Shown here one piece after another: positions 1 through 64,000 of a DNA stretch of 64,000 nt; within the stretch, counting starts at the first letter, position 1, and each line of letters begins with the position of its first letter. The stretch lies in the NCBI RefSeq assembly GCF_000620865.1, contig NZ_KK211190.1:2770914-2834913 (forward strand), in the 5' to 3' direction. The translations under genes were made by a program, and so were the position numbers. Under the pieces are notes generated by a model. That model was given only the letters and a program-made list of their open reading frames with translations. It ran no database searches and was not told where the DNA came from. This DNA comes from Exiguobacterium sibiricum 7-3 (GTDB taxonomy: Bacteria > Bacillota > Bacilli > Exiguobacteriales > Exiguobacteriaceae).

Positions 1-175
1 CAAATACGTTGACGAGAACCGCATTGAGCCGTTCTTTGTTTGTCAGCGTCCATTCCGCTTTTTTCCCCCTGCGAATCGCCTCGTACCGACTTTTGACAAG
101 CGTGACGAATAAATAACCCGCGTATCCTGCGATGAGCAGGAAAGCAATCCAGTTAATCAGTAAAAACGTCCCCAT
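1..175 (-). CDS. fadF: FadF-like (Fe-S)-binding reductase, N-terminal part
   Basis: Only the first 58 codons lie in the window; the gene runs off the left edge. The translation begins MGTFLLINWIAFLLIAGYAG, one membrane helix, then a basic stretch and RLNAVLVNVF. This matches the start of B. subtilis FadF (YwjF), a membrane-anchored iron-sulfur protein with a heterodisulfide-reductase-like domain that is thought to carry electrons from acyl-CoA dehydrogenase in fatty acid beta-oxidation. The Fe-S motifs lie outside the window, so the call rests on the N-terminus and on the FadR-type operator just upstream. The start is the ATG at 175 behind AAGGGG-like purines. Confidence 0.72.
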   Translation of the reverse strand, partial: MGTFLLINWIAFLLIAGYAGYLFVTLVKSRYEAIRRGKKAEWTLTNKERLNAVLVNVF

Positions 176-215
176 GAAACAAGCCCCTTTCCCCCTAAAG
201 CCATTATTTGATATG

Positions 216-247
216 AGTATAGCATATAATGAATGACTATTCATTCA
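216..247 (-). promoter_or_regulatory. fadF promoter with FadR-type operator
   Basis: TGAATGACTATTCATTCA at 230-247 has perfect 7-bp arms (TGAATGA/TCATTCA) around a 4-bp centre and closely resembles the B. subtilis FadR (YsiA) operator. On the minus strand an extended -10 (TGCTATACT, hexamer at 216-221) lies directly downstream, so the operator covers the -35 region. Inferred effect: repression relieved by long-chain acyl-CoA. Confidence 0.72.
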
Positions 248-377
248 TTATTTTACTGTTTTTTCTTCTATCTTAATCATTGACTATACCTTACAAAAAA
301 ACCGTTTAAATTGAAAAATAAGTAGGTTAAAATTAAAAAGTTCTAATATATGTATATTTTGTAGGAGGTAATTGGCT

Positions 378-722
378 TTGAACGGAATTTTACAACATTC
401 AAGCGGCTTAATTAAAGAAGTAAAAGCAGGATTCTCATGGACAACATTCTTTTTTGGATTCTTTCCAGCATTTTTCCGAGGCGATATTAAATGGGGATTG
501 ATTCAATTGATTGTCGGTATCGTCACTACACTTTTGACTGCCGGTTTCGGGGGATGGATTGTCAATATCGTCTTTTCTTTCTTATACAATAAAATTTACA
601 TCAATGATTTAATCGAAAAAGGCTATCGTCCGATTGACCATTCATTCCAACAAGCATTAAAACAACGTGGAATTCATGCAAAGTTGTTATCTGAAACTCC
701 GACTTCACAATCAGCAGTGTAA
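378..722 (+). CDS. small membrane protein, HrgC/DUF2628-like
   Basis: A 114-residue protein. The N-terminal half contains a hydrophobic block, [22 protein letters not shown], followed by a long helix (about residues 40-70) ending [18 protein letters not shown]. The [16 protein letters not shown] pattern is typical of small HrgC/DUF2628-type membrane proteins, whose biochemical role is unknown. The start is taken as TTG at 378, nine bases after AGGAGG (363-368); an in-frame TTG at 372 is only three bases from it. It stands alone, with no gene reading into it and a strong hairpin after it. Confidence 0.6.
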
Positions 723-780
723 TACTCTTTCCTGTAACTATCTCTAAAAAATAAGGATGACGGATGCGTCACTCTTCATA

Positions 781-823
781 TTCAAAGAGGACACCGGATT
801 TCAATTCCGGTGTCCTCTTTGAA
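781..823 (+). terminator. long terminator-like hairpin after the small membrane protein
   Basis: Perfect 18-bp inverted repeat (781-798 with 806-823, 7-nt loop). The U-tract is weak, so it may act partly as an RNA-stabilising or bidirectional element between convergent genes. Confidence 0.65.
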
Positions 824-877
824 TTATCGAGAATTTATTCGCTTCCCAAGACTACTCCAGAAAAAAAACTATATGCT

Positions 878-1921
878 TCAATCCGCCTTCAGTATCAACA
901 CGATTTTCCCGAGTTTGCCTGTCTCTTTAAAATACGATTGGGCTGCCGCCGCTTCCTCAAGCGGAAACGTCCGATCAATGACCGGTTCGAGTTTACCGTC
1001 AGCAATCGCTTCAAGCATCCGTCCGAACTCGTCACGCGTTCCAAGCACTGAGCCGTAAAATGTTAAGTGCTTCAGGTACAGCATCCGAAAATCGAGGTTC
1101 GTCTGTTGTCCGCCGGCAGAACCGGAAATACAGAATTTACCGCCGTTTTTCAGAACCGCAAAAGCCGTCTTAAATAACGCATCCCCGACGACATCGAGTA
1201 CGGCGTCAACTGGTCCGCTGTTAACAGCTAGGATGTCTTCTGTCAATTGATCGGAACGGTAAGACACGACGTATTTCGCCCCAAGACGCTTCAATTCCTG
1301 TTCGATCTTCATGTCGCCGACGACGGCAATCACAGTTGCTCCAAACACCCGCGAGGCGATTTGAACGTTCAACGAACCGACACCGCCGCTTGCCCCCGTC
1401 ACGAGGACGGTTTGCCCCGGCTGTAACTGGAGTTGTTCGTTCATATGCCATGCCGTCAAGCCACTGACGGAAAAAACAGCACTTTTGACGTAATCGTCAA
1501 GCGGCATGTCGTAACAGAGCGTTGCCGGCCAGACGACATACTCGGCGTATCCCCCGTCATATTCCGATCCGATGAACGCCATATCTTCACTGATATGTTC
1601 CGTTCCATCGGCGCCACTTGAAGTAAACGGAAACAGGACGACATCTTGACCAACCCGGGAGGGATCAACACCACTCCCGACTTCAATGATCCGGCCGCTG
1701 ATATCGGAACCCGGGACACGGGGAAACTGAACGCCCTCCGGTTTCCAACCCGATTTGTCATCCGTTCCGTAGGCGCCTTCTCGCATCCAGATTTCTGTGT
1801 TGTTGATGCCGCATGCTTTCACTTCGACCAGGACTTCCCCAGCGCGCGGTGTCGGGACCGGACGTTCCACGACTTCGAGTTGCTCGACACCACCATATCC
1901 ATTGACTTGAACAGCTTTCAT
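878..1921 (-). CDS. zinc-free MDR-family quinone oxidoreductase/dehydrogenase
   Basis: A 347-residue medium-chain dehydrogenase/reductase. The N-terminal GroES-like domain (CGINNTEIWMREG) has no zinc ligands where zinc alcohol dehydrogenases have Cys/His, and the structural-zinc cysteines are absent. The Rossmann domain carries VTGASGGVGSLNVQIA, an AxxGxxG-type NAD(P)H site. This places it with NAD(P)H-dependent quinone oxidoreductases or enoyl reductases; substrate unknown. The ATG at 1921 is chosen for its GGAGG seven bases upstream; the frame is open 21 codons further up but overlaps the Nudix gene. It is the last gene of a minus-strand series. Confidence 0.8.
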   Translation of the reverse strand: MKAVQVNGYGGVEQLEVVERPVPTPRAGEVLVEVKACGINNTEIWMREGAYGTDDKSGWKPEGVQFPRVPGSDISGRIIEVGSGVDPSRVGQDVVLFPFTSSGADGTEHISEDMAFIGSEYDGGYAEYVVWPATLCYDMPLDDYVKSAVFSVSGLTAWHMNEQLQLQPGQTVLVTGASGGVGSLNVQIASRVFGATVIAVVGDMKIEQELKRLGAKYVVSYRSDQLTEDILAVNSGPVDAVLDVVGDALFKTAFAVLKNGGKFCISGSAGGQQTNLDFRMLYLKHLTFYGSVLGTRDEFGRMLEAIADGKLEPVIDRTFPLEEAAAAQSYFKETGKLGKIVLILKAD

Positions 1922-1964
1922 CTCATCGCCTCCATCGCTTAACTTTTCTATCTCTTTTACCCGA

Positions 1965-2405
1965 TTACCAGACCATCTGTTCATACAAATAATAAGATTT
2001 AGATGCTTTATTCAAATAATCCTGCAACGGTTCAAGCACATCACGATTCAGGAGATAGTCCCCCAACTGTTCGATCGGCACCCACTGACTGTCGACGACT
2101 TCTCGGTCAGGATCATTTGGTAACAATTCGCCTCTGATCGCACATTCAAAATAGGTAACGAGACTGTGGGCGTCAAACTGTTCGATGAAGTTTTCTGTCA
2201 CGTATGCCAGTTCGAACGTCTCGACGGACAGTCCGGTTTCTTCTGCCATCTCCCGTTTTAAAGCGTCCGCCAGCGTCTCGCCGGCTTCAATCACACCACC
2301 CGGCAGACTCCACACCGCTCTTTCCCCATCCGCCTGATTTTTGACCAACAGCAACTGATCCCCCTGTCTGACAATCCCGACGACAATCCGGTATAACGTT
2401 CTCAT
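1965..2405 (-). CDS. Nudix hydrolase
   Basis: A 146-residue protein with a full Nudix box, GGVIEAGETLADALKREMAE then ETGL (Gx5Ex7REUxEExGU), in the first half. These enzymes hydrolyse a nucleoside diphosphate linked to another group, often damaged or signalling nucleotides; the real substrate cannot be read from sequence. The start is ATG 2405 with GGGGGA six bases upstream. It lies about 40 bp before the oxidoreductase, so the two are probably cotranscribed. A terminator-like hairpin separates it from the unknown gene upstream. Confidence 0.88.
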   Translation of the reverse strand: MRTLYRIVVGIVRQGDQLLLVKNQADGERAVWSLPGGVIEAGETLADALKREMAEETGLSVETFELAYVTENFIEQFDAHSLVTYFECAIRGELLPNDPDREVVDSQWVPIEQLGDYLLNRDVLEPLQDYLNKASKSYYLYEQMVW

Positions 2406-2432
2406 GCTGATTCCCCCTTTGTCATGAACATC

Positions 2433-2475
2433 AAAAAAAAGCAGCCCGTTCAAATATCCTTTGAATGGAACTGCT
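2433..2475 (-). terminator. Rho-independent terminator (imperfect stem)
   Basis: On the minus strand an imperfect stem (AGCAGTTCCATTCAAA with TTTGAACGGGCTGCT) is followed by eight U residues. It ends the unit containing the two small proteins upstream. Confidence 0.6.
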
Positions 2476-2486
2476 CTGGCACGTAC

Positions 2487-2906
2487 TTATTCTAATCCAA
2501 GCGATTGCGGTAATTTAACGGCACGTGCATATGCTGTTTTGTAATCTTTTTTCGACACGGCCTGTTCGACTTCACGGAGCGCCGGATGATTTTCTTCTGA
2601 AAACGCCCCTAAAATCGTCAAGTAACGTTCGTAGACCGAATCATCTTCCTTGCGTGCATGAAGTAACGCTGTGTAGAGCATGACCGTATCTTCTCCGTAC
2701 AAGACCGGTAAATCTTCGTTGATCAATAATAACGAATCAATCGCATCGGAATCGACTTTCGAATTGTATTCCGTCATGACCTGTTCTGCCAGTGCTTCGA
2801 GTTGATCGCGCCATTCATTGTATTTCGGCTCGTCATTCTCTAACCATTCAAACCAATCTTCTTCGAGCATCTGTTCCATTTCTTTTACTGTTTGTTCAAA
2901 CGCCAT
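2487..2906 (-). CDS. unrecognised charged helical protein
   Basis: A 139-residue acidic, probably all-helical soluble protein with no signal peptide or membrane segment and no motif I recognise. The N-terminus is rich in Glu and Trp (EDWFEWLENDEPKYNEW). The ATG at 2906 is chosen because GGAG lies eight bases upstream; a GTG nine bases earlier is possible. Its start overlaps the end of the DUF1934 gene by 11 bp, which suggests translational coupling and a shared role with that lipocalin-like protein. Confidence 0.7.
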   Translation of the reverse strand: MAFEQTVKEMEQMLEEDWFEWLENDEPKYNEWRDQLEALAEQVMTEYNSKVDSDAIDSLLLINEDLPVLYGEDTVMLYTALLHARKEDDSVYERYLTILGAFSEENHPALREVEQAVSKKDYKTAYARAVKLPQSLGLE

Positions 2907-3318
2907 GTGTTTCACTCCGTTCCCAAGTTAATTCAATCGTATACAGACCGACCGGCTGATGATTCATCATCAGATCGTACTGGAATTGCATACGTTGTTC
3001 TGTCATTTCAATCGTTGCCGTTTCCGTCTCCATCACCATCTGACCAAACTGACTCTCATAACCACTTTTGGTTTTTTGACCCAAAATGAAGACATGGTGC
3101 ATTGAGACCGGACCTTTCCGGTTCAGGGCAACTTGATCGTGCGACCACTTGATGGTCGTATCAATCGGTTGTTCATCTTCTTGCATGAACTTCAGGGCAA
3201 ACCCGTCTTTTGTTTCAAACAAAGTCCCGTCTGCTTCTAATTCAACGGACTCCCGCATCGCGTCATCCTGAATCGATGTCACTTGTCGCAGGCGGACCGG
3301 ATAACGTACTGGTTTCAC
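2896..3318 (-). CDS. YwiB-like DUF1934 protein
   Basis: A 140-residue beta-rich protein of the YwiB/DUF1934 family, a lipocalin-like barrel of unknown function. Signs are the alternating strand pattern with PVRYPVRLRQVTSI near the start, QVALNRKGPVSMHHVF mid-protein and GLYTIELTWE at the end. The start is GTG 3318, with GAGGTGAT just upstream; the frame is open further but lacks a ribosome binding site. In B. subtilis ywiB sits near the ywh/ywf genes also found in this window. Confidence 0.72.
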   Translation of the reverse strand: MKPVRYPVRLRQVTSIQDDAMRESVELEADGTLFETKDGFALKFMQEDEQPIDTTIKWSHDQVALNRKGPVSMHHVFILGQKTKSGYESQFGQMVMETETATIEMTEQRMQFQYDLMMNHQPVGLYTIELTWERSETHGV

Positions 3319-3393
3319 TTCTATCACCTCATCGTCTAGCGTACACGATTTTCTTCTGTCCTGCATCTTCTTGATTTCTTTTTTAGCGACAGC

Positions 3394-3425
3394 AAAAGCT
3401 GGATTCGGCATCTGCCAAATCCAGC
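3394..3425 (-). terminator. terminator of the alpha-glucosidase gene
   Basis: Minus-strand stem GCTGGATT/AATCCAGC with a 12-nt loop, followed by UUUU; it begins just after the glucosidase stop codon. Confidence 0.6.
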
Positions 3426-3431
3426 CTTGTT

Positions 3432-5132
3432 TTAACGTACGCGGTACAGGCGTGCTTCAAAAGGTTGAAGCGTGAGTTCGGTTCCTTCATGATACGTTGT
3501 CTCATAGTTCGCAAGCATGATGTTATCCGAATGGAGGATGATGTCGGTGTCGACTTCCGCCACTTCGTCTTTCAGGTTCGTCACAATCAGGAACTGTTCG
3601 TTTCCGAGCGTCCGCGTGTAACCATAGACTTTTGTATCTTCCGGAAGAATGAGATCGTATTCTCCGTAAATCAACGTCTCTTCCATCTTCCGGATTTGAA
3701 TCATCCGTTTATAGAAGTTCAGGATCGAATCCTCATCGGCTTGCTGCGCCGCCACGTTGATGTCGGCAAAGTTCGGATTGACACCGAACCATGGGGATTG
3801 TTCCGAGAAACCGCCGTTTTGTTCATTTGTCCACTGCATTGGTGTCCGGGAGTTATCACGCGACGAGTTCCAGATGACTTCCATGATCTCTTCGTGTGTT
3901 TTCCCTGATGCCAGTTGCATGTTGTACATGTTTTTCGTCGCGACATCATCGTAGTCGGAGATATCCGGGAACTGGACGTTCGTCATCCCGATTTCTTGTC
4001 CTTGATAGATGAACGGTGTTCCTTGCATGAAGAAATACATCATCGCAAGTGACTTCGCGCTTTGTTTCCAGTACTGTCCTTCATCACCCCAAAGGGAGAC
4101 GGAGCGGACCTTATCGTGGTTTTCAAGATACAGTGCGTTCCAGCCTGTTTCTTCAAGTCCTTTTTGCCATTTCGTCAAAACTTGTTTCAGTTTGACAACG
4201 TCGACGCCTTTTTCGGCATCTGCCCGCCACAGGTCCATGTGTTCAAACTGGAAGACCATGTTCATCTTGCCGTTTTCTTCTCCGACCCAAAGATCTGCTT
4301 CTTCCGGCGTTACACCGTTCGCTTCACCGACTGTCATGATGTCGTATTTTGAGAACGTCTCGTTTTTCAATTCTTCGAGATATTCGTGAATCCCTTCGAC
4401 ATTCATGTGCATCTCAAACGATGGCACGTGCGGCATGCCGAGTGGATTCGGAAGATCTGCGTATGACTGATCTTTATTAATGTGGCTGATGGCATCAATC
4501 CGGAAACCATCGACCCCTTTGTCGAGCCACCAGTTGATCATCGTGTAGACCGCTTGGCGCATGTCTTTATTCCGCCAGTTCAAATCTGGCTGACGACGTG
4601 AGAAGACGTGCAGGAAATACTGCTCGGTCTTTTCATCGTATTCCCAAGCAGAACCGCCGAAGATACTTTCCCAGTTGTTTGGCTCCCCACCGTTGACGGC
4701 ATCCTTCCAGATGTACCAGTCGCGTTTGTCATTATCTTTTGACGAACGCGATTCGAGGAACCACGGGTGTTCATCCGACGTGTGGTTGACGACCAAATCG
4801 AGTAATACTTTAATGTCACGTTTATGTGCTTCTTCCATTAATAAATCAAAATCGGCCATCGTTCCGAATTCGTCCATGATGTCTTCATAATCACTGATGT
4901 CATATCCATTGTCATCATTCGGTGATTTGAACATCGGGCAAATCCATAATACATCGACTCCGAGATCTTTTAGATAATCCAACTTGGCAATGATACCCGG
5001 GATATCGCCGATTCCATCATTGTTTGCATCATAAAAGCTGCGCGGATAGATTTGGTAAGCAACTGCCTCTTTCCACCAAGCTCGTGTGAGTGTTTTTTGT
5101 GCCGTTTCCGGACGCGGTATCATTTGTGTCAT
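3432..5132 (-). CDS. malL: GH13 alpha-glucosidase (oligo-1,6-glucosidase/maltase type)
   Basis: A 566-residue cytoplasmic GH13 enzyme of normal length. Conserved regions appear in order: DLVVNHT (112-118), QPDLNW (181-186), DGFRIDAI with nucleophile Asp213, TVGEANG with acid/base Glu270, and LENHD with Asp340. It releases glucose from alpha-1,4 or alpha-1,6 ends of short malto- and isomalto-oligosaccharides; trehalose-6-phosphate hydrolase is a close relative that cannot be fully excluded. No sugar transporter or regulator is adjacent. The start is ATG 5132 with AGAGGA ten bases upstream. A strong promoter and LacI-type operator upstream predict sugar-responsive control. Confidence 0.87.
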   Translation of the reverse strand: MTQMIPRPETAQKTLTRAWWKEAVAYQIYPRSFYDANNDGIGDIPGIIAKLDYLKDLGVDVLWICPMFKSPNDDNGYDISDYEDIMDEFGTMADFDLLMEEAHKRDIKVLLDLVVNHTSDEHPWFLESRSSKDNDKRDWYIWKDAVNGGEPNNWESIFGGSAWEYDEKTEQYFLHVFSRRQPDLNWRNKDMRQAVYTMINWWLDKGVDGFRIDAISHINKDQSYADLPNPLGMPHVPSFEMHMNVEGIHEYLEELKNETFSKYDIMTVGEANGVTPEEADLWVGEENGKMNMVFQFEHMDLWRADAEKGVDVVKLKQVLTKWQKGLEETGWNALYLENHDKVRSVSLWGDEGQYWKQSAKSLAMMYFFMQGTPFIYQGQEIGMTNVQFPDISDYDDVATKNMYNMQLASGKTHEEIMEVIWNSSRDNSRTPMQWTNEQNGGFSEQSPWFGVNPNFADINVAAQQADEDSILNFYKRMIQIRKMEETLIYGEYDLILPEDTKVYGYTRTLGNEQFLIVTNLKDEVAEVDTDIILHSDNIMLANYETTYHEGTELTLQPFEARLYRVR

Positions 5133-5498
5133 TATGGATAAATCCTCTCGTATTTCAGTCTTTGTTGTCCGTTTTTTTATACTAATTCTTGATATTTTAT
5201 AGTAATCATCGGTTCATTCTAATTAAGCGCAACCGATTGCGCAAATACCCTATCTTCATCTTATCAAACCCAGTTGGAATGTCAATGATTCGGGACATTC
5301 TTCATTACTTCACACATGTATGAAATTTGATTCTTTACGAATTGTTATTGAAAAAATACATTACATTTACTGAATTATCCTACACTGTTTATCGGTCAAT
5401 TTCTAGTCTTTTGCACAACCTTTTTCGGAAAAGCGAATCTTTTTTTCAATCTTCGGGTATATCTTTAACAATGCGAATAAAAAAGGGGGATTTTGTAA
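5133..5498. other. divergent intergenic region, glucosidase / aldehyde dehydrogenase
   Basis: No gene seen. The left part holds the glucosidase promoter and operator. The right part is AT-rich; a possible plus-strand promoter is TTTACG (5334-5339), 17 bp, TACATT (5357-5362). GGGGGA before 5499 is the ribosome binding site of the dehydrogenase. Confidence 0.5.
5227..5285 (-). promoter_or_regulatory. glucosidase promoter with LacI-family operator
   Basis: Minus-strand promoter: -35 TTGACA (5280-5285), 16-bp spacer, extended -10 TGATAAGAT (hexamer 5258-5263). Downstream of the start point lies GCGCAACCGATTGCGC (5227-5242), 6-bp arms around a central CG, the typical shape of a LacI/GalR-family (MalR- or CcpA-like) operator. 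A second inverted repeat GAATGTC/GACATTC (5277-5300) overlaps the -35. Confidence 0.75.
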
Positions 5499-6938
5499 AT
5501 GAAGGGACAGTTTTTAATCAATGGACAGTGGCTCGATCTGGGACGCGAGCGGACGGATGTGAAGAATCCGGCGACAGGTGAAATCGTCGGAAGTGTGCCA
5601 AACGGAACGAAATCCGATGTTAATGAAGCGGTTGAAGCAGCTCACAAGGCTTTTCCGGAATGGTCGAAACGGACGGTTTATGAACGCGCGGCGCTTCTTG
5701 AAAAATTGTATGCGAAAATGCTTGAGAAAAAAGATGAATTGGCCCGACTGATGACACTTGAGATGGGTAAACCGCTCGCAGAATCAGAAGGTGAAGTCGA
5801 ATATGCGGCGAACTTCGTCAAGTGGTTCGCGGAAGAAGGAAAGCGGGCCTACGGGCGGATCATCCCGTCACATGATGCCACTAAACGCCTCCATGTCATC
5901 AAACAGCCGGTCGGGGTCGTCGCTGCGATTACTCCATGGAACTTCCCGGCTGCCATGATCACCCGAAAATTGGCACCGGCGCTCGTCGCAGGCTGTACGT
6001 TCGTCCTAAAACCGCCCACCGCCACTCCGTTGACAGCACTCCGGCTACTCGAACTCTGTCAGGAAGTCGGCATTCCGGACGGTGTCGTCAATGCGGTGAC
6101 CGGAAGTGGGAAAGACTTAGGCGAATCCCTCGCCACTCATCCACACGTTGCTAAAATCACGTTCACGGGGTCGACGGAAGTCGGTCGGACGTTGATGGCA
6201 CAAGGTGCGGAAACCATCAAGGCGATGTCACTCGAACTTGGTGGACATGCCCCGATTCTTGTCTTTGACGACTGCGATCTCGATCTTGCCGTCAGAGAAA
6301 CGATCAAATCGAAGTTTCGTAACGGTGGACAGACATGTGTCTGCGGCAATCGCATCTATGTCTCGGATTCGATTTATGATACGTTCGTTGAAAAGCTCGG
6401 TCAGGAAACAGCCAAACTCAAAACCGGCAACGGACTCGATAGTGAAACGAAAATCGGTCCGATGATCAACAAGGCCGGCTACGATAAAGTCAAAAAACAT
6501 GTCGATGATGCGACATCGGCTGGCGCCCGTGTTGTCACCGGCGGATCAGGACAAACAGATGACGAAAACGAGATCTACTATTATGAAGCAACCGTTCTCG
6601 CCGATGTCACCCCGCAGATGCTGATCATGAATGAAGAGACATTTGGTCCGGTTGCGCCTGTCCAACGTGTCAGTTCAGATGAAGAAGCTGTCCATTATGC
6701 CAATCAAACGCCGTTTGGTCTTGCTTCGTATGTCTTTACGAACAATTATGCCCGGGCATTCCGCGCAATCGAAAGTCTCGACTACGGGATCGTCGGGTGG
6801 AATGACGGTGTTCCTTCAGCCGCCCAGGCTCCGTTCGGCGGAATGAAACAATCCGGCGTCGGTCGTGAAGGCGGATCAGAAGGTCTCGAAGCTTATCTCG
6901 AGACGAAGTATGTATCGATTGGCGGACTCGATCAATGA
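5499..6938 (+). CDS. NAD(P)-dependent succinate-semialdehyde dehydrogenase-like ALDH
   Basis: A 479-residue aldehyde dehydrogenase of normal length, closest in pattern to GabD-type succinate-semialdehyde dehydrogenases. TPWNFPAAMITRKLAPALVAG is the cofactor-binding segment; LELGG carries the general base Glu246 and GGQTCVCGNR the nucleophile Cys280. It oxidises an aldehyde to an acid with NAD(P)+. Its stop overlaps the start of the TPP enzyme by 4 bp (ATGA), so the two are translationally coupled and probably handle consecutive steps: a 2-oxo acid would give an aldehyde, then an acid. True substrate uncertain. Confidence 0.85.
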   Translation: MKGQFLINGQWLDLGRERTDVKNPATGEIVGSVPNGTKSDVNEAVEAAHKAFPEWSKRTVYERAALLEKLYAKMLEKKDELARLMTLEMGKPLAESEGEVEYAANFVKWFAEEGKRAYGRIIPSHDATKRLHVIKQPVGVVAAITPWNFPAAMITRKLAPALVAGCTFVLKPPTATPLTALRLLELCQEVGIPDGVVNAVTGSGKDLGESLATHPHVAKITFTGSTEVGRTLMAQGAETIKAMSLELGGHAPILVFDDCDLDLAVRETIKSKFRNGGQTCVCGNRIYVSDSIYDTFVEKLGQETAKLKTGNGLDSETKIGPMINKAGYDKVKKHVDDATSAGARVVTGGSGQTDDENEIYYYEATVLADVTPQMLIMNEETFGPVAPVQRVSSDEEAVHYANQTPFGLASYVFTNNYARAFRAIESLDYGIVGWNDGVPSAAQAPFGGMKQSGVGREGGSEGLEAYLETKYVSIGGLDQ

Positions 6939-8560
6939 ACGCGGCCGAACGATTTGTCCAGTGTCTGGAAGCGGAGGGCGTCACGCATATCTTCGGAGTT
7001 CCCGGTGAAGAAAACATCACCTTACTTGAAGCAATCAGTAAATCGGATATCACGTTCATCACGACACGCCATGAAACGAACGCTGCCTTCATGGCATCGA
7101 TGTTCGGCCGGTTAAGTGGACGCCCCGGCGTCTGCCTGTCGACGCTTGGTCCCGGAGCGACCAACATGATGACGGGAATCGCCAGTGCGACGATGGATCA
7201 TTCGCCTGTCGTCGCCATTACCGGACAAGGTGCAACGTGGCGTCAACATAAGGCATCCCATCAAATGTTTGATTTAGTCGAGATGTATCGACCAATTACC
7301 AAGTCTAGTACGTCGATTGTTTCAGGAGAAGTCATTTCAGAAGTCGTCCGCCAAGCATTTGCTCAAGCTGCTTCCGAAAAACCAGGCGCGACACACATTT
7401 CCTTTCCGGAAGACATCGCAAAAGCCGATGTCGATGCCAAGACACCGATTTTACGGGATAGTATTCCGACCTTCCTGCATCCGACATCTGTTACGGACAG
7501 CGATGTCCTGTTGCAAATCGAACAGGCAGAACGTCCAGTCGTGATTGCCGGATTCGGAATCAACCGAAGTGGTGCTACGGATGCTTTCCATGCTTTCGTC
7601 GATCAATTGGGTGCTCCTGTCGTCGAGACAATGATGGGGAAAGGCACGATCTCATCTTTTCATGAGCTCGCTGCCCACACCATCGGCTTACCAAATGCCG
7701 ATTATAACCAACGGATTCTTGATCAAAGTGATTTAATTATTGCTGTCGGCTACGACATTACGGAATTGCCGCCTTCAAAATGGAATCCGAATCAGACACC
7801 CGTTTTGCATATCGATACCAATCAACATGAAATCGATCAGTTCTATCCTGTTGTCGCGAATCTGATCGGCTCGTTACCCGATATCTTGCATCTGCTCTCG
7901 GAAAGTATTCCGAACCGATCCTGGACCGGGTGGCAACAGGACCGAGACCGGCTGCGTCAAGAAATCCAGGCGACGTATTCCCTCGCCCTTCCGCTCCATC
8001 CTCAAAGCATCGTGCGTGAGCTCGAACAGGCAACAGGTGAGGACGGGATGATTTTTTCGGATGTCGGTGCCCACAAAGTATGGCTCGGACGGCATTTTCA
8101 GACGACACGTCCTAATCAATTGTTCATCTCCAACGGTTTTTCTTCGATGGGATATGGCTTGTCGAGTGCGATTGCCGCTAAACTGTTGCATCCGGAACAA
8201 CGTGTCCTCTGTGCTTCAGGAGACGGTGCCTTCTTAATGAATGGTCAGGATCTCGAAACCGCGGTTCGGTTGAAATTGCCGATCGTCGTCATCATCTGGC
8301 GCGATGGCACATACGGACTGATTGAATGGAAACAACAGCAAGCGTACGGTCGTGCACCTTATATTGAATTCGATAATCCGGACCTTGTACAACTGGCTGT
8401 CGCCTTTGGGGCACTCGGTCTGCGTGTCGGAGAACACGGTACCCTGTCCAGTTGTCTCGAACAAGCTTTTCTGAGTGACGGACCCGTTTTAATTGACTGT
8501 CCGGTCGATTACAGGGAAAATCTGAAGTTAAGTGACCGTTTACGGACTTATGGAGGCTGA
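6935..8560 (+). CDS. acetolactate-synthase-like TPP enzyme
   Basis: A 541-residue thiamine-diphosphate enzyme of the acetolactate synthase/2-oxo acid decarboxylase family. The TPP-activating Glu47 lies in RHETNAAFM. A central FAD/ADP-type domain has VVIAGFGINRSG. The Mg-TPP motif is GDGAFLMNGQDLETAVR. The usual annotation would be acetolactate synthase, but no regulatory subunit and no ilv or alsD gene is nearby, while an aldehyde dehydrogenase is fused by a 4-bp overlap. A 2-oxo acid decarboxylase (for example the AruI type acting on 2-ketoarginine) is an equally good reading. Moderate certainty on family, low on substrate. Confidence 0.8.
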   Translation: MNAAERFVQCLEAEGVTHIFGVPGEENITLLEAISKSDITFITTRHETNAAFMASMFGRLSGRPGVCLSTLGPGATNMMTGIASATMDHSPVVAITGQGATWRQHKASHQMFDLVEMYRPITKSSTSIVSGEVISEVVRQAFAQAASEKPGATHISFPEDIAKADVDAKTPILRDSIPTFLHPTSVTDSDVLLQIEQAERPVVIAGFGINRSGATDAFHAFVDQLGAPVVETMMGKGTISSFHELAAHTIGLPNADYNQRILDQSDLIIAVGYDITELPPSKWNPNQTPVLHIDTNQHEIDQFYPVVANLIGSLPDILHLLSESIPNRSWTGWQQDRDRLRQEIQATYSLALPLHPQSIVRELEQATGEDGMIFSDVGAHKVWLGRHFQTTRPNQLFISNGFSSMGYGLSSAIAAKLLHPEQRVLCASGDGAFLMNGQDLETAVRLKLPIVVIIWRDGTYGLIEWKQQQAYGRAPYIEFDNPDLVQLAVAFGALGLRVGEHGTLSSCLEQAFLSDGPVLIDCPVDYRENLKLSDRLRTYGG

Positions 8561-8565
8561 TAAAG

Positions 8566-8892
8566 ATGACCCAACTCAGAAAATTACAATCGATTTCCGA
8601 TTTTGATCAATTCGTTTCAGAACATGCAACATTCGTGATTTGTAAACACAGTACGACCTGTCCGATCAGTTCAGCCGGTTTTTCCGCCTATACGAAATAT
8701 GCGGATACGACAGCAATTCCGACTGCTTATTTATTGATTCAGGAAGCTCGGACATTGTCGAATCATATCGCAGAACAGTACAACGTCCGGCATGAATCAC
8801 CGCAAGTCCTGTTCATTCAAGATGGAAAAGCGGTCTGGACGACCTCCCATTATGACATCACGACAGATGCCTTACACACACACGTCGGATAA
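8566..8892 (+). CDS. brxC: BrxC/YtxJ-type monothiol bacilliredoxin
   Basis: A 108-residue thioredoxin-fold protein with FVICKHSTTCPISSAGF; the TCPIS motif (Cys32) is the hallmark of BrxC (YtxJ) bacilliredoxins, which remove bacillithiol from oxidised protein thiols. A further Cys26 lies just before it. It begins five bases after the TPP-enzyme stop and is followed by a terminator, so it is the last gene of the operon. Its presence suggests that one of the two upstream enzymes, most simply the aldehyde dehydrogenase with its Cys280, is kept active by de-bacillithiolation; that link is inference. Confidence 0.85.
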   Translation: MTQLRKLQSISDFDQFVSEHATFVICKHSTTCPISSAGFSAYTKYADTTAIPTAYLLIQEARTLSNHIAEQYNVRHESPQVLFIQDGKAVWTTSHYDITTDALHTHVG

Positions 8893-8910
8893 TTGTCTCA
8901 GCTTTGCAAA

Positions 8911-8962
8911 ACGTGCGCCTTCTCCTGTTGCATTTGATACAGGAGAAAGCGCACGTTTTTTA
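8911..8962 (+). terminator. Rho-independent terminator of the ALDH-TPP-brxC operon
   Basis: 18-bp stem with one mismatch (8911-8928 with 8938-8955), followed by TTTTTT. Confidence 0.88.
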
Positions 8963-9032
8963 ATGATTCCAAGTTAGGTTACAGCCCTTCTCCTTCATAA
9001 CAAATAAAATTACCTTTCTTAGCTATTAATAT

Positions 9033-9061
9033 TTGTAATTCAAGCTAATTCAGATTAAGAT
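9033..9061 (+). promoter_or_regulatory. sigma-A promoter of the DHA2 exporter
   Basis: TTGTAA (9033-9038), 17-bp spacer, TAAGAT (9056-9061), about 60 bp before the start codon. Confidence 0.65.
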
Positions 9062-9122
9062 AGACAACAGATATAACGACCGTATAGAATTGTGTACTGT
9101 TAGTTCATTAAGGAGGAAAACC

Positions 9123-10655
9123 ATGTCACACGAAAAATCTGCTACCGCTCGTCCCCCTTACGGTATCCTTGCCGTATTGATGATTGGTGCCTTTATTGCT
9201 TTTTTAAATAACACCTTACTCAACATCGCTTTGCCGTCTATCATGAAGGATCTGGAGATTGAAACGTCAACGGTCCAGTGGTTATCGACCGGTTTCATGC
9301 TCGTCAACGGGATTTTGATTCCGACTTCTGCTTTCCTGATTCAAAAATTCTCGGTCCGCCGTCTGTTCCTGCTCGCGATGACGCTGTTCTCTGCGGGTAC
9401 GATTCTTGCCGGATTTGCGGACGCTTTCCCGGTCCTGCTTGCCGGACGAATGATCCAGGCTTCCGGATCTGCGATCATGATGCCGCTTCTGATGAACGTC
9501 ATGCTCGTCAGCTTCCCGATTGAAAAACGCGGAACGGCGATGGGCTTCTTCGGACTCATCATGATGGGGGCTCCTGCGATTGGACCAACCCTTTCCGGTT
9601 GGATCATCGAACATTACGATTGGCGGATGTTGTTCCACTTTATTACGCCAATCGCCCTGATCGTGCTCGCTGCCGGTTTCTTCCTGCTTCGTGACGTCAA
9701 AGAACGCTCTAACGCAAAACTCGACTTTATGTCCGTCGTCTTGTCTTCTTTCGGATTCGGTGGTCTCCTGTACGGTTTCAGCTCTGCCGGTTCAAAAGGT
9801 TGGGATAGTCTGCAAGTCATTTTAGCGTTAGTCATCGGGGTCGTTGCACTCGTAACGTTTATCATGCGTCAATTGAGAATGGAACGTCCGATGCTCAACT
9901 TCAAGATTTACCGTTATCCGATGTTTGCTTTATCGTCCGCCATCTCGATAGTCGTGACGATTGCCATGTTCTCCGGGATGTTACTGTTACCGATTTATGT
10001 TCAGACGATTCGCGGGATTTCTCCGCTTGATGCCGGTCTGATGTTACTGCCGGGTGCCATCCTGATGGCTGTCATGTCACCAATCAACGGGAAACTATTT
10101 GATAAGATTGGCGGTCGTCCACTCGCCATCACCGGCTTGTTCATCACGGTTGTCACAACCTACTATTTCAGCCAACTTAAAATGGATACGACTTATACCC
10201 ATCTAATCGTCCTTTATTCTCTCCGGATGTTCGGGATGTCGATGGTTATGATGCCAGTCTCGACGAATGGTCTGAACCAATTGCCGACCCGTTACTATCC
10301 ACACGGGACAGCGATGAATAATACGTTACAACAAGTTTCTGGTGCGATCGGAACGGCGCTCCTCGTTACGATCATGTCCACCCACGCGAAAACACGTGGA
10401 GCGGAACTCGCGCAAGAAGCAGCGAAAAACATGACAAGCCAACCAACAGCGGAAGCTGCTGCAGCGATGAAACAACAAATCGTGATGCAGGCAACGCTTG
10501 ACGGCATTAACTATGCTTTCTTCATCTCAACGTTCATTGCCGGTCTCGCCTTTGCCCTCTCGTTCTTTATCAAACGGGCGACACAAGCGGAAGACATCAT
10601 CAGCAACCGTTCGTTAAACGAACAAATCATTAAACCGCAAGTTTCCAATCAGTAA
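9123..10655 (+). CDS. DHA2-family (EmrB/QacA-type) multidrug MFS exporter
   Basis: A 510-residue, about 14-helix major facilitator. Helix 1 contains FLNNTLLNIALPSIM and WLSTGFMLVNGILIP, the DHA2 signature, followed by the loop RRLFLLAMTLFSAGT and motif C-like GFFGLIMMGAPAIGPTLSG. Such pumps exchange protons for drugs, dyes or lipophilic metabolites across the cytoplasmic membrane. The start is ATG 9123, with GGAGG eight bases upstream; the frame is open 11 codons earlier without a binding site. It is a single-gene unit with its own promoter and terminator. No TetR or MarR regulator is adjacent. Confidence 0.88.
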   Translation: MSHEKSATARPPYGILAVLMIGAFIAFLNNTLLNIALPSIMKDLEIETSTVQWLSTGFMLVNGILIPTSAFLIQKFSVRRLFLLAMTLFSAGTILAGFADAFPVLLAGRMIQASGSAIMMPLLMNVMLVSFPIEKRGTAMGFFGLIMMGAPAIGPTLSGWIIEHYDWRMLFHFITPIALIVLAAGFFLLRDVKERSNAKLDFMSVVLSSFGFGGLLYGFSSAGSKGWDSLQVILALVIGVVALVTFIMRQLRMERPMLNFKIYRYPMFALSSAISIVVTIAMFSGMLLLPIYVQTIRGISPLDAGLMLLPGAILMAVMSPINGKLFDKIGGRPLAITGLFITVVTTYYFSQLKMDTTYTHLIVLYSLRMFGMSMVMMPVSTNGLNQLPTRYYPHGTAMNNTLQQVSGAIGTALLVTIMSTHAKTRGAELAQEAAKNMTSQPTAEAAAAMKQQIVMQATLDGINYAFFISTFIAGLAFALSFFIKRATQAEDIISNRSLNEQIIKPQVSNQ

Positions 10656-10690
10656 CACCACTCGTTGTTGATCCAACAGCGGACCAGAGC

Positions 10691-10722
10691 AAGGGGCTGA
10701 CTTTTGAGTCAGCCCCTTTTTC
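10691..10722 (+). terminator. Rho-independent terminator of the exporter
   Basis: Perfect 12-bp stem AAGGGGCTGACT/AGTCAGCCCCTT with TTTG loop, followed by a T-rich tract. Confidence 0.9.
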
Positions 10723-10753
10723 GTTTGGTTTTTTAAACTCCAGTCTTTATACT

Positions 10754-10781
10754 GGTACCCCCTATACCTATATGATATACT
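10754..10781 (+). promoter_or_regulatory. cop operon promoter and likely CsoR operator
   Basis: Extended -10 TGATATACT (hexamer 10776-10781). Just upstream lies GGTACCCCCTATACC (10754-10768), with GGTA/TACC ends and a C-run, resembling the G/C-run CsoR operators of Gram-positive copZA promoters. It sits in the -35/-10 interval, so binding would block transcription until Cu(I) is sensed. Confidence 0.6.
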
Positions 10782-10816
10782 CAACGTATCAACTACTCCG
10801 GAAAAGAGGTGTACTT

Positions 10817-11113
10817 ATGACTCATGATCATCCCCTTGTTCCCCGTTCCACTGAAGAACAAGATGCCTTATTAAAACGTTTAAAACGAATTGAAGGTCAA
10901 GTCCGCGGCATTGCTAACATGGTCGAGGAAGACCGGTATTGTATCGATATCCTGACTCAAACCGCATCGATTCAAGCTGCACTCCGGCAAGTCGAGTTGC
11001 AGGTCATCGAACGTCACGTCAAGATGTGTATGCACGATGCAGCGACCGGTGAACAGGATACCGGTGTCTACGTCGACGAATTGATGGCCGTTATTGCCCG
11101 TCTCAAGAAGTAA
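10817..11113 (+). CDS. csoR: copper-sensing transcriptional repressor CsoR
   Basis: A 98-residue all-helical CsoR/RcnR-family repressor. The Cu(I) ligand set Cys42-His67-Cys71 is complete (RYCIDIL and ERHVKMC), with LKRIEGQVRGI in helix 1. Cu(I) binding releases it from DNA. The start is ATG 10817, behind AGAGGTG; the frame is open 15 codons earlier without a site. It is the first gene of csoR-copA-copZ and is expected to regulate the operon itself through the operator upstream. Confidence 0.93.
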   Translation: MTHDHPLVPRSTEEQDALLKRLKRIEGQVRGIANMVEEDRYCIDILTQTASIQAALRQVELQVIERHVKMCMHDAATGEQDTGVYVDELMAVIARLKK

Positions 11114-11125
11114 GGAGGGATTTCG

Positions 11126-13252
11126 ATGTCAAAAACGATGGAACTGAATATCGAAGGCATGACGTGTGCAGCCTGCTCGGCTCGGATTGAAAAGGTGTTG
11201 AACCGGATGGACGGAGTCGAAGCCACCGTCAACCTGCCGCTCGAAACAGCACGGATTGCTGTTCCGGAAGAGATGGATGAACAACTGATTTTAGATAAGA
11301 TTAAAAAAATCGGATATGGTGCCACCATTAAGACGGCACCACACGAACAGGTACAAAACCGCCGGATGCTCTACCGCTTTTGGATTGCCGCTTTCTTGTC
11401 CCTGCCGTTACTGCTCAGTATGATCTCGCACATTCCGAACAGTCCGATCCACCTCCCGTGGCTTATGAATCCGTGGATTCAGTTCGCCCTGGCGACGCCA
11501 GTCCAGTTCATCATCGGTGCACCCTTCTATGTCGGTGCCTATAAAAGTCTCCGGAGCGGAAGTGCCAACATGGACGTCCTGGTCGTACTCGGTACTTCCG
11601 CAGCCTACTTCTATTCTGTTGCCGAAATGATGGTTCATCCCTTGATGCCGAATCTCTACTTTGAGACGAGTGCGGTTCTGATTACCCTCGTCCTGCTCGG
11701 GAAAGTACTGGAGGATCGTGCCAAACAACAAACAACCGGTGCGATCAAAAGTCTTCTTTCCTTACAGGCGACGGATGCCGTCGTCCTGGAGCATGGCGTC
11801 GAGCGGATGGTTTCGCTTGATCAGGTCCAACCCGGTATGCAATTAATCGTCAAACCCGGTCAAAAAATTCCGGTCGATGGTGTCATCACAGCTGGTGATG
11901 CCTATCTGGATGAATCGATGTTGACCGGCGAACCGCTCCCGGCTCATAAAGGGATCGAGGATGTTGTAATCGGCGGGACCTTGAACACGAACGGTCACCT
12001 GACGATTCAAGCCACGAAAGTCGGTCAGCAGACGATGCTTGCAAGCATCATCCGTGTCGTCGAACAAGCCCAAACAGAAAAAGCCCCTATTCAACGTCAG
12101 GCGGACCGGATTTCCGGCATCTTTGTTCCAATCGTCGTCGCCATCGCGCTCGTGACGCTTGCCGTCTGGTGGTGGACGACCGGTTCATTCGCTGAAGCGA
12201 TTCGTCCGGCGATTGCCGTTCTCGTCATTGCCTGTCCCTGTGCTCTCGGGCTCGCGACTCCGACGTCGATCATGGTCGGAACCGGTAAAGGCGCAGAACA
12301 CGGGGTACTGTTCAAGGGCGGAGCGCAACTCGAATCGTTACAACACGTGGATGCTGTTGTCTTTGACAAGACGGGAACATTGACGATCGGACGCCCGGTC
12401 GTCATTGAGACGTTTGGACAAGAACAGGCCCTGGATTTTGCAGCTGCCCTTGAAAAAAAATCGGAACATCCACTCGCTCATGCAATCACGGAAGAGCGCG
12501 ACGTCGTCTTTGATATCGAACATTTCACCGTCGATCCCGGACGCGGTGTCCGGGGAATGATTATGAAACAAGACATCATGGTCGGGTCGGCACGGATGAT
12601 GGAAGAACACGGCTTATCCTTACCCGACTGGACATCCATCGGAGCAACGGTTGTGTATGTCACCGTAAACGGGACGATCGAAGCGGGTTATGCCATCCGG
12701 GATGAATTGAAACCGACTACCAAACAGGTCATTCAGGAGATTCAGCAGACCAAAGCGGTTTATTTGTTGACCGGAGACCGGCGAGAAGTCGCCTTACAAC
12801 TCGCAACGGAACTTCAGATTCCACCGACCCATGTCTTCTCCGATGTCCTGCCGATTGAAAAAGCCGATCACATCAAAGCACTTCAATCGAATGGGCAACG
12901 GGTCGCGATGGTCGGAGATGGTATCAATGATGCGCCGGCCCTTGCGACAGCAAATGTCGGGATTGCCCTCGGCAGCGGGACAGATGTCGCTCTCGAAGCA
13001 GCAGACGTCACATTGCTGGGACATGATCTGCAACAAGTCATCACCGCCATTCGACTGAGTGAACAAACGATGAAGAACATTCGGCAAAACCTGTTTTTCG
13101 CACTCGGCTATAATGCGATCGGGATTCCGATTGCCTGTCTCGGTCTGCTCGCCCCTTGGGTCGCAGGAGCCGCAATGGCATTCAGCTCTGTCTCTGTCGT
13201 CACAAATGCGTTACGCTTAAAACGTATTCCACTATCCAAAGGAGGAAACTAA
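11126..13252 (+). CDS. copA: Cu(I)-exporting P1B-type ATPase CopA
   Basis: A 708-residue P1B-ATPase. One N-terminal heavy-metal-associated domain has GMTCAAC (Cys14, Cys17); many Bacillales CopA proteins have two such domains and are about 90 residues longer. Transmembrane CPC is at 370-372, the phosphorylated Asp414 lies in DKTGTLT, and the ATP-binding hinge is GDGINDAPALA. It pumps Cu(I) out of the cytoplasm. A strong GGAGGG site precedes it, 12 bp after csoR. The copZ chaperone gene begins two bases after its stop, so the three genes form one copper-resistance operon. Confidence 0.95.
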   Translation: MSKTMELNIEGMTCAACSARIEKVLNRMDGVEATVNLPLETARIAVPEEMDEQLILDKIKKIGYGATIKTAPHEQVQNRRMLYRFWIAAFLSLPLLLSMISHIPNSPIHLPWLMNPWIQFALATPVQFIIGAPFYVGAYKSLRSGSANMDVLVVLGTSAAYFYSVAEMMVHPLMPNLYFETSAVLITLVLLGKVLEDRAKQQTTGAIKSLLSLQATDAVVLEHGVERMVSLDQVQPGMQLIVKPGQKIPVDGVITAGDAYLDESMLTGEPLPAHKGIEDVVIGGTLNTNGHLTIQATKVGQQTMLASIIRVVEQAQTEKAPIQRQADRISGIFVPIVVAIALVTLAVWWWTTGSFAEAIRPAIAVLVIACPCALGLATPTSIMVGTGKGAEHGVLFKGGAQLESLQHVDAVVFDKTGTLTIGRPVVIETFGQEQALDFAAALEKKSEHPLAHAITEERDVVFDIEHFTVDPGRGVRGMIMKQDIMVGSARMMEEHGLSLPDWTSIGATVVYVTVNGTIEAGYAIRDELKPTTKQVIQEIQQTKAVYLLTGDRREVALQLATELQIPPTHVFSDVLPIEKADHIKALQSNGQRVAMVGDGINDAPALATANVGIALGSGTDVALEAADVTLLGHDLQQVITAIRLSEQTMKNIRQNLFFALGYNAIGIPIACLGLLAPWVAGAAMAFSSVSVVTNALRLKRIPLSKGGN

Positions 13253-13254
13253 TC

Positions 13255-13461
13255 ATGAAAGAAACAACTTTAACTGTCGTCGGAATGACATGTAATCACT
13301 GTAAAGCAAGCGTTGAATCGGCGTTGAACGAACTCAACGGGGTAACGAATGCAACCGTCTCCCTTGCAGACAACAATGTCACAGTGACACACCAAGACGT
13401 CGCGACAGAACGTCTCGTCGAAGCGATTGAAGAAATCGGATATGACGTTCCGACTGCCTAA
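13255..13461 (+). CDS. copZ: copper chaperone CopZ
   Basis: A 68-residue single HMA domain with GMTCNHC (Cys13, Cys16) and the ferredoxin-like pattern ending EEIGYDVPTA. CopZ binds Cu(I) in the cytoplasm and passes it to CopA. GGAGG overlaps the last codons of copA, and the ATG follows its stop by two bases. A terminator closes the operon. Confidence 0.94.
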   Translation: MKETTLTVVGMTCNHCKASVESALNELNGVTNATVSLADNNVTVTHQDVATERLVEAIEEIGYDVPTA

Positions 13462-13467
13462 TTTTTT

Positions 13468-13503
13468 AGCCAAACTGCGTGAAACATGCAGTTTGGCTTT
13501 TTT
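13468..13503 (+). terminator. Rho-independent terminator of csoR-copA-copZ
   Basis: Perfect 11-bp stem AGCCAAACTGC/GCAGTTTGGCT followed by TTTTTATTTT. Confidence 0.92.
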
Positions 13504-13545
13504 ATTTTGAAAAAAACGGGAATGGTTCTACAAGGAGGGGTTCGT

Positions 13546-13770
13546 ATGGTACCGAAAATCGAATTCGTAGAACACTTCGATGACAACAAAGGAAAACGAT
13601 TTAAAATCGAACTTTGGAATCTCGGAACCTTCACATTCAGTGCCGAATCAGCTAAAGGACCTGTCACCCGGTTTACGTCCATCGACATTCAATTCGTCCA
13701 GACTTGTGTTAGTCGGATGCGATCGATTGTCGATGCCAAAAAAGCTTTCCAAGAAGATCAACCCGTCTAA
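13546..13770 (+). CDS. unrecognised 74-residue protein
   Basis: A small, soluble, mixed-charge protein beginning MVPKIEFVEHFDDNKGKRF. It has no motif I recognise, and no signal peptide or membrane helix. A strong AAGGAGGGG five to six bases before the ATG and a terminator after the stop support expression. It stands alone between the copper operon and the globin-coupled chemoreceptor. Confidence 0.72.
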   Translation: MVPKIEFVEHFDDNKGKRFKIELWNLGTFTFSAESAKGPVTRFTSIDIQFVQTCVSRMRSIVDAKKAFQEDQPV

Positions 13771-13824
13771 ATGATTCTCCGACACATATAGCATGAACCC
13801 CGGATTTTCGAAAGGGTTATTACA

Positions 13825-13851
13825 CTCATAGTCCAAGACTGTGAGTTTTTT
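13825..13851 (+). terminator. Rho-independent terminator
   Basis: 9-bp stem CTCATAGTC/GACTGTGAG (one non-Watson-Crick pair) with CAA loop, then six T. Confidence 0.8.
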
Positions 13852-13976
13852 GTTTTCAGGTCAATACTTTCCATACAAACATTAAATTCTCAAAAAAAGG
13901 ATTACCGGTTTTCTAAAAACAGCCGATAACAATAAGACACCAAAAATCTTAATTTTGAGAAAATCGGGGGCATAAC

Positions 13977-15284
13977 GTGCGTAATCCATTTAAAACTAAA
14001 GCATCGATGTCGACTTATCAGGCGACAATCGGATTTCCTGACAAACGACTTATTACAAAAACAAGTGATCCAAGCTTAACAGGACGCTTGGAATACATGG
14101 GCTATACAGAAGAACATCTGCAAACCTTAAAAGCGATGGCGCCTGTCGTCAACAGCATCTTGGACGAAGTGCTCGAGCAAGTCCTCGATCACCTGCTTTT
14201 GCATCCAGAGATGGTTCAGATTGCTCAAAATTCATCAACTCGCGAACGTTTGAAAAAAGTCTTTGCGGATTATTTCGGCAGTTTATTGACTGGTAACATG
14301 GATGATAAGTTCCTGGCGATGCGGACACGGATGGGAAAAACCCATAATCGTAACTTCGTCCCGGTCACTTGGTTCATCGCATCTTACGCAGCATTCAATA
14401 CCTTGTTGGTTCCAAAGATCGTCGAGCATTTCCAACACGATCCGGCTCAGTTGTCGAATGCGATTCTGGCGCTCAACCACGCGATGAATCTAGATGCGCA
14501 AATCGTGACAAGTCAATACGTGGATGCCCGCTTACATGAAGTCAGTGCCGCAAACGAATCACGGAGTCGCCTGTTGCAGGATGTCGTGCGTGTCAGTCAA
14601 GAAGTCGCAAGCACCGTCGAGCAGACGGAAGAAGCCATTTCTGAGACGAGCCGTCGGGCAACACAAATCTTATCCGAAACCGATCAAACGGAGAAAACAA
14701 GTCGTAATTTGGTCGGATTGACGTCAGAAAATGAGACGAAAATGGATAAAATGGAACAACAGTTTGTACAGGCAACAGAACAGGTCAGTACTTCATTAAC
14801 CAGTATCCAGCAACTGAAAACAACTTCAGACGAAATCGTCAAGATGACACAAGGCATTGAAGACATCGCCAATCAGACGAACTTACTTGCCTTGAATGCT
14901 TCGATTGAAGCGGCTCGTGCCGGTGAACACGGTAAAGGATTCTCTGTCGTCGCAATCGAAGTCCGGAACTTGGCGGAAAACGCGAAATTACTCAGCAGCA
15001 GCATCAACAGCCTAATTCAAAAAAATAACGGGAACATCAATGAACTCGTTTCCCAAATGGATGATATTACCCGTTCAAACTCCGCTTCCCGCAACGAACT
15101 GCAACAAGTGAAGAGCGGCATTCACACCGTGAAACAGGAAATGGAAAACTATTTGGAGATGTTCGGTCGTAACAAAAACGACTTAAGCCAAATCGTTCAA
15201 ACGATTCAAGGCATCAGCCAGACGACACAAGGATTGTCCGCCTTAACGACAGATCTTGTTGCGGCTTCTGAAGTCAATGCTTGA
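13977..15284 (+). CDS. hemAT: globin-coupled methyl-accepting chemotaxis sensor (HemAT-like)
   Basis: A 435-residue soluble transducer without membrane helices. Residues about 30-185 form a globin-coupled sensor domain; His123 in [14 protein letters not shown] is placed as the proximal haem ligand, matching His123 of B. subtilis HemAT. The C-terminal half is a coiled-coil methyl-accepting domain with the signalling tip [20 protein letters not shown]. It should sense O2 and signal to CheA. The start is GTG 13977 with GGGGG six bases upstream; ATG 14007 is an alternative. It is monocistronic and ends in a strong terminator. Confidence 0.87.
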
Positions 15285-15295
15285 GCAAACTGAAT

Positions 15296-15337
15296 AAACA
15301 AAGGGACCTCTCCATTGATGGAAAGGTCCCTTTGTTT
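15296..15337. terminator. bidirectional terminator, hemAT / sortase
   Basis: 14-bp perfect stem (15296-15309 with 15324-15337) between convergent genes, T-rich on both strands. Confidence 0.88.
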
Positions 15338-15941
15338 ATTTTTCCTGTTCGGCGGTCACAACCAATCGTTGATCGTATCCTTTCGATTGGGTGAACGTTC
15401 CGACACAGGTGATTAACGTTAAACGTTGCGCAAGTGTCGCACCAAAAATTGATCCGACAGGTGCCTGGTCAACGGGATAAGACATCACGTTCGTCACCAC
15501 GTATGAAACCTGTTCTCCCGTTTTAGAATTGACTTCAATCCGTTGTCCTCGTTTCACTTTTGCCAAGTCATAAAAGACAGCCGGACCATTCGTATCATCT
15601 AAATGCCCTGCCAGAATGACATTGCCGGTCTGATTGGCTTTTGCTCCGTACTGGTACCAACCGACTTGATCTGTCTGCTTCGGAACATCCATCCGCCCTT
15701 TGTCATCTCTTCCAACGACTTCGACTTTTGCATCCACATCGATGGTCGGAATCTTTAGACGGTTCGGTACAAATGTTGCCACTGCTTCTGCTTCAGACTT
15801 TGGTGCCGGTGATTCGACGACAGGTGTTGCCGGTTCCTCAGAGCGTGGAGGAGGAGAAGTTTCCTCTGCTCCTCCACATCCTGCAAGCAACACGGTAATG
15901 AATAACAAGAGGTTACGCGTTTTGTTTACGACGGACGACAT
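15336..15941 (-). CDS. class F sortase with lipoprotein signal
   Basis: A 201-residue sortase-fold transpeptidase. The catalytic set is complete: His113 in ILAGHLDDTNGPAVFYDL, Cys179 in LTLITCVGTF, Arg192 in YDQRLVV; the patterns fit class F. The N-terminus (NLLLFITVLLAGC) carries a lipobox with Cys22 instead of a plain membrane anchor, followed by a Pro/Glu-rich linker (about 25-55), so the enzyme is predicted to be a lipoprotein. The ATG at 15941 lies 29 bp inside the upstream DUF4397 gene, so the two are translationally coupled. That neighbour ends in an MPDTG sorting signal and is the obvious substrate. Confidence 0.87.
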   Translation of the reverse strand: MSSVVNKTRNLLLFITVLLAGCGGAEETSPPPRSEEPATPVVESPAPKSEAEAVATFVPNRLKIPTIDVDAKVEVVGRDDKGRMDVPKQTDQVGWYQYGAKANQTGNVILAGHLDDTNGPAVFYDLAKVKRGQRIEVNSKTGEQVSYVVTNVMSYPVDQAPVGSIFGATLAQRLTLITCVGTFTQSKGYDQRLVVTAEQEK

Positions 15942-16707
15942 AAGCTGTCCCAACAAGTGCAGCTCCAGCAAGTGCTACAAGTGCCCAAGTTGTTGCCATC
16001 GATGACGTTTCAGTTGTTCCGCCAAGACCTGTGTCCGGCATTGCTGCCATTTCACCGCCGTCCGGAATCAAGAGGACGTCAAAGGCTGGTTCGCCTTCAA
16101 GTAGCCCGATTGCGAGTGCTGTATAGTTTTTACCGCTGTCGAGTTTGATGCCGTCGAGTGCTTTAACGACATCCGTTGCACCGGCAGGTCGTACTTCAAG
16201 ATCGTACGTACCGGCATCCAGTGTACCGTAATCCGAGACTTTCGAGAATTCGAGGTCGCTGAAGAGTGGGTCTCCACCTTTTGGTGCGACATCAACGGCT
16301 GGTGCGTCCGGTGCAAAGTGAGCGACACGGACCATTGATTTTCCATCTTCACCTTTGCCGTTATCTTCCATGACAGCAAGTTTAATGTCTGCCAATTTAC
16401 CGATTGCCGCAACAGAATAGAATTTTCCGGCTTCGATGTTGAGTGTTTGAGAAAGTACAGGATCTTTTGTTGTACCGGCTGCGAAGACTTCTACTTTATG
16501 TTCTCCGGCTGGGAGAGTGAGATAATCTGTGACGGCTTTAAATTCTGCTCCTGAGACTGCTTTTTTGCCATCGACGGCGATGTCCACTGCTGGAGCATCA
16601 GGTGAAGCGTGAATCACACGAACCATTGCATCGTCCGCTGCACCTACCGGGAGCACAAATAGTGCGAATAGCAGAGCAGCTGTGACGAAAGATAAGAGTT
16701 TCTTCAT
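15913..16707 (-). CDS. secreted DUF4397 protein with MPDTG cell-wall sorting signal
   Basis: A 264-residue surface protein. Signal peptide MKKLLSFVTAALLFALFVLP ends near VGAADD. Two DUF4397 repeats follow, starting MVRVIHASPDAPAVDIAVDG and MVRVAHFAPDAPAVDVAPKG. The C-terminus has MPDTG (from residue 223), a Ser/Thr linker, a hydrophobic helix and RRKQNA, the order of an LPxTG-type sorting signal with Met in place of Leu. The start is ATG 16707 after AGAGGTGG. The coupled sortase downstream probably anchors it to peptidoglycan. The role of DUF4397 is not known to me; it is a beta-sandwich-like extracellular domain. Confidence 0.85.
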   Translation of the reverse strand: MKKLLSFVTAALLFALFVLPVGAADDAMVRVIHASPDAPAVDIAVDGKKAVSGAEFKAVTDYLTLPAGEHKVEVFAAGTTKDPVLSQTLNIEAGKFYSVAAIGKLADIKLAVMEDNGKGEDGKSMVRVAHFAPDAPAVDVAPKGGDPLFSDLEFSKVSDYGTLDAGTYDLEVRPAGATDVVKALDGIKLDSGKNYTALAIGLLEGEPAFDVLLIPDGGEMAAMPDTGLGGTTETSSMATTWALVALAGAALVGTAYVVRRKQNA

Positions 16708-16795
16708 CTTTTTTCCACCTCTCATGTCATGATGTATTTCGCTCTCAAACCAACAAATCTTTTTTACGCTTTACTTTACTGAAAGAAACTTTTTT

Positions 16796-16830
16796 GTGGT
16801 GACACAGAAAATATTTCCCTCGTGGTGACA
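16796..16830. repeat. pair of direct repeats upstream of the sortase-substrate operon
   Basis: GTGGTGACA occurs at 16796-16804 and 16822-16830, 26 bp apart, about 90-120 bp upstream of the DUF4397 start codon. The spacing of roughly 2.5 helical turns is compatible with a regulator binding tandem sites; no such regulator is identified. Confidence 0.5.
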
Positions 16831-16899
16831 TCTTAAACTTAAAGTAATTTCACCCACCTGTAAATGTTTCAATATGCTTTTTCCGGCAAAAATTGCATA

Positions 16900-16928
16900 T
16901 TGCACTTTATTTAAAAATGAAATAAATT
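16900..16928 (+). promoter_or_regulatory. promoter of the lrp-lysE unit
   Basis: TTGCAC (16900-16905), 17-bp spacer, TAAATT (16923-16928). The surrounding AT-rich sequence is a plausible Lrp autoregulation site. Confidence 0.65.
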
Positions 16929-16963
16929 AAAGTTAAAAACATTAGAAAAGAAGGTTTTTAATT

Positions 16964-17422
16964 ATGAATTCATTAGATTTGAAGATAATTAAGTCACTTA
17001 TGCAAGATGCCCGCATCAAGTGGTCGACGCTTGCCAAACAGGTTGGCTTATCCGCTCCTGCTACGGCTGATCGTGTTCAACGCCTGCAAGATCAAGGAAT
17101 CATCCGGCGGTTCGAGACAGTTCTCGATCCGGCTCTTCTCGGTTACGACCTTGGTGCATTCGTCGCCGTCTCCTTGGAGCGTCCCGAACACCGTGATCCA
17201 TTTTTGCAACGAGTCCAAGAGTTGCCCTATATCCTCGAATGTCATCATATCGCCGGCGAAGATGACTACCTGCTCAAAATCCGTTGTCGCAATACAGAAG
17301 AACTGGACGACATCATCACGAACCACATCAAAAGTTTACATGGCATCTCCCGGACGAAAACGACGATCATCATGCGGACATTAAAAGAATCGACGGCTTT
17401 GCCGCTGCTTCCGGAGGATTGA
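16964..17422 (+). CDS. Lrp/AsnC-family transcriptional regulator
   Basis: A 152-residue regulator. An N-terminal winged helix (LDLKIIKSLMQDARIKWSTL, AKQVGLSAPATADRVQRLQ) is followed by the RAM ligand-binding domain (residues about 65-145), with the conserved GEDDYLLKI core. Lrp-type proteins sense amino acids as octamers or dimers. A LysE-type exporter starts three bases downstream, with its ribosome binding site overlapping the lrp stop. By analogy with lrp-azlB or lysG-lysE pairs, it probably controls that exporter in response to the exported amino acid. Confidence 0.9.
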   Translation: MNSLDLKIIKSLMQDARIKWSTLAKQVGLSAPATADRVQRLQDQGIIRRFETVLDPALLGYDLGAFVAVSLERPEHRDPFLQRVQELPYILECHHIAGEDDYLLKIRCRNTEELDDIITNHIKSLHGISRTKTTIIMRTLKESTALPLLPED

Positions 17423-17425
17423 TCC

Positions 17426-18010
17426 ATGGTAATGAACGGTTTTCTGATCGGCTTCGCCATCGCAGCTCCAGTTGGACCAATCGGGTTACTCTGTATCCAA
17501 CGGACGCTTCAATTCGGTAGACGTTTCGGATTCGTTTCCGGTTTAGGCGCTGCCACAGCGGATTTAATTTATGGACTGATTGCCTTATCCGGCTTATCAC
17601 TGATTCAGCTGTTTGTGACACATACCGTTCCGCTTCAATTCGTCGGCAGTCTGTTTCTCTGTTATTTCGGTGTGAAAACACTTAAGCAGACACATGCGGT
17701 TCCGTTATCCAGGCCAACTACCTCATTAGCAGTAGCATATGGATCGACCTTACTGCTCACGTTGATGAATCCGATGACGATTCTTGCATTTTTAGCCATT
17801 CTTGCCCGTTTTCAGGATACAGCAGTATCGCCACTCAGCTTACTGATTGGAATTTTTCTCGGTTCAGCCAGTTGGTGGTTATTTTTAAGCCAGTTGATGC
17901 ATCTTCTAAAAAAACAACTTTCTCCTGCTCTCTCCCGTTCCATTCAATACTTGTCGGCTTTCTTGTTGCTGGGTTTTGGTGGATACGGATTATATGAACT
18001 TCTGATATGA
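17426..18010 (+). CDS. LysE/RhtB-family amino acid exporter
   Basis: A 194-residue protein with six hydrophobic segments. The N-terminus GFAIAAPVGPIGLLCI has the PxGP pattern of the LysE superfamily. These proteins export amino acids such as lysine, arginine, homoserine or threonine by proton exchange; the substrate is not readable. GGAGG lies eight bases before ATG 17426 and within the lrp stop region, so it is coupled to the regulator. A terminator shared with the convergent speB ends it. Confidence 0.87.
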   Translation: MVMNGFLIGFAIAAPVGPIGLLCIQRTLQFGRRFGFVSGLGAATADLIYGLIALSGLSLIQLFVTHTVPLQFVGSLFLCYFGVKTLKQTHAVPLSRPTTSLAVAYGSTLLLTLMNPMTILAFLAILARFQDTAVSPLSLLIGIFLGSASWWLFLSQLMHLLKKQLSPALSRSIQYLSAFLLLGFGGYGLYELLI

Positions 18011-18058
18011 CGAAAAAAGGTCAGATTCCGCAAAAACGGATCTGACCTTTTCGTTTTT
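18011..18058. terminator. bidirectional terminator, lysE / speB
   Basis: Stem CGAAAAAAGGTCAGATTCCG with CGGATCTGACCTTTTCG (one bulge), followed by TTTTT on the plus strand and A/T-rich on the other. Confidence 0.85.
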
Positions 18059-18929
18059 ACTTGATAAATCCAATCATCATTTCACGCAAGACCTTGGCAG
18101 CCGCGATTGCTGTCATGTCAGACTGATCATACGCCGGACAAACTTCGACGAGATCGGCTCCGATGACGTCGACATCCGCCCGTGCAATCATATGGACGAC
18201 TTCAAGTAATTCCTTTGTCGTCACGCCGCCGATTTCCTGCGTCCCGGTTCCCGGTGCCGCCGACGGATCGAGCACATCGATATCGATCGTCACGTAAACC
18301 TTTTTACCGGCAAGCTTCGGTAAAACAGCTTTTAACGGTTCGACGATTTCGTATTTAAACAAGTTGTAACCAGACGTCTTAGCCCAGTCAAACTCTTCTT
18401 TCATTCCTGAACGAATGCCGAACGAATAACAGTTTTCCGGTCCAATCAAGTTCGCGATTTTTTTGAGTGGTGTCGAGTGCGACAACGGCTCTCCTTCATA
18501 CGAATCGCGTAAATCCGTATGTGCATCAAAGTGCAACACAACAAAATCATCATAATGTTTATCGAACGCTTTGACGACCGGCCATGTGACGAGGTGTTCT
18601 CCCCCCATACCAAGCGGGAATTTCCCTGCCGTCAGCAACGAATCGACGTATTCTTCGATCATGTCGAGCGACTTTTGGGCATTGCCGAATGGCAACGGGA
18701 TATCGCCGGCATCAAACAATTTCGCATCCGCAATGTCACCGTCGAGATACGGACTGTATTCTTCGAGTCCGAGTGACACTTCACGGATCCGGGCTGGACC
18801 AAATCGTGAACCGGGACGGAAACTGACCGTCCAGTCCATCGGCATACCGTACAATACACCTTTTGCATCTTCGTGAGTCGGTTGACTCGCGATAAATACC
18901 TTACCTGAGTAAGCTTCATCAAATCGCAT
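18057..18929 (-). CDS. speB: agmatinase SpeB
   Basis: A 290-residue ureohydrolase. The binuclear Mn ligands are present in GMGGEH, HFDAHTDLRD and TIDIDVLDPS. It converts agmatine to putrescine and urea, supplying SpeE. The start MRFDEAYSGKVFIAS is the usual SpeB N-terminus; ATG 18929 lies seven bases from GGAGG, with an adjacent ATG at 18932. It is downstream of speE, as in B. subtilis. Confidence 0.94.
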   Translation of the reverse strand: MRFDEAYSGKVFIASQPTHEDAKGVLYGMPMDWTVSFRPGSRFGPARIREVSLGLEEYSPYLDGDIADAKLFDAGDIPLPFGNAQKSLDMIEEYVDSLLTAGKFPLGMGGEHLVTWPVVKAFDKHYDDFVVLHFDAHTDLRDSYEGEPLSHSTPLKKIANLIGPENCYSFGIRSGMKEEFDWAKTSGYNLFKYEIVEPLKAVLPKLAGKKVYVTIDIDVLDPSAAPGTGTQEIGGVTTKELLEVVHMIARADVDVIGADLVEVCPAYDQSDMTAIAAAKVLREMMIGFIK

Positions 18930-18951
18930 CATTATTCCTCCATTCATAGAA

Positions 18952-18981
18952 AGGAGTGCCCCTAAAAAACGGAACACTCCT
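18952..18981 (-). other. hairpin between speE and speB
   Basis: Perfect 7-bp arms AGGAGTG/CACTCCT with a 16-nt loop lie in the 61-bp gap. No clear U-tract follows, so mRNA processing or partial attenuation is as likely as termination. Confidence 0.45.
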
Positions 18982-18990
18982 GACGTTTAA

Positions 18991-19830
18991 TTAAATCGTT
19001 AAATCTTTGACGAACTTCGGTAGCGCGAATGCAGCTGTATGAAGTTCCGGTGTATAGTATTTCGTTTCGATATCGTGGAAACGTTCTGGTGCGACAGCGA
19101 GAGGATCATGTTTTTTCGATCCAATCGTAAATGTCCACAGACCACTCGGATACGTCGGAACGTTGGCAATGTAAAGTTTTGTGATCGGGAAGATTTCTTT
19201 GACGTCGCGTTGAACATCACGGATCAAGTCCGGTGTGAACCATGGGTTATCCGACTGTGCGACGAAAATACCGTCCTCTTTTAATGCTTTCGAGATTCCA
19301 GAGTAGAATCCTTTTGTGAACAGGTTGACCGCTGGACCGACCGGTTCTGTCGAATCGACCATGATGACATCATATTCATTAACAGCTTCTGCGATATGCA
19401 TGAACCCGTCTCCCACGATGACTTCAACACGTGCGTCGTCAAGACCGCCTGCAATGTTCGGTAAATATTTTTTCGAGTATTCGATGACTTTTCCGTCGAT
19501 TTCGACAAGAACCGCCTTCTCAACCGATGGGTGTTTTAAGACTTCACGGATGACTCCGCCGTCTCCTCCACCCACGACCAAAACTGATTTTGGGTTCGGG
19601 TGCGTAAAGAGTGGAACGTGTGCGACCATTTCGTGATAGACAAACTCATCACGATCTGTCGTCATGACCATTCCGTCAAGTAACAACATTGTACCGAACT
19701 CGTCCGTCTCAACCATCTCCAGGCGTTGAAACTCCGTTTGTTCGCTCTCATAAACGTGGTTGACACGGAATGTGATACCGTAATCTTCCGTTTGGTGTTC
19801 CGTGAACCATAACTTTAATTTTTGTTCCAT
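18991..19830 (-). CDS. speE: spermidine synthase SpeE
   Basis: A 279-residue aminopropyltransferase. The decarboxylated-SAM site is [15 protein letters not shown]; the catalytic Asp region is [15 protein letters not shown], and [16 protein letters not shown] precedes it. It transfers aminopropyl from decarboxylated SAM to putrescine. It is first of the speE-speB pair, with AAAGGGG before ATG 19830. No speD is seen in the window. Confidence 0.94.
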
Positions 19831-19973
19831 TTGCGATAGAACCCCTTTCTTTCATCAAGACAAAAGTTGTTCGTATGCGAGTGGCGTTTACGGCGCTTCT
19901 TAATCATACAAATGCGAGTATACCGAACTTTGAAAGAAACTTCTATATAATTCGAAAAGATTCGCCTGTTTTT

Positions 19974-20648
19974 TTAGTCGACGACCGTGACGATTTCATC
20001 CAGGCACCGACGCTGTTTCGCTCGTTTCGGTTCATCCGCCCGATAGCCAAATGCAACCATGACAGGTACGGTGAAAACCGATCGGTCGAGCACACCGTGC
20101 CGTTCCAGAATTTGTTCCACTGCCTGTTGATCAAATCCTTCAATCGGACAAGAGTCGATTCCGATTTGCGCTGCGGTCGACATCATGTTTCCAAGTGCGA
20201 TATAGGCCTGTTTCGCAGACCAATCCGCCATCGCCTTTTCATTATCCCCAATCTTGAAATCTTCTTCGAGGAACAGACCGTATCGTTTTGTGCGACCGGC
20301 TTTTGCTTCCTCCGACAGACCTAACAGATCCATCATGTGCGTCACATGTTCCCCGTCCGGTTGCATCTGTTTCCCTGTCCGGGCAAGGAAAATGACATAG
20401 TGGCTCGCCGTCGGCAATTGACCTTGTGCTCCCCAGGCAACGTCCCGAATTTCATTTCGAACGGCTTCGTTTTGAATGACGAGCAGATTCCACGGTTCGT
20501 ATCCGAAAGAGCTCGGTGAAAGACGTGCCGTCTCTAAAATAAATGAAAAATCTTCTTCTGTTATTTTTTTTGTTGAATCAAATGATTTGGTCGCATGACG
20601 GAACTGAAAAGCATCGATAATCTGTTGTTTTGTTTGATCGTGATTCAT
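19974..20648 (-). CDS. NAD(P)H-dependent nitroreductase family flavoprotein
   Basis: A 224-residue FMN-dependent oxidoreductase of the NfsB-like family: AFQFRHATKSFD at the N-terminus, LSPSSFGYEPWNLLVI for FMN binding, and GIDSCPIEGFD in the C-terminal part. Such enzymes reduce quinones, nitro compounds or flavins; the natural substrate is unknown. It is monocistronic with its own promoter. Confidence 0.88.
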   Translation of the reverse strand: MNHDQTKQQIIDAFQFRHATKSFDSTKKITEEDFSFILETARLSPSSFGYEPWNLLVIQNEAVRNEIRDVAWGAQGQLPTASHYVIFLARTGKQMQPDGEHVTHMMDLLGLSEEAKAGRTKRYGLFLEEDFKIGDNEKAMADWSAKQAYIALGNMMSTAAQIGIDSCPIEGFDQQAVEQILERHGVLDRSVFTVPVMVAFGYRADEPKRAKQRRCLDEIVTVVD

Positions 20649-20666
20649 GAGTGATTCCCCCTACGT

Positions 20667-20695
20667 AATATAATGACTACCTGATACGATATCAA
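20667..20695 (-). promoter_or_regulatory. nitroreductase promoter
   Basis: Minus-strand -35 TTGATA (20690-20695), 17-bp spacer, -10 TATATT (20667-20672). The -35 overlaps GATATCGTATC, an imperfect palindrome that could be an operator. Confidence 0.65.
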
Positions 20696-20943
20696 ACCCG
20701 TTTCACTTCGTCTGTTTTTTTGCTTCATCAATGTATCTGAAATGCATGTTACAAAACAGAAGAACCGGGAAATAATAAATAATTCAACTTTTTCATTCTG
20801 TGTGTTCCATCAATTCAAAGGCTTCATTCCAGGGTTTTTCTAGATTACACCGCTTTGTTTCTCGCCCCATCACTTTCCATCATTACCCATTTTAGTTTGC
20901 CAGTCCGTTCCATCTTTGTTACGGTTAGAACTTGCGTGATTAG

Positions 20944-20969
20944 GTTTTGTTTTCAAATGACGCGGGTAT
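20944..20969 (+). promoter_or_regulatory. sigma-B-like promoter of the BCCT transporter
   Basis: GTTTTG (20944-20949), 14-bp spacer, GGGTAT (20964-20969); the general-stress consensus is GTTTAA-N12-14-GGGTAT. The upstream AG completes AGGTTT. The gene encodes an osmolyte transporter, which fits general-stress control. Confidence 0.68.
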
Positions 20970-21036
20970 TACTAATGTCGTTGTCTAAATGAGTTACAAA
21001 ACTACATGTAAAATTCGAAAGAAGGTGTTGAACACG

Positions 21037-22593
21037 ATGGAAAATAAACGAAAAAGTAAGATCACGAATGTCTTTATTGTCTCCGTCATTTTCTGTGTGC
21101 TCTTTACCATATGGGGAATCTTGCCTGAGTCACTGATTGGTGCTGCAAATCTCGGAAATGTCACAGGCATTGCTCAAAACTTTATCTCAAACGGTTTTGG
21201 TTGGCTCTACCTTCTCGGGATGAGTGCCTTTTTGTTAATTGCCATCTTTCTCATTTTTTCCCGTTTCGGTTCAATCCGACTCGGTAAGGACTCCGATCGT
21301 CCGGAGTACGGACTCATTTCCTGGTTCGCGATGCTGTTTAGCGCCGGCATGGGAATTGGTCTTGTGTTTTGGGGTGTTTCGGAACCACTAACTCACTTCC
21401 ATACGCCGCCGGTTGCAACCGACGACCCGACAGAAGCAGCGCGCCTCGCGATGCGTTATTCATTTTTCCACTGGGGTCTTCATCCATGGGCTCTTTATGC
21501 CATTGTTGGTCTTGCCATCGCCTACTCGACGTTCCGCAAAGGACGTCCTGCAACGATTGGTGATACCGTTGCTTCCCTGATGAAACCGAAGTACGAAGCG
21601 GCCGGTAAAGGAACGGTTGAAGTACTTGCCATTGTAGCTACGGCATTTGGTGTTGCCACGTCACTCGGTCTCGGAGCCCAACAAATTTCAGGTGGACTTC
21701 ACTTCCTTGTCGACGGCATCCCGAACTCCTTCATGACCCAATTAATCATCATTTTAGTCGTATCCGTCCTCTATATGATGAGTGCCGCTTCCGGTCTTGA
21801 TAAAGGAATCGTCCGCTTGAGCAACGCCAACATTGTCTTGGCGATTCTCTTGATGGTTGGGGTTCTGTTCCTCGGACCGTTCAGCTTCATCATGGATCTA
21901 TTTGTTCAAACGACAGGTGCTTACTTGCAAAACCTACCGACCATGAGCTTCCGGGCATCTGCCTTTAATCCGGATGAACGCGGCTGGATCAACGCCTGGA
22001 CGATCTTCTACTGGGCATGGTGGATTTCTTGGTCACCATTCGTCGGAACGTTTATCGCCCGTGTCTCAAAAGGACGGACGATTCGTGAATTTGTTCTTGG
22101 AATCGTTTTGATTCCGACGATTTTCGGATTGCTGTGGTTCTCTGTTTTCGGTGGATCGGCGATTTGGAATGAACTGTTCAACAGCGTCGATCTCATTTCA
22201 ACGGTCAACGATAAAGGGGTCGAAACCGGTATGTTCGCCTTGTTCGAAACATTCGGTGGTCTCGGAACGTTCCTCAGCATCATTGCTGTCTTCTTGATCA
22301 CGACGTTCTTCATCACGTCTGCCGATTCGGCGACATACGTCCTCGGAATGTTGTCTTCCGGCGGTAGTCTGTTGCCGAGTCTCCGCATCAAATTGACATG
22401 GGGAATCATCCAGTCGTCAATCGCAGCTGTTCTCTTGTACGCAGGCGGACTCAGCGCCTTGCAGGCCGCAGCTGTCCTTGCCGCCTTCCCGTTCATCTTC
22501 GTTGTCGGGATGATGGTCATTGCCCTGTTCATGGATCTGTCCAATGAACCGGATGCTGCGAAATCAGAAGAAGATTTGAAAAAAGAAGCGTAA
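21037..22593 (+). CDS. opuD: BCCT-family glycine betaine transporter (OpuD-like)
   Basis: A 518-residue, 12-helix betaine/carnitine/choline transporter. The family signature WTIFYWAWWISWSPFVGTFIAR is present, along with GMGIGLVFWGVSEP. It takes up glycine betaine or a related compatible solute with Na+ under osmotic stress. The start is ATG 21037 with AAGGTG upstream; the frame is open 16 codons earlier. The C-terminal tail is short and acidic/basic (SEEDLKKEA). The sigma-B-like promoter supports a stress role; exact substrate is uncertain. Confidence 0.87.
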   Translation: MENKRKSKITNVFIVSVIFCVLFTIWGILPESLIGAANLGNVTGIAQNFISNGFGWLYLLGMSAFLLIAIFLIFSRFGSIRLGKDSDRPEYGLISWFAMLFSAGMGIGLVFWGVSEPLTHFHTPPVATDDPTEAARLAMRYSFFHWGLHPWALYAIVGLAIAYSTFRKGRPATIGDTVASLMKPKYEAAGKGTVEVLAIVATAFGVATSLGLGAQQISGGLHFLVDGIPNSFMTQLIIILVVSVLYMMSAASGLDKGIVRLSNANIVLAILLMVGVLFLGPFSFIMDLFVQTTGAYLQNLPTMSFRASAFNPDERGWINAWTIFYWAWWISWSPFVGTFIARVSKGRTIREFVLGIVLIPTIFGLLWFSVFGGSAIWNELFNSVDLISTVNDKGVETGMFALFETFGGLGTFLSIIAVFLITTFFITSADSATYVLGMLSSGGSLLPSLRIKLTWGIIQSSIAAVLLYAGGLSALQAAAVLAAFPFIFVVGMMVIALFMDLSNEPDAAKSEEDLKKEA

Positions 22594-22601
22594 CTGCAGT
22601 C

Positions 22602-22640
22602 AGCCCCTGCCTTCCGTCATGCGGAAGACAGGGGCTTTTT
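22602..22640 (+). terminator. Rho-independent terminator of the BCCT gene
   Basis: AGCCCCTG-C-CTTCCG stem pairing with CGGAAGA-CAGGGGCT, followed by TTTTT. Confidence 0.9.
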
Positions 22641-22672
22641 GGTATGCTGAAGATAAGAAAAGAGGTGAGGAC

Positions 22673-23515
22673 TTGCGGCTCAGAAAAAAATGGTTCATTC
22701 CACTCGGAATTATCGCTCTCAGCAGCTTGTTTTTGTACCGGGAAAACAATCAAATCGACACGACGGCAGTAACAGTCCAATCGGATAAACTACCTGCCGC
22801 GTTTAATGATTATACGATTTTACAGATCGCCGATCTCCATGGTAAATCATTTGGTTCCCGTCAAAAGGTTCTTTTGAAAAAAGTAAATAAACTAAAGCCG
22901 GATCTCATTTTAATGACCGGTGACTTGATTGATTCAAGACGGAATGGAGAAGAAGAAGCACTCCTGCTCATGAAACAACTGACTCCTGACTATCCGGTTT
23001 ATTTCGTGACAGGCAATCATGAAGTCCGTCTGAATTTGACGATTTTACCGAAGCTTGAACGCCTCGGCGTCACTGTCCTTCGAAATACGTCTGTTCCGCT
23101 CGAACGAAGCGGTCAGTTCATTGAGTTACTTGGAATTGATGATCCGACGACGACCCGTTGGAGTGAAGGTCTGCAGGAGCCGGACGGTATCCGAAAGAGC
23201 CTCGATCAAGCCCAGTCGACCGCCGATACCCGTGCTTTCCAATTGTTGATGGCACATCGTCCGGAGTATTTGCCGTTGTATGCGGAACGGAAAGTTGATT
23301 TGGTATTATCCGGTCATGCCCATGGCGGACAGATCCGTCTACCGTTCACAGACGGGATGTATGCACCGGGTCAAGGATTTTTCCCTGAGTTGACAGCCGG
23401 ACAGCATGTGATGGAGAACACACGGCTGATCATCAGTCGCGGGCTCGGCAACAGCTTATTTCCGTTTCGAATTTTTAATCATCCCGAGTTGATTGTCGTG
23501 ACGTTACGCACGTGA
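22673..23515 (+). CDS. membrane-anchored metallophosphatase (YkuE-like)
   Basis: A 280-residue protein with an N-terminal anchor (KKWFIPLGIIALSSLFLY) and a calcineurin-like phosphoesterase domain. Metal motifs in order: IADLHG, GDLID, TGNHE, AHRPEY, GHAHGGQ. YkuE-type enzymes act outside the membrane, and lipid or wall-precursor phosphates are possible substrates. The start is TTG 22673, five bases after GAGGTG; no ATG fits. A TGGTATGCT extended -10 lies 20 bp downstream of the previous terminator, so it probably has its own promoter. Confidence 0.83.
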   Translation: MRLRKKWFIPLGIIALSSLFLYRENNQIDTTAVTVQSDKLPAAFNDYTILQIADLHGKSFGSRQKVLLKKVNKLKPDLILMTGDLIDSRRNGEEEALLLMKQLTPDYPVYFVTGNHEVRLNLTILPKLERLGVTVLRNTSVPLERSGQFIELLGIDDPTTTRWSEGLQEPDGIRKSLDQAQSTADTRAFQLLMAHRPEYLPLYAERKVDLVLSGHAHGGQIRLPFTDGMYAPGQGFFPELTAGQHVMENTRLIISRGLGNSLFPFRIFNHPELIVVTLRT

Positions 23516-23521
23516 TCAATC

Positions 23522-23562
23522 AAAAAAAGTGCCAACTCTTTCACAGAGTCGGCACTTTTTTT
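23522..23562. terminator. bidirectional terminator, metallophosphatase / ywhD
   Basis: Stem AAAAAAGTGCC(AACTCT)/(AGAGTC)GGCACTTTTTT between convergent genes; A-run and T-run serve both strands. Confidence 0.9.
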
Positions 23563-24055
23563 AAGCGAGTGCTTCATGCAATTCTGGTTCAGCATTTTCC
23601 CACATCTCCGGTTTGTGTGTCTGCAGGAAATCACGCAACAAGTGTTTTGATGTCTCATCCATATGATCGACGACAATCCGTCCTTTTAACGATTTATCCA
23701 TCTTATTGACATGATCCGCTAAAATCTTAAAGCCGCGCCGTGCTTCGACATCGACTAACAGGTCACATGCTGCAACGCCACCGTAATAAAAGCCTTCCGG
23801 TTTCCGTCCAACCGTCACCCAAACGATCCAGTACAGCTTTCCGTTTGGGGAATCCGCCTTGTCCGTCGTGAATTTAATCCGTTTCTCGATTGCTGCTTTC
23901 GCATGCATGGCACCCATATCGATGTAGGCTTCGCCGTCTTCCGGCGAGATGATGACAGGTGACATGCTGTTCAGACTAAGTGTACCGACACCAAATCCAC
24001 CATGCCCGTCCGTTGAGTTATCTGAAATGATATTGAAGTTGATTTTCTTTTCCAT
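23561..24055 (-). CDS. ywhD: YwhD family protein
   Basis: A 164-residue soluble protein beginning FNIISDNSTDGHGGFGVGTLSL, the family's conserved start, with LYWIVWVTVGR and GFYYGGVAACDL mid-protein. YwhD is conserved in Bacillales with no established function; the residue pattern suggests an alpha/beta fold with conserved Asp and Gly near the N-terminus. In B. subtilis it lies beside ywhB and speE-speB, also present within 6 kb here. Confidence 0.87.
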   Translation of the reverse strand: MEKKINFNIISDNSTDGHGGFGVGTLSLNSMSPVIISPEDGEAYIDMGAMHAKAAIEKRIKFTTDKADSPNGKLYWIVWVTVGRKPEGFYYGGVAACDLLVDVEARRGFKILADHVNKMDKSLKGRIVVDHMDETSKHLLRDFLQTHKPEMWENAEPELHEALA

Positions 24056-24125
24056 CGTTTACTTGTCCCCTTTTACTACTGTTGTCTCTATCATACCGCA
24101 TCCAACAGTCGGTGCAAGCCTTCGT

Positions 24126-24653
24126 TTACCGCTTGAGCGTCTCCAGCTGCTCCCGGGTGACACGACGGATTGTCGGTAAGCGCAGACACTCGAGGGACGT
24201 AAGTTCTTCATGTGCGGGTGGATTCAACTCCTCCAGTTGCACTAACGCCTGGTCATACAACGTTTGCGATGCGCGACCGAATAAAATAATCCGCTCCAGC
24301 GATGAACATTTGGAACGGATGGCCCGTAATTGCTTGGCCAGTTCCCGAATCCGCTCTGTCAACTCGTCTTCAATCTCAGGTGTTGGTTTTCGATTTTGAA
24401 AAATCGGCTTGAAACGAATATCATCACGTAACAATGTCAACATCCCGTAGCGCTTTGCTTCTTCATTTCCGACAAGAGCCGCCAAGTCCTTGTCCGTCAC
24501 AAGACGTCCGAATGGAATGTTTTGATCAAACAAGACATCTGCGACTTCGAGACCTTTTGCGCCTGATAACGGGTATGTGTTGTCTTCTGGTAAAGCGCGG
24601 TCAAAAATCAGTAGCGTATGGATTTTTTTTCGAATCACCGGTTCCATTTCCAT
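24126..24653 (-). CDS. unrecognised 175-residue protein
   Basis: A soluble protein with no family I can name. It has a conserved-looking N-terminus (HTLLIFDRALPEDNTYPLSGAKG), a charged helical middle (about 90-120) and RIILFGRASQTLYDQAL followed by PPAHEELTSLECLRLP. The phrase order (DR..., LFGR.S..., PPAHEEL) hints distantly at enzymes that recognise a base or nucleotide, but the match is too weak to name. GAGGTGA lies four bases before the ATG. It lies 70 bp upstream of ywhD, so the two may be cotranscribed. Confidence 0.75.
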   Translation of the reverse strand: MEMEPVIRKKIHTLLIFDRALPEDNTYPLSGAKGLEVADVLFDQNIPFGRLVTDKDLAALVGNEEAKRYGMLTLLRDDIRFKPIFQNRKPTPEIEDELTERIRELAKQLRAIRSKCSSLERIILFGRASQTLYDQALVQLEELNPPAHEELTSLECLRLPTIRRVTREQLETLKR

Positions 24654-24751
24654 GCCTTCACCTCATCCTCATCATTTCTTAATATAAGTACTTCTTGCTT
24701 ACGACAGGCTACTCCTGTCTATACCCTTCTTTTTCGATTTCCATGTACCGT

Positions 24752-24782
24752 TTGACGGAACCCGTGTGACATACGGTATACT
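24752..24782 (+). promoter_or_regulatory. promoter of the tautomerase gene, long spacer
   Basis: TTGACG (24752-24757) and TATACT (24777-24782) are separated by 19 bp, longer than the normal 17. TACCGT/ACGGTA inverted arms (24746-24751, 24773-24778) flank the spacer. Confidence 0.5.
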
Positions 24783-24821
24783 GATGGCGTATTGTACTTA
24801 TGCTAGAAGGAGGAATCTGAT

Positions 24822-25007
24822 ATGCCTTACGTTACAGTCAAGATGTTAGCCGGACGTACCGTTGAACAAAAACGTGCTTTGATCGAAAAAGTCACAGCAG
24901 CCGTGTCCGAATCTGTTGATGCTCCAAAAGAAAACGTCACTGTCTTCATCGAAGAGATGGAGAAAACCGATTATGGTCAAGCTGGCGTCATGTTCGCGGA
25001 TAAATAA
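24822..25007 (+). CDS. ywhB: 4-oxalocrotonate tautomerase family protein (YwhB-like)
   Basis: A 61-residue tautomerase, standard 4-OT length. Pro2 becomes the catalytic N-terminal proline after Met removal (MPYVTVKMLAGRT); Arg12 and the C-terminal hydrophobic FADK region fit the hexameric fold. It interconverts keto and enol forms of 2-oxo acids; the natural substrate of YwhB-type proteins is not settled. Strong AAGGAGG seven bases before the ATG, own promoter, hairpin after the stop. Confidence 0.9.
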   Translation: MPYVTVKMLAGRTVEQKRALIEKVTAAVSESVDAPKENVTVFIEEMEKTDYGQAGVMFADK

Positions 25008-25015
25008 ACACTTTT

Positions 25016-25048
25016 CAGGAGGAACGATCTAACCCGTCGTTCCTCCTG
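25016..25048 (+). terminator. hairpin after the tautomerase gene
   Basis: Perfect 12-bp stem CAGGAGGAACGA/TCGTTCCTCCTG with 9-nt loop. The T-run is weak, so termination may be partial and allow read-through to the next gene. Confidence 0.65.
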
Positions 25049-25082
25049 TTCCATATACTTATCACAGGAAGGATGAATCATC

Positions 25083-25712
25083 ATGGCAACAGTAAGCTTA
25101 CTTGGAGCAACAGGACGTACAGGACGCCCTTTACTAGATCGTTTATTGGAGAAAGGACATGAAGTCCGGGTCCTCGTTCGATCGGAACAACATGGACTGC
25201 CTGACCATCCCCACTTGACGATTCTCAAAGGAGATGCGACTGATGCAGACGATCTCGAACGGGTCATCGAGGGGACGACTGCCGTCTTCAGCTGTTTAGG
25301 AACCGATCAAAAACAAATTCTTTCCGTTGCAGTTCCCCACCTCATCATTAAGATGAAGGAACAACAGATCGAACGGATTGTTTTCGTAGGAACGGCCGGC
25401 ATCCTTGATGCTTCAGAAGAACCGGGAAAATATCGTTTCCAGTCCAGTGAATCCCGCCGCCGCTCGACCATCGCGGCTGAAGATCATCTCAAAGCCTACT
25501 TGACGTTAAAAGACGCGGATGTCGACTATACCATTATTTGTCCGACACAACTCGTCGAAGAAGACGCGATTGAGGACGTCTTGATTGAATCCAATCGATT
25601 CACCCACGAAACCGGTCCAATCCCACGGATCAATGTCGCCCGCTTCGCTTACGAAGTTTACGATGAAGGGCTGTTCCATCGCGAACGGGTTGGAATTGCT
25701 TCACGCGGCTAA
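25083..25712 (+). CDS. NAD(P)-binding atypical SDR (NmrA/YwnB-like)
   Basis: A 209-residue protein with the nucleotide motif GATGRTG at residues 8-14 and an atypical SDR core (VFSCLGTDQ, IVFVGTAGI, YTIICPTQL). The short length and missing YxxxK place it with NAD(P)H-binding epimerase-like proteins such as YwnB or flavin-reductase-like proteins. Function unknown. GGAAGGA precedes the ATG. Confidence 0.83.
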   Translation: MATVSLLGATGRTGRPLLDRLLEKGHEVRVLVRSEQHGLPDHPHLTILKGDATDADDLERVIEGTTAVFSCLGTDQKQILSVAVPHLIIKMKEQQIERIVFVGTAGILDASEEPGKYRFQSSESRRRSTIAAEDHLKAYLTLKDADVDYTIICPTQLVEEDAIEDVLIESNRFTHETGPIPRINVARFAYEVYDEGLFHRERVGIASRG

Positions 25713-25722
25713 AAGTATCGGA

Positions 25723-25770
25723 AACAAAAAGAAGGACCTGATTTTTTACAATCAGGTCCTTCTTTGTTTT
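25723..25770. terminator. bidirectional terminator, SDR / nupC
   Basis: Nearly perfect stem of about 18 bp (AACAAAAAGAAGGACCTGATT with AATCAGGTCCTTCTTTGTT) between convergent genes. Confidence 0.9.
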
Positions 25771-25802
25771 AAGGAATGACATGTCCGTCATTCTTATACG
25801 AT

Positions 25803-26981
25803 TTAGAGTAAAATACTGACGACGATTGCCGTCAAGACACTGACAAGTGTTGCTCCGTAAAGCAACTTCAGACCGAAGCTCGCTGCGACACTTCCTTGAC
25901 GATCGTCCAGTCCTTTGACAGCACCCGCGATGATCCCGATTGACGAGAAGTTAGCGAATGAGATCAGGAAGACAGAAACGATTCCAAGTGTCCGTGCTGA
26001 GAATTCTTTTGCATATTCAGGCAGGCTGAGCATCGCGACGAATTCGTTTGTAATCAATTTCGTTGCCATGACACTACCGGCACTGACCGCTTCCGCCCAT
26101 GGAACACCCATGATAAAGGCGAACGGCGCAAAGATGTAACCGAGAATTTCCTGGAACGAGATTCCGAGAACCATTAAGAAGATATCGTTGACCATGCCGA
26201 TTAAGGCGTTATATCCGATCAACATCGCTCCGACGATGATCGCGACTTTGAATCCATCCAGGATGTATTCGCCGAGCATTTCGAAGAACGTCTGTTTTTC
26301 TTCAACGATTTCTAAAATGTCTTCTTTTGGATCAACTGTGTACGGATTGATGATGGAAACAATCATGAATCCACCAAACAAGTTTAAGACGATTGCTGTG
26401 ACAACATATTTTGGTTCGACCATCGTCATGTATGCACCGACAATTGACATCGAAACCGTCGACATCGCAGACGCACACAATGTATACAAACGGTTCGGCG
26501 GTAATTTACCGATTTGTTTTTTAACAGTGATGAAAACTTCTGATTGACCGATCGCAGCTGACGCTACGGCATTATATGACTCAAGTTGTCCCATTCCGTT
26601 AATTTTCGAAAGGACAAACCCGATCCCGCGCATCAAGAGCGGCAGGATTTTTGTGAACTGTAAAATCCCGATTAAAGCCGAGATGAAAACGATTGGTAAC
26701 AGGACATTGATGAAGAACGGCTGCGCGCCTTCGTTCGCTAATCCACCGAATACGAAGTTGATTCCGATTGCGGCATAACTGAGCAATTTCTCGAACACTC
26801 GAGCGACACCTTTAATGACGATATAGCCGAATGACGTATTCAACAGGATGTATCCAAGTACAAGCTGAAGCACTAGCATGACCGCAAGCGGTTTCAATTT
26901 GATGCCTTTACGGTTGCTACTGACAAGGTATGCCAAACCAAACACGATGACAAGTCCCAGTATTGCGATTAAATATTTCAC
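25803..26981 (-). CDS. nupC: concentrative nucleoside transporter NupC
   Basis: A 392-residue CNT-family membrane protein. Family motifs include GQSEVFITVKKQIG, the nucleoside-binding helix-turn, and ANFSSIGIIAGAVKGLDDRQ near the C-terminus. It imports nucleosides with H+ or Na+. An extended -10 (TGATAAAAT on the minus strand) lies just upstream. It is monocistronic; no deoxyribonucleoside catabolic genes are adjacent. Confidence 0.92.
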   Translation of the reverse strand: MKYLIAILGLVIVFGLAYLVSSNRKGIKLKPLAVMLVLQLVLGYILLNTSFGYIVIKGVARVFEKLLSYAAIGINFVFGGLANEGAQPFFINVLLPIVFISALIGILQFTKILPLLMRGIGFVLSKINGMGQLESYNAVASAAIGQSEVFITVKKQIGKLPPNRLYTLCASAMSTVSMSIVGAYMTMVEPKYVVTAIVLNLFGGFMIVSIINPYTVDPKEDILEIVEEKQTFFEMLGEYILDGFKVAIIVGAMLIGYNALIGMVNDIFLMVLGISFQEILGYIFAPFAFIMGVPWAEAVSAGSVMATKLITNEFVAMLSLPEYAKEFSARTLGIVSVFLISFANFSSIGIIAGAVKGLDDRQGSVAASFGLKLLYGATLVSVLTAIVVSILL

Positions 26982-27105
26982 GAACTATCCCTCAATCCAT
27001 AGTTTATTTTATCAGTTGTACATAAGTACGAGGTCTGACGTTCAATCTCTTTCCCAAGTACTAGAATAATCAACATTCGGAAGAACTGCAAGGGGTAAAG
27101 TTCAT

Positions 27106-27957
27106 TTAGTAACCGCTTTCGTCATTTTCATAAACTTTCAATACAATGTTTTCCATCCGTTCCCGAACATTGCCCTGACTGATGTTCGTCTTCCCATATG
27201 CTTTCCAACCGGCATAAACATCGACGGTGTCCGGTTCAAAATCAAAAACAGCCGTTAAATCCCATTTTCGATCGTACGAAAATCCACTGCAGGCAATATA
27301 TTCAGCTAAAAATTGATCTGCTGCCTCCATTGATTCAAGCAATGCCAAATTTAATCGGCAATGGGCGACGTCTGCTTCAATTGGTCCGACACAGGCATTA
27401 ATCCAATCAACTACGTTATACTTTTCAACTGATTCGTATAACACATTGACTGGATGGAAATCACGATGGATGAATCGAATTTGCTGACTCGTCGCCGGTG
27501 GTTCTGCCACGGCCCGTTGCCAGACTTCTGTTTGAACTGTCCAGGAAGGAACTGTTCGCTTCGTCACGTATGGTGCATACCGATACCGGGCTTCCGGAAC
27601 CGGCAGTTGATGAATCGCGGCTAACGTTTTTGCCAATTGTCTGAGATACGCTCGATTTAACGGCTTAAGTCGGACGTCGCCCGGTAAATGCGTCATTTGA
27701 ATCCAGGGCGGAATCTGACCGTCCCACATCAATTGATAATTTTCGACATCCGGTCCTAACATCCCAGTCGCCTGTAACGCAAAGACCTCGTGCGCGACGA
27801 GGTCCGGTTCCTGCTTCAGCCAGGCAGCATTTGTATGGATTCGAAAGACACTATCTCCTGCTCGAAACACATGCGAGGAAGTCGCACCCTTTAAGGGGAT
27901 AACAGTTTCCCCTTCCAATCCGACACGTTGCAAAATCGTTGCGATGATCTTGTTCAC
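27106..27957 (-). CDS. aminoglycoside phosphotransferase-fold kinase
   Basis: A 283-residue APH/choline-kinase-fold protein. The catalytic loop FIHRDFHPVNVLYE and the metal Asp in NVVDWINACVGP are intact, so it should phosphorylate a small molecule; the substrate is unknown. The GTG start overlaps the stop of the HD hydrolase gene by 4 bp (GTGA), which shows translational coupling. Antibiotic resistance is unlikely from this context; a metabolite or nucleoside kinase working with the HD enzyme is more plausible. Confidence 0.82.
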   Translation of the reverse strand: MNKIIATILQRVGLEGETVIPLKGATSSHVFRAGDSVFRIHTNAAWLKQEPDLVAHEVFALQATGMLGPDVENYQLMWDGQIPPWIQMTHLPGDVRLKPLNRAYLRQLAKTLAAIHQLPVPEARYRYAPYVTKRTVPSWTVQTEVWQRAVAEPPATSQQIRFIHRDFHPVNVLYESVEKYNVVDWINACVGPIEADVAHCRLNLALLESMEAADQFLAEYIACSGFSYDRKWDLTAVFDFEPDTVDVYAGWKAYGKTNISQGNVRERMENIVLKVYENDESGY

Positions 27958-29258
27958 GCTTCTTCTCCAAGTAACAATTGATCGATTTGCATCTTCTCGT
28001 TCGCAAATTCCCGTAAGTCATGCAGGATTTCCTGCGGATAAAACAGCTTCTCGTCCGTCTGACGCGAATTGGCAATCGCTTGAACGAGGGGCGAGACTTG
28101 CGAGATCTCTTTCATCTGACCGTTTTTCATCTGCAGCATAATCGGTTGTTTGCTGATTTCTCCATTGTCCCCGTACAAGTCATACGGCAGGCGGCTGAGC
28201 TTGTCTTCGAGTAGATAATAGGTCGGATCAAGACCGATCTGTTCAAATAATGAACAGAGTTTTTTATGAACACGCGCCCGTTTATCGGCCGGGTAATCGA
28301 CATATTTAAATAATTTCCGGTCGACGAACCGACGTGCCAGATCGCTTAATACCACGTCCTTCTCCTCCGCCCACTGTTGGAAGTAGAAGTAGACGATTGT
28401 CTCGTCGAGTGCCAAATAGTTTTTTAAGGACATCTGTTGTGTAAAGAGTGGACTTAAATGAATCGGATCAATCGCAAATTCGTAATCGCCCGTATACAGT
28501 TCTTTGGCCCGTTCAAGGATCGCTTTTAATAAATAATCACTCGATCGCGTGACAGGATGGAGGTAGACTTGCCAGTACATCTGATAACGTCGCATGATGT
28601 AATCTTCGATCGAGTGCATGCCGGACTGCTTGACGACCATCTGATTCGGTGCCGGACGCAGGACACGCAACATCCGTTCGAGGTCAAACTTCCCGTAACT
28701 GACACCGGCGAAATGGGCATCCCGCAACAGGTAGTCCATCCGGTCGACATCGAGCTGGGAACTGATCATCGTCACAAGCAATTGGTTCGGATGGGTTTTA
28801 TTGATGATTGACGCGACTTCTTCTGCAAATCCTTCGCCGACTTGATCGAGGACCTGCTTGATTTCTGTATCCCCCAAGATGATCCGTTCCGTCCATTCCT
28901 CGTGATCAACGCCAAAGACATTCTCAAAGGCATGGGAAAATGGTCCGTGTCCGACGTCGTGCAGCAGTGCCGCGACCAGTGTCAATTCACGGTACTGATC
29001 GTCCCAGTCAGCCCGACCGTTAAAGACGTCAATCAACTGCCGCGTAATCTCGTACACGCCGAGCGAATGGTGGAAACGGGTGTGCTCGGCTCCATGGAAC
29101 GTCAAAAACGATGTTCCGAGTTGTTTGATCCGGCGCAAGCGTTGAAATTCCTTTGTTCCGATCAATTGCCAGATCAATTGGTCACTGACGTAGATGTAAC
29201 GATGAACGGGATCCTTAAATACCTTTGTTTCTTTTAATTGCCCCAGTGACTGATACAT
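27954..29258 (-). CDS. ywfO: YwfO-like HD-domain nucleotide phosphohydrolase
   Basis: A 434-residue HD-superfamily protein. Metal motif pieces are HTRFHHSLG, LLHDVGHGPFSH and the distal Asp in SSQLDVDRMDYLLRDA. This matches the YwfO/dGTPase-like group, which hydrolyses (d)NTPs or related nucleotides. It is divergent from lipL, as ywfO is near lipL in B. subtilis. The start is ATG 29258 with AAAGGAGA upstream. Confidence 0.88.
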   Translation of the reverse strand: MYQSLGQLKETKVFKDPVHRYIYVSDQLIWQLIGTKEFQRLRRIKQLGTSFLTFHGAEHTRFHHSLGVYEITRQLIDVFNGRADWDDQYRELTLVAALLHDVGHGPFSHAFENVFGVDHEEWTERIILGDTEIKQVLDQVGEGFAEEVASIINKTHPNQLLVTMISSQLDVDRMDYLLRDAHFAGVSYGKFDLERMLRVLRPAPNQMVVKQSGMHSIEDYIMRRYQMYWQVYLHPVTRSSDYLLKAILERAKELYTGDYEFAIDPIHLSPLFTQQMSLKNYLALDETIVYFYFQQWAEEKDVVLSDLARRFVDRKLFKYVDYPADKRARVHKKLCSLFEQIGLDPTYYLLEDKLSRLPYDLYGDNGEISKQPIMLQMKNGQMKEISQVSPLVQAIANSRQTDEKLFYPQEILHDLREFANEKMQIDQLLLGEEA

Positions 29259-29369
29259 ACACTCTCTCCTTTAATGGTTCGTTCTCGATCGTTATAGTTC
29301 ATATTTCGGTTTAAAACGGTCCGTTCCTGTTGCTTGCCTTGCTTCTTACAGAAAGTTTACATTGCCCTA

Positions 29370-29378
29370 TGCTATAAT
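29370..29378 (+). promoter_or_regulatory. extended -10 promoter of lipL-degV
   Basis: TGCTATAAT (hexamer 29373-29378) is a perfect extended -10; the -35 is weak, as is common with that type. Confidence 0.65.
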
Positions 29379-29412
29379 GGTGTCGCAAATCTAGAAAAAA
29401 AGGAACGAGCCT

Positions 29413-30237
29413 ATGGGAATCGAACTCTTAAAACAAGAACATTATCGTATTTTTGATCAAACGTCACTCGGAAACACCTTTCATGCCACACAATCGTTTG
29501 CGATGGACGATACATTGTGCGCCTCCGTCGCTACAGAAGGTGCCGCCATCCGCTCCTGGGTCCACCACGAAACGGTTGTCCTCGGTATTCAGGATGCGCG
29601 TCTCCCTCACCTCGATGACGGCATCGACGTCTTACACGCCCGTGGTTTTCAACCGGTCATCCGCAATTCCGGCGGTCTTGCCGTCGTGCTCGATGCCGGT
29701 GTCCTGAACATCTCGCTTGTGCTTCCGGAACGCGGCGGAATCGATATCGACAGCGGTTATGAAGCGATGCTCGCCCTTGTCCGTCGCATGTTCGCCGAAG
29801 AAACGGATGCCATCGTCGCCGGCGAAGTCGTCGGATCATATTGCCCCGGATCGTATGATTTATCGATTGCCGGCAAAAAGTTCGCCGGGATTTCACAGCG
29901 GCGTGTCCGTGGAGGCGTCGCGGTTCAAATTTATCTCTGCGTGAAGGGCAGTGGCAGTGCCCGGGCGCAACTTGTCCGTGATTTTTATGTTGCCGCCCTT
30001 CAAGGAGAAACGACGAAGTTCGTCTATCCGACAGTCGTTCCGGAAACAATGGCGTCTTTGGAAGAACTGTTGCAACGTCCTTTGACGGTCGAAGACTGCT
30101 TGATACGTGTTTATCGCTCCTTGATGGAACTTGGCGCCACACTCACACCGTCCGTCTTGAGCGAGGTCGAAAACGAACGCTTCGGTGTAAACCTGGGTCG
30201 GATGTTGGATCGAAATGAAAAAGTCCTAGGTGAATAA
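29413..30237 (+). CDS. lipL: octanoyl-[GcvH]:protein N-octanoyltransferase LipL
   Basis: A 274-residue BPL/LPL-fold acyltransferase. Catalytic Cys144 lies in [12 protein letters not shown], Lys156 in the [10 protein letters not shown] segment, and [14 protein letters not shown] forms the substrate site. LipL moves octanoyl from GcvH to E2 subunits of 2-oxo acid dehydrogenases in Bacillales lipoate assembly. It starts 154 bp from the divergent ywfO and probably forms a unit with degV. Confidence 0.92.
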
Positions 30238-30251
30238 AGGAGAGAACGCAC

Positions 30252-31100
30252 ATGGTACGTTTTATTACAGACAGCGGTGCCGATGCACCCAAAGAATTAC
30301 TCGATGCTTACGGCTTCACCGTCATGCCGTTCGGCGTGTTGATTGACGAAGAGACATTTTTCGACGGTGAATCGATTTCACCGGTCGAATTATATGAAAA
30401 AATGCGGAACGGGGCGGCACCAAAGACGTTTCAAGTAGAAGTGTCACGGATGGTCGAAGTCTTTACAGAACACTTTAAACAAGGTGAACCGTTCCTCTAT
30501 CTGGCATTTTCCAGTGAATTGTCCGGAACGTATCAAACGGCAACGATGCTTGCAGCAGAGCTTGCTGAAACGTATCCGGATGTCCCATATGCCATCATCA
30601 ACACAAAAACAGCCTCGACCGGTCAGGGACTGTTCGTGTTGGACGTCGCTGCATTTGCGAAAACCCATTCGTTTGAGGAAACAAAAACGTATGCCGAGCA
30701 AAAAGTAAATACTATTCGGCACTTGTTTACGGTCGAATCTTTGGAATACTTGATGCGCGGAGGCCGGGTTTCGCGGGCAAGTGCCTTTATCGGTGGCCTG
30801 CTGTCAATCCTGCCGCTCTTGACGGTCGAAGACGGGAAACTGATTCCAAAAGAAAAAATCCGCGGACAGAAAAAAGTAATGAACCGGATCGTCGAATGGA
30901 TGGAAGAAGCACGTCCTGCCATTGACGGACACCGGATCATCATCGGTCACGGCGATTCAATCGAACGGGCGGAACAACTGAAACAGTTGATTGAAGCCCA
31001 GTTCTCACCGAGTGAAATCCTGATTACAGTCGCTGGAGCAGCGATCGGTTCGCACACCGGACCGGGACTGCTTGTCATCGGCTATGATTTGCCGACCTGA
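30252..31100 (+). CDS. DegV family fatty-acid-binding protein
   Basis: A 282-residue DegV protein: FITDSGADAPKELL at the start, FSSELSGTYQTA around the ligand Ser, and SLEYLMRGGRVSRASAFIG. DegV/FakB proteins hold a fatty acid for phosphorylation by the FakA kinase, which is not in this window. AAAGGAG lies before the ATG, 14 bp after lipL, so fatty-acid binding and octanoyl transfer are in one unit. Confidence 0.9.
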   Translation: MVRFITDSGADAPKELLDAYGFTVMPFGVLIDEETFFDGESISPVELYEKMRNGAAPKTFQVEVSRMVEVFTEHFKQGEPFLYLAFSSELSGTYQTATMLAAELAETYPDVPYAIINTKTASTGQGLFVLDVAAFAKTHSFEETKTYAEQKVNTIRHLFTVESLEYLMRGGRVSRASAFIGGLLSILPLLTVEDGKLIPKEKIRGQKKVMNRIVEWMEEARPAIDGHRIIIGHGDSIERAEQLKQLIEAQFSPSEILITVAGAAIGSHTGPGLLVIGYDLPT

Positions 31101-31124
31101 CAGCCGCTTGATTTTATTCACACT

Positions 31125-31195
31125 AAAAAAATCCGAATGATCCCCCCTCTTCTTTATCAGAAAAGGTTGGATCCTCCGGATTTTTTTGTTTTTTT
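31125..31195 (+). terminator. terminator after degV
   Basis: Outer stem AAAAAAATCCG (31125-31135) pairs with CGGATTTTTT (31177-31187); an inner GGATCC-type stem lies between. A long T-tract follows. Confidence 0.8.
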
Positions 31196-31214
31196 AATCT
31201 GTTATTTCACGGTT

Positions 31215-31625
31215 TCATCGTCTCGATGCATACGGTGTCCGCTCTGTTCCCGGTTCAAAAAGCCCGAGCAACAAAAAGCGGAACAACACATATACAAACA
31301 AGAGCAACGTCACCAGTTCAAAGCACAAATAGCCGACGTCTTGCAAGGACAGTCCTGTCCGGATTCCGTTCCACAAGTAGGGAAGATCTATCGTCAACAG
31401 ACCGATTAGACCAGCAGCCAGCGCTTCCGCCCGTGTCAGCGGATGGCGAAGCGAATAGGAAACGCGCTTGACGTTAAAGATGTTCTGGATTCCGTTCTCT
31501 GATGTATAGCCTTTATACAGCCCGAACGCCGAAGCGATTGCTACGAGGAAAAGTAGCGAAAGCGGGACGACGAGATTTACGACGACTAGCAGGAACAGCA
31601 TCGTCAAGACAATGTTCGGTTTCAT
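31215..31625 (-). CDS. unrecognised membrane protein of the flotillin operon
   Basis: A 136-residue protein with about four hydrophobic segments (about 5-35, 68-85, 100-122). No family recognised. The ATG overlaps the flotillin stop by 4 bp (ATGA), so it is translated with floT and is the last gene of the operon. A role at or near flotillin membrane assemblies is inferred from position only. Confidence 0.75.
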   Translation of the reverse strand: MKPNIVLTMLFLLVVVNLVVPLSLLFLVAIASAFGLYKGYTSENGIQNIFNVKRVSYSLRHPLTRAEALAAGLIGLLTIDLPYLWNGIRTGLSLQDVGYLCFELVTLLLFVYVLFRFLLLGLFEPGTERTPYASRR

Positions 31626-33142
31626 TCAGGTTTGCCAGACGCTACCGGTTCTCCTTGATTCAAGTTGACCGTCAATGGTTTCGCCGTTCCTTTACCCGAG
31701 AAGTTTTCAATCAAGTCTTTGACATCGATACCGGATGACGCTTTAAGCGTCTCCTGCAACGAAGCCATCAAGTCGGTTGCGTATCCGGTCACCCGGTTTG
31801 CACCGCCGCCCTCACCGCTTCCCGTGTCCACGACCGTAATCTTGTCGATGTTGCCGAGTGGTGCTGCGACCTGTTTCGCATATTCCGGCATCATCCGGAC
31901 GACCATGTCGAGGATTGCCGCTTGTCCGAACTGTTCGAACGCCTGAGCGATTTTTTCTTTGGCTTCCGCTTCCGCGAGACCTTTCAGACGGATGATATCC
32001 GCTTCCGTCTCCCCTTGCGCCCGTTCGGCTTCCGCTTTCGCCAAACCATCGAGACGAATCCGTTCGGCGTCGGCTTTCGCAGAGGCTTCAATCCGGTACT
32101 TCGTCGCATCGGCTTCCGCATATTGTTTCGCACGATCGGCTTGGGCCGCCTGCTCAATCGAATAACGGTCGGCGTCCGCCCGTTTTTTGACTTCCGCATC
32201 GTATTGTTTCTCACGACGGAGAATCTCACGTTCTTCAAGCTCGATTTGTTTCTGACGTTCGATGATTTTAATTTGCATCTGTTGTTCCGTAACTTCCTGC
32301 TGAGCGCGTGCATTTTCAAGATCATACGCCTGGTCGGCTTTCGCTTTCGCGATATCCTGTTCACGGCGGTAATCAGCCATCTTCAGCTGATTTTCTTTTT
32401 CCGCTTCCGCAATTTCCGTCGCCCGTTCAAGTTCAGCTTTTTTCGCATCTTTTGACGCTTCCGCCCGTTTGATTCGTGTTTCTTTTTCTGCATCGGCTGT
32501 TGCGATATCAGCATCCCGGCGGACCTGGGCAATCCGCGGTTTTCCGAGTGATTCGAGGTAACCGTTCTTATCGCGTACGTCTTTGATTGTAAACGATACG
32601 ATGATCAGTCCCATTTTCGCTAAATCCTGCGAGGCGACCCGTTGCACTTCTTGCGAGAATTTATCCCGGTTCTTATAAATCTCTTCGACCGTCATCGAAC
32701 CGAGGATCGACCGCAAGTGACCTTCGAGTACTTCACGTGCTTCGCCTTCCCGGTCTTCCTTTGATTTACCAAGGAATTGTTCGGCTGCCGTTGCGATTTC
32801 GGAAATCGAGCTGCCGATTTTGATGATGGCTGTCCCGTCTGCCATGACCGGAACACCTTGCTCCGTATAGACTTCCGGTGTCGTTACTTCGAGCTTGCTT
32901 GACAGCAGGCTGAGCGGGGATGCTTGTTGAAAGACCGGTAAGATGAATGCTCCGCCACCGCGAATGATTTTGACCCGATTGCCGGATTCATCGGTGTTGA
33001 CGGTCGGACTATTTCCAAGATAACTTCCGGAAACGATTAACGCTTCCTCCGGTCCAACTGTGCGGTACTTTGTCACGAATAAGGCAATCAGCGCTAAGAT
33101 CAACGCACCGGCAATAATAGCCACGATAATAATCGGGTTCAT
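31622..33142 (-). CDS. floT: flotillin FloT (YuaG-like)
   Basis: A 506-residue SPFH/flotillin. An N-terminal hairpin (NPIIIVAIIAGALILALIAL) anchors it. The SPFH domain spans about 30-190 and the flotillin coiled-coil of Glu/Ala repeats about 195-400. It scaffolds liquid-ordered membrane microdomains. The start is ATG 33142 behind AGGAGA and overlaps the YuaF-like gene by 4 bp. The pair matches yuaF-yuaG of B. subtilis, which is sigma-W dependent; a sigma-W-like promoter lies upstream here too. Confidence 0.93.
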   Translation of the reverse strand: MNPIIIVAIIAGALILALIALFVTKYRTVGPEEALIVSGSYLGNSPTVNTDESGNRVKIIRGGGAFILPVFQQASPLSLLSSKLEVTTPEVYTEQGVPVMADGTAIIKIGSSISEIATAAEQFLGKSKEDREGEAREVLEGHLRSILGSMTVEEIYKNRDKFSQEVQRVASQDLAKMGLIIVSFTIKDVRDKNGYLESLGKPRIAQVRRDADIATADAEKETRIKRAEASKDAKKAELERATEIAEAEKENQLKMADYRREQDIAKAKADQAYDLENARAQQEVTEQQMQIKIIERQKQIELEEREILRREKQYDAEVKKRADADRYSIEQAAQADRAKQYAEADATKYRIEASAKADAERIRLDGLAKAEAERAQGETEADIIRLKGLAEAEAKEKIAQAFEQFGQAAILDMVVRMMPEYAKQVAAPLGNIDKITVVDTGSGEGGGANRVTGYATDLMASLQETLKASSGIDVKDLIENFSGKGTAKPLTVNLNQGEPVASGKPE

Positions 33143-33660
33143 GAAAACATCTCCTCTTTCCACCTTGTGGGATAGGTCATGACATGGGCCACGCCTTGTT
33201 TAATTTCAATGATAATGACTTTTGTTCCTTGTTCTAACGCCGGCCCTTCAAAAAGAACAGCAGATTTGGCAATTCGTCCCGAGACATCGTCGACGAGAAT
33301 TTCGCCGTACCCGTTTTCAGGAATCGGGGTGATGACGAGAGCACTGCGTCCTTCGAGTGTCTGTTCCGAAAAACTGATTGACTGCTCTGCTTTAGCAAGC
33401 GGAACAAAAATAAATAAGTGCAGTAAAGACGTCAAAATGAGACTGATGCCGGCACTGATCAGCAAAACAACAAGCGAACCGAGCGACGTCAGGTGTTCCA
33501 GTCCAAATCCAAAAGCAGATGTCAAAATAACAAAGGATAGGATTAACGTCGGATGAAAGATTTGATCGATGCCGGGAATCAAGTCTGAAAAAATAACAGA
33601 CAATAAAACACCACAGGCTGCGGCGGCAAGGGCATACAGATAAAGCGTACTAACGTCCAT
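33139..33660 (-). CDS. yuaF: YuaF-like NfeD-family membrane protein
   Basis: A 173-residue protein with three hydrophobic segments in the first 95 residues and a C-terminal OB-like NfeD domain (GRSALVITPIPENGYGEILV). NfeD proteins partner with SPFH proteins, and the 4-bp overlap with floT fits. The start is ATG 33660, behind GAGGTGAT, 11 bp inside the small upstream gene. Confidence 0.87.
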   Translation of the reverse strand: MDVSTLYLYALAAAACGVLLSVIFSDLIPGIDQIFHPTLILSFVILTSAFGFGLEHLTSLGSLVVLLISAGISLILTSLLHLFIFVPLAKAEQSISFSEQTLEGRSALVITPIPENGYGEILVDDVSGRIAKSAVLFEGPALEQGTKVIIIEIKQGVAHVMTYPTRWKEEMFS

Positions 33661-33901
33661 CTTCTATCACCTCGATAAACGAATTCGATCCGTACAGTTG
33701 CCGATAGGCTTGAAGATATGCGTGTCGATTTTCTTCATATAATAATTCGGCTAATTCTTTTTCCCGTGGACTGCCTGCTTCTTCACATCGGCGGGTATAC
33801 TTTTTTTGTGCCGCGTAATGTCGCGCCAACAAACTCTCCAGTGTTCTCTGATTCTTTGGTTCAGATACCGGCCGTGTATCCGAAAGAGATCGTTTTTTCA
33901 T
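33650..33901 (-). CDS. unrecognised 83-residue basic protein, first gene of the flotillin operon
   Basis: A small soluble, Arg/Glu-rich, probably helical protein. No family recognised. AGAGGAG precedes the ATG, and its 3' end overlaps yuaF by 11 bp. It is the first gene behind a sigma-W-like promoter, which links it to the flotillin pair. Confidence 0.72.
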   Translation of the reverse strand: MKKRSLSDTRPVSEPKNQRTLESLLARHYAAQKKYTRRCEEAGSPREKELAELLYEENRHAYLQAYRQLYGSNSFIEVIEDGR

Positions 33902-33940
33902 CCGACTGCTCCTCTCTTCTGTGCTGAGCTCTTCTTTATT

Positions 33941-33967
33941 TACGATTTATTTTTGGAAATAGTTTCA
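33941..33967 (-). promoter_or_regulatory. sigma-W-like ECF promoter of the flotillin operon
   Basis: Minus strand: TGAAAC (33962-33967), 17-bp spacer, CGTA (33941-33944). The sigma-W consensus is TGAAAC-N16/17-CGTA. It is 40 bp upstream of the first start codon. Confidence 0.8.
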
Positions 33968-34011
33968 AAATCCTCTGATTTTTTTCTGGAATTCACAGAC
34001 ATAATAAACAA

Positions 34012-34038
34012 AAAAGGACCAACTTAAAAGTCGGTCCT
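34012..34038 (-). terminator. terminator of the Bcr/CflA exporter
   Basis: Minus-strand stem AGGACC-x-ACTT/AAGT-x-GGTCCT followed by TTTTTTGTTTATT. Confidence 0.85.
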
Positions 34039-34091
34039 AACAAAACATCATTTGAGTCATTTTTAAAGCAGTTTCTCCTGTAAAAAAAATC

Positions 34092-35291
34092 TTATGCTTT
34101 TTTTCGCACAATCAATAAGGTATAGACAAGTAAAGCCAAACAATCAAGTGTCATGATGATTAACCCCATCGGCAAAGCCGAATCTTCCCCCATCACACCA
34201 ACAAGCGGTGACACAAGTGAGCCGACAAGCATCGGCAACAGACCAAGCAATGCCGAGGCACTTCCGGCCGTTGAACCGTAGTTTTGCATCGCGAGCGTAA
34301 AACCGAGTGTCGAAATCATACCGACACTCGAAACGACGAAGAACAACGGAATCATGACGAGAATCAGGGAGCTGGATAAAGTCAGAGCAAGAAACAGACA
34401 GATCCCGGCTAAGGCGACGACCGTCAAGGCAATCCGCATCATTTTTTGACTATCGACGCGTCCTGCCAACCGTCCTGCTGTTTGGGCAGCAAGAATGATC
34501 CCGATACCGTTCAGACCAAATAAGAAACTGAATTGCTGCGGACTTGCGCCGTAGATATTCTGTAACACGAATGGGGATCCGGAAATATACGCAAACATCG
34601 CGCCCATGGCAAACGCTTGGGCAAAAGCATAACCGATGAAGGTCCGGTCCGATAACAGCCTTCCAAACGTTTGAAATGTCGTCTTCAAATTCCCTTCGAC
34701 CCGGTGATGGACAGGTAGTGTTTCCGGCAACCGGAATGCGACTGCAATCAGCATTAACGTACTTAAGATGGCGAGCAGATAAAACACGACGCGCCAGTCG
34801 CCGAACCGTAAAATTTGTCCACCGATGATCGGCGCCAAAATCGGTGCGGTTCCGTTGACCAGTGATAACGCTGCAAAAAACTTCGTCAGTTCTGGTCCTT
34901 CAAACAAATCCCGGACGATGGCCCGCGAGATAACGATTCCGGATGCACCGGCTGCTCCCTGAACAAAACGTAAAGCGATCAAAACCTCAATCGTCGGTGC
35001 AAAGGCACAGGCGAGTGATGCCAGTAAATAGGCAAACAGGGCCAGTATCAAAGGACGTTTTCGCCCCCGGACGTCACTGAGCGGACCGACGATAATCTGT
35101 CCAAGTGCCATCCCGAGCATACAGGCAGTCAAGCTGAGCTGAATCGAGGAAGCACTGGCACCAAAAGAACGGGACATGTCCGGAAACGCCGGTAAATACA
35201 TATCAATGGAAAGCGGACCAAGTGCAGCGAGTGATCCTAAAATCAGGATTAAGGTCAATCGTTTGGTTTGAATCGGTGAGGCGTTCGTCAT
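34092..35291 (-). CDS. Bcr/CflA-family MFS drug exporter
   Basis: A 399-residue, 12-helix DHA1 transporter. The N-terminus ALGPLSIDMYLPAFPDMSRSF is the Bcr/CflA signature, with GPLSDVRGRKRPLI as motif A. It would export bicyclomycin-like drugs, sulfonamides or amino-acid derivatives such as cysteine. It starts 17 bp downstream of the tandem HD gene with AAAGGAGGA upstream, so the two are cotranscribed. Confidence 0.88.
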   Translation of the reverse strand: MTNASPIQTKRLTLILILGSLAALGPLSIDMYLPAFPDMSRSFGASASSIQLSLTACMLGMALGQIIVGPLSDVRGRKRPLILALFAYLLASLACAFAPTIEVLIALRFVQGAAGASGIVISRAIVRDLFEGPELTKFFAALSLVNGTAPILAPIIGGQILRFGDWRVVFYLLAILSTLMLIAVAFRLPETLPVHHRVEGNLKTTFQTFGRLLSDRTFIGYAFAQAFAMGAMFAYISGSPFVLQNIYGASPQQFSFLFGLNGIGIILAAQTAGRLAGRVDSQKMMRIALTVVALAGICLFLALTLSSSLILVMIPLFFVVSSVGMISTLGFTLAMQNYGSTAGSASALLGLLPMLVGSLVSPLVGVMGEDSALPMGLIIMTLDCLALLVYTLLIVRKKA

Positions 35292-35308
35292 GATCTTCCT
35301 CCTTTGTT

Positions 35309-36442
35309 TTAAGATGTCACGTAGTCCAAATCATGTAAGACATAAGCCAGGAAGAAGACGACGGATGGGTTTTCATAAACCGTTTGGACTTTCTTCAACT
35401 GTGCACGGTAACCCGTCTCATATTCCACGCCGTTTAATTTCCGTTCCATGTTCATCTTGATCAGCGCATCGAGCTTATCGACGACATCGACCATCTGTCC
35501 TTCGTACGTCTCATCTTTTGCCTCGACGACGAACCGGTGAAATTCTTTTCGCATTGAAGACGGCAACAGATTAATCAACGCTTCGCCTTCCGTTCGCTCA
35601 TAGGCTTCAAAAGCCGCCGCCGTGACCGGCGTCGCATGTTTGACGGGACCGAGGACATCGCCTGTCGTTCCTTCGACCAGATCATGGCACAGCAGACGTG
35701 AGACGACTTCTGCCGTATTGATCTTCACACCGTATTTTTTGGACTCAATCAATCCGTTGAACAAGCCGAGTGATGCCGCACGGAACGCATGTGTCGCATC
35801 ATTGTCGTCAATCGTATTGAACCGTCCTTTCCAGCGACGGATCGTATCCATCATCAAGACATTGTCAATGAAACGCGACATGTCGTCCTCTGCCCAAACC
35901 GACTCCGTCAACGTCCGGATGGATGACAACGGATGAGTCGACAGTGCTGCTTTGAGTTCATTCGTCTTCTCGCGGAAAAACGTCGATCCCGTCACTTCCG
36001 CTTCTCGTTTCGCAAACAGCATCGCATCAAACGTGTCGATTGCTTCGACCAGCTTTCCTTCTGTCGAGTCATCTTCTGCGAACACCAGATAATTCGTGAA
36101 ATCCGGTTGAAGGGACTTCGACAGTAACGCTACGAGTTTTTCACTCGCCTGCCGCTCCATCGCCTGGATGTGGGCATGCAAAGTCGGTTCTTTTTTCGTC
36201 CGGTGTTTAATCGGTCCCGTGATGACCTCATTCATATCATGGAACAAGGCTTTCCCAAGCAACGTCAATCGATCGTATTTAGTATCTGCTACCTCTTCTT
36301 CAATATAACTCGCCATCAAACTGAATAAAGCGACACGGAAGCTGTGACTCGCCGCATTATCCGGAAAACGAGGGGCATATTCGTCCCAACGCGGGACATT
36401 CTGCATCCGTGTCAACATGCGAATAAAATTACCGTTTTGCAC
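35309..36442 (-). CDS. tandem YfbR-type HD-domain protein
   Basis: A protein of about 377 residues made of two consecutive YfbR-like HD domains (about 10-185 and 200-370; numbering from the ATG at 36448). Domain 1: His35, His70-Asp71, then EVITGPIKH. Domain 2: His220, His255-Asp256, then EGTTGDVLGPVKH with Asp264. E. coli YfbR, a single-domain dNMP 5'-nucleotidase, has an essential acidic residue where domain 1 has Pro, so domain 1 may be weak or structural. Dimeric YfbR suggests a fused dimer. I prefer GTG 36442 (eight bases from AGGAG); ATG 36448 is only two bases away. Confidence 0.82.
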   Translation of the reverse strand: MQNGNFIRMLTRMQNVPRWDEYAPRFPDNAASHSFRVALFSLMASYIEEEVADTKYDRLTLLGKALFHDMNEVITGPIKHRTKKEPTLHAHIQAMERQASEKLVALLSKSLQPDFTNYLVFAEDDSTEGKLVEAIDTFDAMLFAKREAEVTGSTFFREKTNELKAALSTHPLSSIRTLTESVWAEDDMSRFIDNVLMMDTIRRWKGRFNTIDDNDATHAFRAASLGLFNGLIESKKYGVKINTAEVVSRLLCHDLVEGTTGDVLGPVKHATPVTAAAFEAYERTEGEALINLLPSSMRKEFHRFVVEAKDETYEGQMVDVVDKLDALIKMNMERKLNGVEYETGYRAQLKKVQTVYENPSVVFFLAYVLHDLDYVTS

Positions 36443-36458
36443 CGTCATCTCTCCTCAT

Positions 36459-36494
36459 AAAAAACGGACAGAGGAATGATGACCCTGTCCGTTT
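36459..36494 (-). terminator. terminator of the first TerC gene
   Basis: Minus-strand perfect 10-bp stem AAACGGACAG/CTGTCCGTTT followed by a T-run. Confidence 0.85.
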
Positions 36495-36501
36495 CTAATT
36501 A

Positions 36502-37257
36502 TTATTTGTCTGTTTTCGGACCACTTCTGAACCAACCTAACACTAAAATCAAGACGAGGACAATCCAAAAGATTGATTGCCAAAGCGTACTTTCCGGAAA
36601 TTCATGCGGTAAGACGTGAATCGACGGATGCGCCAGTGTCATGACGACTAGCTTGACCCCGACCCACGCAACGAGCCAAAAGGCAGCTTCTTCGATACCC
36701 GGCCGTTTTTGCAACAAGACGACAAACCAGCTGGCGAAGTAACGCATGATGACGAGTCCGATGATTCCGCTGAAGAAGACGACCCAGAATTGTCCTGTGT
36801 TCAAGCCGCCGATCGTTCCGCCGATCATCGGTAACGTCGTTGCCATCGCAACGGCTGCGAGCGTCGAATCGACCGCAAACGCCAAGTCAGAGAACTCGAC
36901 CTTGACGACCGTCCACCAAAAATTCGGTGACGCCTTTTTAGAGGAAGCTGACTCCGGAATCTGGTGTTTGTTCGATCGTGCCTCGACAATCCCTTTGAAG
37001 GCAACATAGAATAAATAAATTGCTCCGAGTGCCTGTAACTCCCAAATCGTCGCCAAGTAAGACGCAAAGAAAATCGCGACGAAGCGTAAGACAAGTGCTC
37101 CGATCAATCCGTAAAACAATGCTTTTTTTCGTTGATCGTCCGGCAACGGACGTACGAGAACAGCCATAACCATGGCGTTATCGGCTGACAGCAGACCTTG
37201 TAAGATGATTAAAACAAGTCCGACCGTCGCATACTGTGTAATTAATCCAATATCCAT
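36502..37257 (-). CDS. TerC-family membrane protein
   Basis: A 251-residue protein with about seven membrane helices. The conserved acidic metal-site regions LLSADNAMVMAVLV and VVKVEFSDLAFAVDS are intact. TerC proteins of Bacillales (YkoY/YceF, MeeY/MeeF) export Mn2+ to metallate secreted enzymes. It is adjacent to a second, related TerC gene but separated from it by a terminator, so each is its own unit. Confidence 0.85.
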   Translation of the reverse strand: MDIGLITQYATVGLVLIILQGLLSADNAMVMAVLVRPLPDDQRKKALFYGLIGALVLRFVAIFFASYLATIWELQALGAIYLFYVAFKGIVEARSNKHQIPESASSKKASPNFWWTVVKVEFSDLAFAVDSTLAAVAMATTLPMIGGTIGGLNTGQFWVVFFSGIIGLVIMRYFASWFVVLLQKRPGIEEAAFWLVAWVGVKLVVMTLAHPSIHVLPHEFPESTLWQSIFWIVLVLILVLGWFRSGPKTDK

Positions 37258-37373
37258 AAAAACGAATCCCCTTTTTGTTCAGTAAGTTTATTATAAGGCC
37301 GCTTATCTAAAAGCAAAAGACTGAACACTTGAATCTGACTGTTCTTTTTACCCGAACTTCCGGATGATTAGAC

Positions 37374-37400
37374 AAAAAAAGACTCTCCATGATGGAGAGC
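37374..37400 (-). terminator. terminator of the second TerC gene
   Basis: Minus-strand 8-bp stem CTCTCCAT/ATGGAGAG (short loop), followed by TTTTTTT. Confidence 0.88.
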
Positions 37401-37410
37401 CTGATTGTGA

Positions 37411-38268
37411 TTAAAGATTTTTTTCGACTTTCTTTTCGGCATCCGGATTTGATTTCGTCTTCGGAGAAGAGAACCAACCCCAAAGTGCGAGACCAACCAT
37501 GACGGTCCAGAAGAAGATTTGCCACGGTGTGCTGTGGGCGAATCCTTCAGGAAGTTTCAACGCTTCGAAAATCGTACCTTCGATTGAAACATGGTATTTC
37601 GGATGTTCCAGTGCGAGAACCGCAAGTTTGACCCCGACCCAGGCAACAATTGCGAATGCTGCTGTTTCAAGACCCGGACGCTCTGCCAGTAACTTAACGA
37701 AGACGCGGGCTGCGAAACGCATCAAGACGACACCCATCAGTCCACCTGTCAAAATGACGACGAAGTGACCGGTGTTCAAGCCACCAATTTCACCTGTTCC
37801 CCAGTTCGGAAGAGCAACGGCAAGTGCGACGGCTGCCAAAATCGAATCGACAGCAAATGCGAGGTCAGCGAATTCAATTTTTGCGACTGTTTTCCAAAAC
37901 TCTGCTTTCGAAACCGGCTCATCTGATTTTGGTTCTGCGTCGAGCTCGTTTTCTGCTCCATGATTCTCACCGATCCGCCGGGCTTTAATGGTCTTATAAA
38001 TATGCCGTAGTCCCATGATCAATAGGTAAGCGGCACCAAGTGCTTGGATCTGCCAGATATCGACGAGGAATGAGATTGCAAATAATGCTGCAAATCGAAG
38101 AACGAATGCTCCTGCTAATCCATAAAATAAAGCCTTTTTCTGCTGTTCGCCCGGTAAATGCTTTACCATGACCGCCAAGACGAGTGCGTTATCTGCCGAA
38201 AGTAGTCCTTCTAACGCGATTAAGACAAGGACGACCCAGGCATATTGAAGTACTAACTGCCAATCCAT
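37411..38268 (-). CDS. TerC-family membrane protein (YceF/YkoY-like)
   Basis: A 285-residue paralogue of the neighbouring TerC. LLSADNALVLAVMV and VAKIEFADLAFAVDS carry the same Asp/Glu metal residues. It has a longer cytoplasmic loop (about 105-125) rich in Glu/Asp and a charged C-terminus. The likely role is Mn2+ export or metalation of extracytoplasmic enzymes. I see no yybP-ykoY Mn riboswitch in its 5' region; a 12-bp palindrome follows the probable -10 instead. Confidence 0.86.
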   Translation of the reverse strand: MDWQLVLQYAWVVLVLIALEGLLSADNALVLAVMVKHLPGEQQKKALFYGLAGAFVLRFAALFAISFLVDIWQIQALGAAYLLIMGLRHIYKTIKARRIGENHGAENELDAEPKSDEPVSKAEFWKTVAKIEFADLAFAVDSILAAVALAVALPNWGTGEIGGLNTGHFVVILTGGLMGVVLMRFAARVFVKLLAERPGLETAAFAIVAWVGVKLAVLALEHPKYHVSIEGTIFEALKLPEGFAHSTPWQIFFWTVMVGLALWGWFSSPKTKSNPDAEKKVEKNL

Positions 38269-38580
38269 CTACTTCATTCCTTCCTAGTTTACGATTTTAA
38301 ATTGAAAATCAAGTTTTCATTAGACACATCGTTTATGCGTTCATATGAACATATACTATAGGATACTATACCCGATTGCAAGCAACTTATGCCTGCGAAT
38401 CAGCAAACTGTTTCTTCCGAGTCTTGTAAGTTTTATTTTTAGGAAGGTTCGTGATAAAATTCATAGCAACGATACGTCGCGACAACACATTCACGGAATC
38501 ACCAGACTTGCTCGTCTCTAGCATTCCTGTCATGTTATTACTACTTGCACTACTACAAAAGGACAAAGGGGCCGATATAA
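38269..38580. other. divergent intergenic region, terC / folE2
   Basis: No gene. It contains the terC -10 (TATAGT on the minus strand, ACTATA at 38355-38360) and the palindrome at 38339-38350. A possible folE2 extended -10 is TGATAAAAT near 38447-38455. No convincing Zur box or riboswitch is seen. Confidence 0.5.
38339..38350. promoter_or_regulatory. 12-bp palindrome, candidate operator of terC
   Basis: GTTCATATGAAC is a perfect palindrome immediately downstream of the minus-strand -10 of terC. The cognate regulator is unknown. Confidence 0.5.
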
Positions 38581-39486
38581 ATGTCTACTTACCCGGTTAC
38601 ACTGCCAACCAAAGAAGAGCGCCACAAGCTGTTTGGTTCTGTTCCTCCTATTAAAGGGACAAAGCCGACTGAAAAAGATAAAATGATCGACTTGCAGAAC
38701 ACACCGAAGAATTTCCTCTTTGCACTGGATGCTGTAGGAATTTCAAACGTGAAACATCCGGTCGTCATCCAAGACGGCGAAACGACACAAGCAACCGTTG
38801 CGACATTCGAACTGTCCACTTCGCTTGTTCAAGACCGTAAAGGGATCAACATGAGCCGTTTGACGGAACAACTCGATCAGTATCATAACGAGGGTTGGGT
38901 CGTCACGAATGAATCCCTCATCCAATTTGCACGCGAACTTGCTGAGCGGATGGAACAAACAGAAGGACAATTGACAATCCGTTACCCATGGTTCTTCACA
39001 CGTAAAGCTCCTGCAACAGGACTCGGCGGATTGATGAATGCCGAAGTCTGGCAGACCGTCAGTGTCAACACGGAAACAAACGAAGCGACATTGTCTGTCG
39101 GTCTGACGATCAATGTGACGACACTTTGCCCATGTTCAAAGGAAATCAGTGAGTATAGTGCGCATAACCAACGCGGTTACGTGACGATGGAAGCTTCATT
39201 ACGCGATGAAGCAGATGATTTCAACTGGAAACAAGAACTTCTCGATGCAGCGGAATCCAATGCATCGGCACCTCTGCACCCGGTCCTCAAACGTCCGGAT
39301 GAAAAACGTGTCACAGAGATGGCCTATGAAAACCCGCGTTTCGTCGAAGATATGGTGCGCTTAATCGCTGCTGATCTTTACGAAATGGATCCAATCGCGT
39401 CGTTCTTCGTCGAATGTCGCAATGAAGAAACAATTCACCAGCATGATGCGATCGCACGCATCACGTTTGATAAAGATGCACAGTAA
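38581..39486 (+). CDS. folE2: GTP cyclohydrolase FolE2
   Basis: A 301-residue type IB GTP cyclohydrolase. TLCPCSKEISEYSAHNQRG carries the catalytic Cys (Cys183) and metal-site residues; NMSRLTEQL is also conserved. It makes 7,8-dihydroneopterin triphosphate for folate or queuosine and, unlike FolE, does not require zinc. Standard length, AAAGGGG site upstream, own terminator. Confidence 0.93.
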   Translation: MSTYPVTLPTKEERHKLFGSVPPIKGTKPTEKDKMIDLQNTPKNFLFALDAVGISNVKHPVVIQDGETTQATVATFELSTSLVQDRKGINMSRLTEQLDQYHNEGWVVTNESLIQFARELAERMEQTEGQLTIRYPWFFTRKAPATGLGGLMNAEVWQTVSVNTETNEATLSVGLTINVTTLCPCSKEISEYSAHNQRGYVTMEASLRDEADDFNWKQELLDAAESNASAPLHPVLKRPDEKRVTEMAYENPRFVEDMVRLIAADLYEMDPIASFFVECRNEETIHQHDAIARITFDKDAQ

Positions 39487-39496
39487 TACGCAAGGA

Positions 39497-39534
39497 AACT
39501 CCAACCGACCCGAGGGTCGGTTGGAGTTTTTTTT
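39497..39534 (+). terminator. Rho-independent terminator of folE2
   Basis: Perfect 14-bp stem AACTCCAACCGACC/GGTCGGTTGGAGTT with a short loop, then eight T. Confidence 0.93.
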
Positions 39535-39586
39535 CGTTGTCCTCCTTTTCGGTAACGTTTACACTTAGGACGAACGGAGGGATGTC

Positions 39587-41353
39587 ATGTTTGAACTCAT
39601 ACCTTTTTTACTGGAACGACTCGGAATCATGATCATTTTAGCGTTCATCCTCGCCCAGTGGGGACCGACACGCCGCTTGCTGAAACAGCCTGAAGCCGGC
39701 TGGCAGTTCGGATTGTTGATTCTGTTTTTCGCCACATACGGGATTTTGAGTAACTACACCGGTGTCAAAGTCGATTTGGCCAAGTTTTTACCGCACACCT
39801 GGCTCGAACAGGTCGATGGCACATCGGCAATCGCGAACACACGGACGATGATTGTCGTCATCAGCGGATTACTTGCCGGTCCGATTGGTGGAACGATCAC
39901 CGGTCTGCTCGTCGGTATCCATAGATATACACTCGGTGGTTTTACCGCCTTCGCTTGTGCTTTATCGACCGTTGTTGCAGGCGGCGTCAGCGGCTTGTTG
40001 CGTCCTTACTGGCGCGACCGTCTCGGAAGCCAAGCATTGTTGCCAATTTGTCTGACCGGTTTTTTAATGGTTTTCGAAATGTCCCTGATTCTTCTGTTGT
40101 CTGATCCGTTTCCTGCTGCCCTTGAACTGGTCCAGTTCATCTTCCTTCCGATGACCGTCGTCAACGTCCTTGGAGTGTGGTTGTTCTTATCGATCATCCG
40201 CCTCGCAGCGCGCGAGGAAGAACATGTCCGGGCTCGGGAAGCGGAACGTTCGTTGCATATCGCTGATTTAACATTACCGTACTTAACACGCGGTCTGAAT
40301 ATCCAAACTGCTGAAGCCGTTGCCGATATTTTGTTACAACAAACGCGAGCTGATGCCGTCTCCTTAACCGATCAGTCCGTCATTTTGGCGCATATTGGTG
40401 TCGGCAGTGACCATCACCGGTCCGGCGGGCACTGGACGACGCGTCCGACGGAACATGTCCTGACAGACGGACAACTTCGGCTTGTCACCGACCGTGATGA
40501 GATTGGTTGTCCGAAAGCAGACTGTCCGCTCCAAGCCGGAATCATTGCTCCGTTGACGATCGGCGAGACGACGATCGGGACGTTGAAGGTTTACTATCCC
40601 CACCCTGAATTACTCGACGCGGTCGAGGTGGAATTGATTGAAGGACTCGCGAAGCTCTTTTCGACCCAACTCGCCCTCGGCAAAGCGGAACGGCAAGCCG
40701 GTCTATTGAAGGATGCTGAAATCCGGGCACTCGAAGCGCAAATTCATCCGCACTTTTTGTTTAATGCCATCAATACGATTTATGCTTCGTGCCGGACCGA
40801 TATCGAACAGGCCCGCACATTATTGCTGGAACTGTCGACATTTTTCCGCAGTAATCTGCAAGGTGCCCGTTCGACGAAAATCCCGTTGCAAAAGGAACTG
40901 GAACATATCGAATCTTATATCTCACTTGAAGCTGCCCGGTTCCCGAGCCGTCCATTCGTTGATATTGATTTAGAGGAAGGCACGGAACAACTACTCGTTC
41001 CTCCCTTTGTTCTCCAACCGTTAATCGAAAATGCCTTCCAGCATGCGTTCAGTCCCGGTCAGACCGGATACGTCGGCGTCACTGCATGGTTGACCGCGGA
41101 TCAATTGGTGTTGGAAGTCGTCGATAATGGACGCGGGATTGAAGAGGAGCGGCTTGCACGCCTCGGCCGGGAAGTCATTGAATCCAGTGGTACGGGAACC
41201 GCCCTTTTCAATACAGCGGAACGAATCAAAAGCCTGTATGCCGAAAACGGTTCTTTCCGATTGACCAGTCAACCTGGAGAAGGTACAAGCATTACCATCC
41301 ATCTGCCGATTGAAACAGGAAAGGAGGCGCCGCATGCGCACGATTTTAATTGA
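39587..41353 (+). CDS. lytS: LytS-type sensor histidine kinase
   Basis: A 588-residue kinase. A 5TM-LytS domain covers about 1-205 (GLLAGPIGGTITGLLVGIHRY is typical), followed by a GAF domain (about 220-370). The kinase domain carries the phosphoacceptor His in QIHPHFLFNAINTI and the ATP-binding EVVDNGRGI and GTGTALFN boxes. LytS/YehU kinases sense pyruvate or membrane state. The partner lytT begins 20 bp before its end, and a CstA-family transporter follows: the arrangement of pyruvate-sensing BtsSR-BtsT. Confidence 0.9.
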   Translation: MFELIPFLLERLGIMIILAFILAQWGPTRRLLKQPEAGWQFGLLILFFATYGILSNYTGVKVDLAKFLPHTWLEQVDGTSAIANTRTMIVVISGLLAGPIGGTITGLLVGIHRYTLGGFTAFACALSTVVAGGVSGLLRPYWRDRLGSQALLPICLTGFLMVFEMSLILLLSDPFPAALELVQFIFLPMTVVNVLGVWLFLSIIRLAAREEEHVRAREAERSLHIADLTLPYLTRGLNIQTAEAVADILLQQTRADAVSLTDQSVILAHIGVGSDHHRSGGHWTTRPTEHVLTDGQLRLVTDRDEIGCPKADCPLQAGIIAPLTIGETTIGTLKVYYPHPELLDAVEVELIEGLAKLFSTQLALGKAERQAGLLKDAEIRALEAQIHPHFLFNAINTIYASCRTDIEQARTLLLELSTFFRSNLQGARSTKIPLQKELEHIESYISLEAARFPSRPFVDIDLEEGTEQLLVPPFVLQPLIENAFQHAFSPGQTGYVGVTAWLTADQLVLEVVDNGRGIEEERLARLGREVIESSGTGTALFNTAERIKSLYAENGSFRLTSQPGEGTSITIHLPIETGKEAPHAHDFN

Positions 41354-42029
41354 AGATGAACCGCTCGCCCGCGACGAACTGCGGTATCATGTCGTCCGGG
41401 CCGGACTCGAAGTCATCGCCGAGACCGGACACGTCGGTGAAGCCGAGCAACTCGTTCGGACATTACAGCCGGATCTCGTTTTTTTAGATGTCGAACTGAC
41501 TGACGGAAGTGGTCTGGACGTCGCGAAACGATTACAATCGATGCCTCATCCACCTGCGATTTTATTCGTGACGGCTTATGATGCCCATGCACTCGAAGCT
41601 TTCGAACTGAACGCTTACGATTACATCTTGAAACCGTACGATCCGTCACGGATTATTCGGGCTATTGAAAAAATCATGCGGAAACCGGCGCTGAAAACAC
41701 CGCGGATTGAACGATTGGCCGTCGAATCCGGAGAGCAGTTAAAATTGCTTTCCCCGCAGGATGTCGACTACATTGTCGCTGAAAACGGTAAAACGAAAAT
41801 CGTAACCCGTTCCGAATCCTATCCGTCGAACGACACGTTACAGGAACTTGAACGAAAATTATCCGGTCACCGCTTTCTGCGGGTCCACCGTTCCTACCTC
41901 GTCAACCTCGCTGCCATCGAAGCGATCGAACCCTGGTTCAACGGTGCCTATACGATCAAAATCCAACAGATTGATGTGCCGGTCAGCCGGACGTATGTCA
42001 AAGTCTTAAAGGAAGCTCTCGGTATCTGA
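41334..42029 (+). CDS. lytT: LytTR-family response regulator
   Basis: A 231-residue regulator. The receiver domain has acidic IEDE, phosphorylated Asp in LVFLDVELTDGSG and KPYD; the LytTR DNA-binding domain fills the last 100 residues (FLRVHRSYLVNL). The start is ATG 41334 behind GGAGG inside lytS, so the pair is translationally coupled. The likely target is the cstA promoter 134 bp downstream. Confidence 0.92.
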   Translation: MRTILIEDEPLARDELRYHVVRAGLEVIAETGHVGEAEQLVRTLQPDLVFLDVELTDGSGLDVAKRLQSMPHPPAILFVTAYDAHALEAFELNAYDYILKPYDPSRIIRAIEKIMRKPALKTPRIERLAVESGEQLKLLSPQDVDYIVAENGKTKIVTRSESYPSNDTLQELERKLSGHRFLRVHRSYLVNLAAIEAIEPWFNGAYTIKIQQIDVPVSRTYVKVLKEALGI

Positions 42030-42041
42030 GGGTTTCTTTTT

Positions 42042-42050
42042 TCCGTTCAT
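42042..42050 (+). promoter_or_regulatory. candidate LytTR half-site upstream of cstA
   Basis: TCCGTTCAT matches the LytTR consensus [TA][AC][CA]GTTN[AG][TG]. A weaker copy, TCGGTTAAA, lies at 42071-42079; the 29-bp offset is longer than usual, so binding is tentative. Confidence 0.4.
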
Positions 42051-42102
42051 CCCCCTTTTTCGACATGTCATCGGTTAAAACAAACCATTCATCCGCCAAA
42101 CA

Positions 42103-42120
42103 AAAGAAAGCGCTTCCAAA
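42103..42120 (+). promoter_or_regulatory. CcpA cre site upstream of cstA
   Basis: AAAGAAAGCGCTTCCAAA matches the cre consensus WWTGNAARCGNWWNCAWW with one mismatch. Its position near the promoter predicts glucose repression of the pyruvate transporter. Confidence 0.75.
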
Positions 42121-42163
42121 TAAAGTACACTTTTCTCATACCAGTTTATGAGGAGGTTCACGC

Positions 42164-43957
42164 ATGAGTGCTACACCAATTGTTATTGCCGTCATTTGTA
42201 TTTTATTGATCGTTTATCGTCTCTATGGCACATTCATGGCTGTCAAAGTCTTAAAAATCAAAGAGGACCGGGAAACACCGGCCCATAAGTTTGCGGATGG
42301 AAAAGATTATGTCCCGACCAACAAATGGGTGTCATTCGGTCATCATTTCGCAGCGATCGCCGCTGCCGGTCCGCTTGTCGGTCCTGTACTTGCTGCCCAG
42401 TTCGGCTATTTACCGGGACTTTTATGGTTGCTGATTGGTGCCGTCATCGGTGGCGCCGTCCACGATATGGTCGTCTTGTTCGCTTCGATGCGTCAAGATG
42501 GACAGTCGTTATCGGAAGTCGCTAAAAAAGAGCTCGGACCTGTCGCCGGTTTTTGTGCCGGTCTCGCGATGCTCTTCATCATCACAATCACAATGGCCGG
42601 ATTATCAATGGTCGTTCTGCATGCACTGGAGCACAATCCATGGGGAACATTCGCTGTCTTCTCGACGATTCCGATTGCCATGGGTGTCGGCATCTACTTA
42701 CGAAAAGGCGGTAACCTCGCCTTGGCTTCAGTCGTCGGTTTCCTATTAATTCTTGCTGCGATTGGTTTCGGTCCCCAGTTGACTGACACGTTCATCGGAA
42801 CATGGTTCGACCTGTCGTCACGTCAACTCGCGATTGCTTTACCGATCTACGCCTTCTTCGCTGCAGCACTTCCGGTCTGGCTGTTGCTTGCACCGCGTGA
42901 TTACTTATCAAGCTTCATGAAAATCGGTGTATTCTTTGCCTTGATCGTCGGTGTCTTCATCATCAACCCTGACATCCGCTTCCCGGCCTTCACGAAATTC
43001 GTCAACGGCGGCGGTCCCATCATTGCCGGTCCGGTCTGGCCGTTCATCTCGATCACGATTGCCTGTGGTGCGATTTCCGGCTTCCATGCCTTCGTTGGCT
43101 CCGGAACGACACCAAAGATGATCAATCGTTGGAGCGATATCAAACCGGTCGCCTTCGGTGCGATGCTCGTTGAGTGTCTGGTCGCTGTCATGGCTTTGAT
43201 TGCCGCGACTTCCCTTGAAGTCGGGGATTACTTCGCCATCAACTCGACACCGGAAGTCTTTGCGACACTCGGGATGAGTACGGTCTACCTCGATGAATTG
43301 TCGCGGGAAATCGGTCTCGATCTCGCAGGGCGGACCGGTGGAGCTGTTTCACTTGCCGTCGGTATGACGTTCATCTTCCGGGCCATCCCTTGGTTCCGTG
43401 AAATTGCCGGCTTCTTCTTCCAGTTCGTGATTCTTTTCGAAGCGGTCTTCATCCTGACGGCAATCGATGCCGGAACACGAGTGGCCCGCTACCTGATCCA
43501 AGATTTCTTCGGTGAATTCTACAAACCGTTGAAACGGGTCGACTGGATCCCGGGTGCGATTTTCGCCAGTGCGCTTGGAACGTTCTTTTGGGGTTACCTG
43601 CTCTTCTCCGGTGATATCGGTTCGATTTGGGCCTTGTTCGGTGTCTCGAATCAATTGATGGCTTCCATCGGCTTAATCATCGGAACGACAATTATCCTAA
43701 AGATTGCCGATAAAAAAGTTTATGCGTTGACGACGTTCATTCCACTTGTCTATCTGCTCGTAACGGTCACGTTCGCCGACATCTGGATGGTCGCTAACGT
43801 CTATGCCAACCCAGCCTCTGCCGGCTTCAGTATTCTGAATACGATCTTATCGGTCACGATGGGTGTTTTAGCCATCGTCATCACGATTTCAGCTGTGCGG
43901 AAATGGATCGAATTGCTCAATTCACCACGTTGGGAAAAAGTGAAAAAATCAGCTTGA
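42164..43957 (+). CDS. cstA: CstA-family pyruvate transporter
   Basis: A 597-residue protein with about 15-16 helices. CstA features are YVPTNKWVSFGHHFAAIAAA at the N-terminus, FVGSGTTPKMINRW and FEAVFILTAIDAGTR. CstA/BtsT proteins import pyruvate with protons. GGAGG lies before the ATG. The upstream LytST pair and cre site indicate induction by extracellular pyruvate when preferred carbon is absent. Confidence 0.9.
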   Translation: MSATPIVIAVICILLIVYRLYGTFMAVKVLKIKEDRETPAHKFADGKDYVPTNKWVSFGHHFAAIAAAGPLVGPVLAAQFGYLPGLLWLLIGAVIGGAVHDMVVLFASMRQDGQSLSEVAKKELGPVAGFCAGLAMLFIITITMAGLSMVVLHALEHNPWGTFAVFSTIPIAMGVGIYLRKGGNLALASVVGFLLILAAIGFGPQLTDTFIGTWFDLSSRQLAIALPIYAFFAAALPVWLLLAPRDYLSSFMKIGVFFALIVGVFIINPDIRFPAFTKFVNGGGPIIAGPVWPFISITIACGAISGFHAFVGSGTTPKMINRWSDIKPVAFGAMLVECLVAVMALIAATSLEVGDYFAINSTPEVFATLGMSTVYLDELSREIGLDLAGRTGGAVSLAVGMTFIFRAIPWFREIAGFFFQFVILFEAVFILTAIDAGTRVARYLIQDFFGEFYKPLKRVDWIPGAIFASALGTFFWGYLLFSGDIGSIWALFGVSNQLMASIGLIIGTTIILKIADKKVYALTTFIPLVYLLVTVTFADIWMVANVYANPASAGFSILNTILSVTMGVLAIVITISAVRKWIELLNSPRWEKVKKSA

Positions 43958-44004
43958 TGGATGGAAACCCATCAAATGGGTTGACTCAAAAGTCAGTTTC
44001 TATA

Positions 44005-44047
44005 AAAGCAGGGGTGGCAGATTACAATTCTGTCACCCCTGCTTTGT
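44005..44047. terminator. bidirectional terminator, cstA / ecfT
   Basis: Perfect 16-bp stem AAAGCAGGGGTGGCAG/CTGTCACCCCTGCTTT (one mismatch) between convergent genes. Confidence 0.9.
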
Positions 44048-44082
44048 TCTAAAAGAACTATTTTTCATATCTTCATCTGCTT

Positions 44083-44910
44083 TTAGCGAAAAGGATTATA
44101 AAACCGGTTCCCATCATAAAAAGTGATGAAGCAAGACAACAGTACAAGTAACCCGACACAGGCAATCGCTGTAAAGTCGGCTTTGGTCATGGGACGTTGA
44201 TTGTACCAGGTCCGCTTTTTGCCTGCTCCGAACCCTCGCAAATCCATCGCGTTACTGACAGTCTCAATCCGTTCAAGACTTGTAAAAACAAGTGGCAACA
44301 GAATGTTTAAACTGTTACGGATTCGTTTGAACAACGGCGCATTGGATAAAGCGACGCCTCTCGCTTCCTGTGCATCTTTAATCGTTCGAAAGTCTCGCTG
44401 AACATCCGGAATGTAGCGTAAGGCTAAGGACACGGCAAAGGCAATTTTATAAGGAATACCGATCCGGTTCAAAGACGCCGCAAATTCTGTCGGATGAGTG
44501 GTCACCAAAAACAAGACAGCAATCGGCACAATCGCACTGTATTTTAAAATTAAATTCAGCATGTAAAACAGTTGTTCCGATGTCACGGTGAAACGACCGA
44601 TTCCTTCTGCCAATACATGACGCGTTCCATAGATGGCAACTCCCTGCTCAGGAGCAAACAGGTAGACGGCAATCGAATTTAACAAGATAAATGACAGTGT
44701 AAACAAAAGGACGAATCGAACTTCTTTAAAAGAAATCTTTGAAACAGAAAATAAGCCGACACTTGCCAACAATAAAACAATGAGGACGCGTGTATCGTAT
44801 GTGACAATCGTCGCAATCGTCCATAATAAAAAACAAATCAACTTTGTTGCTCCCGTCAGACGATGGACAGGAGATTTTCGTTCGATGTACCCTAGCATAT
44901 CTACTGCCAT
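44083..44910 (-). CDS. ecfT: ECF transporter T component
   Basis: A 275-residue membrane protein of the EcfT/CbiQ family, with about six hydrophobic segments. Two Ala-Arg-Gly-type coupling motifs, DAQEARGVAL and AMDLRGFGAG, insert into the ATPase grooves. The ATG lies eight bases from AAGGAG and overlaps the ATPase gene by 10 bp. Fourth gene of the T-box operon. Confidence 0.9.
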   Translation of the reverse strand: MAVDMLGYIERKSPVHRLTGATKLICFLLWTIATIVTYDTRVLIVLLLASVGLFSVSKISFKEVRFVLLFTLSFILLNSIAVYLFAPEQGVAIYGTRHVLAEGIGRFTVTSEQLFYMLNLILKYSAIVPIAVLFLVTTHPTEFAASLNRIGIPYKIAFAVSLALRYIPDVQRDFRTIKDAQEARGVALSNAPLFKRIRNSLNILLPLVFTSLERIETVSNAMDLRGFGAGKKRTWYNQRPMTKADFTAIACVGLLVLLSCFITFYDGNRFYNPFR

Positions 44911-46607
44911 CCTGCTCGCTCCTTCCGTTCTGCCTCAATCACCTGTGTCACGAGTCCTGCAGGATCAAGTTCATACTGCTGTGCTACTGTAAATAACGAA
45001 GTTTGCTTTAGGTGTGCTTGTTGTAGCAATTCTTTTTGCGACAATAGTGCAAGTGGGGTTCCTTCAAACTGAACCTGACCATTCTGGATGAGACAGACAT
45101 GATCACTGTATTCCAAAACGAGATGCATATCGTGGGTAATGACGAGCAGCGTCATTCCCTCATGCTTCAATCGTTCCAAAAAGTCCATGATATCCGAGTA
45201 ATGCCGGTAATCTTGACCCGCAGTCGGCTCATCCAAAATTAGCACATCCGGTTGACGGACCAGAATCGATGCAATCGTCACCCTTTTCTTTTGTCCAAAA
45301 CTCAAAGCATCGATTGGCCAATTGCGGAACGGATACAATCCGCATCGACGAAGCGTTTCCTCAACCCGTCGATTTTCTTCTTCCTCACTCAGCGCAAGAA
45401 CCTGCATGCCGTAGCGTATTTCTTCCTGCACAATTTGTTTTGAAATCATATGGTTGGGATTTTGCAGGACAAATCCTACTCGATCGGCCCGTTGACCAAT
45501 TGATTGGTTTGTAACATCCGAACCGGCGAGATGAATTGTTCCGCTTCCCGCCCGGCGATAACCGCTCAAAATTTTAGCCAGTGTCGATTTTCCGGCACCG
45601 TTCTGTCCGACGATACTCGTTAACGTACCTTTGGCGAAAGAAGTCGATACTTGATTTAAAATCAATCGCTCTGCATCATAACGGAAATTCAGCTGTTTGA
45701 CATCCAGCAATGGTTCACGACGTTGAACCGGCTCAATAGACTGTCTTTGCAACAGAGTATGCAGAAGCCCCCTGTCAAATCGGGTGATAAACGTCTCCAT
45801 TCGACTTGGTTGCATCTGTGGATGAATCGGCATTCCGGCAAAACGGGCCAGACTCAAATATAACGGTTCACGCAACGCAGACGCGCTAATAATGCCTCCA
45901 CTCAACACTTCATCCGGACTTGCATCCGCGACGATTGTGCCTTCTTTCATCACGATCATCCGGTCAAATGGAATCGAAAGCACATCTTCAATCCGGTGCT
46001 CGATCACAATCAACGTCTGTTCCGTCCGTCGTTGCAACTGATCAATCAATTCCATCGCTTCCATGCCGGCAATCGGATCCAAATTAGCCAACGGTTCATC
46101 AAATAACAGCACTTCCGCTTCTTCGACGAGGACACCCGCTAACGCAACCCGTTGCCGTTGCCCACCGGACAGTGCCTCCAGACGGGACCCCAACAAAGAG
46201 TCGACATCGACCAGACGGGCTGTTTTTTCTACCAAATGTCGCATGTCCTGCTGTTCGACTTGCTTATTTTCCAAAGCAAACGCAATATCTTCTGCTACTG
46301 ACAATCCGACAAACTGAGTATCCGGATCCTGCATAACGGTTCCGACAATACTTGAACGGTCAAACAAAGAGAGCGTTCGGGCATCGATTCCGGTAATTTC
46401 GACAGACCCTTCCCACGTACCGGGATAAGAAAATGGAATTAAACCGTTGATACACTGGGCGAGTGTACTTTTTCCTGAACCGGATGGTCCAACGATTAAT
46501 ACACGCTCACCTTTAGAAATTGACAGGTTAATCTTCTGTAAAGTTGGTTCCGACTGGCTCCGGTACGTAAACGAAAATTCATTGAATGCTACACTTACCT
46601 GCTTCAT
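44901..46607 (-). CDS. ECF transporter double ATPase (YkoD-like fused EcfA)
   Basis: A 568-residue fusion of two ABC ATPase domains. Domain 1: Walker A GPSGSGKSTL, signature LSGGQRQRVALA, Walker B VLLFDEPLA. Domain 2: GQNGAGKSTL, LSFGQKKRVTIA, VLILDEPTA. Both appear competent. It powers the adjacent EcfT and S component. YkoD-type fusions are commonly labelled HMP/thiamine ATPases, but the leader here is a methionine T-box, so the substrate is more likely methionine-related. A hairpin with a T-run separates it from the S gene. Confidence 0.92.
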   Translation of the reverse strand: MKQVSVAFNEFSFTYRSQSEPTLQKINLSISKGERVLIVGPSGSGKSTLAQCINGLIPFSYPGTWEGSVEITGIDARTLSLFDRSSIVGTVMQDPDTQFVGLSVAEDIAFALENKQVEQQDMRHLVEKTARLVDVDSLLGSRLEALSGGQRQRVALAGVLVEEAEVLLFDEPLANLDPIAGMEAMELIDQLQRRTEQTLIVIEHRIEDVLSIPFDRMIVMKEGTIVADASPDEVLSGGIISASALREPLYLSLARFAGMPIHPQMQPSRMETFITRFDRGLLHTLLQRQSIEPVQRREPLLDVKQLNFRYDAERLILNQVSTSFAKGTLTSIVGQNGAGKSTLAKILSGYRRAGSGTIHLAGSDVTNQSIGQRADRVGFVLQNPNHMISKQIVQEEIRYGMQVLALSEEEENRRVEETLRRCGLYPFRNWPIDALSFGQKKRVTIASILVRQPDVLILDEPTAGQDYRHYSDIMDFLERLKHEGMTLLVITHDMHLVLEYSDHVCLIQNGQVQFEGTPLALLSQKELLQQAHLKQTSLFTVAQQYELDPAGLVTQVIEAERKERAGWQ

Positions 46608-46624
46608 GTTAATCCCCCCGACTA

Positions 46625-46656
46625 AAAAGACTGCCCCCCTTGAGGGGACAGTCCTG
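46625..46656 (-). terminator. intra-operon terminator between S component and ATPase
   Basis: Minus-strand stem GACTGTCCCC/GGGGGGCAGTC (GACTGCCCCCCT on the plus strand) with a short loop, followed by TTTTT. It would reduce ATPase/T expression relative to the S component. Confidence 0.75.
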
Positions 46657-46658
46657 GT

Positions 46659-47210
46659 TTATGCTTCTCGCTTCAGACTGCCTGCCTTGCTTCTCGTTTT
46701 AGCATACGCCACTAAGAGAAGACTTCCGATAACACCAACTGTAATGATGTTGGATGCGGCCGCGACCGCTCCTTGAACGAATACTTTATTGGCAGGTTCT
46801 GCATAAATTAAAATATCTAAAACAGGTGCTAGAATGACCCAACCAATCAGTTGAACAAGTGCTTGTGTGCCGTTAAACAGCACTAATTTTTTTGTCGTCA
46901 AACCGCCTTCTTCAATCCGGATCCGACGGGCAATCAAACCGATTGAAAAACCGACAAATCCGGAGACGATGACCCAACTCCACCAAGGTGCACCATAAAA
47001 GATGGCATCTTTTAAAGCATGACCGATTAATCCAATTAATCCCGCTGCAATCGGTCCAAACAAAATAGCCATGAATGCTAAAAAGGCATAGGCTGTCTCA
47101 ATCGATGTATTCGGAATTCCCGTCGGTAATGCAGCAAACCGTCCTAAGATGACGAATACTGCTGCCCCAACGCCTGTCGCCACAATTTGTTTTGTCGTTA
47201 ATCCATTCAT
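46659..47210 (-). CDS. ECF transporter S component, UPF0397 (MtsT-like)
   Basis: A 183-residue, about six-helix substrate-binding protein of family UPF0397: [59 protein letters not shown]0397 S components are predicted to bind methionine or a precursor in Gram-positive bacteria. The start is ATG 47210, one base after the stop of the adenosyltransferase gene, with AGGAGA overlapping that gene. The methionine T-box upstream supports this substrate class. Confidence 0.87.
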
Positions 47211-47211
47211 G

Positions 47212-48063
47212 TCACTTCTCTCCTCTACTCTTTTGAATACGAACCTGCCATGCGTTTCCGATACCGACCTGATACCGTTCAGCAAACGAATCTTGATTTA
47301 ATGCGAGCGCCAGATGATCCATTGAATTGACATAGACCAGTCCCTTTCCCAGTTCAACGTTGGCAAATGAATGTCCCCACGTCAGTTCATCTGAAAATAC
47401 GATATTCCCGTCGTGGACCACTTCCACTTGCACCGAACATCCGATTTCCAGCCCGATATGCCGTATGAAAGTAGAAGGAATGTTGGTCCAGACGTTCCCA
47501 AACCGGACATCAAAAATTTCAATAATCCCTTCCAGCCGTTCATCTTGCTGACGAGCCGGCTCCCGGTTCAGCAAAATCAGCGACTCCAAGTCAATCAGCG
47601 GACCAATATCAGAGTACGTGATGGTTCGACTCGATAGCCGGGCGCCTGTGTAAGCGTAAATATCACGACCATGGAACGTATACGATTCACCCATGACCGG
47701 CAGACGGTGGATTGTATCGTCCAACAAACGGGCATCCGCTAATAAGTTCCCTTGCACCAAATGTGTTAATGTCCCATTATCCGGTGTGATGATGAATTGA
47801 TTCGTATGGGTCCGGGCGACGACACTCTTCCGATTCGATCCGACTCCGGGATCAACGACAGAAACAAATACCGTCTGTTCTTTCCAGTACGGAACCGTCT
47901 GAATGAGTCGATACGAGGCTTCCCAAATCTGAAACGGCGGGATATCATGCGTTAAATCAAAAATACGGATTTCGGGATTAATACTATGTGCGACACCATA
48001 CATGGCACTTACCGCCCCATCACTCATTCCAAAATCGGATTGTAACACCAATGCCTCTGCCAT
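47212..48063 (-). CDS. SAM hydroxide adenosyltransferase (DUF62/SalL-fluorinase family)
   Basis: A 283-residue protein. [20 protein letters not shown] is the conserved N-terminal Asp segment; [15 protein letters not shown] and [10 protein letters not shown] are the SAM-binding loops, and [14 protein letters not shown] completes the site. The family uses water to cleave SAM into adenosine and L-methionine. It is first behind a methionine T-box and directly upstream of an ECF transporter, so it is a methionine-recovery enzyme. AAAGGAG lies before the ATG. Confidence 0.9.
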
Positions 48064-48088
48064 CTTTCCGACTCCTTTCTTATCTCAT

Positions 48089-48131
48089 AAAAAAAGACAT
48101 CCCGCCCTTATCAGATAAGGACGTGATGTCT
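48089..48131 (-). terminator. T-box regulated terminator
   Basis: AGACATC/GATGTCT outer stem with an inner CCTTATC/GATAAGG stem, followed by seven T. Confidence 0.9.
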
Positions 48132-48352
48132 CACGTGGTACCACCTTCGTTCATCATCTGACTCGCATCAAATGACCTCATAGAGTCGAGGACTCCCAAG
48201 AATGATAACGGTATCCGTTCGTACCGGTCGATTCTACTTACGAAGTTCGTGTTCTATCGACAGCTCAAGGACCATCTTCCGACAGACTGTTTCACTTCAT
48301 TCCCACCAACAGAAGCTCTCTGTTCAAACAGTCGCGTCGTACTCTTCCTATC
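48089..48352 (-). ncRNA. methionine T-box leader
   Basis: Minus-strand leader with Stem I hallmarks: AGTA, AGAGAGC, GTTGGTGGGAAT. GGAAG-ATG-GTCCTTGAGC places specifier codon ATG at 48275-48273, i.e. Met. The T-box sequence AAGGTGGTACCACG (about 48133-48147) has UGGU, which pairs with an ACCA 3' end and so fits the A73 discriminator of tRNA-Met. The competing terminator is at 48089-48131. Uncharged tRNA-Met should turn the operon on. Confidence 0.92.
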
Positions 48353-48358
48353 AACGCC

Positions 48359-48387
48359 AGTATATTTAATTAGTCTGAAAATTTAAA
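48359..48387 (-). promoter_or_regulatory. promoter of the T-box operon
   Basis: Minus-strand -35 TTTAAA (48382-48387), 17-bp spacer, -10 TATACT (48359-48364). The leader is therefore about 290 nt long. Confidence 0.7.
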
Positions 48388-48424
48388 CTTATCTTACAAC
48401 CCTTTTTTTATTTACGCAAGTCTT

Positions 48425-48868
48425 TTATTTACGAACACTCAAATCAGTTGCCCGAACCGTACCCCATGGCGAGACATCAGCTCTGACTTCTAATTTTTTC
48501 GCATCCTCATATCCTTTTCCTGTTCCCTGCGCCACATAATACTGATTCAATTGGGGGATGGTGACGTATTTGTCGTAATAATCTCCGGCAACTGAACCGA
48601 AAAAGCGTTCATTCGAGATCCGGTCGATCTTGGCATAACCATCAGAATCCGTCGTAAACGTAACGTAGACCAATCCTTTTTTGACGGAATCTGCCGGCTT
48701 CAGGTCAGGATACTGCAACATGACATATTCACCGAAGACCGGGCTAAACGGATCGTACGGTTCCGCCCGAAAACGATAGCTGTCACCGAACCAGGAAATG
48801 GAATAAAAACTGAGGATCACACCGAGGACAACGATGATTTGCAGGACTGGAAACAGATACCGTTTCAT
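48425..48868 (-). CDS. GDYXXLXY-domain membrane protein
   Basis: A 147-residue protein with one N-terminal helix (YLFPVLQIIVVLGVILSFYS) and an extracytoplasmic domain with GEYVMLQYP, the GDYxxLxY motif. The family is typically coupled to DUF2157 membrane proteins, as here (4-bp overlap). Function unknown. Confidence 0.82.
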   Translation of the reverse strand: MKRYLFPVLQIIVVLGVILSFYSISWFGDSYRFRAEPYDPFSPVFGEYVMLQYPDLKPADSVKKGLVYVTFTTDSDGYAKIDRISNERFFGSVAGDYYDKYVTIPQLNQYYVAQGTGKGYEDAKKLEVRADVSPWGTVRATDLSVRK

Positions 48869-50061
48869 GACGGAACCCCTCCTTCATGACGTTTTCGAAT
48901 CCACCATAAGACACCGGCAATCAGGAAGACGAGCAGTGCTCCGACGAGGAAGAACAATGACATATCGAGACGATCCCAGGCATAGATGAAATAAATCGTC
49001 AGTTGGACCGCGATGAAGTAGATGAATGGAATCGTCAGACGACGACCTTGACGCTCTTGCTCAATCAAATAGACAAAGGCAATGAGTTCGACGAGCGCAG
49101 CAATCAAGATGGCTTGTTCATCAAACCAAAGGAATCCGAACAAACCGAGCGGTAAAATCCAAAACAACGGACGAAATTTTTGATACATCAAGTATCCGAT
49201 TGCGAGACCGAAAACAGCAAGCGCGATTGCTTCTCCCAAAGGAATGACGGAGTCCGTCGTTTCCGCACGTATCGTTAAATAGATCAGTGAATTGATTGCG
49301 GCGACAATCAAATACAGATGGTATAAAAAATGACGGTCCTGTTCCTGTTTGACGACGAGTAACAGCGGGACAAGGGCAAACAAGGTCCAAATCGGCCAAA
49401 GGAGACCGTCATAAGAGACAAGGGCAAACAACTCAAGTCCCGATAGATAAAGAAATAACCAACTGAGAATGAGGGACGGAAAAGACTGGCTGAAATAGAA
49501 CCAGGCAAGCGAAACAATCACGACGAAGACAATCGATGTCCAGTCGAGAAACGTGGCGTGCTCACTTCCGAATCCGCCGACTCCGGTAAAGATATTCAAA
49601 CCCGAGATGAATGCGAGAATGGCATAGGCCGGATGACGCCACGTGAAGAAGTGGGCAAGCGCGGCAAGAAAGACGGCCCAACCGATGAAGGAACCTTGCA
49701 TCGACATATGGAAGCTCTGAACGGTGACGATGAGGGCTCCGGCAAAAGCGATCAGTCCAAGGATCCGGAAAGCGACGGGATTCCAAATGGTTCGACGTTC
49801 CGATACATCTGCCAAGACATAACAACCGACCATGATGACTAAAACCAAACCAATCTTAATGAGGGCAGGAATCGCCTGCCAATTCGCAGCTAAAAAACTG
49901 AGTAAGGCTAAACCGACAAAGGTCAGTCCGACAATCAACAACAATGGGACACGCTTTTTATTTTTCCGATGAGCTTCATACTCCTTAATTCGTTGAATCG
50001 TCTCTGCATCAATCAAACCGGCCTGTTGCCACTCCATTAACTTCGTCAGTCGCGCCATCAT
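48865..50061 (-). CDS. DUF2157 membrane protein
   Basis: A 398-residue protein. A helical N-terminus (LTKLMEWQQAGLIDAETIQR) is followed by about 12 hydrophobic helices. This fits the DUF2157/DUF4401 family. The start is chosen at ATG 50061, five bases after GGGAGG; ATG 50058 is also possible. It is coupled to the GDYXXLXY partner. Role unknown. Confidence 0.82.
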   Translation of the reverse strand: MMARLTKLMEWQQAGLIDAETIQRIKEYEAHRKNKKRVPLLLIVGLTFVGLALLSFLAANWQAIPALIKIGLVLVIMVGCYVLADVSERRTIWNPVAFRILGLIAFAGALIVTVQSFHMSMQGSFIGWAVFLAALAHFFTWRHPAYAILAFISGLNIFTGVGGFGSEHATFLDWTSIVFVVIVSLAWFYFSQSFPSLILSWLFLYLSGLELFALVSYDGLLWPIWTLFALVPLLLVVKQEQDRHFLYHLYLIVAAINSLIYLTIRAETTDSVIPLGEAIALAVFGLAIGYLMYQKFRPLFWILPLGLFGFLWFDEQAILIAALVELIAFVYLIEQERQGRRLTIPFIYFIAVQLTIYFIYAWDRLDMSLFFLVGALLVFLIAGVLWWIRKRHEGGVPS

Positions 50062-50173
50062 TGACACCTCCCGATTACAAGTTGCTAGGCTACATTTATA
50101 TTTTCCCGTTTGTCGTCGAATCTATGCGGACATTAACAGAAATACAAGTCACCACCATGACTTTTCCCGACAC

Positions 50174-50206
50174 AAAAACGACCGCCTCCGTAAAGGGGAC
50201 GGTCGT
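50174..50206 (-). terminator. terminator of the chemoreceptor gene
   Basis: Minus-strand stem ACGACCGTCCCC/GGAGGCGGTCGT with loop, followed by TTTTT. Confidence 0.85.
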
Positions 50207-50214
50207 CTGCTGAA

Positions 50215-52194
50215 TTAGACTTTGAAACGTGAAACCAGCACTTGCAATTCTTCCGCCATATCAGACAATGTTTTCGCCGATTGCGAAATATCTTCCATCG
50301 AGCCGAGTTGTTCTTCCGTCGTTGCTGCGACGCGCTCTGATGCGGCAGAATTTTCATCTGCGATATGGGCGATTTCCGTTGCGGATGCCGAGACTTCCTG
50401 GACGTTGGCAGCAATCTCTTCGACCGTTGCCGTGACATCCTCGATCCGCGGTGTCATCTCTTGGGTCCGCAACATGATTTGTTTGAAACGAACGGCCGAA
50501 TCTTCCGTCGTTTCCAGTCCCGCTTTCGTATGATGCGATACTTCTTTCATCAGGAAGACCGAACGTTCCGTTTCCTGTTTGATATTTTGAATCAGATGGG
50601 AGATTTGTTTCGTCGATTCCTGCGACTGTTCCGCAAGCTTCCGCACTTCACTGGCAACGACGGCAAATCCTTTTCCGTTTTCCCCCGCCCGTGCGGCTTC
50701 AATCGCTGCGTTTAAGGCAAGTAAATTTGTCTGGGTGGCAATGCCGTTGATGACATCGACAATCTTTCCAATCTCGTTCGAGCGGTGTGCGAGTGATTGG
50801 ATGACCTCACCAAAATTCTCGACCGATGTATCGATTGCCTTCATCTGCTCCACGTTTTTAGTAACAGCGGCCGTACCGTCTTCTGCTTCTGAAGCCGTCG
50901 CACGCGACAATTCCGAGACGTTGGTTGAACTTTCGGCAATCCGCATGACACCTGACGTAATGGCTTGAAGTGATATAGCATTGCCGTCCAGCTGACGTTT
51001 CGATTGACCGGCGCCTGCCGCCATCTCTTGAATCGAACCGGCAATTTGTTCCGAGGCTGCCGTCGTCTGCGCCGCATTTGCCATTAATTCTTCTGAAGAG
51101 GCCGCGACCTGTCCAATCGATTGATCAAGATTCGTGATGATGCCACGCAACGACAGAATCATCGTATTGAAGCTTTCTGCGACTTGTCCGATTTCATCAT
51201 CCGACTCGACGACGACCTCTTCCGTCAAATCGCCTTCTTGAATCCGTTCCGCACTTTTCGTCAATCGATTCAGCGGGCTGATGATCGAACGTAAGATAAA
51301 GAATAACAGTAGTGCAGCCAGGAGGAACGTACCAGCAATGACACCTAATGTCGTCCATAAAATACTGGATGTTTCATCCGTGATTTCATGATCGTATAAT
51401 GTCCCGGCGACTTTCCAACCGGTCAAACTGTTCGTCATGAAATCCATCTGCTTTTCTTCATCTTCAAATAAGTAGGAAAAGCGTCCTTCCTTACCCGCAT
51501 AAAGGGAACCAACCCAACTGCCGGACGCTGTTTCACCCGGTTTCAACGTCGGATGGGTAACGAATTTTTTTTTCGAATCCAAAATCGTGACGTAACCTTC
51601 TTTTCCGATTTTGATTTTTTTAGCGATTTCTGCAATCCGGTCGACATCAACGTCGACTGCAATGACACCGCGTCCGTTTCCACCCGTCTGCGAGAGCGTG
51701 ACCATCATCTTGCCCGATGCCGCATCCACATACGGATCCGTGATGACGACTTTCCCACCAGCGTCTTCTGCTGCTTTGTACCAAGGACGGTCCCGAGGAT
51801 CATAATCATCCGGCATCGACTGTTCCGGATAGATTGTCATCTCTCCTGATGTCGTCGCATAATAAATATTAGCGGCTTGTGGATGGGTATCTAAGTATTC
51901 GGTCATTTTTTCTTTTAAGTCGAGGTTCTGTTTACCTGATTGATAAAGTGTCCCGTCAATCCGGTCCGCGAAAAAGGCGACATCGCGTCGCATCGGATCG
52001 ATGATGTTCATGATTTCATCGTTCATCCGGTCGACTCCGGCATGAGCTGACTGCAGGATTTCATTCGTAATTTTTTGTTTGGCCTGACTGTAAGAAACAA
52101 AGCCAATCAATAAAGACGGAATCAATAATAAGAGCATCGATGTCAGGATCAACTTCTGTTTAATACTCAACGTACGCTTTTTCTTCTGTTTCAT
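50215..52194 (-). CDS. methyl-accepting chemotaxis protein with Cache sensor
   Basis: A 659-residue membrane chemoreceptor. TM1 (about 15-35); a double-Cache-type extracellular domain (about 36-280) with [26 protein letters not shown], an amino-acid or organic-acid-binding fold; TM2 (about 283-305); HAMP; then a signalling domain with tip [21 protein letters not shown]. The ligand is unknown. The start is ATG 52194 after GGGAG; a TTG two codons earlier lacks spacing. Confidence 0.92.
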
Positions 52195-52275
52195 ATCCAA
52201 CTCCCATTCTCGAGCTAAGTACTCGTCGTTCTAGTTTCTTTATCGGTTAAAATGTATGTTTTTTCACAGAAAATC

Positions 52276-52311
52276 AAAAAAAAGAAACGGATCCTTTTAG
52301 GAATCCGCTTC
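52276..52311 (-). terminator. terminator of the rhodanese gene
   Basis: Minus-strand GAAGCGGATTCC/GGATCCGTTTC stem, followed by eight T. Confidence 0.85.
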
Positions 52312-52325
52312 CATTTTTTAAACAC

Positions 52326-52625
52326 TTACGCTTCTTGATCGCCCTTCCAGTTCATCATGCCGCCTTCGACGTTGACGACGTCATAGCCATACTGTTCGAG
52401 GAACCGTCCGACGTTTTCACTTCGTCCGCCTGCCTTACAAATCAGATAATAGGTCTCGCCTTCTTGCAGCTCTGTATACCGCTCACCGATCTCAGACATC
52501 GGCAGAAAACGGACATTCGGAATGTGGCCGGCATCGTATTCGTCTTGTTCCCGGACATCCACAACGTGTAACGCTTCACCAGCTTCAAGCTTTTCTTGCA
52601 GTTCATCAACATGAATCGTTTTCAT
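52326..52625 (-). CDS. single-domain rhodanese
   Basis: A 99-residue rhodanese domain with active Cys63 in LICKAGGRS and VVDVREQDEYDAGHIP. It transfers sulfane sulfur. The ATG at 52625 is fixed by AGGAGGA seven bases upstream. The permease upstream is separated by a terminator, so this is probably monocistronic. Confidence 0.9.
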   Translation of the reverse strand: MKTIHVDELQEKLEAGEALHVVDVREQDEYDAGHIPNVRFLPMSEIGERYTELQEGETYYLICKAGGRSENVGRFLEQYGYDVVNVEGGMMNWKGDQEA

Positions 52626-52683
52626 AATTAATCCTCCTCTGACGTATCTGTGTCCAGTGTAGCAAAACTGACGTCGAAACAGA

Positions 52684-52711
52684 ACAAAAGAGACCAGCCG
52701 AAGCTGATCTC
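52684..52711 (-). terminator. terminator of the amino-acid permease
   Basis: Minus-strand GAGATCAGC/GCTGGTCTC stem with TTCG tetraloop, followed by TTTTGTT. Confidence 0.87.
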
Positions 52712-52719
52712 TCCTGTTA

Positions 52720-54096
52720 TTATTCCCCGGACGCTTGATCCAGTGGCTGACGCTTTTGTTTATGCATTCCCCGTGCATAATACACAGCAATCAAAATCAC
52801 ATACCAGAGTGGTCCGACAATCAGTGCAATCCGTGTTCCGGCATCAAATGCCATCAGGACAATGACCCCCGCGAGAGCGGCTAACGCAAGATAGTTCGCA
52901 ATCGGGAAGAATGGAACGGCGAATTCAGCCGTACCATGCACTTTCCGTGCCCTCATTTGAGCAATCAAAATCATCGCCCACGTCCAGACTGCTCCGAATG
53001 TCGCGATACTTGTGACAATCGCAAAGACATCGTCCGGCAAGAAGTAGTTGAGTGCGACACCGACTAGCAACGCAACCCCAGAAAGAATCGTCGCGAGTGC
53101 CGGTACACCATTTTTCGAAATTTTTGCGAAACGTTTTGGTGCTTCCTGATTTTGTGACAAGTTCATCATCATCCGGGCTGTCGAGAAGATCCCGGAATTA
53201 CATGATGATAACGCTGCCGTCAAGACAACGAAGTTGATGATTCCGGCAGCTGATGGAATACCAAGTGATTCAAATAATAACACGAATGGACTGCTGTTAT
53301 TCTGCCCGACTTGATCCCATGGATAAATCGAAAGAATGACGAACAGAGCACCGATGTAGAAGACTAATATCCGTAAGAAGACATTGTTGACCGCTTTGCG
53401 AATCGTTTTCTTCGGATTTTTCGCTTCTCCTGCTGTGACCCCGATCACTTCAATCCCTAAGAAGGCAAACATGACCATTTGCATCGCCAGTAAGACGCCA
53501 CCGAACCCATTCGGCAGGAACCCGCCATGCGACCAAAGATTTGAAATCCCGACCGGCGTACCGCCGTTCCCGAAGCCGATGACGATCGTCAACGTTCCAA
53601 GGATAATCATTGCGACGATGGCAACGATTTTGATTAATGCAAACCAGAATTCAAATTCCCCATAAAACTTAACCGCAATGAAGTTGATGCTTGTCATCAA
53701 AATCAGTGCACCAAGCGCCCACATCCAAGTGGGTGAATTCGGGAACCATTCTTGCATATAAATCCCGACGGCCGTAATTTCGGCCATACATGTGAAAATC
53801 CAGAGTAACCAATAATTCCACCCTGTCAGAAAACCGGCTAGCGGACTGACATATTTTCGGGCATACTCGGCAAAACTGCCTGCTACCGGTTCACGGACCG
53901 CGAGTTCCCCAAGAGCCCGCATGATAATGAAGATAATAAGACCACCGATTAAGTACCCGATCAGTATTCCTGGTCCAGCTAATTGAATCGCTTTTGCGGA
54001 CCCCAAGAACAGTCCGACACCGATCGCCGCCCCCAGCGACATCAATGTAATGTGACGTTCTTCTAATCCCCGATTCAGTTCTGTCTGTTGTTTCAT
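52720..54096 (-). CDS. AAT-family amino-acid permease
   Basis: A 458-residue APC-superfamily transporter with 12 helices. ALGAAIGVGLFLGSAKAIQLAG-type start (SLGAAIGVGLFLGSA) and GWNYWLLWIFTCMAEITAVG are characteristic of the AAT group (ProY/AapA/GabP-like). It imports an amino acid or GABA with protons. The exact substrate is not clear. GGAAGGA lies ten bases before the ATG. Confidence 0.88.
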   Translation of the reverse strand: MKQQTELNRGLEERHITLMSLGAAIGVGLFLGSAKAIQLAGPGILIGYLIGGLIIFIIMRALGELAVREPVAGSFAEYARKYVSPLAGFLTGWNYWLLWIFTCMAEITAVGIYMQEWFPNSPTWMWALGALILMTSINFIAVKFYGEFEFWFALIKIVAIVAMIILGTLTIVIGFGNGGTPVGISNLWSHGGFLPNGFGGVLLAMQMVMFAFLGIEVIGVTAGEAKNPKKTIRKAVNNVFLRILVFYIGALFVILSIYPWDQVGQNNSSPFVLLFESLGIPSAAGIINFVVLTAALSSCNSGIFSTARMMMNLSQNQEAPKRFAKISKNGVPALATILSGVALLVGVALNYFLPDDVFAIVTSIATFGAVWTWAMILIAQMRARKVHGTAEFAVPFFPIANYLALAALAGVIVLMAFDAGTRIALIVGPLWYVILIAVYYARGMHKQKRQPLDQASGE

Positions 54097-54252
54097 CTGT
54101 ACGACGTCCTTCCCGTCTCTGTTTGTTTCCTAGCAGTTCCCCTAACCGCTACGTTGTCAGTATAAAGAAATTGTGTCCGTTTTGTAAACGTTTTCAAGAG
54201 ATATTTTCTCCGAATCCCACATACTCGAAATATTCTGATTTATGTAACGGTA

Positions 54253-54302
54253 CATAAAAGGAGCAACCACCTATACCGAATAGTATACATGACTGCTCCT
54301 TT
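54253..54302 (-). terminator. terminator of xpt-pbuX
   Basis: Perfect 9-bp outer stem AAAGGAGCA/TGCTCCTTT with inner TATAC/GTATA arms, then TTTATG on the minus strand. Confidence 0.7.
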
Positions 54303-54319
54303 CATAAAGGTTACAAATC

Positions 54320-56372
<2,053 letters not shown>

Positions 56373-56404
56373 ATACGTTTATTCGTTGATGCGTGATGTG
56401 TTCC

Positions 56405-56432
56405 ATTTTACGGAGTTCGCTGAAAAAGTAAA
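56405..56432 (-). promoter_or_regulatory. promoter of xpt-pbuX
   Basis: Minus-strand -35 TTTACT (56427-56432), 16-bp spacer, -10 TAAAAT (56405-56410), 30 bp upstream of the aptamer. Confidence 0.72.
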
Positions 56433-56450
56433 GTCTTTTTCGAAAATGGC

Positions 56451-57437
56451 TTACGCTTGGCGTTCTTCAACAGCTTGTGCTGCCGTGATGATTGCCAATT
56501 TGTAGACGTCTTCTTCGTTACATCCGCGTGAAAGATCGTTAACCGGTTTGTTAAGTCCTTGGAGAATCGGACCAATCGCTTCGAAACCACCAAGACGCTG
56601 GGCGATTTTGTAGCCGATGTTTCCAGACTCAAGGCTTGGGAAGATGAAGACGTTCGCTTGACCGGCAACATCTGACTCCGGTGCTTTTGATTTCGCGACA
56701 CTTGGAACGAAAGCTGCATCAAATTGTAATTCTCCGTCGATTGCGAGTTCCGGCGCCCGTTCTTTCGCGAGACGTGTTGCTTCGACGACACGTTCTGTTT
56801 CCGGTGATTTCGCCGAACCTTTTGTCGAGAAGCTGAGCAAAGCAACTTTCGGCTCGATGCCGAATGTTTTTGCCGTTTTGGCAGATGCGATCGCATTTTC
56901 AGCTAAATCGTTAGCATCCGGTGCAATGTTGATTGCACAGTCAGCAAACACATACTGCTCGTCGTCACGGACCATGATGAAGACACCTGATGTCTTTTTA
57001 TAACCTTCTTGCATTTTGATGATTTGAAGTGCCGGACGAACCGTATCACCTGTTGCATGCATCGCGCCGGAAACAAGACCTTCTGCTTTTCCCGTATGAA
57101 CAAGCATCGTACCGAACGTGTTGACATCTTTAAGGATGACTTCACGTGCCTGCTCGGCTGTTGCTTTTCCTTTACGACGCTCGACGAATGAGGCAACCAG
57201 TTCTTCGATTCCTTCATATGAAGCCGGGTCAATCGTTTCGAGATCTGCAACGTCGATGTTATTCGTTGCTGCTGTTTCTTCGATTTGACCACGTGGTCCG
57301 ATAACGATTGGTGTGACTAAACCGTCTTTTTTCAAACGTACAGCTGCACCAAGAACACGGGCATCGATTCCTTCTGGGAAAACGATTGTTGGTTGATGGG
57401 CTTTGACTTTTGTCTCAAGCATTTCGAATAATTGCAT
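56451..57437 (-). CDS. pta: phosphate acetyltransferase Pta
   Basis: A 328-residue PTA_PTB-family enzyme: IVFPEGIDARVLGAAVRL, GLVSGAMHATGDTVRPALQI, and SFSTKGSAKSPETERV near the active site. It interconverts acetyl-CoA and acetyl phosphate. The ATG at 57437 follows AAAGGAG; an earlier in-frame codon at 57494 has no binding site. Divergent from hemQ, as in B. subtilis. Confidence 0.94.
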   Translation of the reverse strand: MQLFEMLETKVKAHQPTIVFPEGIDARVLGAAVRLKKDGLVTPIVIGPRGQIEETAATNNIDVADLETIDPASYEGIEELVASFVERRKGKATAEQAREVILKDVNTFGTMLVHTGKAEGLVSGAMHATGDTVRPALQIIKMQEGYKKTSGVFIMVRDDEQYVFADCAINIAPDANDLAENAIASAKTAKTFGIEPKVALLSFSTKGSAKSPETERVVEATRLAKERAPELAIDGELQFDAAFVPSVAKSKAPESDVAGQANVFIFPSLESGNIGYKIAQRLGGFEAIGPILQGLNKPVNDLSRGCNEEDVYKLAIITAAQAVEERQA

Positions 57438-57782
57438 GGTATTGGCTCCTTTTGTGGCGAATAAGTGTCGGTTTCTATTGTTATTCCATCCCATTGTTCA
57501 TTATACACAGTTCTGTTTCGTTGTTAAAACAATTTGCAAAAAAGTGTGTTTTTCATTCTGATGCCTGACTTTTCGAATACTATTACAGTATTTTTTTCAA
57601 TATAGTACAGGTAAAAAGAGAGACTGTTCCTCACACCCTTTTACCTCATACCCCGCTTTCCGTTTTTGTATGTCGGTCCCACTTCAAAATCAAACCCGTT
57701 TTCTTACGGGGAAGACAAAAAGATATGGTAAGATTGAACATGGATTAACACGTTTAACATTACAGATTCAGGAGGTTTTCTT
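57438..57782. other. divergent intergenic region, pta / hemQ
   Basis: Holds the pta promoter (minus-strand TATAAT at 57500-57505 with a weak -35 about 18 bp up) and, before hemQ, an extended -10 TGGTAAGAT near 57725-57735. GGTAAAA/TTTTACC arms around 57610-57650 could form a hairpin. No cre site clear enough to call. Confidence 0.5.
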
Positions 57783-58559
57783 ATGCAACATCAATCATCC
57801 GAACCAACCGTTACGCAACAAGCTGCCGAAACACTTGATGGCTGGTATACATTCCATGATTTCCGCCGGATTGACTGGTCCCGTTTAAAACAAGTCGACG
57901 CTTCTGTCCGGACTAAGATGGTGCAAGAGTTCCAGGCGTTCTTAGGAGAACTCGCACAAGTCGAAGAACAAAAAGAAGGCAGTCACGCCCTCTATACGAT
58001 CATCGGTCAAAAAGCGGATCTCGTCCTGATGGTCCTTCGTCCGACAATGGAAGACATTCAAGACGTCGAAGTGAAGATGCAAAAACTTGATTTATACGAC
58101 TACTTGATTCCAACGTATTCATACGTCTCTGTTGTCGAACTTGGAACATACCGTGGGTCAGGAGAAGGCAACCCGTACGAAAATCCGTATGTCCGCGACC
58201 GTCTCTATCCGATCCTGCCGAAATCGAAGCACATCTGTTTCTATCCGATGAGCAAGTCACGCCGCGACGGCGACAACTGGTACACACTCTCGATGGAGAA
58301 ACGCAAAGAACTGATGTACCGTCACGGGATGATCGGTCGGAGCTACGCCGGGAAGATTCAGCAAATCATTGGCGGATCAACTGGATTTGACGACTGGGAA
58401 TGGGGCGTCACATTGTTCGCAAACGATATTCTGCAGTTCAAGAAAATCGTCTACGAAATGCGTTTTGATGAAGTCAGTGCCAAATACGGTGAGTTTGGCG
58501 AGTTCTTTATCGGTAATCGCCTTGAAACTACGGATCTCGAAGCACATTTCGCACTTTAA
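57783..58559 (+). CDS. hemQ: coproheme decarboxylase HemQ (ChdC)
   Basis: A 258-residue chlorite-dismutase-like protein. RLYPILPKSKHICFYPM (Tyr142 region) and YRHGMIGRSYAGKIQQI with axial His181 are the conserved haem-site segments. It converts coproheme to haem b in the Gram-positive pathway. Strong AGGAGG before the ATG. Confidence 0.95.
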   Translation: MQHQSSEPTVTQQAAETLDGWYTFHDFRRIDWSRLKQVDASVRTKMVQEFQAFLGELAQVEEQKEGSHALYTIIGQKADLVLMVLRPTMEDIQDVEVKMQKLDLYDYLIPTYSYVSVVELGTYRGSGEGNPYENPYVRDRLYPILPKSKHICFYPMSKSRRDGDNWYTLSMEKRKELMYRHGMIGRSYAGKIQQIIGGSTGFDDWEWGVTLFANDILQFKKIVYEMRFDEVSAKYGEFGEFFIGNRLETTDLEAHFAL

Positions 58560-58652
58560 TCTGCTAAATCACGTTTCATAGGAAAACCCTACGGGAATAT
58601 ACTCTTTGCGGTCACAAAAACTGTCAGATTTGTACCTGAAGGAGGAATTACC

Positions 58653-58802
58653 ATGGGGAATGCTATGAACCGATCAACGCGATCGCGTGAATTGCAATTC
58701 GCTGTGCTTTCAAAAGAGCTAAAGCCAGTCGCGGAACGTGTACTGGATCGCTATGAGCAAGCATTATCGAAGTTAAATAAAACACAACCTGCCAAGCGCT
58801 AA
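58653..58802 (+). CDS. small 49-residue protein downstream of hemQ
   Basis: ATG 58653 follows GGAGG by seven bases and encodes 49 residues starting MGNAMNRSTRSRELQFAVLS; the C-terminus is basic. It is helical and amphipathic, with no family recognised. A TATACT -10 lies about 60 bp upstream, and a terminator follows the stop. Reality is supported by these signals, not by homology. Confidence 0.68.
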   Translation: MGNAMNRSTRSRELQFAVLSKELKPVAERVLDRYEQALSKLNKTQPAKR

Positions 58803-58828
58803 AGCAATTGCTTTTGTCGCTCTATCGT

Positions 58829-58866
58829 ACCGGTGAACAGACAGTCGTCTGTTTACCGGTTTTTTG
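58829..58866 (+). terminator. Rho-independent terminator
   Basis: Perfect 14-bp stem ACCGGTGAACAGAC/GTCTGTTTACCGGT (one mismatch), then six T. Confidence 0.9.
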
Positions 58867-58942
58867 CGTCCATCAAAAAAGAATCTATCCGCTTCATGTT
58901 TCTCTGTCAGAGTCACGTGAAGCGAGTAGATCCTTATTGTCT

Positions 58943-59311
58943 TTACAGTCCTTTATAAGCCCCGATGGCAACAAAAATCCATGCTGCGATGAACAAGACG
59001 CCACCAATTGGTGTAATCGCACCAAGTTTTGTTACACCCGTCAGCGCCATCACATACAGGCTGCCTGAGAAGAAGACGATTCCGGCAAGCATCAACCAGC
59101 CGGCCAATGAGAACTGAGAAATCGATACTTTCAATAACATCCCACCGAGTGCGAGGATTCCAAGTGAGTGAACCATTTGATATAACACACCCGTCTGCCA
59201 GTTCGCGAGCATCCGCTCCGATAACATATCTTTTAAGGCATGGGCACCGAACGCACCCAGTGCTACGGCGAGCATCATCGATAATGCTCCGATCATGATG
59301 AAAATTTTCAT
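58943..59311 (-). CDS. ywdK: DUF423 membrane protein (YwdK-like)
   Basis: A 122-residue protein with four helices; the family core ALGAFGAHALKDMLSERMLANW is plain, followed by QTGVLYQMVHSLGILALGG. Function unknown. The start is ATG 59311 (GGGGAG upstream), overlapping the TRIC gene by 4 bp. Confidence 0.9.
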   Translation of the reverse strand: MKIFIMIGALSMMLAVALGAFGAHALKDMLSERMLANWQTGVLYQMVHSLGILALGGMLLKVSISQFSLAGWLMLAGIVFFSGSLYVMALTGVTKLGAITPIGGVLFIAAWIFVAIGAYKGL

Positions 59312-59919
59312 TCTTTTTCTCCCCCTAAGCGTCGTGCTGGTAAATTCCATTCATAATAATAGGATAGCATACGTAAAATCGTGATCAGCCCTAGTAATGT
59401 GAACAAATGGAGTGGATTCGTCAATTCAAACCGGTCGATGACGAGCGCTGCCATGACGGCCCACATCGCATAGATTTCTTTATGCAGGACAAGTGGTTTA
59501 CGTCCGGCGAGTAAATCGCGGATGACACCCCCACCGACTCCTGTAAGAACGGCTGCCGAGATTGTTGCGGATAATGGCAACCCTTTAGCGGAAGCCATCA
59601 AGGCACCTTGAATCGCAAATGCTGCTAGACCAAGTGCATCAGCGAGAACGCCCCATCGCGTCCAATGCGGTAAAAATAATTGCGGTAAAATGAAAATCAA
59701 CAAAGCGACTAAAATCGCGATTAAAAACAGTCCGCCTTGCGACCAGAGGGCAGAAACCGGGACACCAATCAACAGGTTACGGATAGCACCGCCACCAAAG
59801 GCCGTAATCAAAGCGAGCAGCCAAACGCCAAACAGATCATACTTTTCTTCCATCGCGACAATCGCGCCACTCATCGCAAATGCTAACGTGCCGATGATAT
59901 TTAATAAGTCCCAGGACAT
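59308..59919 (-). CDS. TRIC-type cation channel family protein (UPF0126)
   Basis: A 203-residue protein with seven helices and two repeats: AFAMSGAIVAMEEKYDLFGV...GGGAIRNLLIG and AFAIQGALMASAKG...GGGVIRDLLAG. This internal duplication with GGG-IR motifs defines bacterial TRIC/YicG channels, which conduct monovalent cations. ATG 59919 is preferred over GTG 59925 by distance from AAAGGTGA. Confidence 0.88.
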   Translation of the reverse strand: MSWDLLNIIGTLAFAMSGAIVAMEEKYDLFGVWLLALITAFGGGAIRNLLIGVPVSALWSQGGLFLIAILVALLIFILPQLFLPHWTRWGVLADALGLAAFAIQGALMASAKGLPLSATISAAVLTGVGGGVIRDLLAGRKPLVLHKEIYAMWAVMAALVIDRFELTNPLHLFTLLGLITILRMLSYYYEWNLPARRLGGEKE

Positions 59920-60084
59920 ACGCACATTTCACCTTTCTCAATAGAAATTCCAATACTTACTATACGCTCTTTTTCAATTCCGGCAAGCTTATTTTTTCTG
60001 TCACCGATTCGACCGTTTGTAAGTGTCGTTTTTAGGTAAAGTAACCTATACTGAAACAAACTGTACAGGAAGCTAGGTGACCGT

Positions 60085-61713
60085 ATGAAACGTTGGGCGC
60101 TTTATCGGATTTTCATCATCGTAACGATGTTCGCTCGTTACATTTGGACGATTTATCGATTCACCCGGAAGAACCGACCCGGTACGAATAATGAAGAATT
60201 TGAGCGCATCATGATTACGATTGCGCGTGACTATAAGAAAAAAGCCCTTCGTCTCGAAGGACTCCTCATTAAACTCGGGCAGTTTCTCTCGATTCGGGCC
60301 GATCTGTTTCCTCCGTCCGTTTTGATGGAACTGACGGAGCTCGTTGATAAGGTCCCATCAAGCAAGCTCGGCGAATCCCGTAAAATCATCGAAGAAGACT
60401 GGGGAACGACGATTGAAGACATTGTCGATGATATCTCCCCCCGACCGGTTGCCTCTGCTTCGATCGGAGAAGTCTACAGCGCGACGCTTAAATCCAACGG
60501 ACGGAAAGTGGCAATCAAAGTCCAACGGCCGAACATTGAACAAATCATCAAAACCGATTTCCGGGCGATGCGGCTCGTCATTGCGATGCTCCGCCGGACG
60601 TCACTTAATAAATCAACCGATTTACAGAGTCTGTACCGCCAAATGGTCTTCGTCATCGGAGATGAGCTGAACTACCGGACAGAGTTGAAAAACGGTTTGT
60701 ATTTCAAAAAGATGTACGAAACAAATCCTGTCATCTATATTCCGGATTACTTTGAAGAACACTGTACCAACCGTGTTCTCGTCATGGAATGGATTGAAGG
60801 GACACGCATCACGGATCTTGATTACTTAGCGGAACATAACATCGACCGCGATGAACTGGCCCGGAACCTGTTCCTGAATGCCGGAGAACAGTTATTGTTC
60901 GGCGGAAAATTCCATGCCGATCCCCATCCGGGTAATGTCCTTGTCCAAAGTGACGGCCGGATCGTCCTGCTCGATTTCGGGATGATCGGTGCGACGACAG
61001 CTGACGATATGCGGGCTATCCAACGCATCCTCCAGTCGTTTGTTACGCTCGACTATGATGCCATCGTCGATGGACTCGAAGATTTACGCTTTTTATTACC
61101 AAATGCCAACAAGCAAAACATCCGTCAAGCGATCGAAAAAGCCGTTACTTTCTATCTTGAAAGTGACATGGAAAACGTCGATACGAAGTTGATTGAAAAA
61201 GTATTATCTGATATTGAATTACTCGTTCGAAACGAACCGATTCAACTCCCGGCAGAGTTTGCCTTTTTCGGGCGTGCTGCCTCGACAATTCTCGGTATCC
61301 TGCAAATCTTATCACCTAAAATCAATTTGCTGGATCTTGCCAAGCCGATGGTTCGGAGATGGCTCGACGACGAAGGAAAAAACCAAAATCGTTACTTGCA
61401 AATCGCCGCTTCCTACGGAGCACGATTACTTGCCTTCCCCCGTCTTGTCAACGATGCCTTAAGTGAACCGACCCGGTGGCGATTGTTTGAACAACAGAAG
61501 TTTTCCCGTGTCGCTAATATGGAGTCATTGAAAATCCGCCAGTGGACGAGTTCTCTCGTCGGTATCGTCAGCCTTCCGGTCAGCTACACCGGCTATTTCC
61601 TCGCCCACTATGATTTGATGGGCATTTCGCTGACCATCGCCGTCATCGCTTTATGGAACGGACGACGCATCGGACGACAGATTGTCCGGATTGCCGATGA
61701 ACCGTTTAAATAA
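60085..61713 (+). CDS. AarF/UbiB-family (ABC1) kinase-like protein
   Basis: A 542-residue ABC1 protein. KxGQ motif in KLGQFLSIRADLFPPSVLMEL, Ala-rich loop in PVASASIGEVYSA, catalytic-type FHADPHPGNVLV and metal-type VLLDFGMIG. The C-terminus has one or two membrane helices. UbiB-type proteins assist isoprenoid quinone or lipid handling with atypical ATPase activity; the partner here is unknown. Monocistronic. Confidence 0.88.
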   Translation: MKRWALYRIFIIVTMFARYIWTIYRFTRKNRPGTNNEEFERIMITIARDYKKKALRLEGLLIKLGQFLSIRADLFPPSVLMELTELVDKVPSSKLGESRKIIEEDWGTTIEDIVDDISPRPVASASIGEVYSATLKSNGRKVAIKVQRPNIEQIIKTDFRAMRLVIAMLRRTSLNKSTDLQSLYRQMVFVIGDELNYRTELKNGLYFKKMYETNPVIYIPDYFEEHCTNRVLVMEWIEGTRITDLDYLAEHNIDRDELARNLFLNAGEQLLFGGKFHADPHPGNVLVQSDGRIVLLDFGMIGATTADDMRAIQRILQSFVTLDYDAIVDGLEDLRFLLPNANKQNIRQAIEKAVTFYLESDMENVDTKLIEKVLSDIELLVRNEPIQLPAEFAFFGRAASTILGILQILSPKINLLDLAKPMVRRWLDDEGKNQNRYLQIAASYGARLLAFPRLVNDALSEPTRWRLFEQQKFSRVANMESLKIRQWTSSLVGIVSLPVSYTGYFLAHYDLMGISLTIAVIALWNGRRIGRQIVRIADEPFK

Positions 61714-61720
61714 TCATCCC

Positions 61721-61747
61721 AACGTCCTGTTTCCAGGACGTTTTTTT
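61721..61747 (+). terminator. Rho-independent terminator
   Basis: Perfect 9-bp stem AACGTCCTG/CAGGACGTT with TTTC loop, then TTTTT. Confidence 0.92.
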
Positions 61748-61846
61748 ATTTTGAAATAATGTTTTTTCATTCTTCTATGTTTTTTGTATCTATTCCCGGG
61801 GTACATCTTCAAGTAGATAGAAAGAAAATTAGAAGAGGTGAAACAC

Positions 61847-62701
61847 TTGATTGATATCTTAATCGCGCTCGTACCCGCCTTGATGTGGGGGACACTTCCG
61901 TTAGTCGTCTCTAAAATCGGTGGTACGACGGAACAACAAATTATCGGAACGACACTCGGTGCGTTGATTTTCGCCATCATCACGTTCTTTTTCGTCAGTC
62001 CTGAGTTGTCGGCAACGGCTTGGATCGCCGGATTCTTCTCCGGGGCTTTTTGGGCGCTTGGACAAATGAATCAGTTCGCGGCCTTTAAACAGATGGGGGT
62101 CTCGAAGACGATGCCGATCTCAACCGGGATGCAGCTCGTCGGTACGTCATTGTTCGGTGTCCTCGCTTTTGGTGAATGGTCGAACCGGACTGCCTTGATC
62201 CTCGGTATCAGTGCGCTCGTCTTGATCGTTGCCGGTGCTGCTTTCACTTCTTATAAAGAAGATAAAAGCAAACAGGATGAAAATATCGGAAAAGGTTTAC
62301 TGTTGCTCCTGATTTCGACTGTCGGTTATGTCGGTTATGTCGTCATCGCCCGTTGGTTCAACATCAACGGTTGGGAAGCCGTCTTGCCGCAGGCAATCGG
62401 TATGGTCATCAGCGCCCTCCTTCTGTCGTTACGTAAAGGCAACCTGTTCACGAAAAAAACAGCCGGCAACACAATTGGTGGTCTCATGTGGGCAGTCGGT
62501 AACATCGCTCTATTGTTTGCTACCGCCAAAGTCGGCGTCGCAACAAGCTTCTCACTGTCGCAAACCGGTGTCGTCATCTCGACAATCGGCGGTGTCGTGT
62601 TGTTAAAAGAAGCGAAAACAAAAAAAGAAATGACGTTTGTCATCATCGGCTGTATCCTAGTCGTCGCCGGTGGTATCATGATTGGATTTACGAAGCAATA
62701 A
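61847..62701 (+). CDS. glcU: GlcU-type glucose/ribose porter
   Basis: A 284-residue, ten-helix GRP-family sugar uptake protein: [48 protein letters not shown]. It imports non-phosphorylated glucose with protons for the adjacent dehydrogenase. Start taken as TTG 61847, six bases from GAGGTG and aligned with the usual GlcU start; GTG 61838 is the alternative. Confidence 0.88.
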
Positions 62702-62704
62702 TAA

Positions 62705-63505
<801 letters not shown>

Positions 63506-63541
63506 TCCCCGCGTTTCTGCTATCTAAAGGGAGGAACCCTC

Positions 63542-64000
63542 ATGTCGAATTTCTTCACGCTGCTCAGGCGCGGAAATAAATCTGCTCTCGCTGCTGCCAT
63601 CGTCAATACCATTATCGCCATTATAAAATTCGTCGCTTACATCCTGACGGGAAATATCGCCATGTTTGCAGAAATGATGCATACCATCGGTGACGCAGCC
63701 AACCAGTTTTTTGTTTATGTCGGATCAGCATTAAGTAAAAAAGCACCTACCAAACGGTTCCCAAATGGATTCGGTCGACTCGTCAACCTTGTTTTACTTG
63801 CCGCCATTCTTGTCGTCGCCATTTTGGCCTACGAAACGATTCGTGAAGGTATCCTGCATATTCTTCATGCACCAGGTGAGAAGACAAGCGGTCTTTGGAT
63901 CATCCTGACCGTGCTTGGAATCGGTGTCGTGCTTGAAGTCGGTGTCTTTTACAAAGCAATGATCGAGATTGCCCATGAGACCGGATTAAAATCCCGCGGT
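63542..64000 (+). CDS. cation diffusion facilitator, N-terminal part
   Basis: The first 153 codons, cut by the window edge. TM-helix pattern with AMFAEMMHTIGDAANQFFVY, the HxxxD metal site of the CDF family, then FPNGFGRLVNLVLLA. It would export Zn2+, Mn2+ or similar. GGGAGG before the ATG; 36 bp from gdh, so read-through is possible. Confidence 0.83.
   Translation, partial: MSNFFTLLRRGNKSALAAAIVNTIIAIIKFVAYILTGNIAMFAEMMHTIGDAANQFFVYVGSALSKKAPTKRFPNGFGRLVNLVLLAAILVVAILAYETIREGILHILHAPGEKTSGLWIILTVLGIGVVLEVGVFYKAMIEIAHETGLKSRG

Follow-up and report, generated by a model that had tools for sequence, protein, structure and literature searches.

Two overlapping genes of Exiguobacterium sibiricum 7-3 probably form a surface-anchoring module, in which a lipoprotein sortase joins an MPDTG-tagged DUF4397 protein to the cell wall. 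We give this reading a probability of about 0.72. The pair lies in a window of 64,000 nucleotides, the whole stretch of DNA that was analysed; the lipobox, catalytic triad, predicted fold, gene overlap, conserved pairing and sorting motif can all be read from sequence, and the local features are as follows.

15295..15338, minus strand: intrinsic terminator 3' of the sortase gene, strong, with a 20-bp stem
15336..15941, minus strand: class F-like sortase gene, 201 aa from its ATG, with alternative TTG starts at 15953 and 15956
15366..15368, minus strand: catalytic Arg192
15405..15407, minus strand: catalytic Cys179
15603..15605, minus strand: catalytic His113
15774..15875, minus strand: flexible Pro/Glu/Ser-rich linker, residues 23-56
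15876..15887, minus strand: lipobox LAGC, residues 19-22, with predicted lipidation at Cys22
15913..15941, minus strand: overlap of the DUF4397 and sortase genes, 29 nt from the ATG or 41-44 nt with a TTG start
15913..16707, minus strand: DUF4397 substrate gene, 264 aa, secreted, with two DUF4397 domains and a C-terminal sorting signal
15919..16002, minus strand: predicted hydrophobic C-terminal helix of the DUF4397 protein, residues 236-263, running into RRK
16027..16041, minus strand: MPDTG sorting motif, residues 223-227, placed from the translation and lying within MPDTGLGG

The enzyme has the His-Cys-Arg triad and sortase beta-barrel of the C60 sortases, and matches PF04203 with 83 bits. 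A preliminary description of this DNA had named a full catalytic set of His113, Cys179 and Arg192; all three residues are found at these positions and are invariant in 76 diverse homologues. Cys22 and Cys179 (numbered from the ATG) are the only cysteines of the protein. Its AlphaFold model has a sortase fold (pLDDT 88.9; best PDB match E 5.8e-10), and all 50 of the 50 PDB matches listed are sortases. Among NCBIfam class profiles, class F (NF033748) scored best with 131.3 bits, followed by E with 39, GN with 30, and two further profiles with 28 and 26 (D). The class F assignment of the preliminary description therefore stands as the best-scoring class, but 131.3 bits falls below the curated NF033748 cut-off of 166 bits, so we term the enzyme class F-like and not a full class F member. 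That cut-off was reached in none of 400 Bacilli genomes, 98 of which held a match below it. SrtF of Propionibacterium/Cutibacterium acnes shares the best-scoring class, the sortase fold and the triad, but uses LPQTGE (PMC7451113) where the partner motif here is MPxTGxGG, and the enzyme here bears a lipobox in place of a plain anchor. What class F sortases do physiologically is described as unknown (PMC13251363). The class D sortase YhcS of B. subtilis likewise acts specifically on a substrate, YhcR, whose motif (LPDTS) is non-standard (PMC12445088), but the sortase class (class D scores only those 26 bits here) and the motif are different.

The presumptive substrate has the three parts of a sorting signal, pentapeptide, hydrophobic span and basic tail, and the earlier claim of MPDTG, a hydrophobic helix and RRK at its C-terminus was correct, by translation and by the predicted helix. 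In the model, MPDTG sits in a low-confidence stretch upstream of this helix and the terminal RRKQNA. The rest of the protein matches PF14344 in two stretches (161 bits, Pfam search) and is modelled as a tandem beta-sandwich, with pLDDT above 80 across most of residues 31-210. The closest solved fold found by structure search is the tandem Ig-like extracellular domain of PepT1/PepT2 (5a9i; TM 0.72 by target, E 2.6e-7, 16% identity), a likeness that we take as one of fold. The C-terminus, like those of other MPxTGxGG partners, weakly matches the NCBIfam GVDTG_CTERM sorting domain (NF058571; 22.7 bits here), but all matches seen fall under its 29-bit cut-off and the partner motif is MPxTG, not GVDTG.

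The two genes are probably translationally coupled. The 29-bp overlap previously reported is right when counted from the ATG, and is identical in all 14 congeneric loci tabulated. The start codon itself is less certain: TTG codons at -41/-44 are preceded by a better Shine-Dalgarno-like sequence, here and in several orthologous loci, which leaves both the true start and the numbering of "Cys22" uncertain. With either start the overlap does not reach the lipobox; the overlapping gene therefore imposes no constraint on it, and we rejected the overlap as the cause of lipobox conservation.

The pairing of sortase and substrate is conserved across the Bacilli. We assembled 172 related sortase loci from 81 whole genomes, 51 named loci and a 400-genome scan of Bacilli; many are from Exiguobacterium, so the loci are not independent. 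The partner pattern required P, T/S/A, G and xG, and placed no restriction on the first residue or the second glycine. An xPxTGxG protein was encoded directly upstream in 164 of the 172 loci, against 1/144 in the downstream control and 2/172 antisense, which rules out chance adjacency. The first motif residue of these 164 partners is Met in 141, Ala in 19 and Leu in 4, upholding the non-Leu first position proposed earlier, and the second glycine of xGG is present in 152. The partners comprise 82 long unnamed proteins, 53 DUF4397 proteins and 29 small tail-less proteins. With Exiguobacterium's family left out, an MPxTGxGG DNA pattern was found in 45/60 genomes with a class F-like sortase versus 21/302 without one (Fisher p 2.5e-28, uncorrected for relatedness). 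At one locus (L115, genome G016) the DUF4397 gene and the 5' end of the sortase gene are both missing, and a transposase gene adjoins the remnant. In many genera of Bacilli, the conserved adjacent gene and its fixed extended motif provide a testable substrate for each enzyme.

Whether each enzyme serves only its neighbour is a separate matter. The genome encodes three sortases. A second class F-like sortase (310 aa, with a membrane anchor) lies directly behind the gene of a 458-aa MPNTGNGG protein; no sorting signal was seen adjoining the third. We sought MPxTG signals by DNA pattern and by an MPxTG-tail profile, TIGR01167 (LPXTG anchor) being too insensitive, and found four MPxTGxGG proteins: the DUF4397 protein, the 458-aa protein, a near-copy of the latter and a related protein of 481 aa. 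With four such proteins and two such sortases in one genome, the dedicated one-enzyme, one-substrate module of the preliminary description is unsupported. Both class F-like sortases might redundantly anchor all four proteins, adjacency then reflecting co-expression and not specificity, and it is in keeping with this that two of the four lack an adjacent sortase. We consider such sharing possible but somewhat doubtful, as each sortase holds its own partner type over long periods (on a 100-row tree the partner type changes at least six times), the sortase N-terminus and the DUF4397 gene were lost together in G016, and in a sister Exiguobacterium genus the DUF4397 partner alone has APETG while the long partner still has MPETG.

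This sister genus (g2) also bears on how the motif may be read. Conservation of the motif in orthologues is partial: DUF4397 partners have MP(D/E)TG in the genus itself and MPxTG in other families, MPxTGxG being kept outside g2, but have APETG or APDTG within it. The g2 sortases paired with these proteins have no lipobox, and IFA replaces IFG in the loop preceding the catalytic strand; the residue after Ile-Phe is Ala in 19/19 APETG-type pairs and Gly in 121/141 Met-first pairs. In the enzyme of the module this Gly is residue 167, within IFGAT. From S. aureus SrtA, we take the Ile-Phe-Gly loop to line the pocket that would receive the first residue of the motif. Only one lineage shows the Gly-to-Ala change, which counts as a single event, and we rejected it as proof for that reason. 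Pairs with MPxTG and Gly on one side and APxTG and Ala on the other would allow recognition of the first motif position to be tested directly.

The tail-less partners raise a different question. These 29 small, secreted, His/Lys-rich proteins, encoded just ahead of class F-like sortase genes in Brevibacillus, Aneurinibacillus, Paenibacillus, Fontibacillus and Cohnella, have M/LPKTGxGGAS-type ends with neither membrane helix nor charged tail. Their median length from signal to motif is 49 residues, of which 23% are Lys and 14% His, and they stop at most 14 residues past the motif start, as in MPKTGMGGASE. A terminator-like hairpin lies between the partner stop and the sortase gene in 28/29 loci, so we rejected a hidden, frameshifted tail; three-frame translation of six of these loci likewise showed no tail before the sortase start. 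The hairpin suggests that more substrate than enzyme is made. At another locus (L073, genome G051) a class F-like sortase is apparently split by a frameshift next to an intact MPKTGMGG gene.

We are evenly divided on whether these enzymes constitute a distinct Bacilli sortase branch, about half of it lipid-anchored, with its own code MPxTGxGG and with the tail-less MPKTGxGGAS proteins among its natural substrates. If so, the sortase would capture diffusing substrates through residues beyond the cleaved bond and not through membrane retention, and such natural partners would run counter to the view that a sorting signal must have a membrane span and a charged tail. The tail-less, Lys-rich partners of related sortases would also suit an enzyme that is mainly a protease, or that attaches its partner to a non-peptidoglycan target such as lysines on nearby proteins, since release or polymerisation fits them better than classical anchoring does; for the sortase studied here we consider this unlikely, as its DUF4397 partner itself bears a classical membrane-held signal.

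Returning to the proposed module, its lipid anchor is predicted from sequence. The N-terminus MSSVVNKTRNLLLFITVLLAGC fits the strict Gram-positive lipoprotein pattern G+LPP, as the preliminary description's lipobox at Cys22 would require, and the genome encodes Lgt and Lsp; signal, lipobox and pathway genes are thus those of bacterial lipoproteins, the cargo here being a sortase. No G+LPP lipobox match was found in the other two sortases of the genome. The Pro/Glu linker described earlier is also present, 34 residues judged Pro/Glu/Ser-rich by eye and having no regular structure in the model. Among 14 congeneric orthologues LAGC is 100% identical, against a mean pairwise identity of 38% for the linker and 82% for the sortase domain. 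More widely, conservation of the lipobox is mixed: it is present in 34/34 DUF4397-paired sortases outside g2, from several families, but in 0/19 of those in g2 and in only 83/172 related sortases overall (by pattern with a few by-eye corrections; 53 by the strict G+LPP pattern), with at least 11 changes on the poorly resolved 100-row tree. As the sister genus and about half of the wider group do without it, the lipid anchor is not essential to the enzyme. A real sortase and substrate with an ordinary uncleaved signal anchor and an unlipidated Cys22 is improbable: the same-genome paralogue does have a plain hydrophobic anchor and the sister genus lacks the cysteine, but the strict pattern match, an invariant LAGC beside a diverging linker, the same lipobox in distant Bacilli and the presence of Lgt and Lsp all argue for lipidation.

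The lipidation, cleavage, wall attachment and acceptor that we infer for the lipoprotein sortase and its substrate would fit together as follows. The DUF4397 protein, with its two Ig-like beta-sandwich domains, would leave the cell by its Sec signal, the C-terminal helix keeping it in the membrane. Exported as a lipoprotein, the sortase would receive diacylglycerol on Cys22 from Lgt and be cut before this residue by Lsp, and the linker would lift the catalytic domain above the membrane. As a member of the class F-like branch of Bacilli that uses the sorting code MPxTGxGG, the enzyme would read MPDTG together with the downstream xGG; Cys179 would cleave between Thr and Gly and the DUF4397 protein would be linked to a cell-wall amine. 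Positioning a sortase by means of a lipid anchor and a long linker would be novel. Literature searches, for which most subscription papers lay outside coverage, returned nothing relevant on MPxTG signals, DUF4397 or lipid-anchored sortases; the sortase/MPxTG pairing is widespread and, as far as we found, undescribed in related bacteria.

About 2 kb from the module, at 10772-13461 of the window, lie genes reading as CsoR, a copper P-type ATPase and a CopZ-like chaperone. At a distant site in the genome, the gene of the 481-aa MPNTG protein (L306) adjoins genes reading as CopC/CopD-type. A metal link for MPxTGxGG substrates is only a guess. Elsewhere in the same genome (L034, G000:C7:402541), a 506-aa protein ends in LPQAG, a helix and RR, and is a possible substrate of the third sortase.
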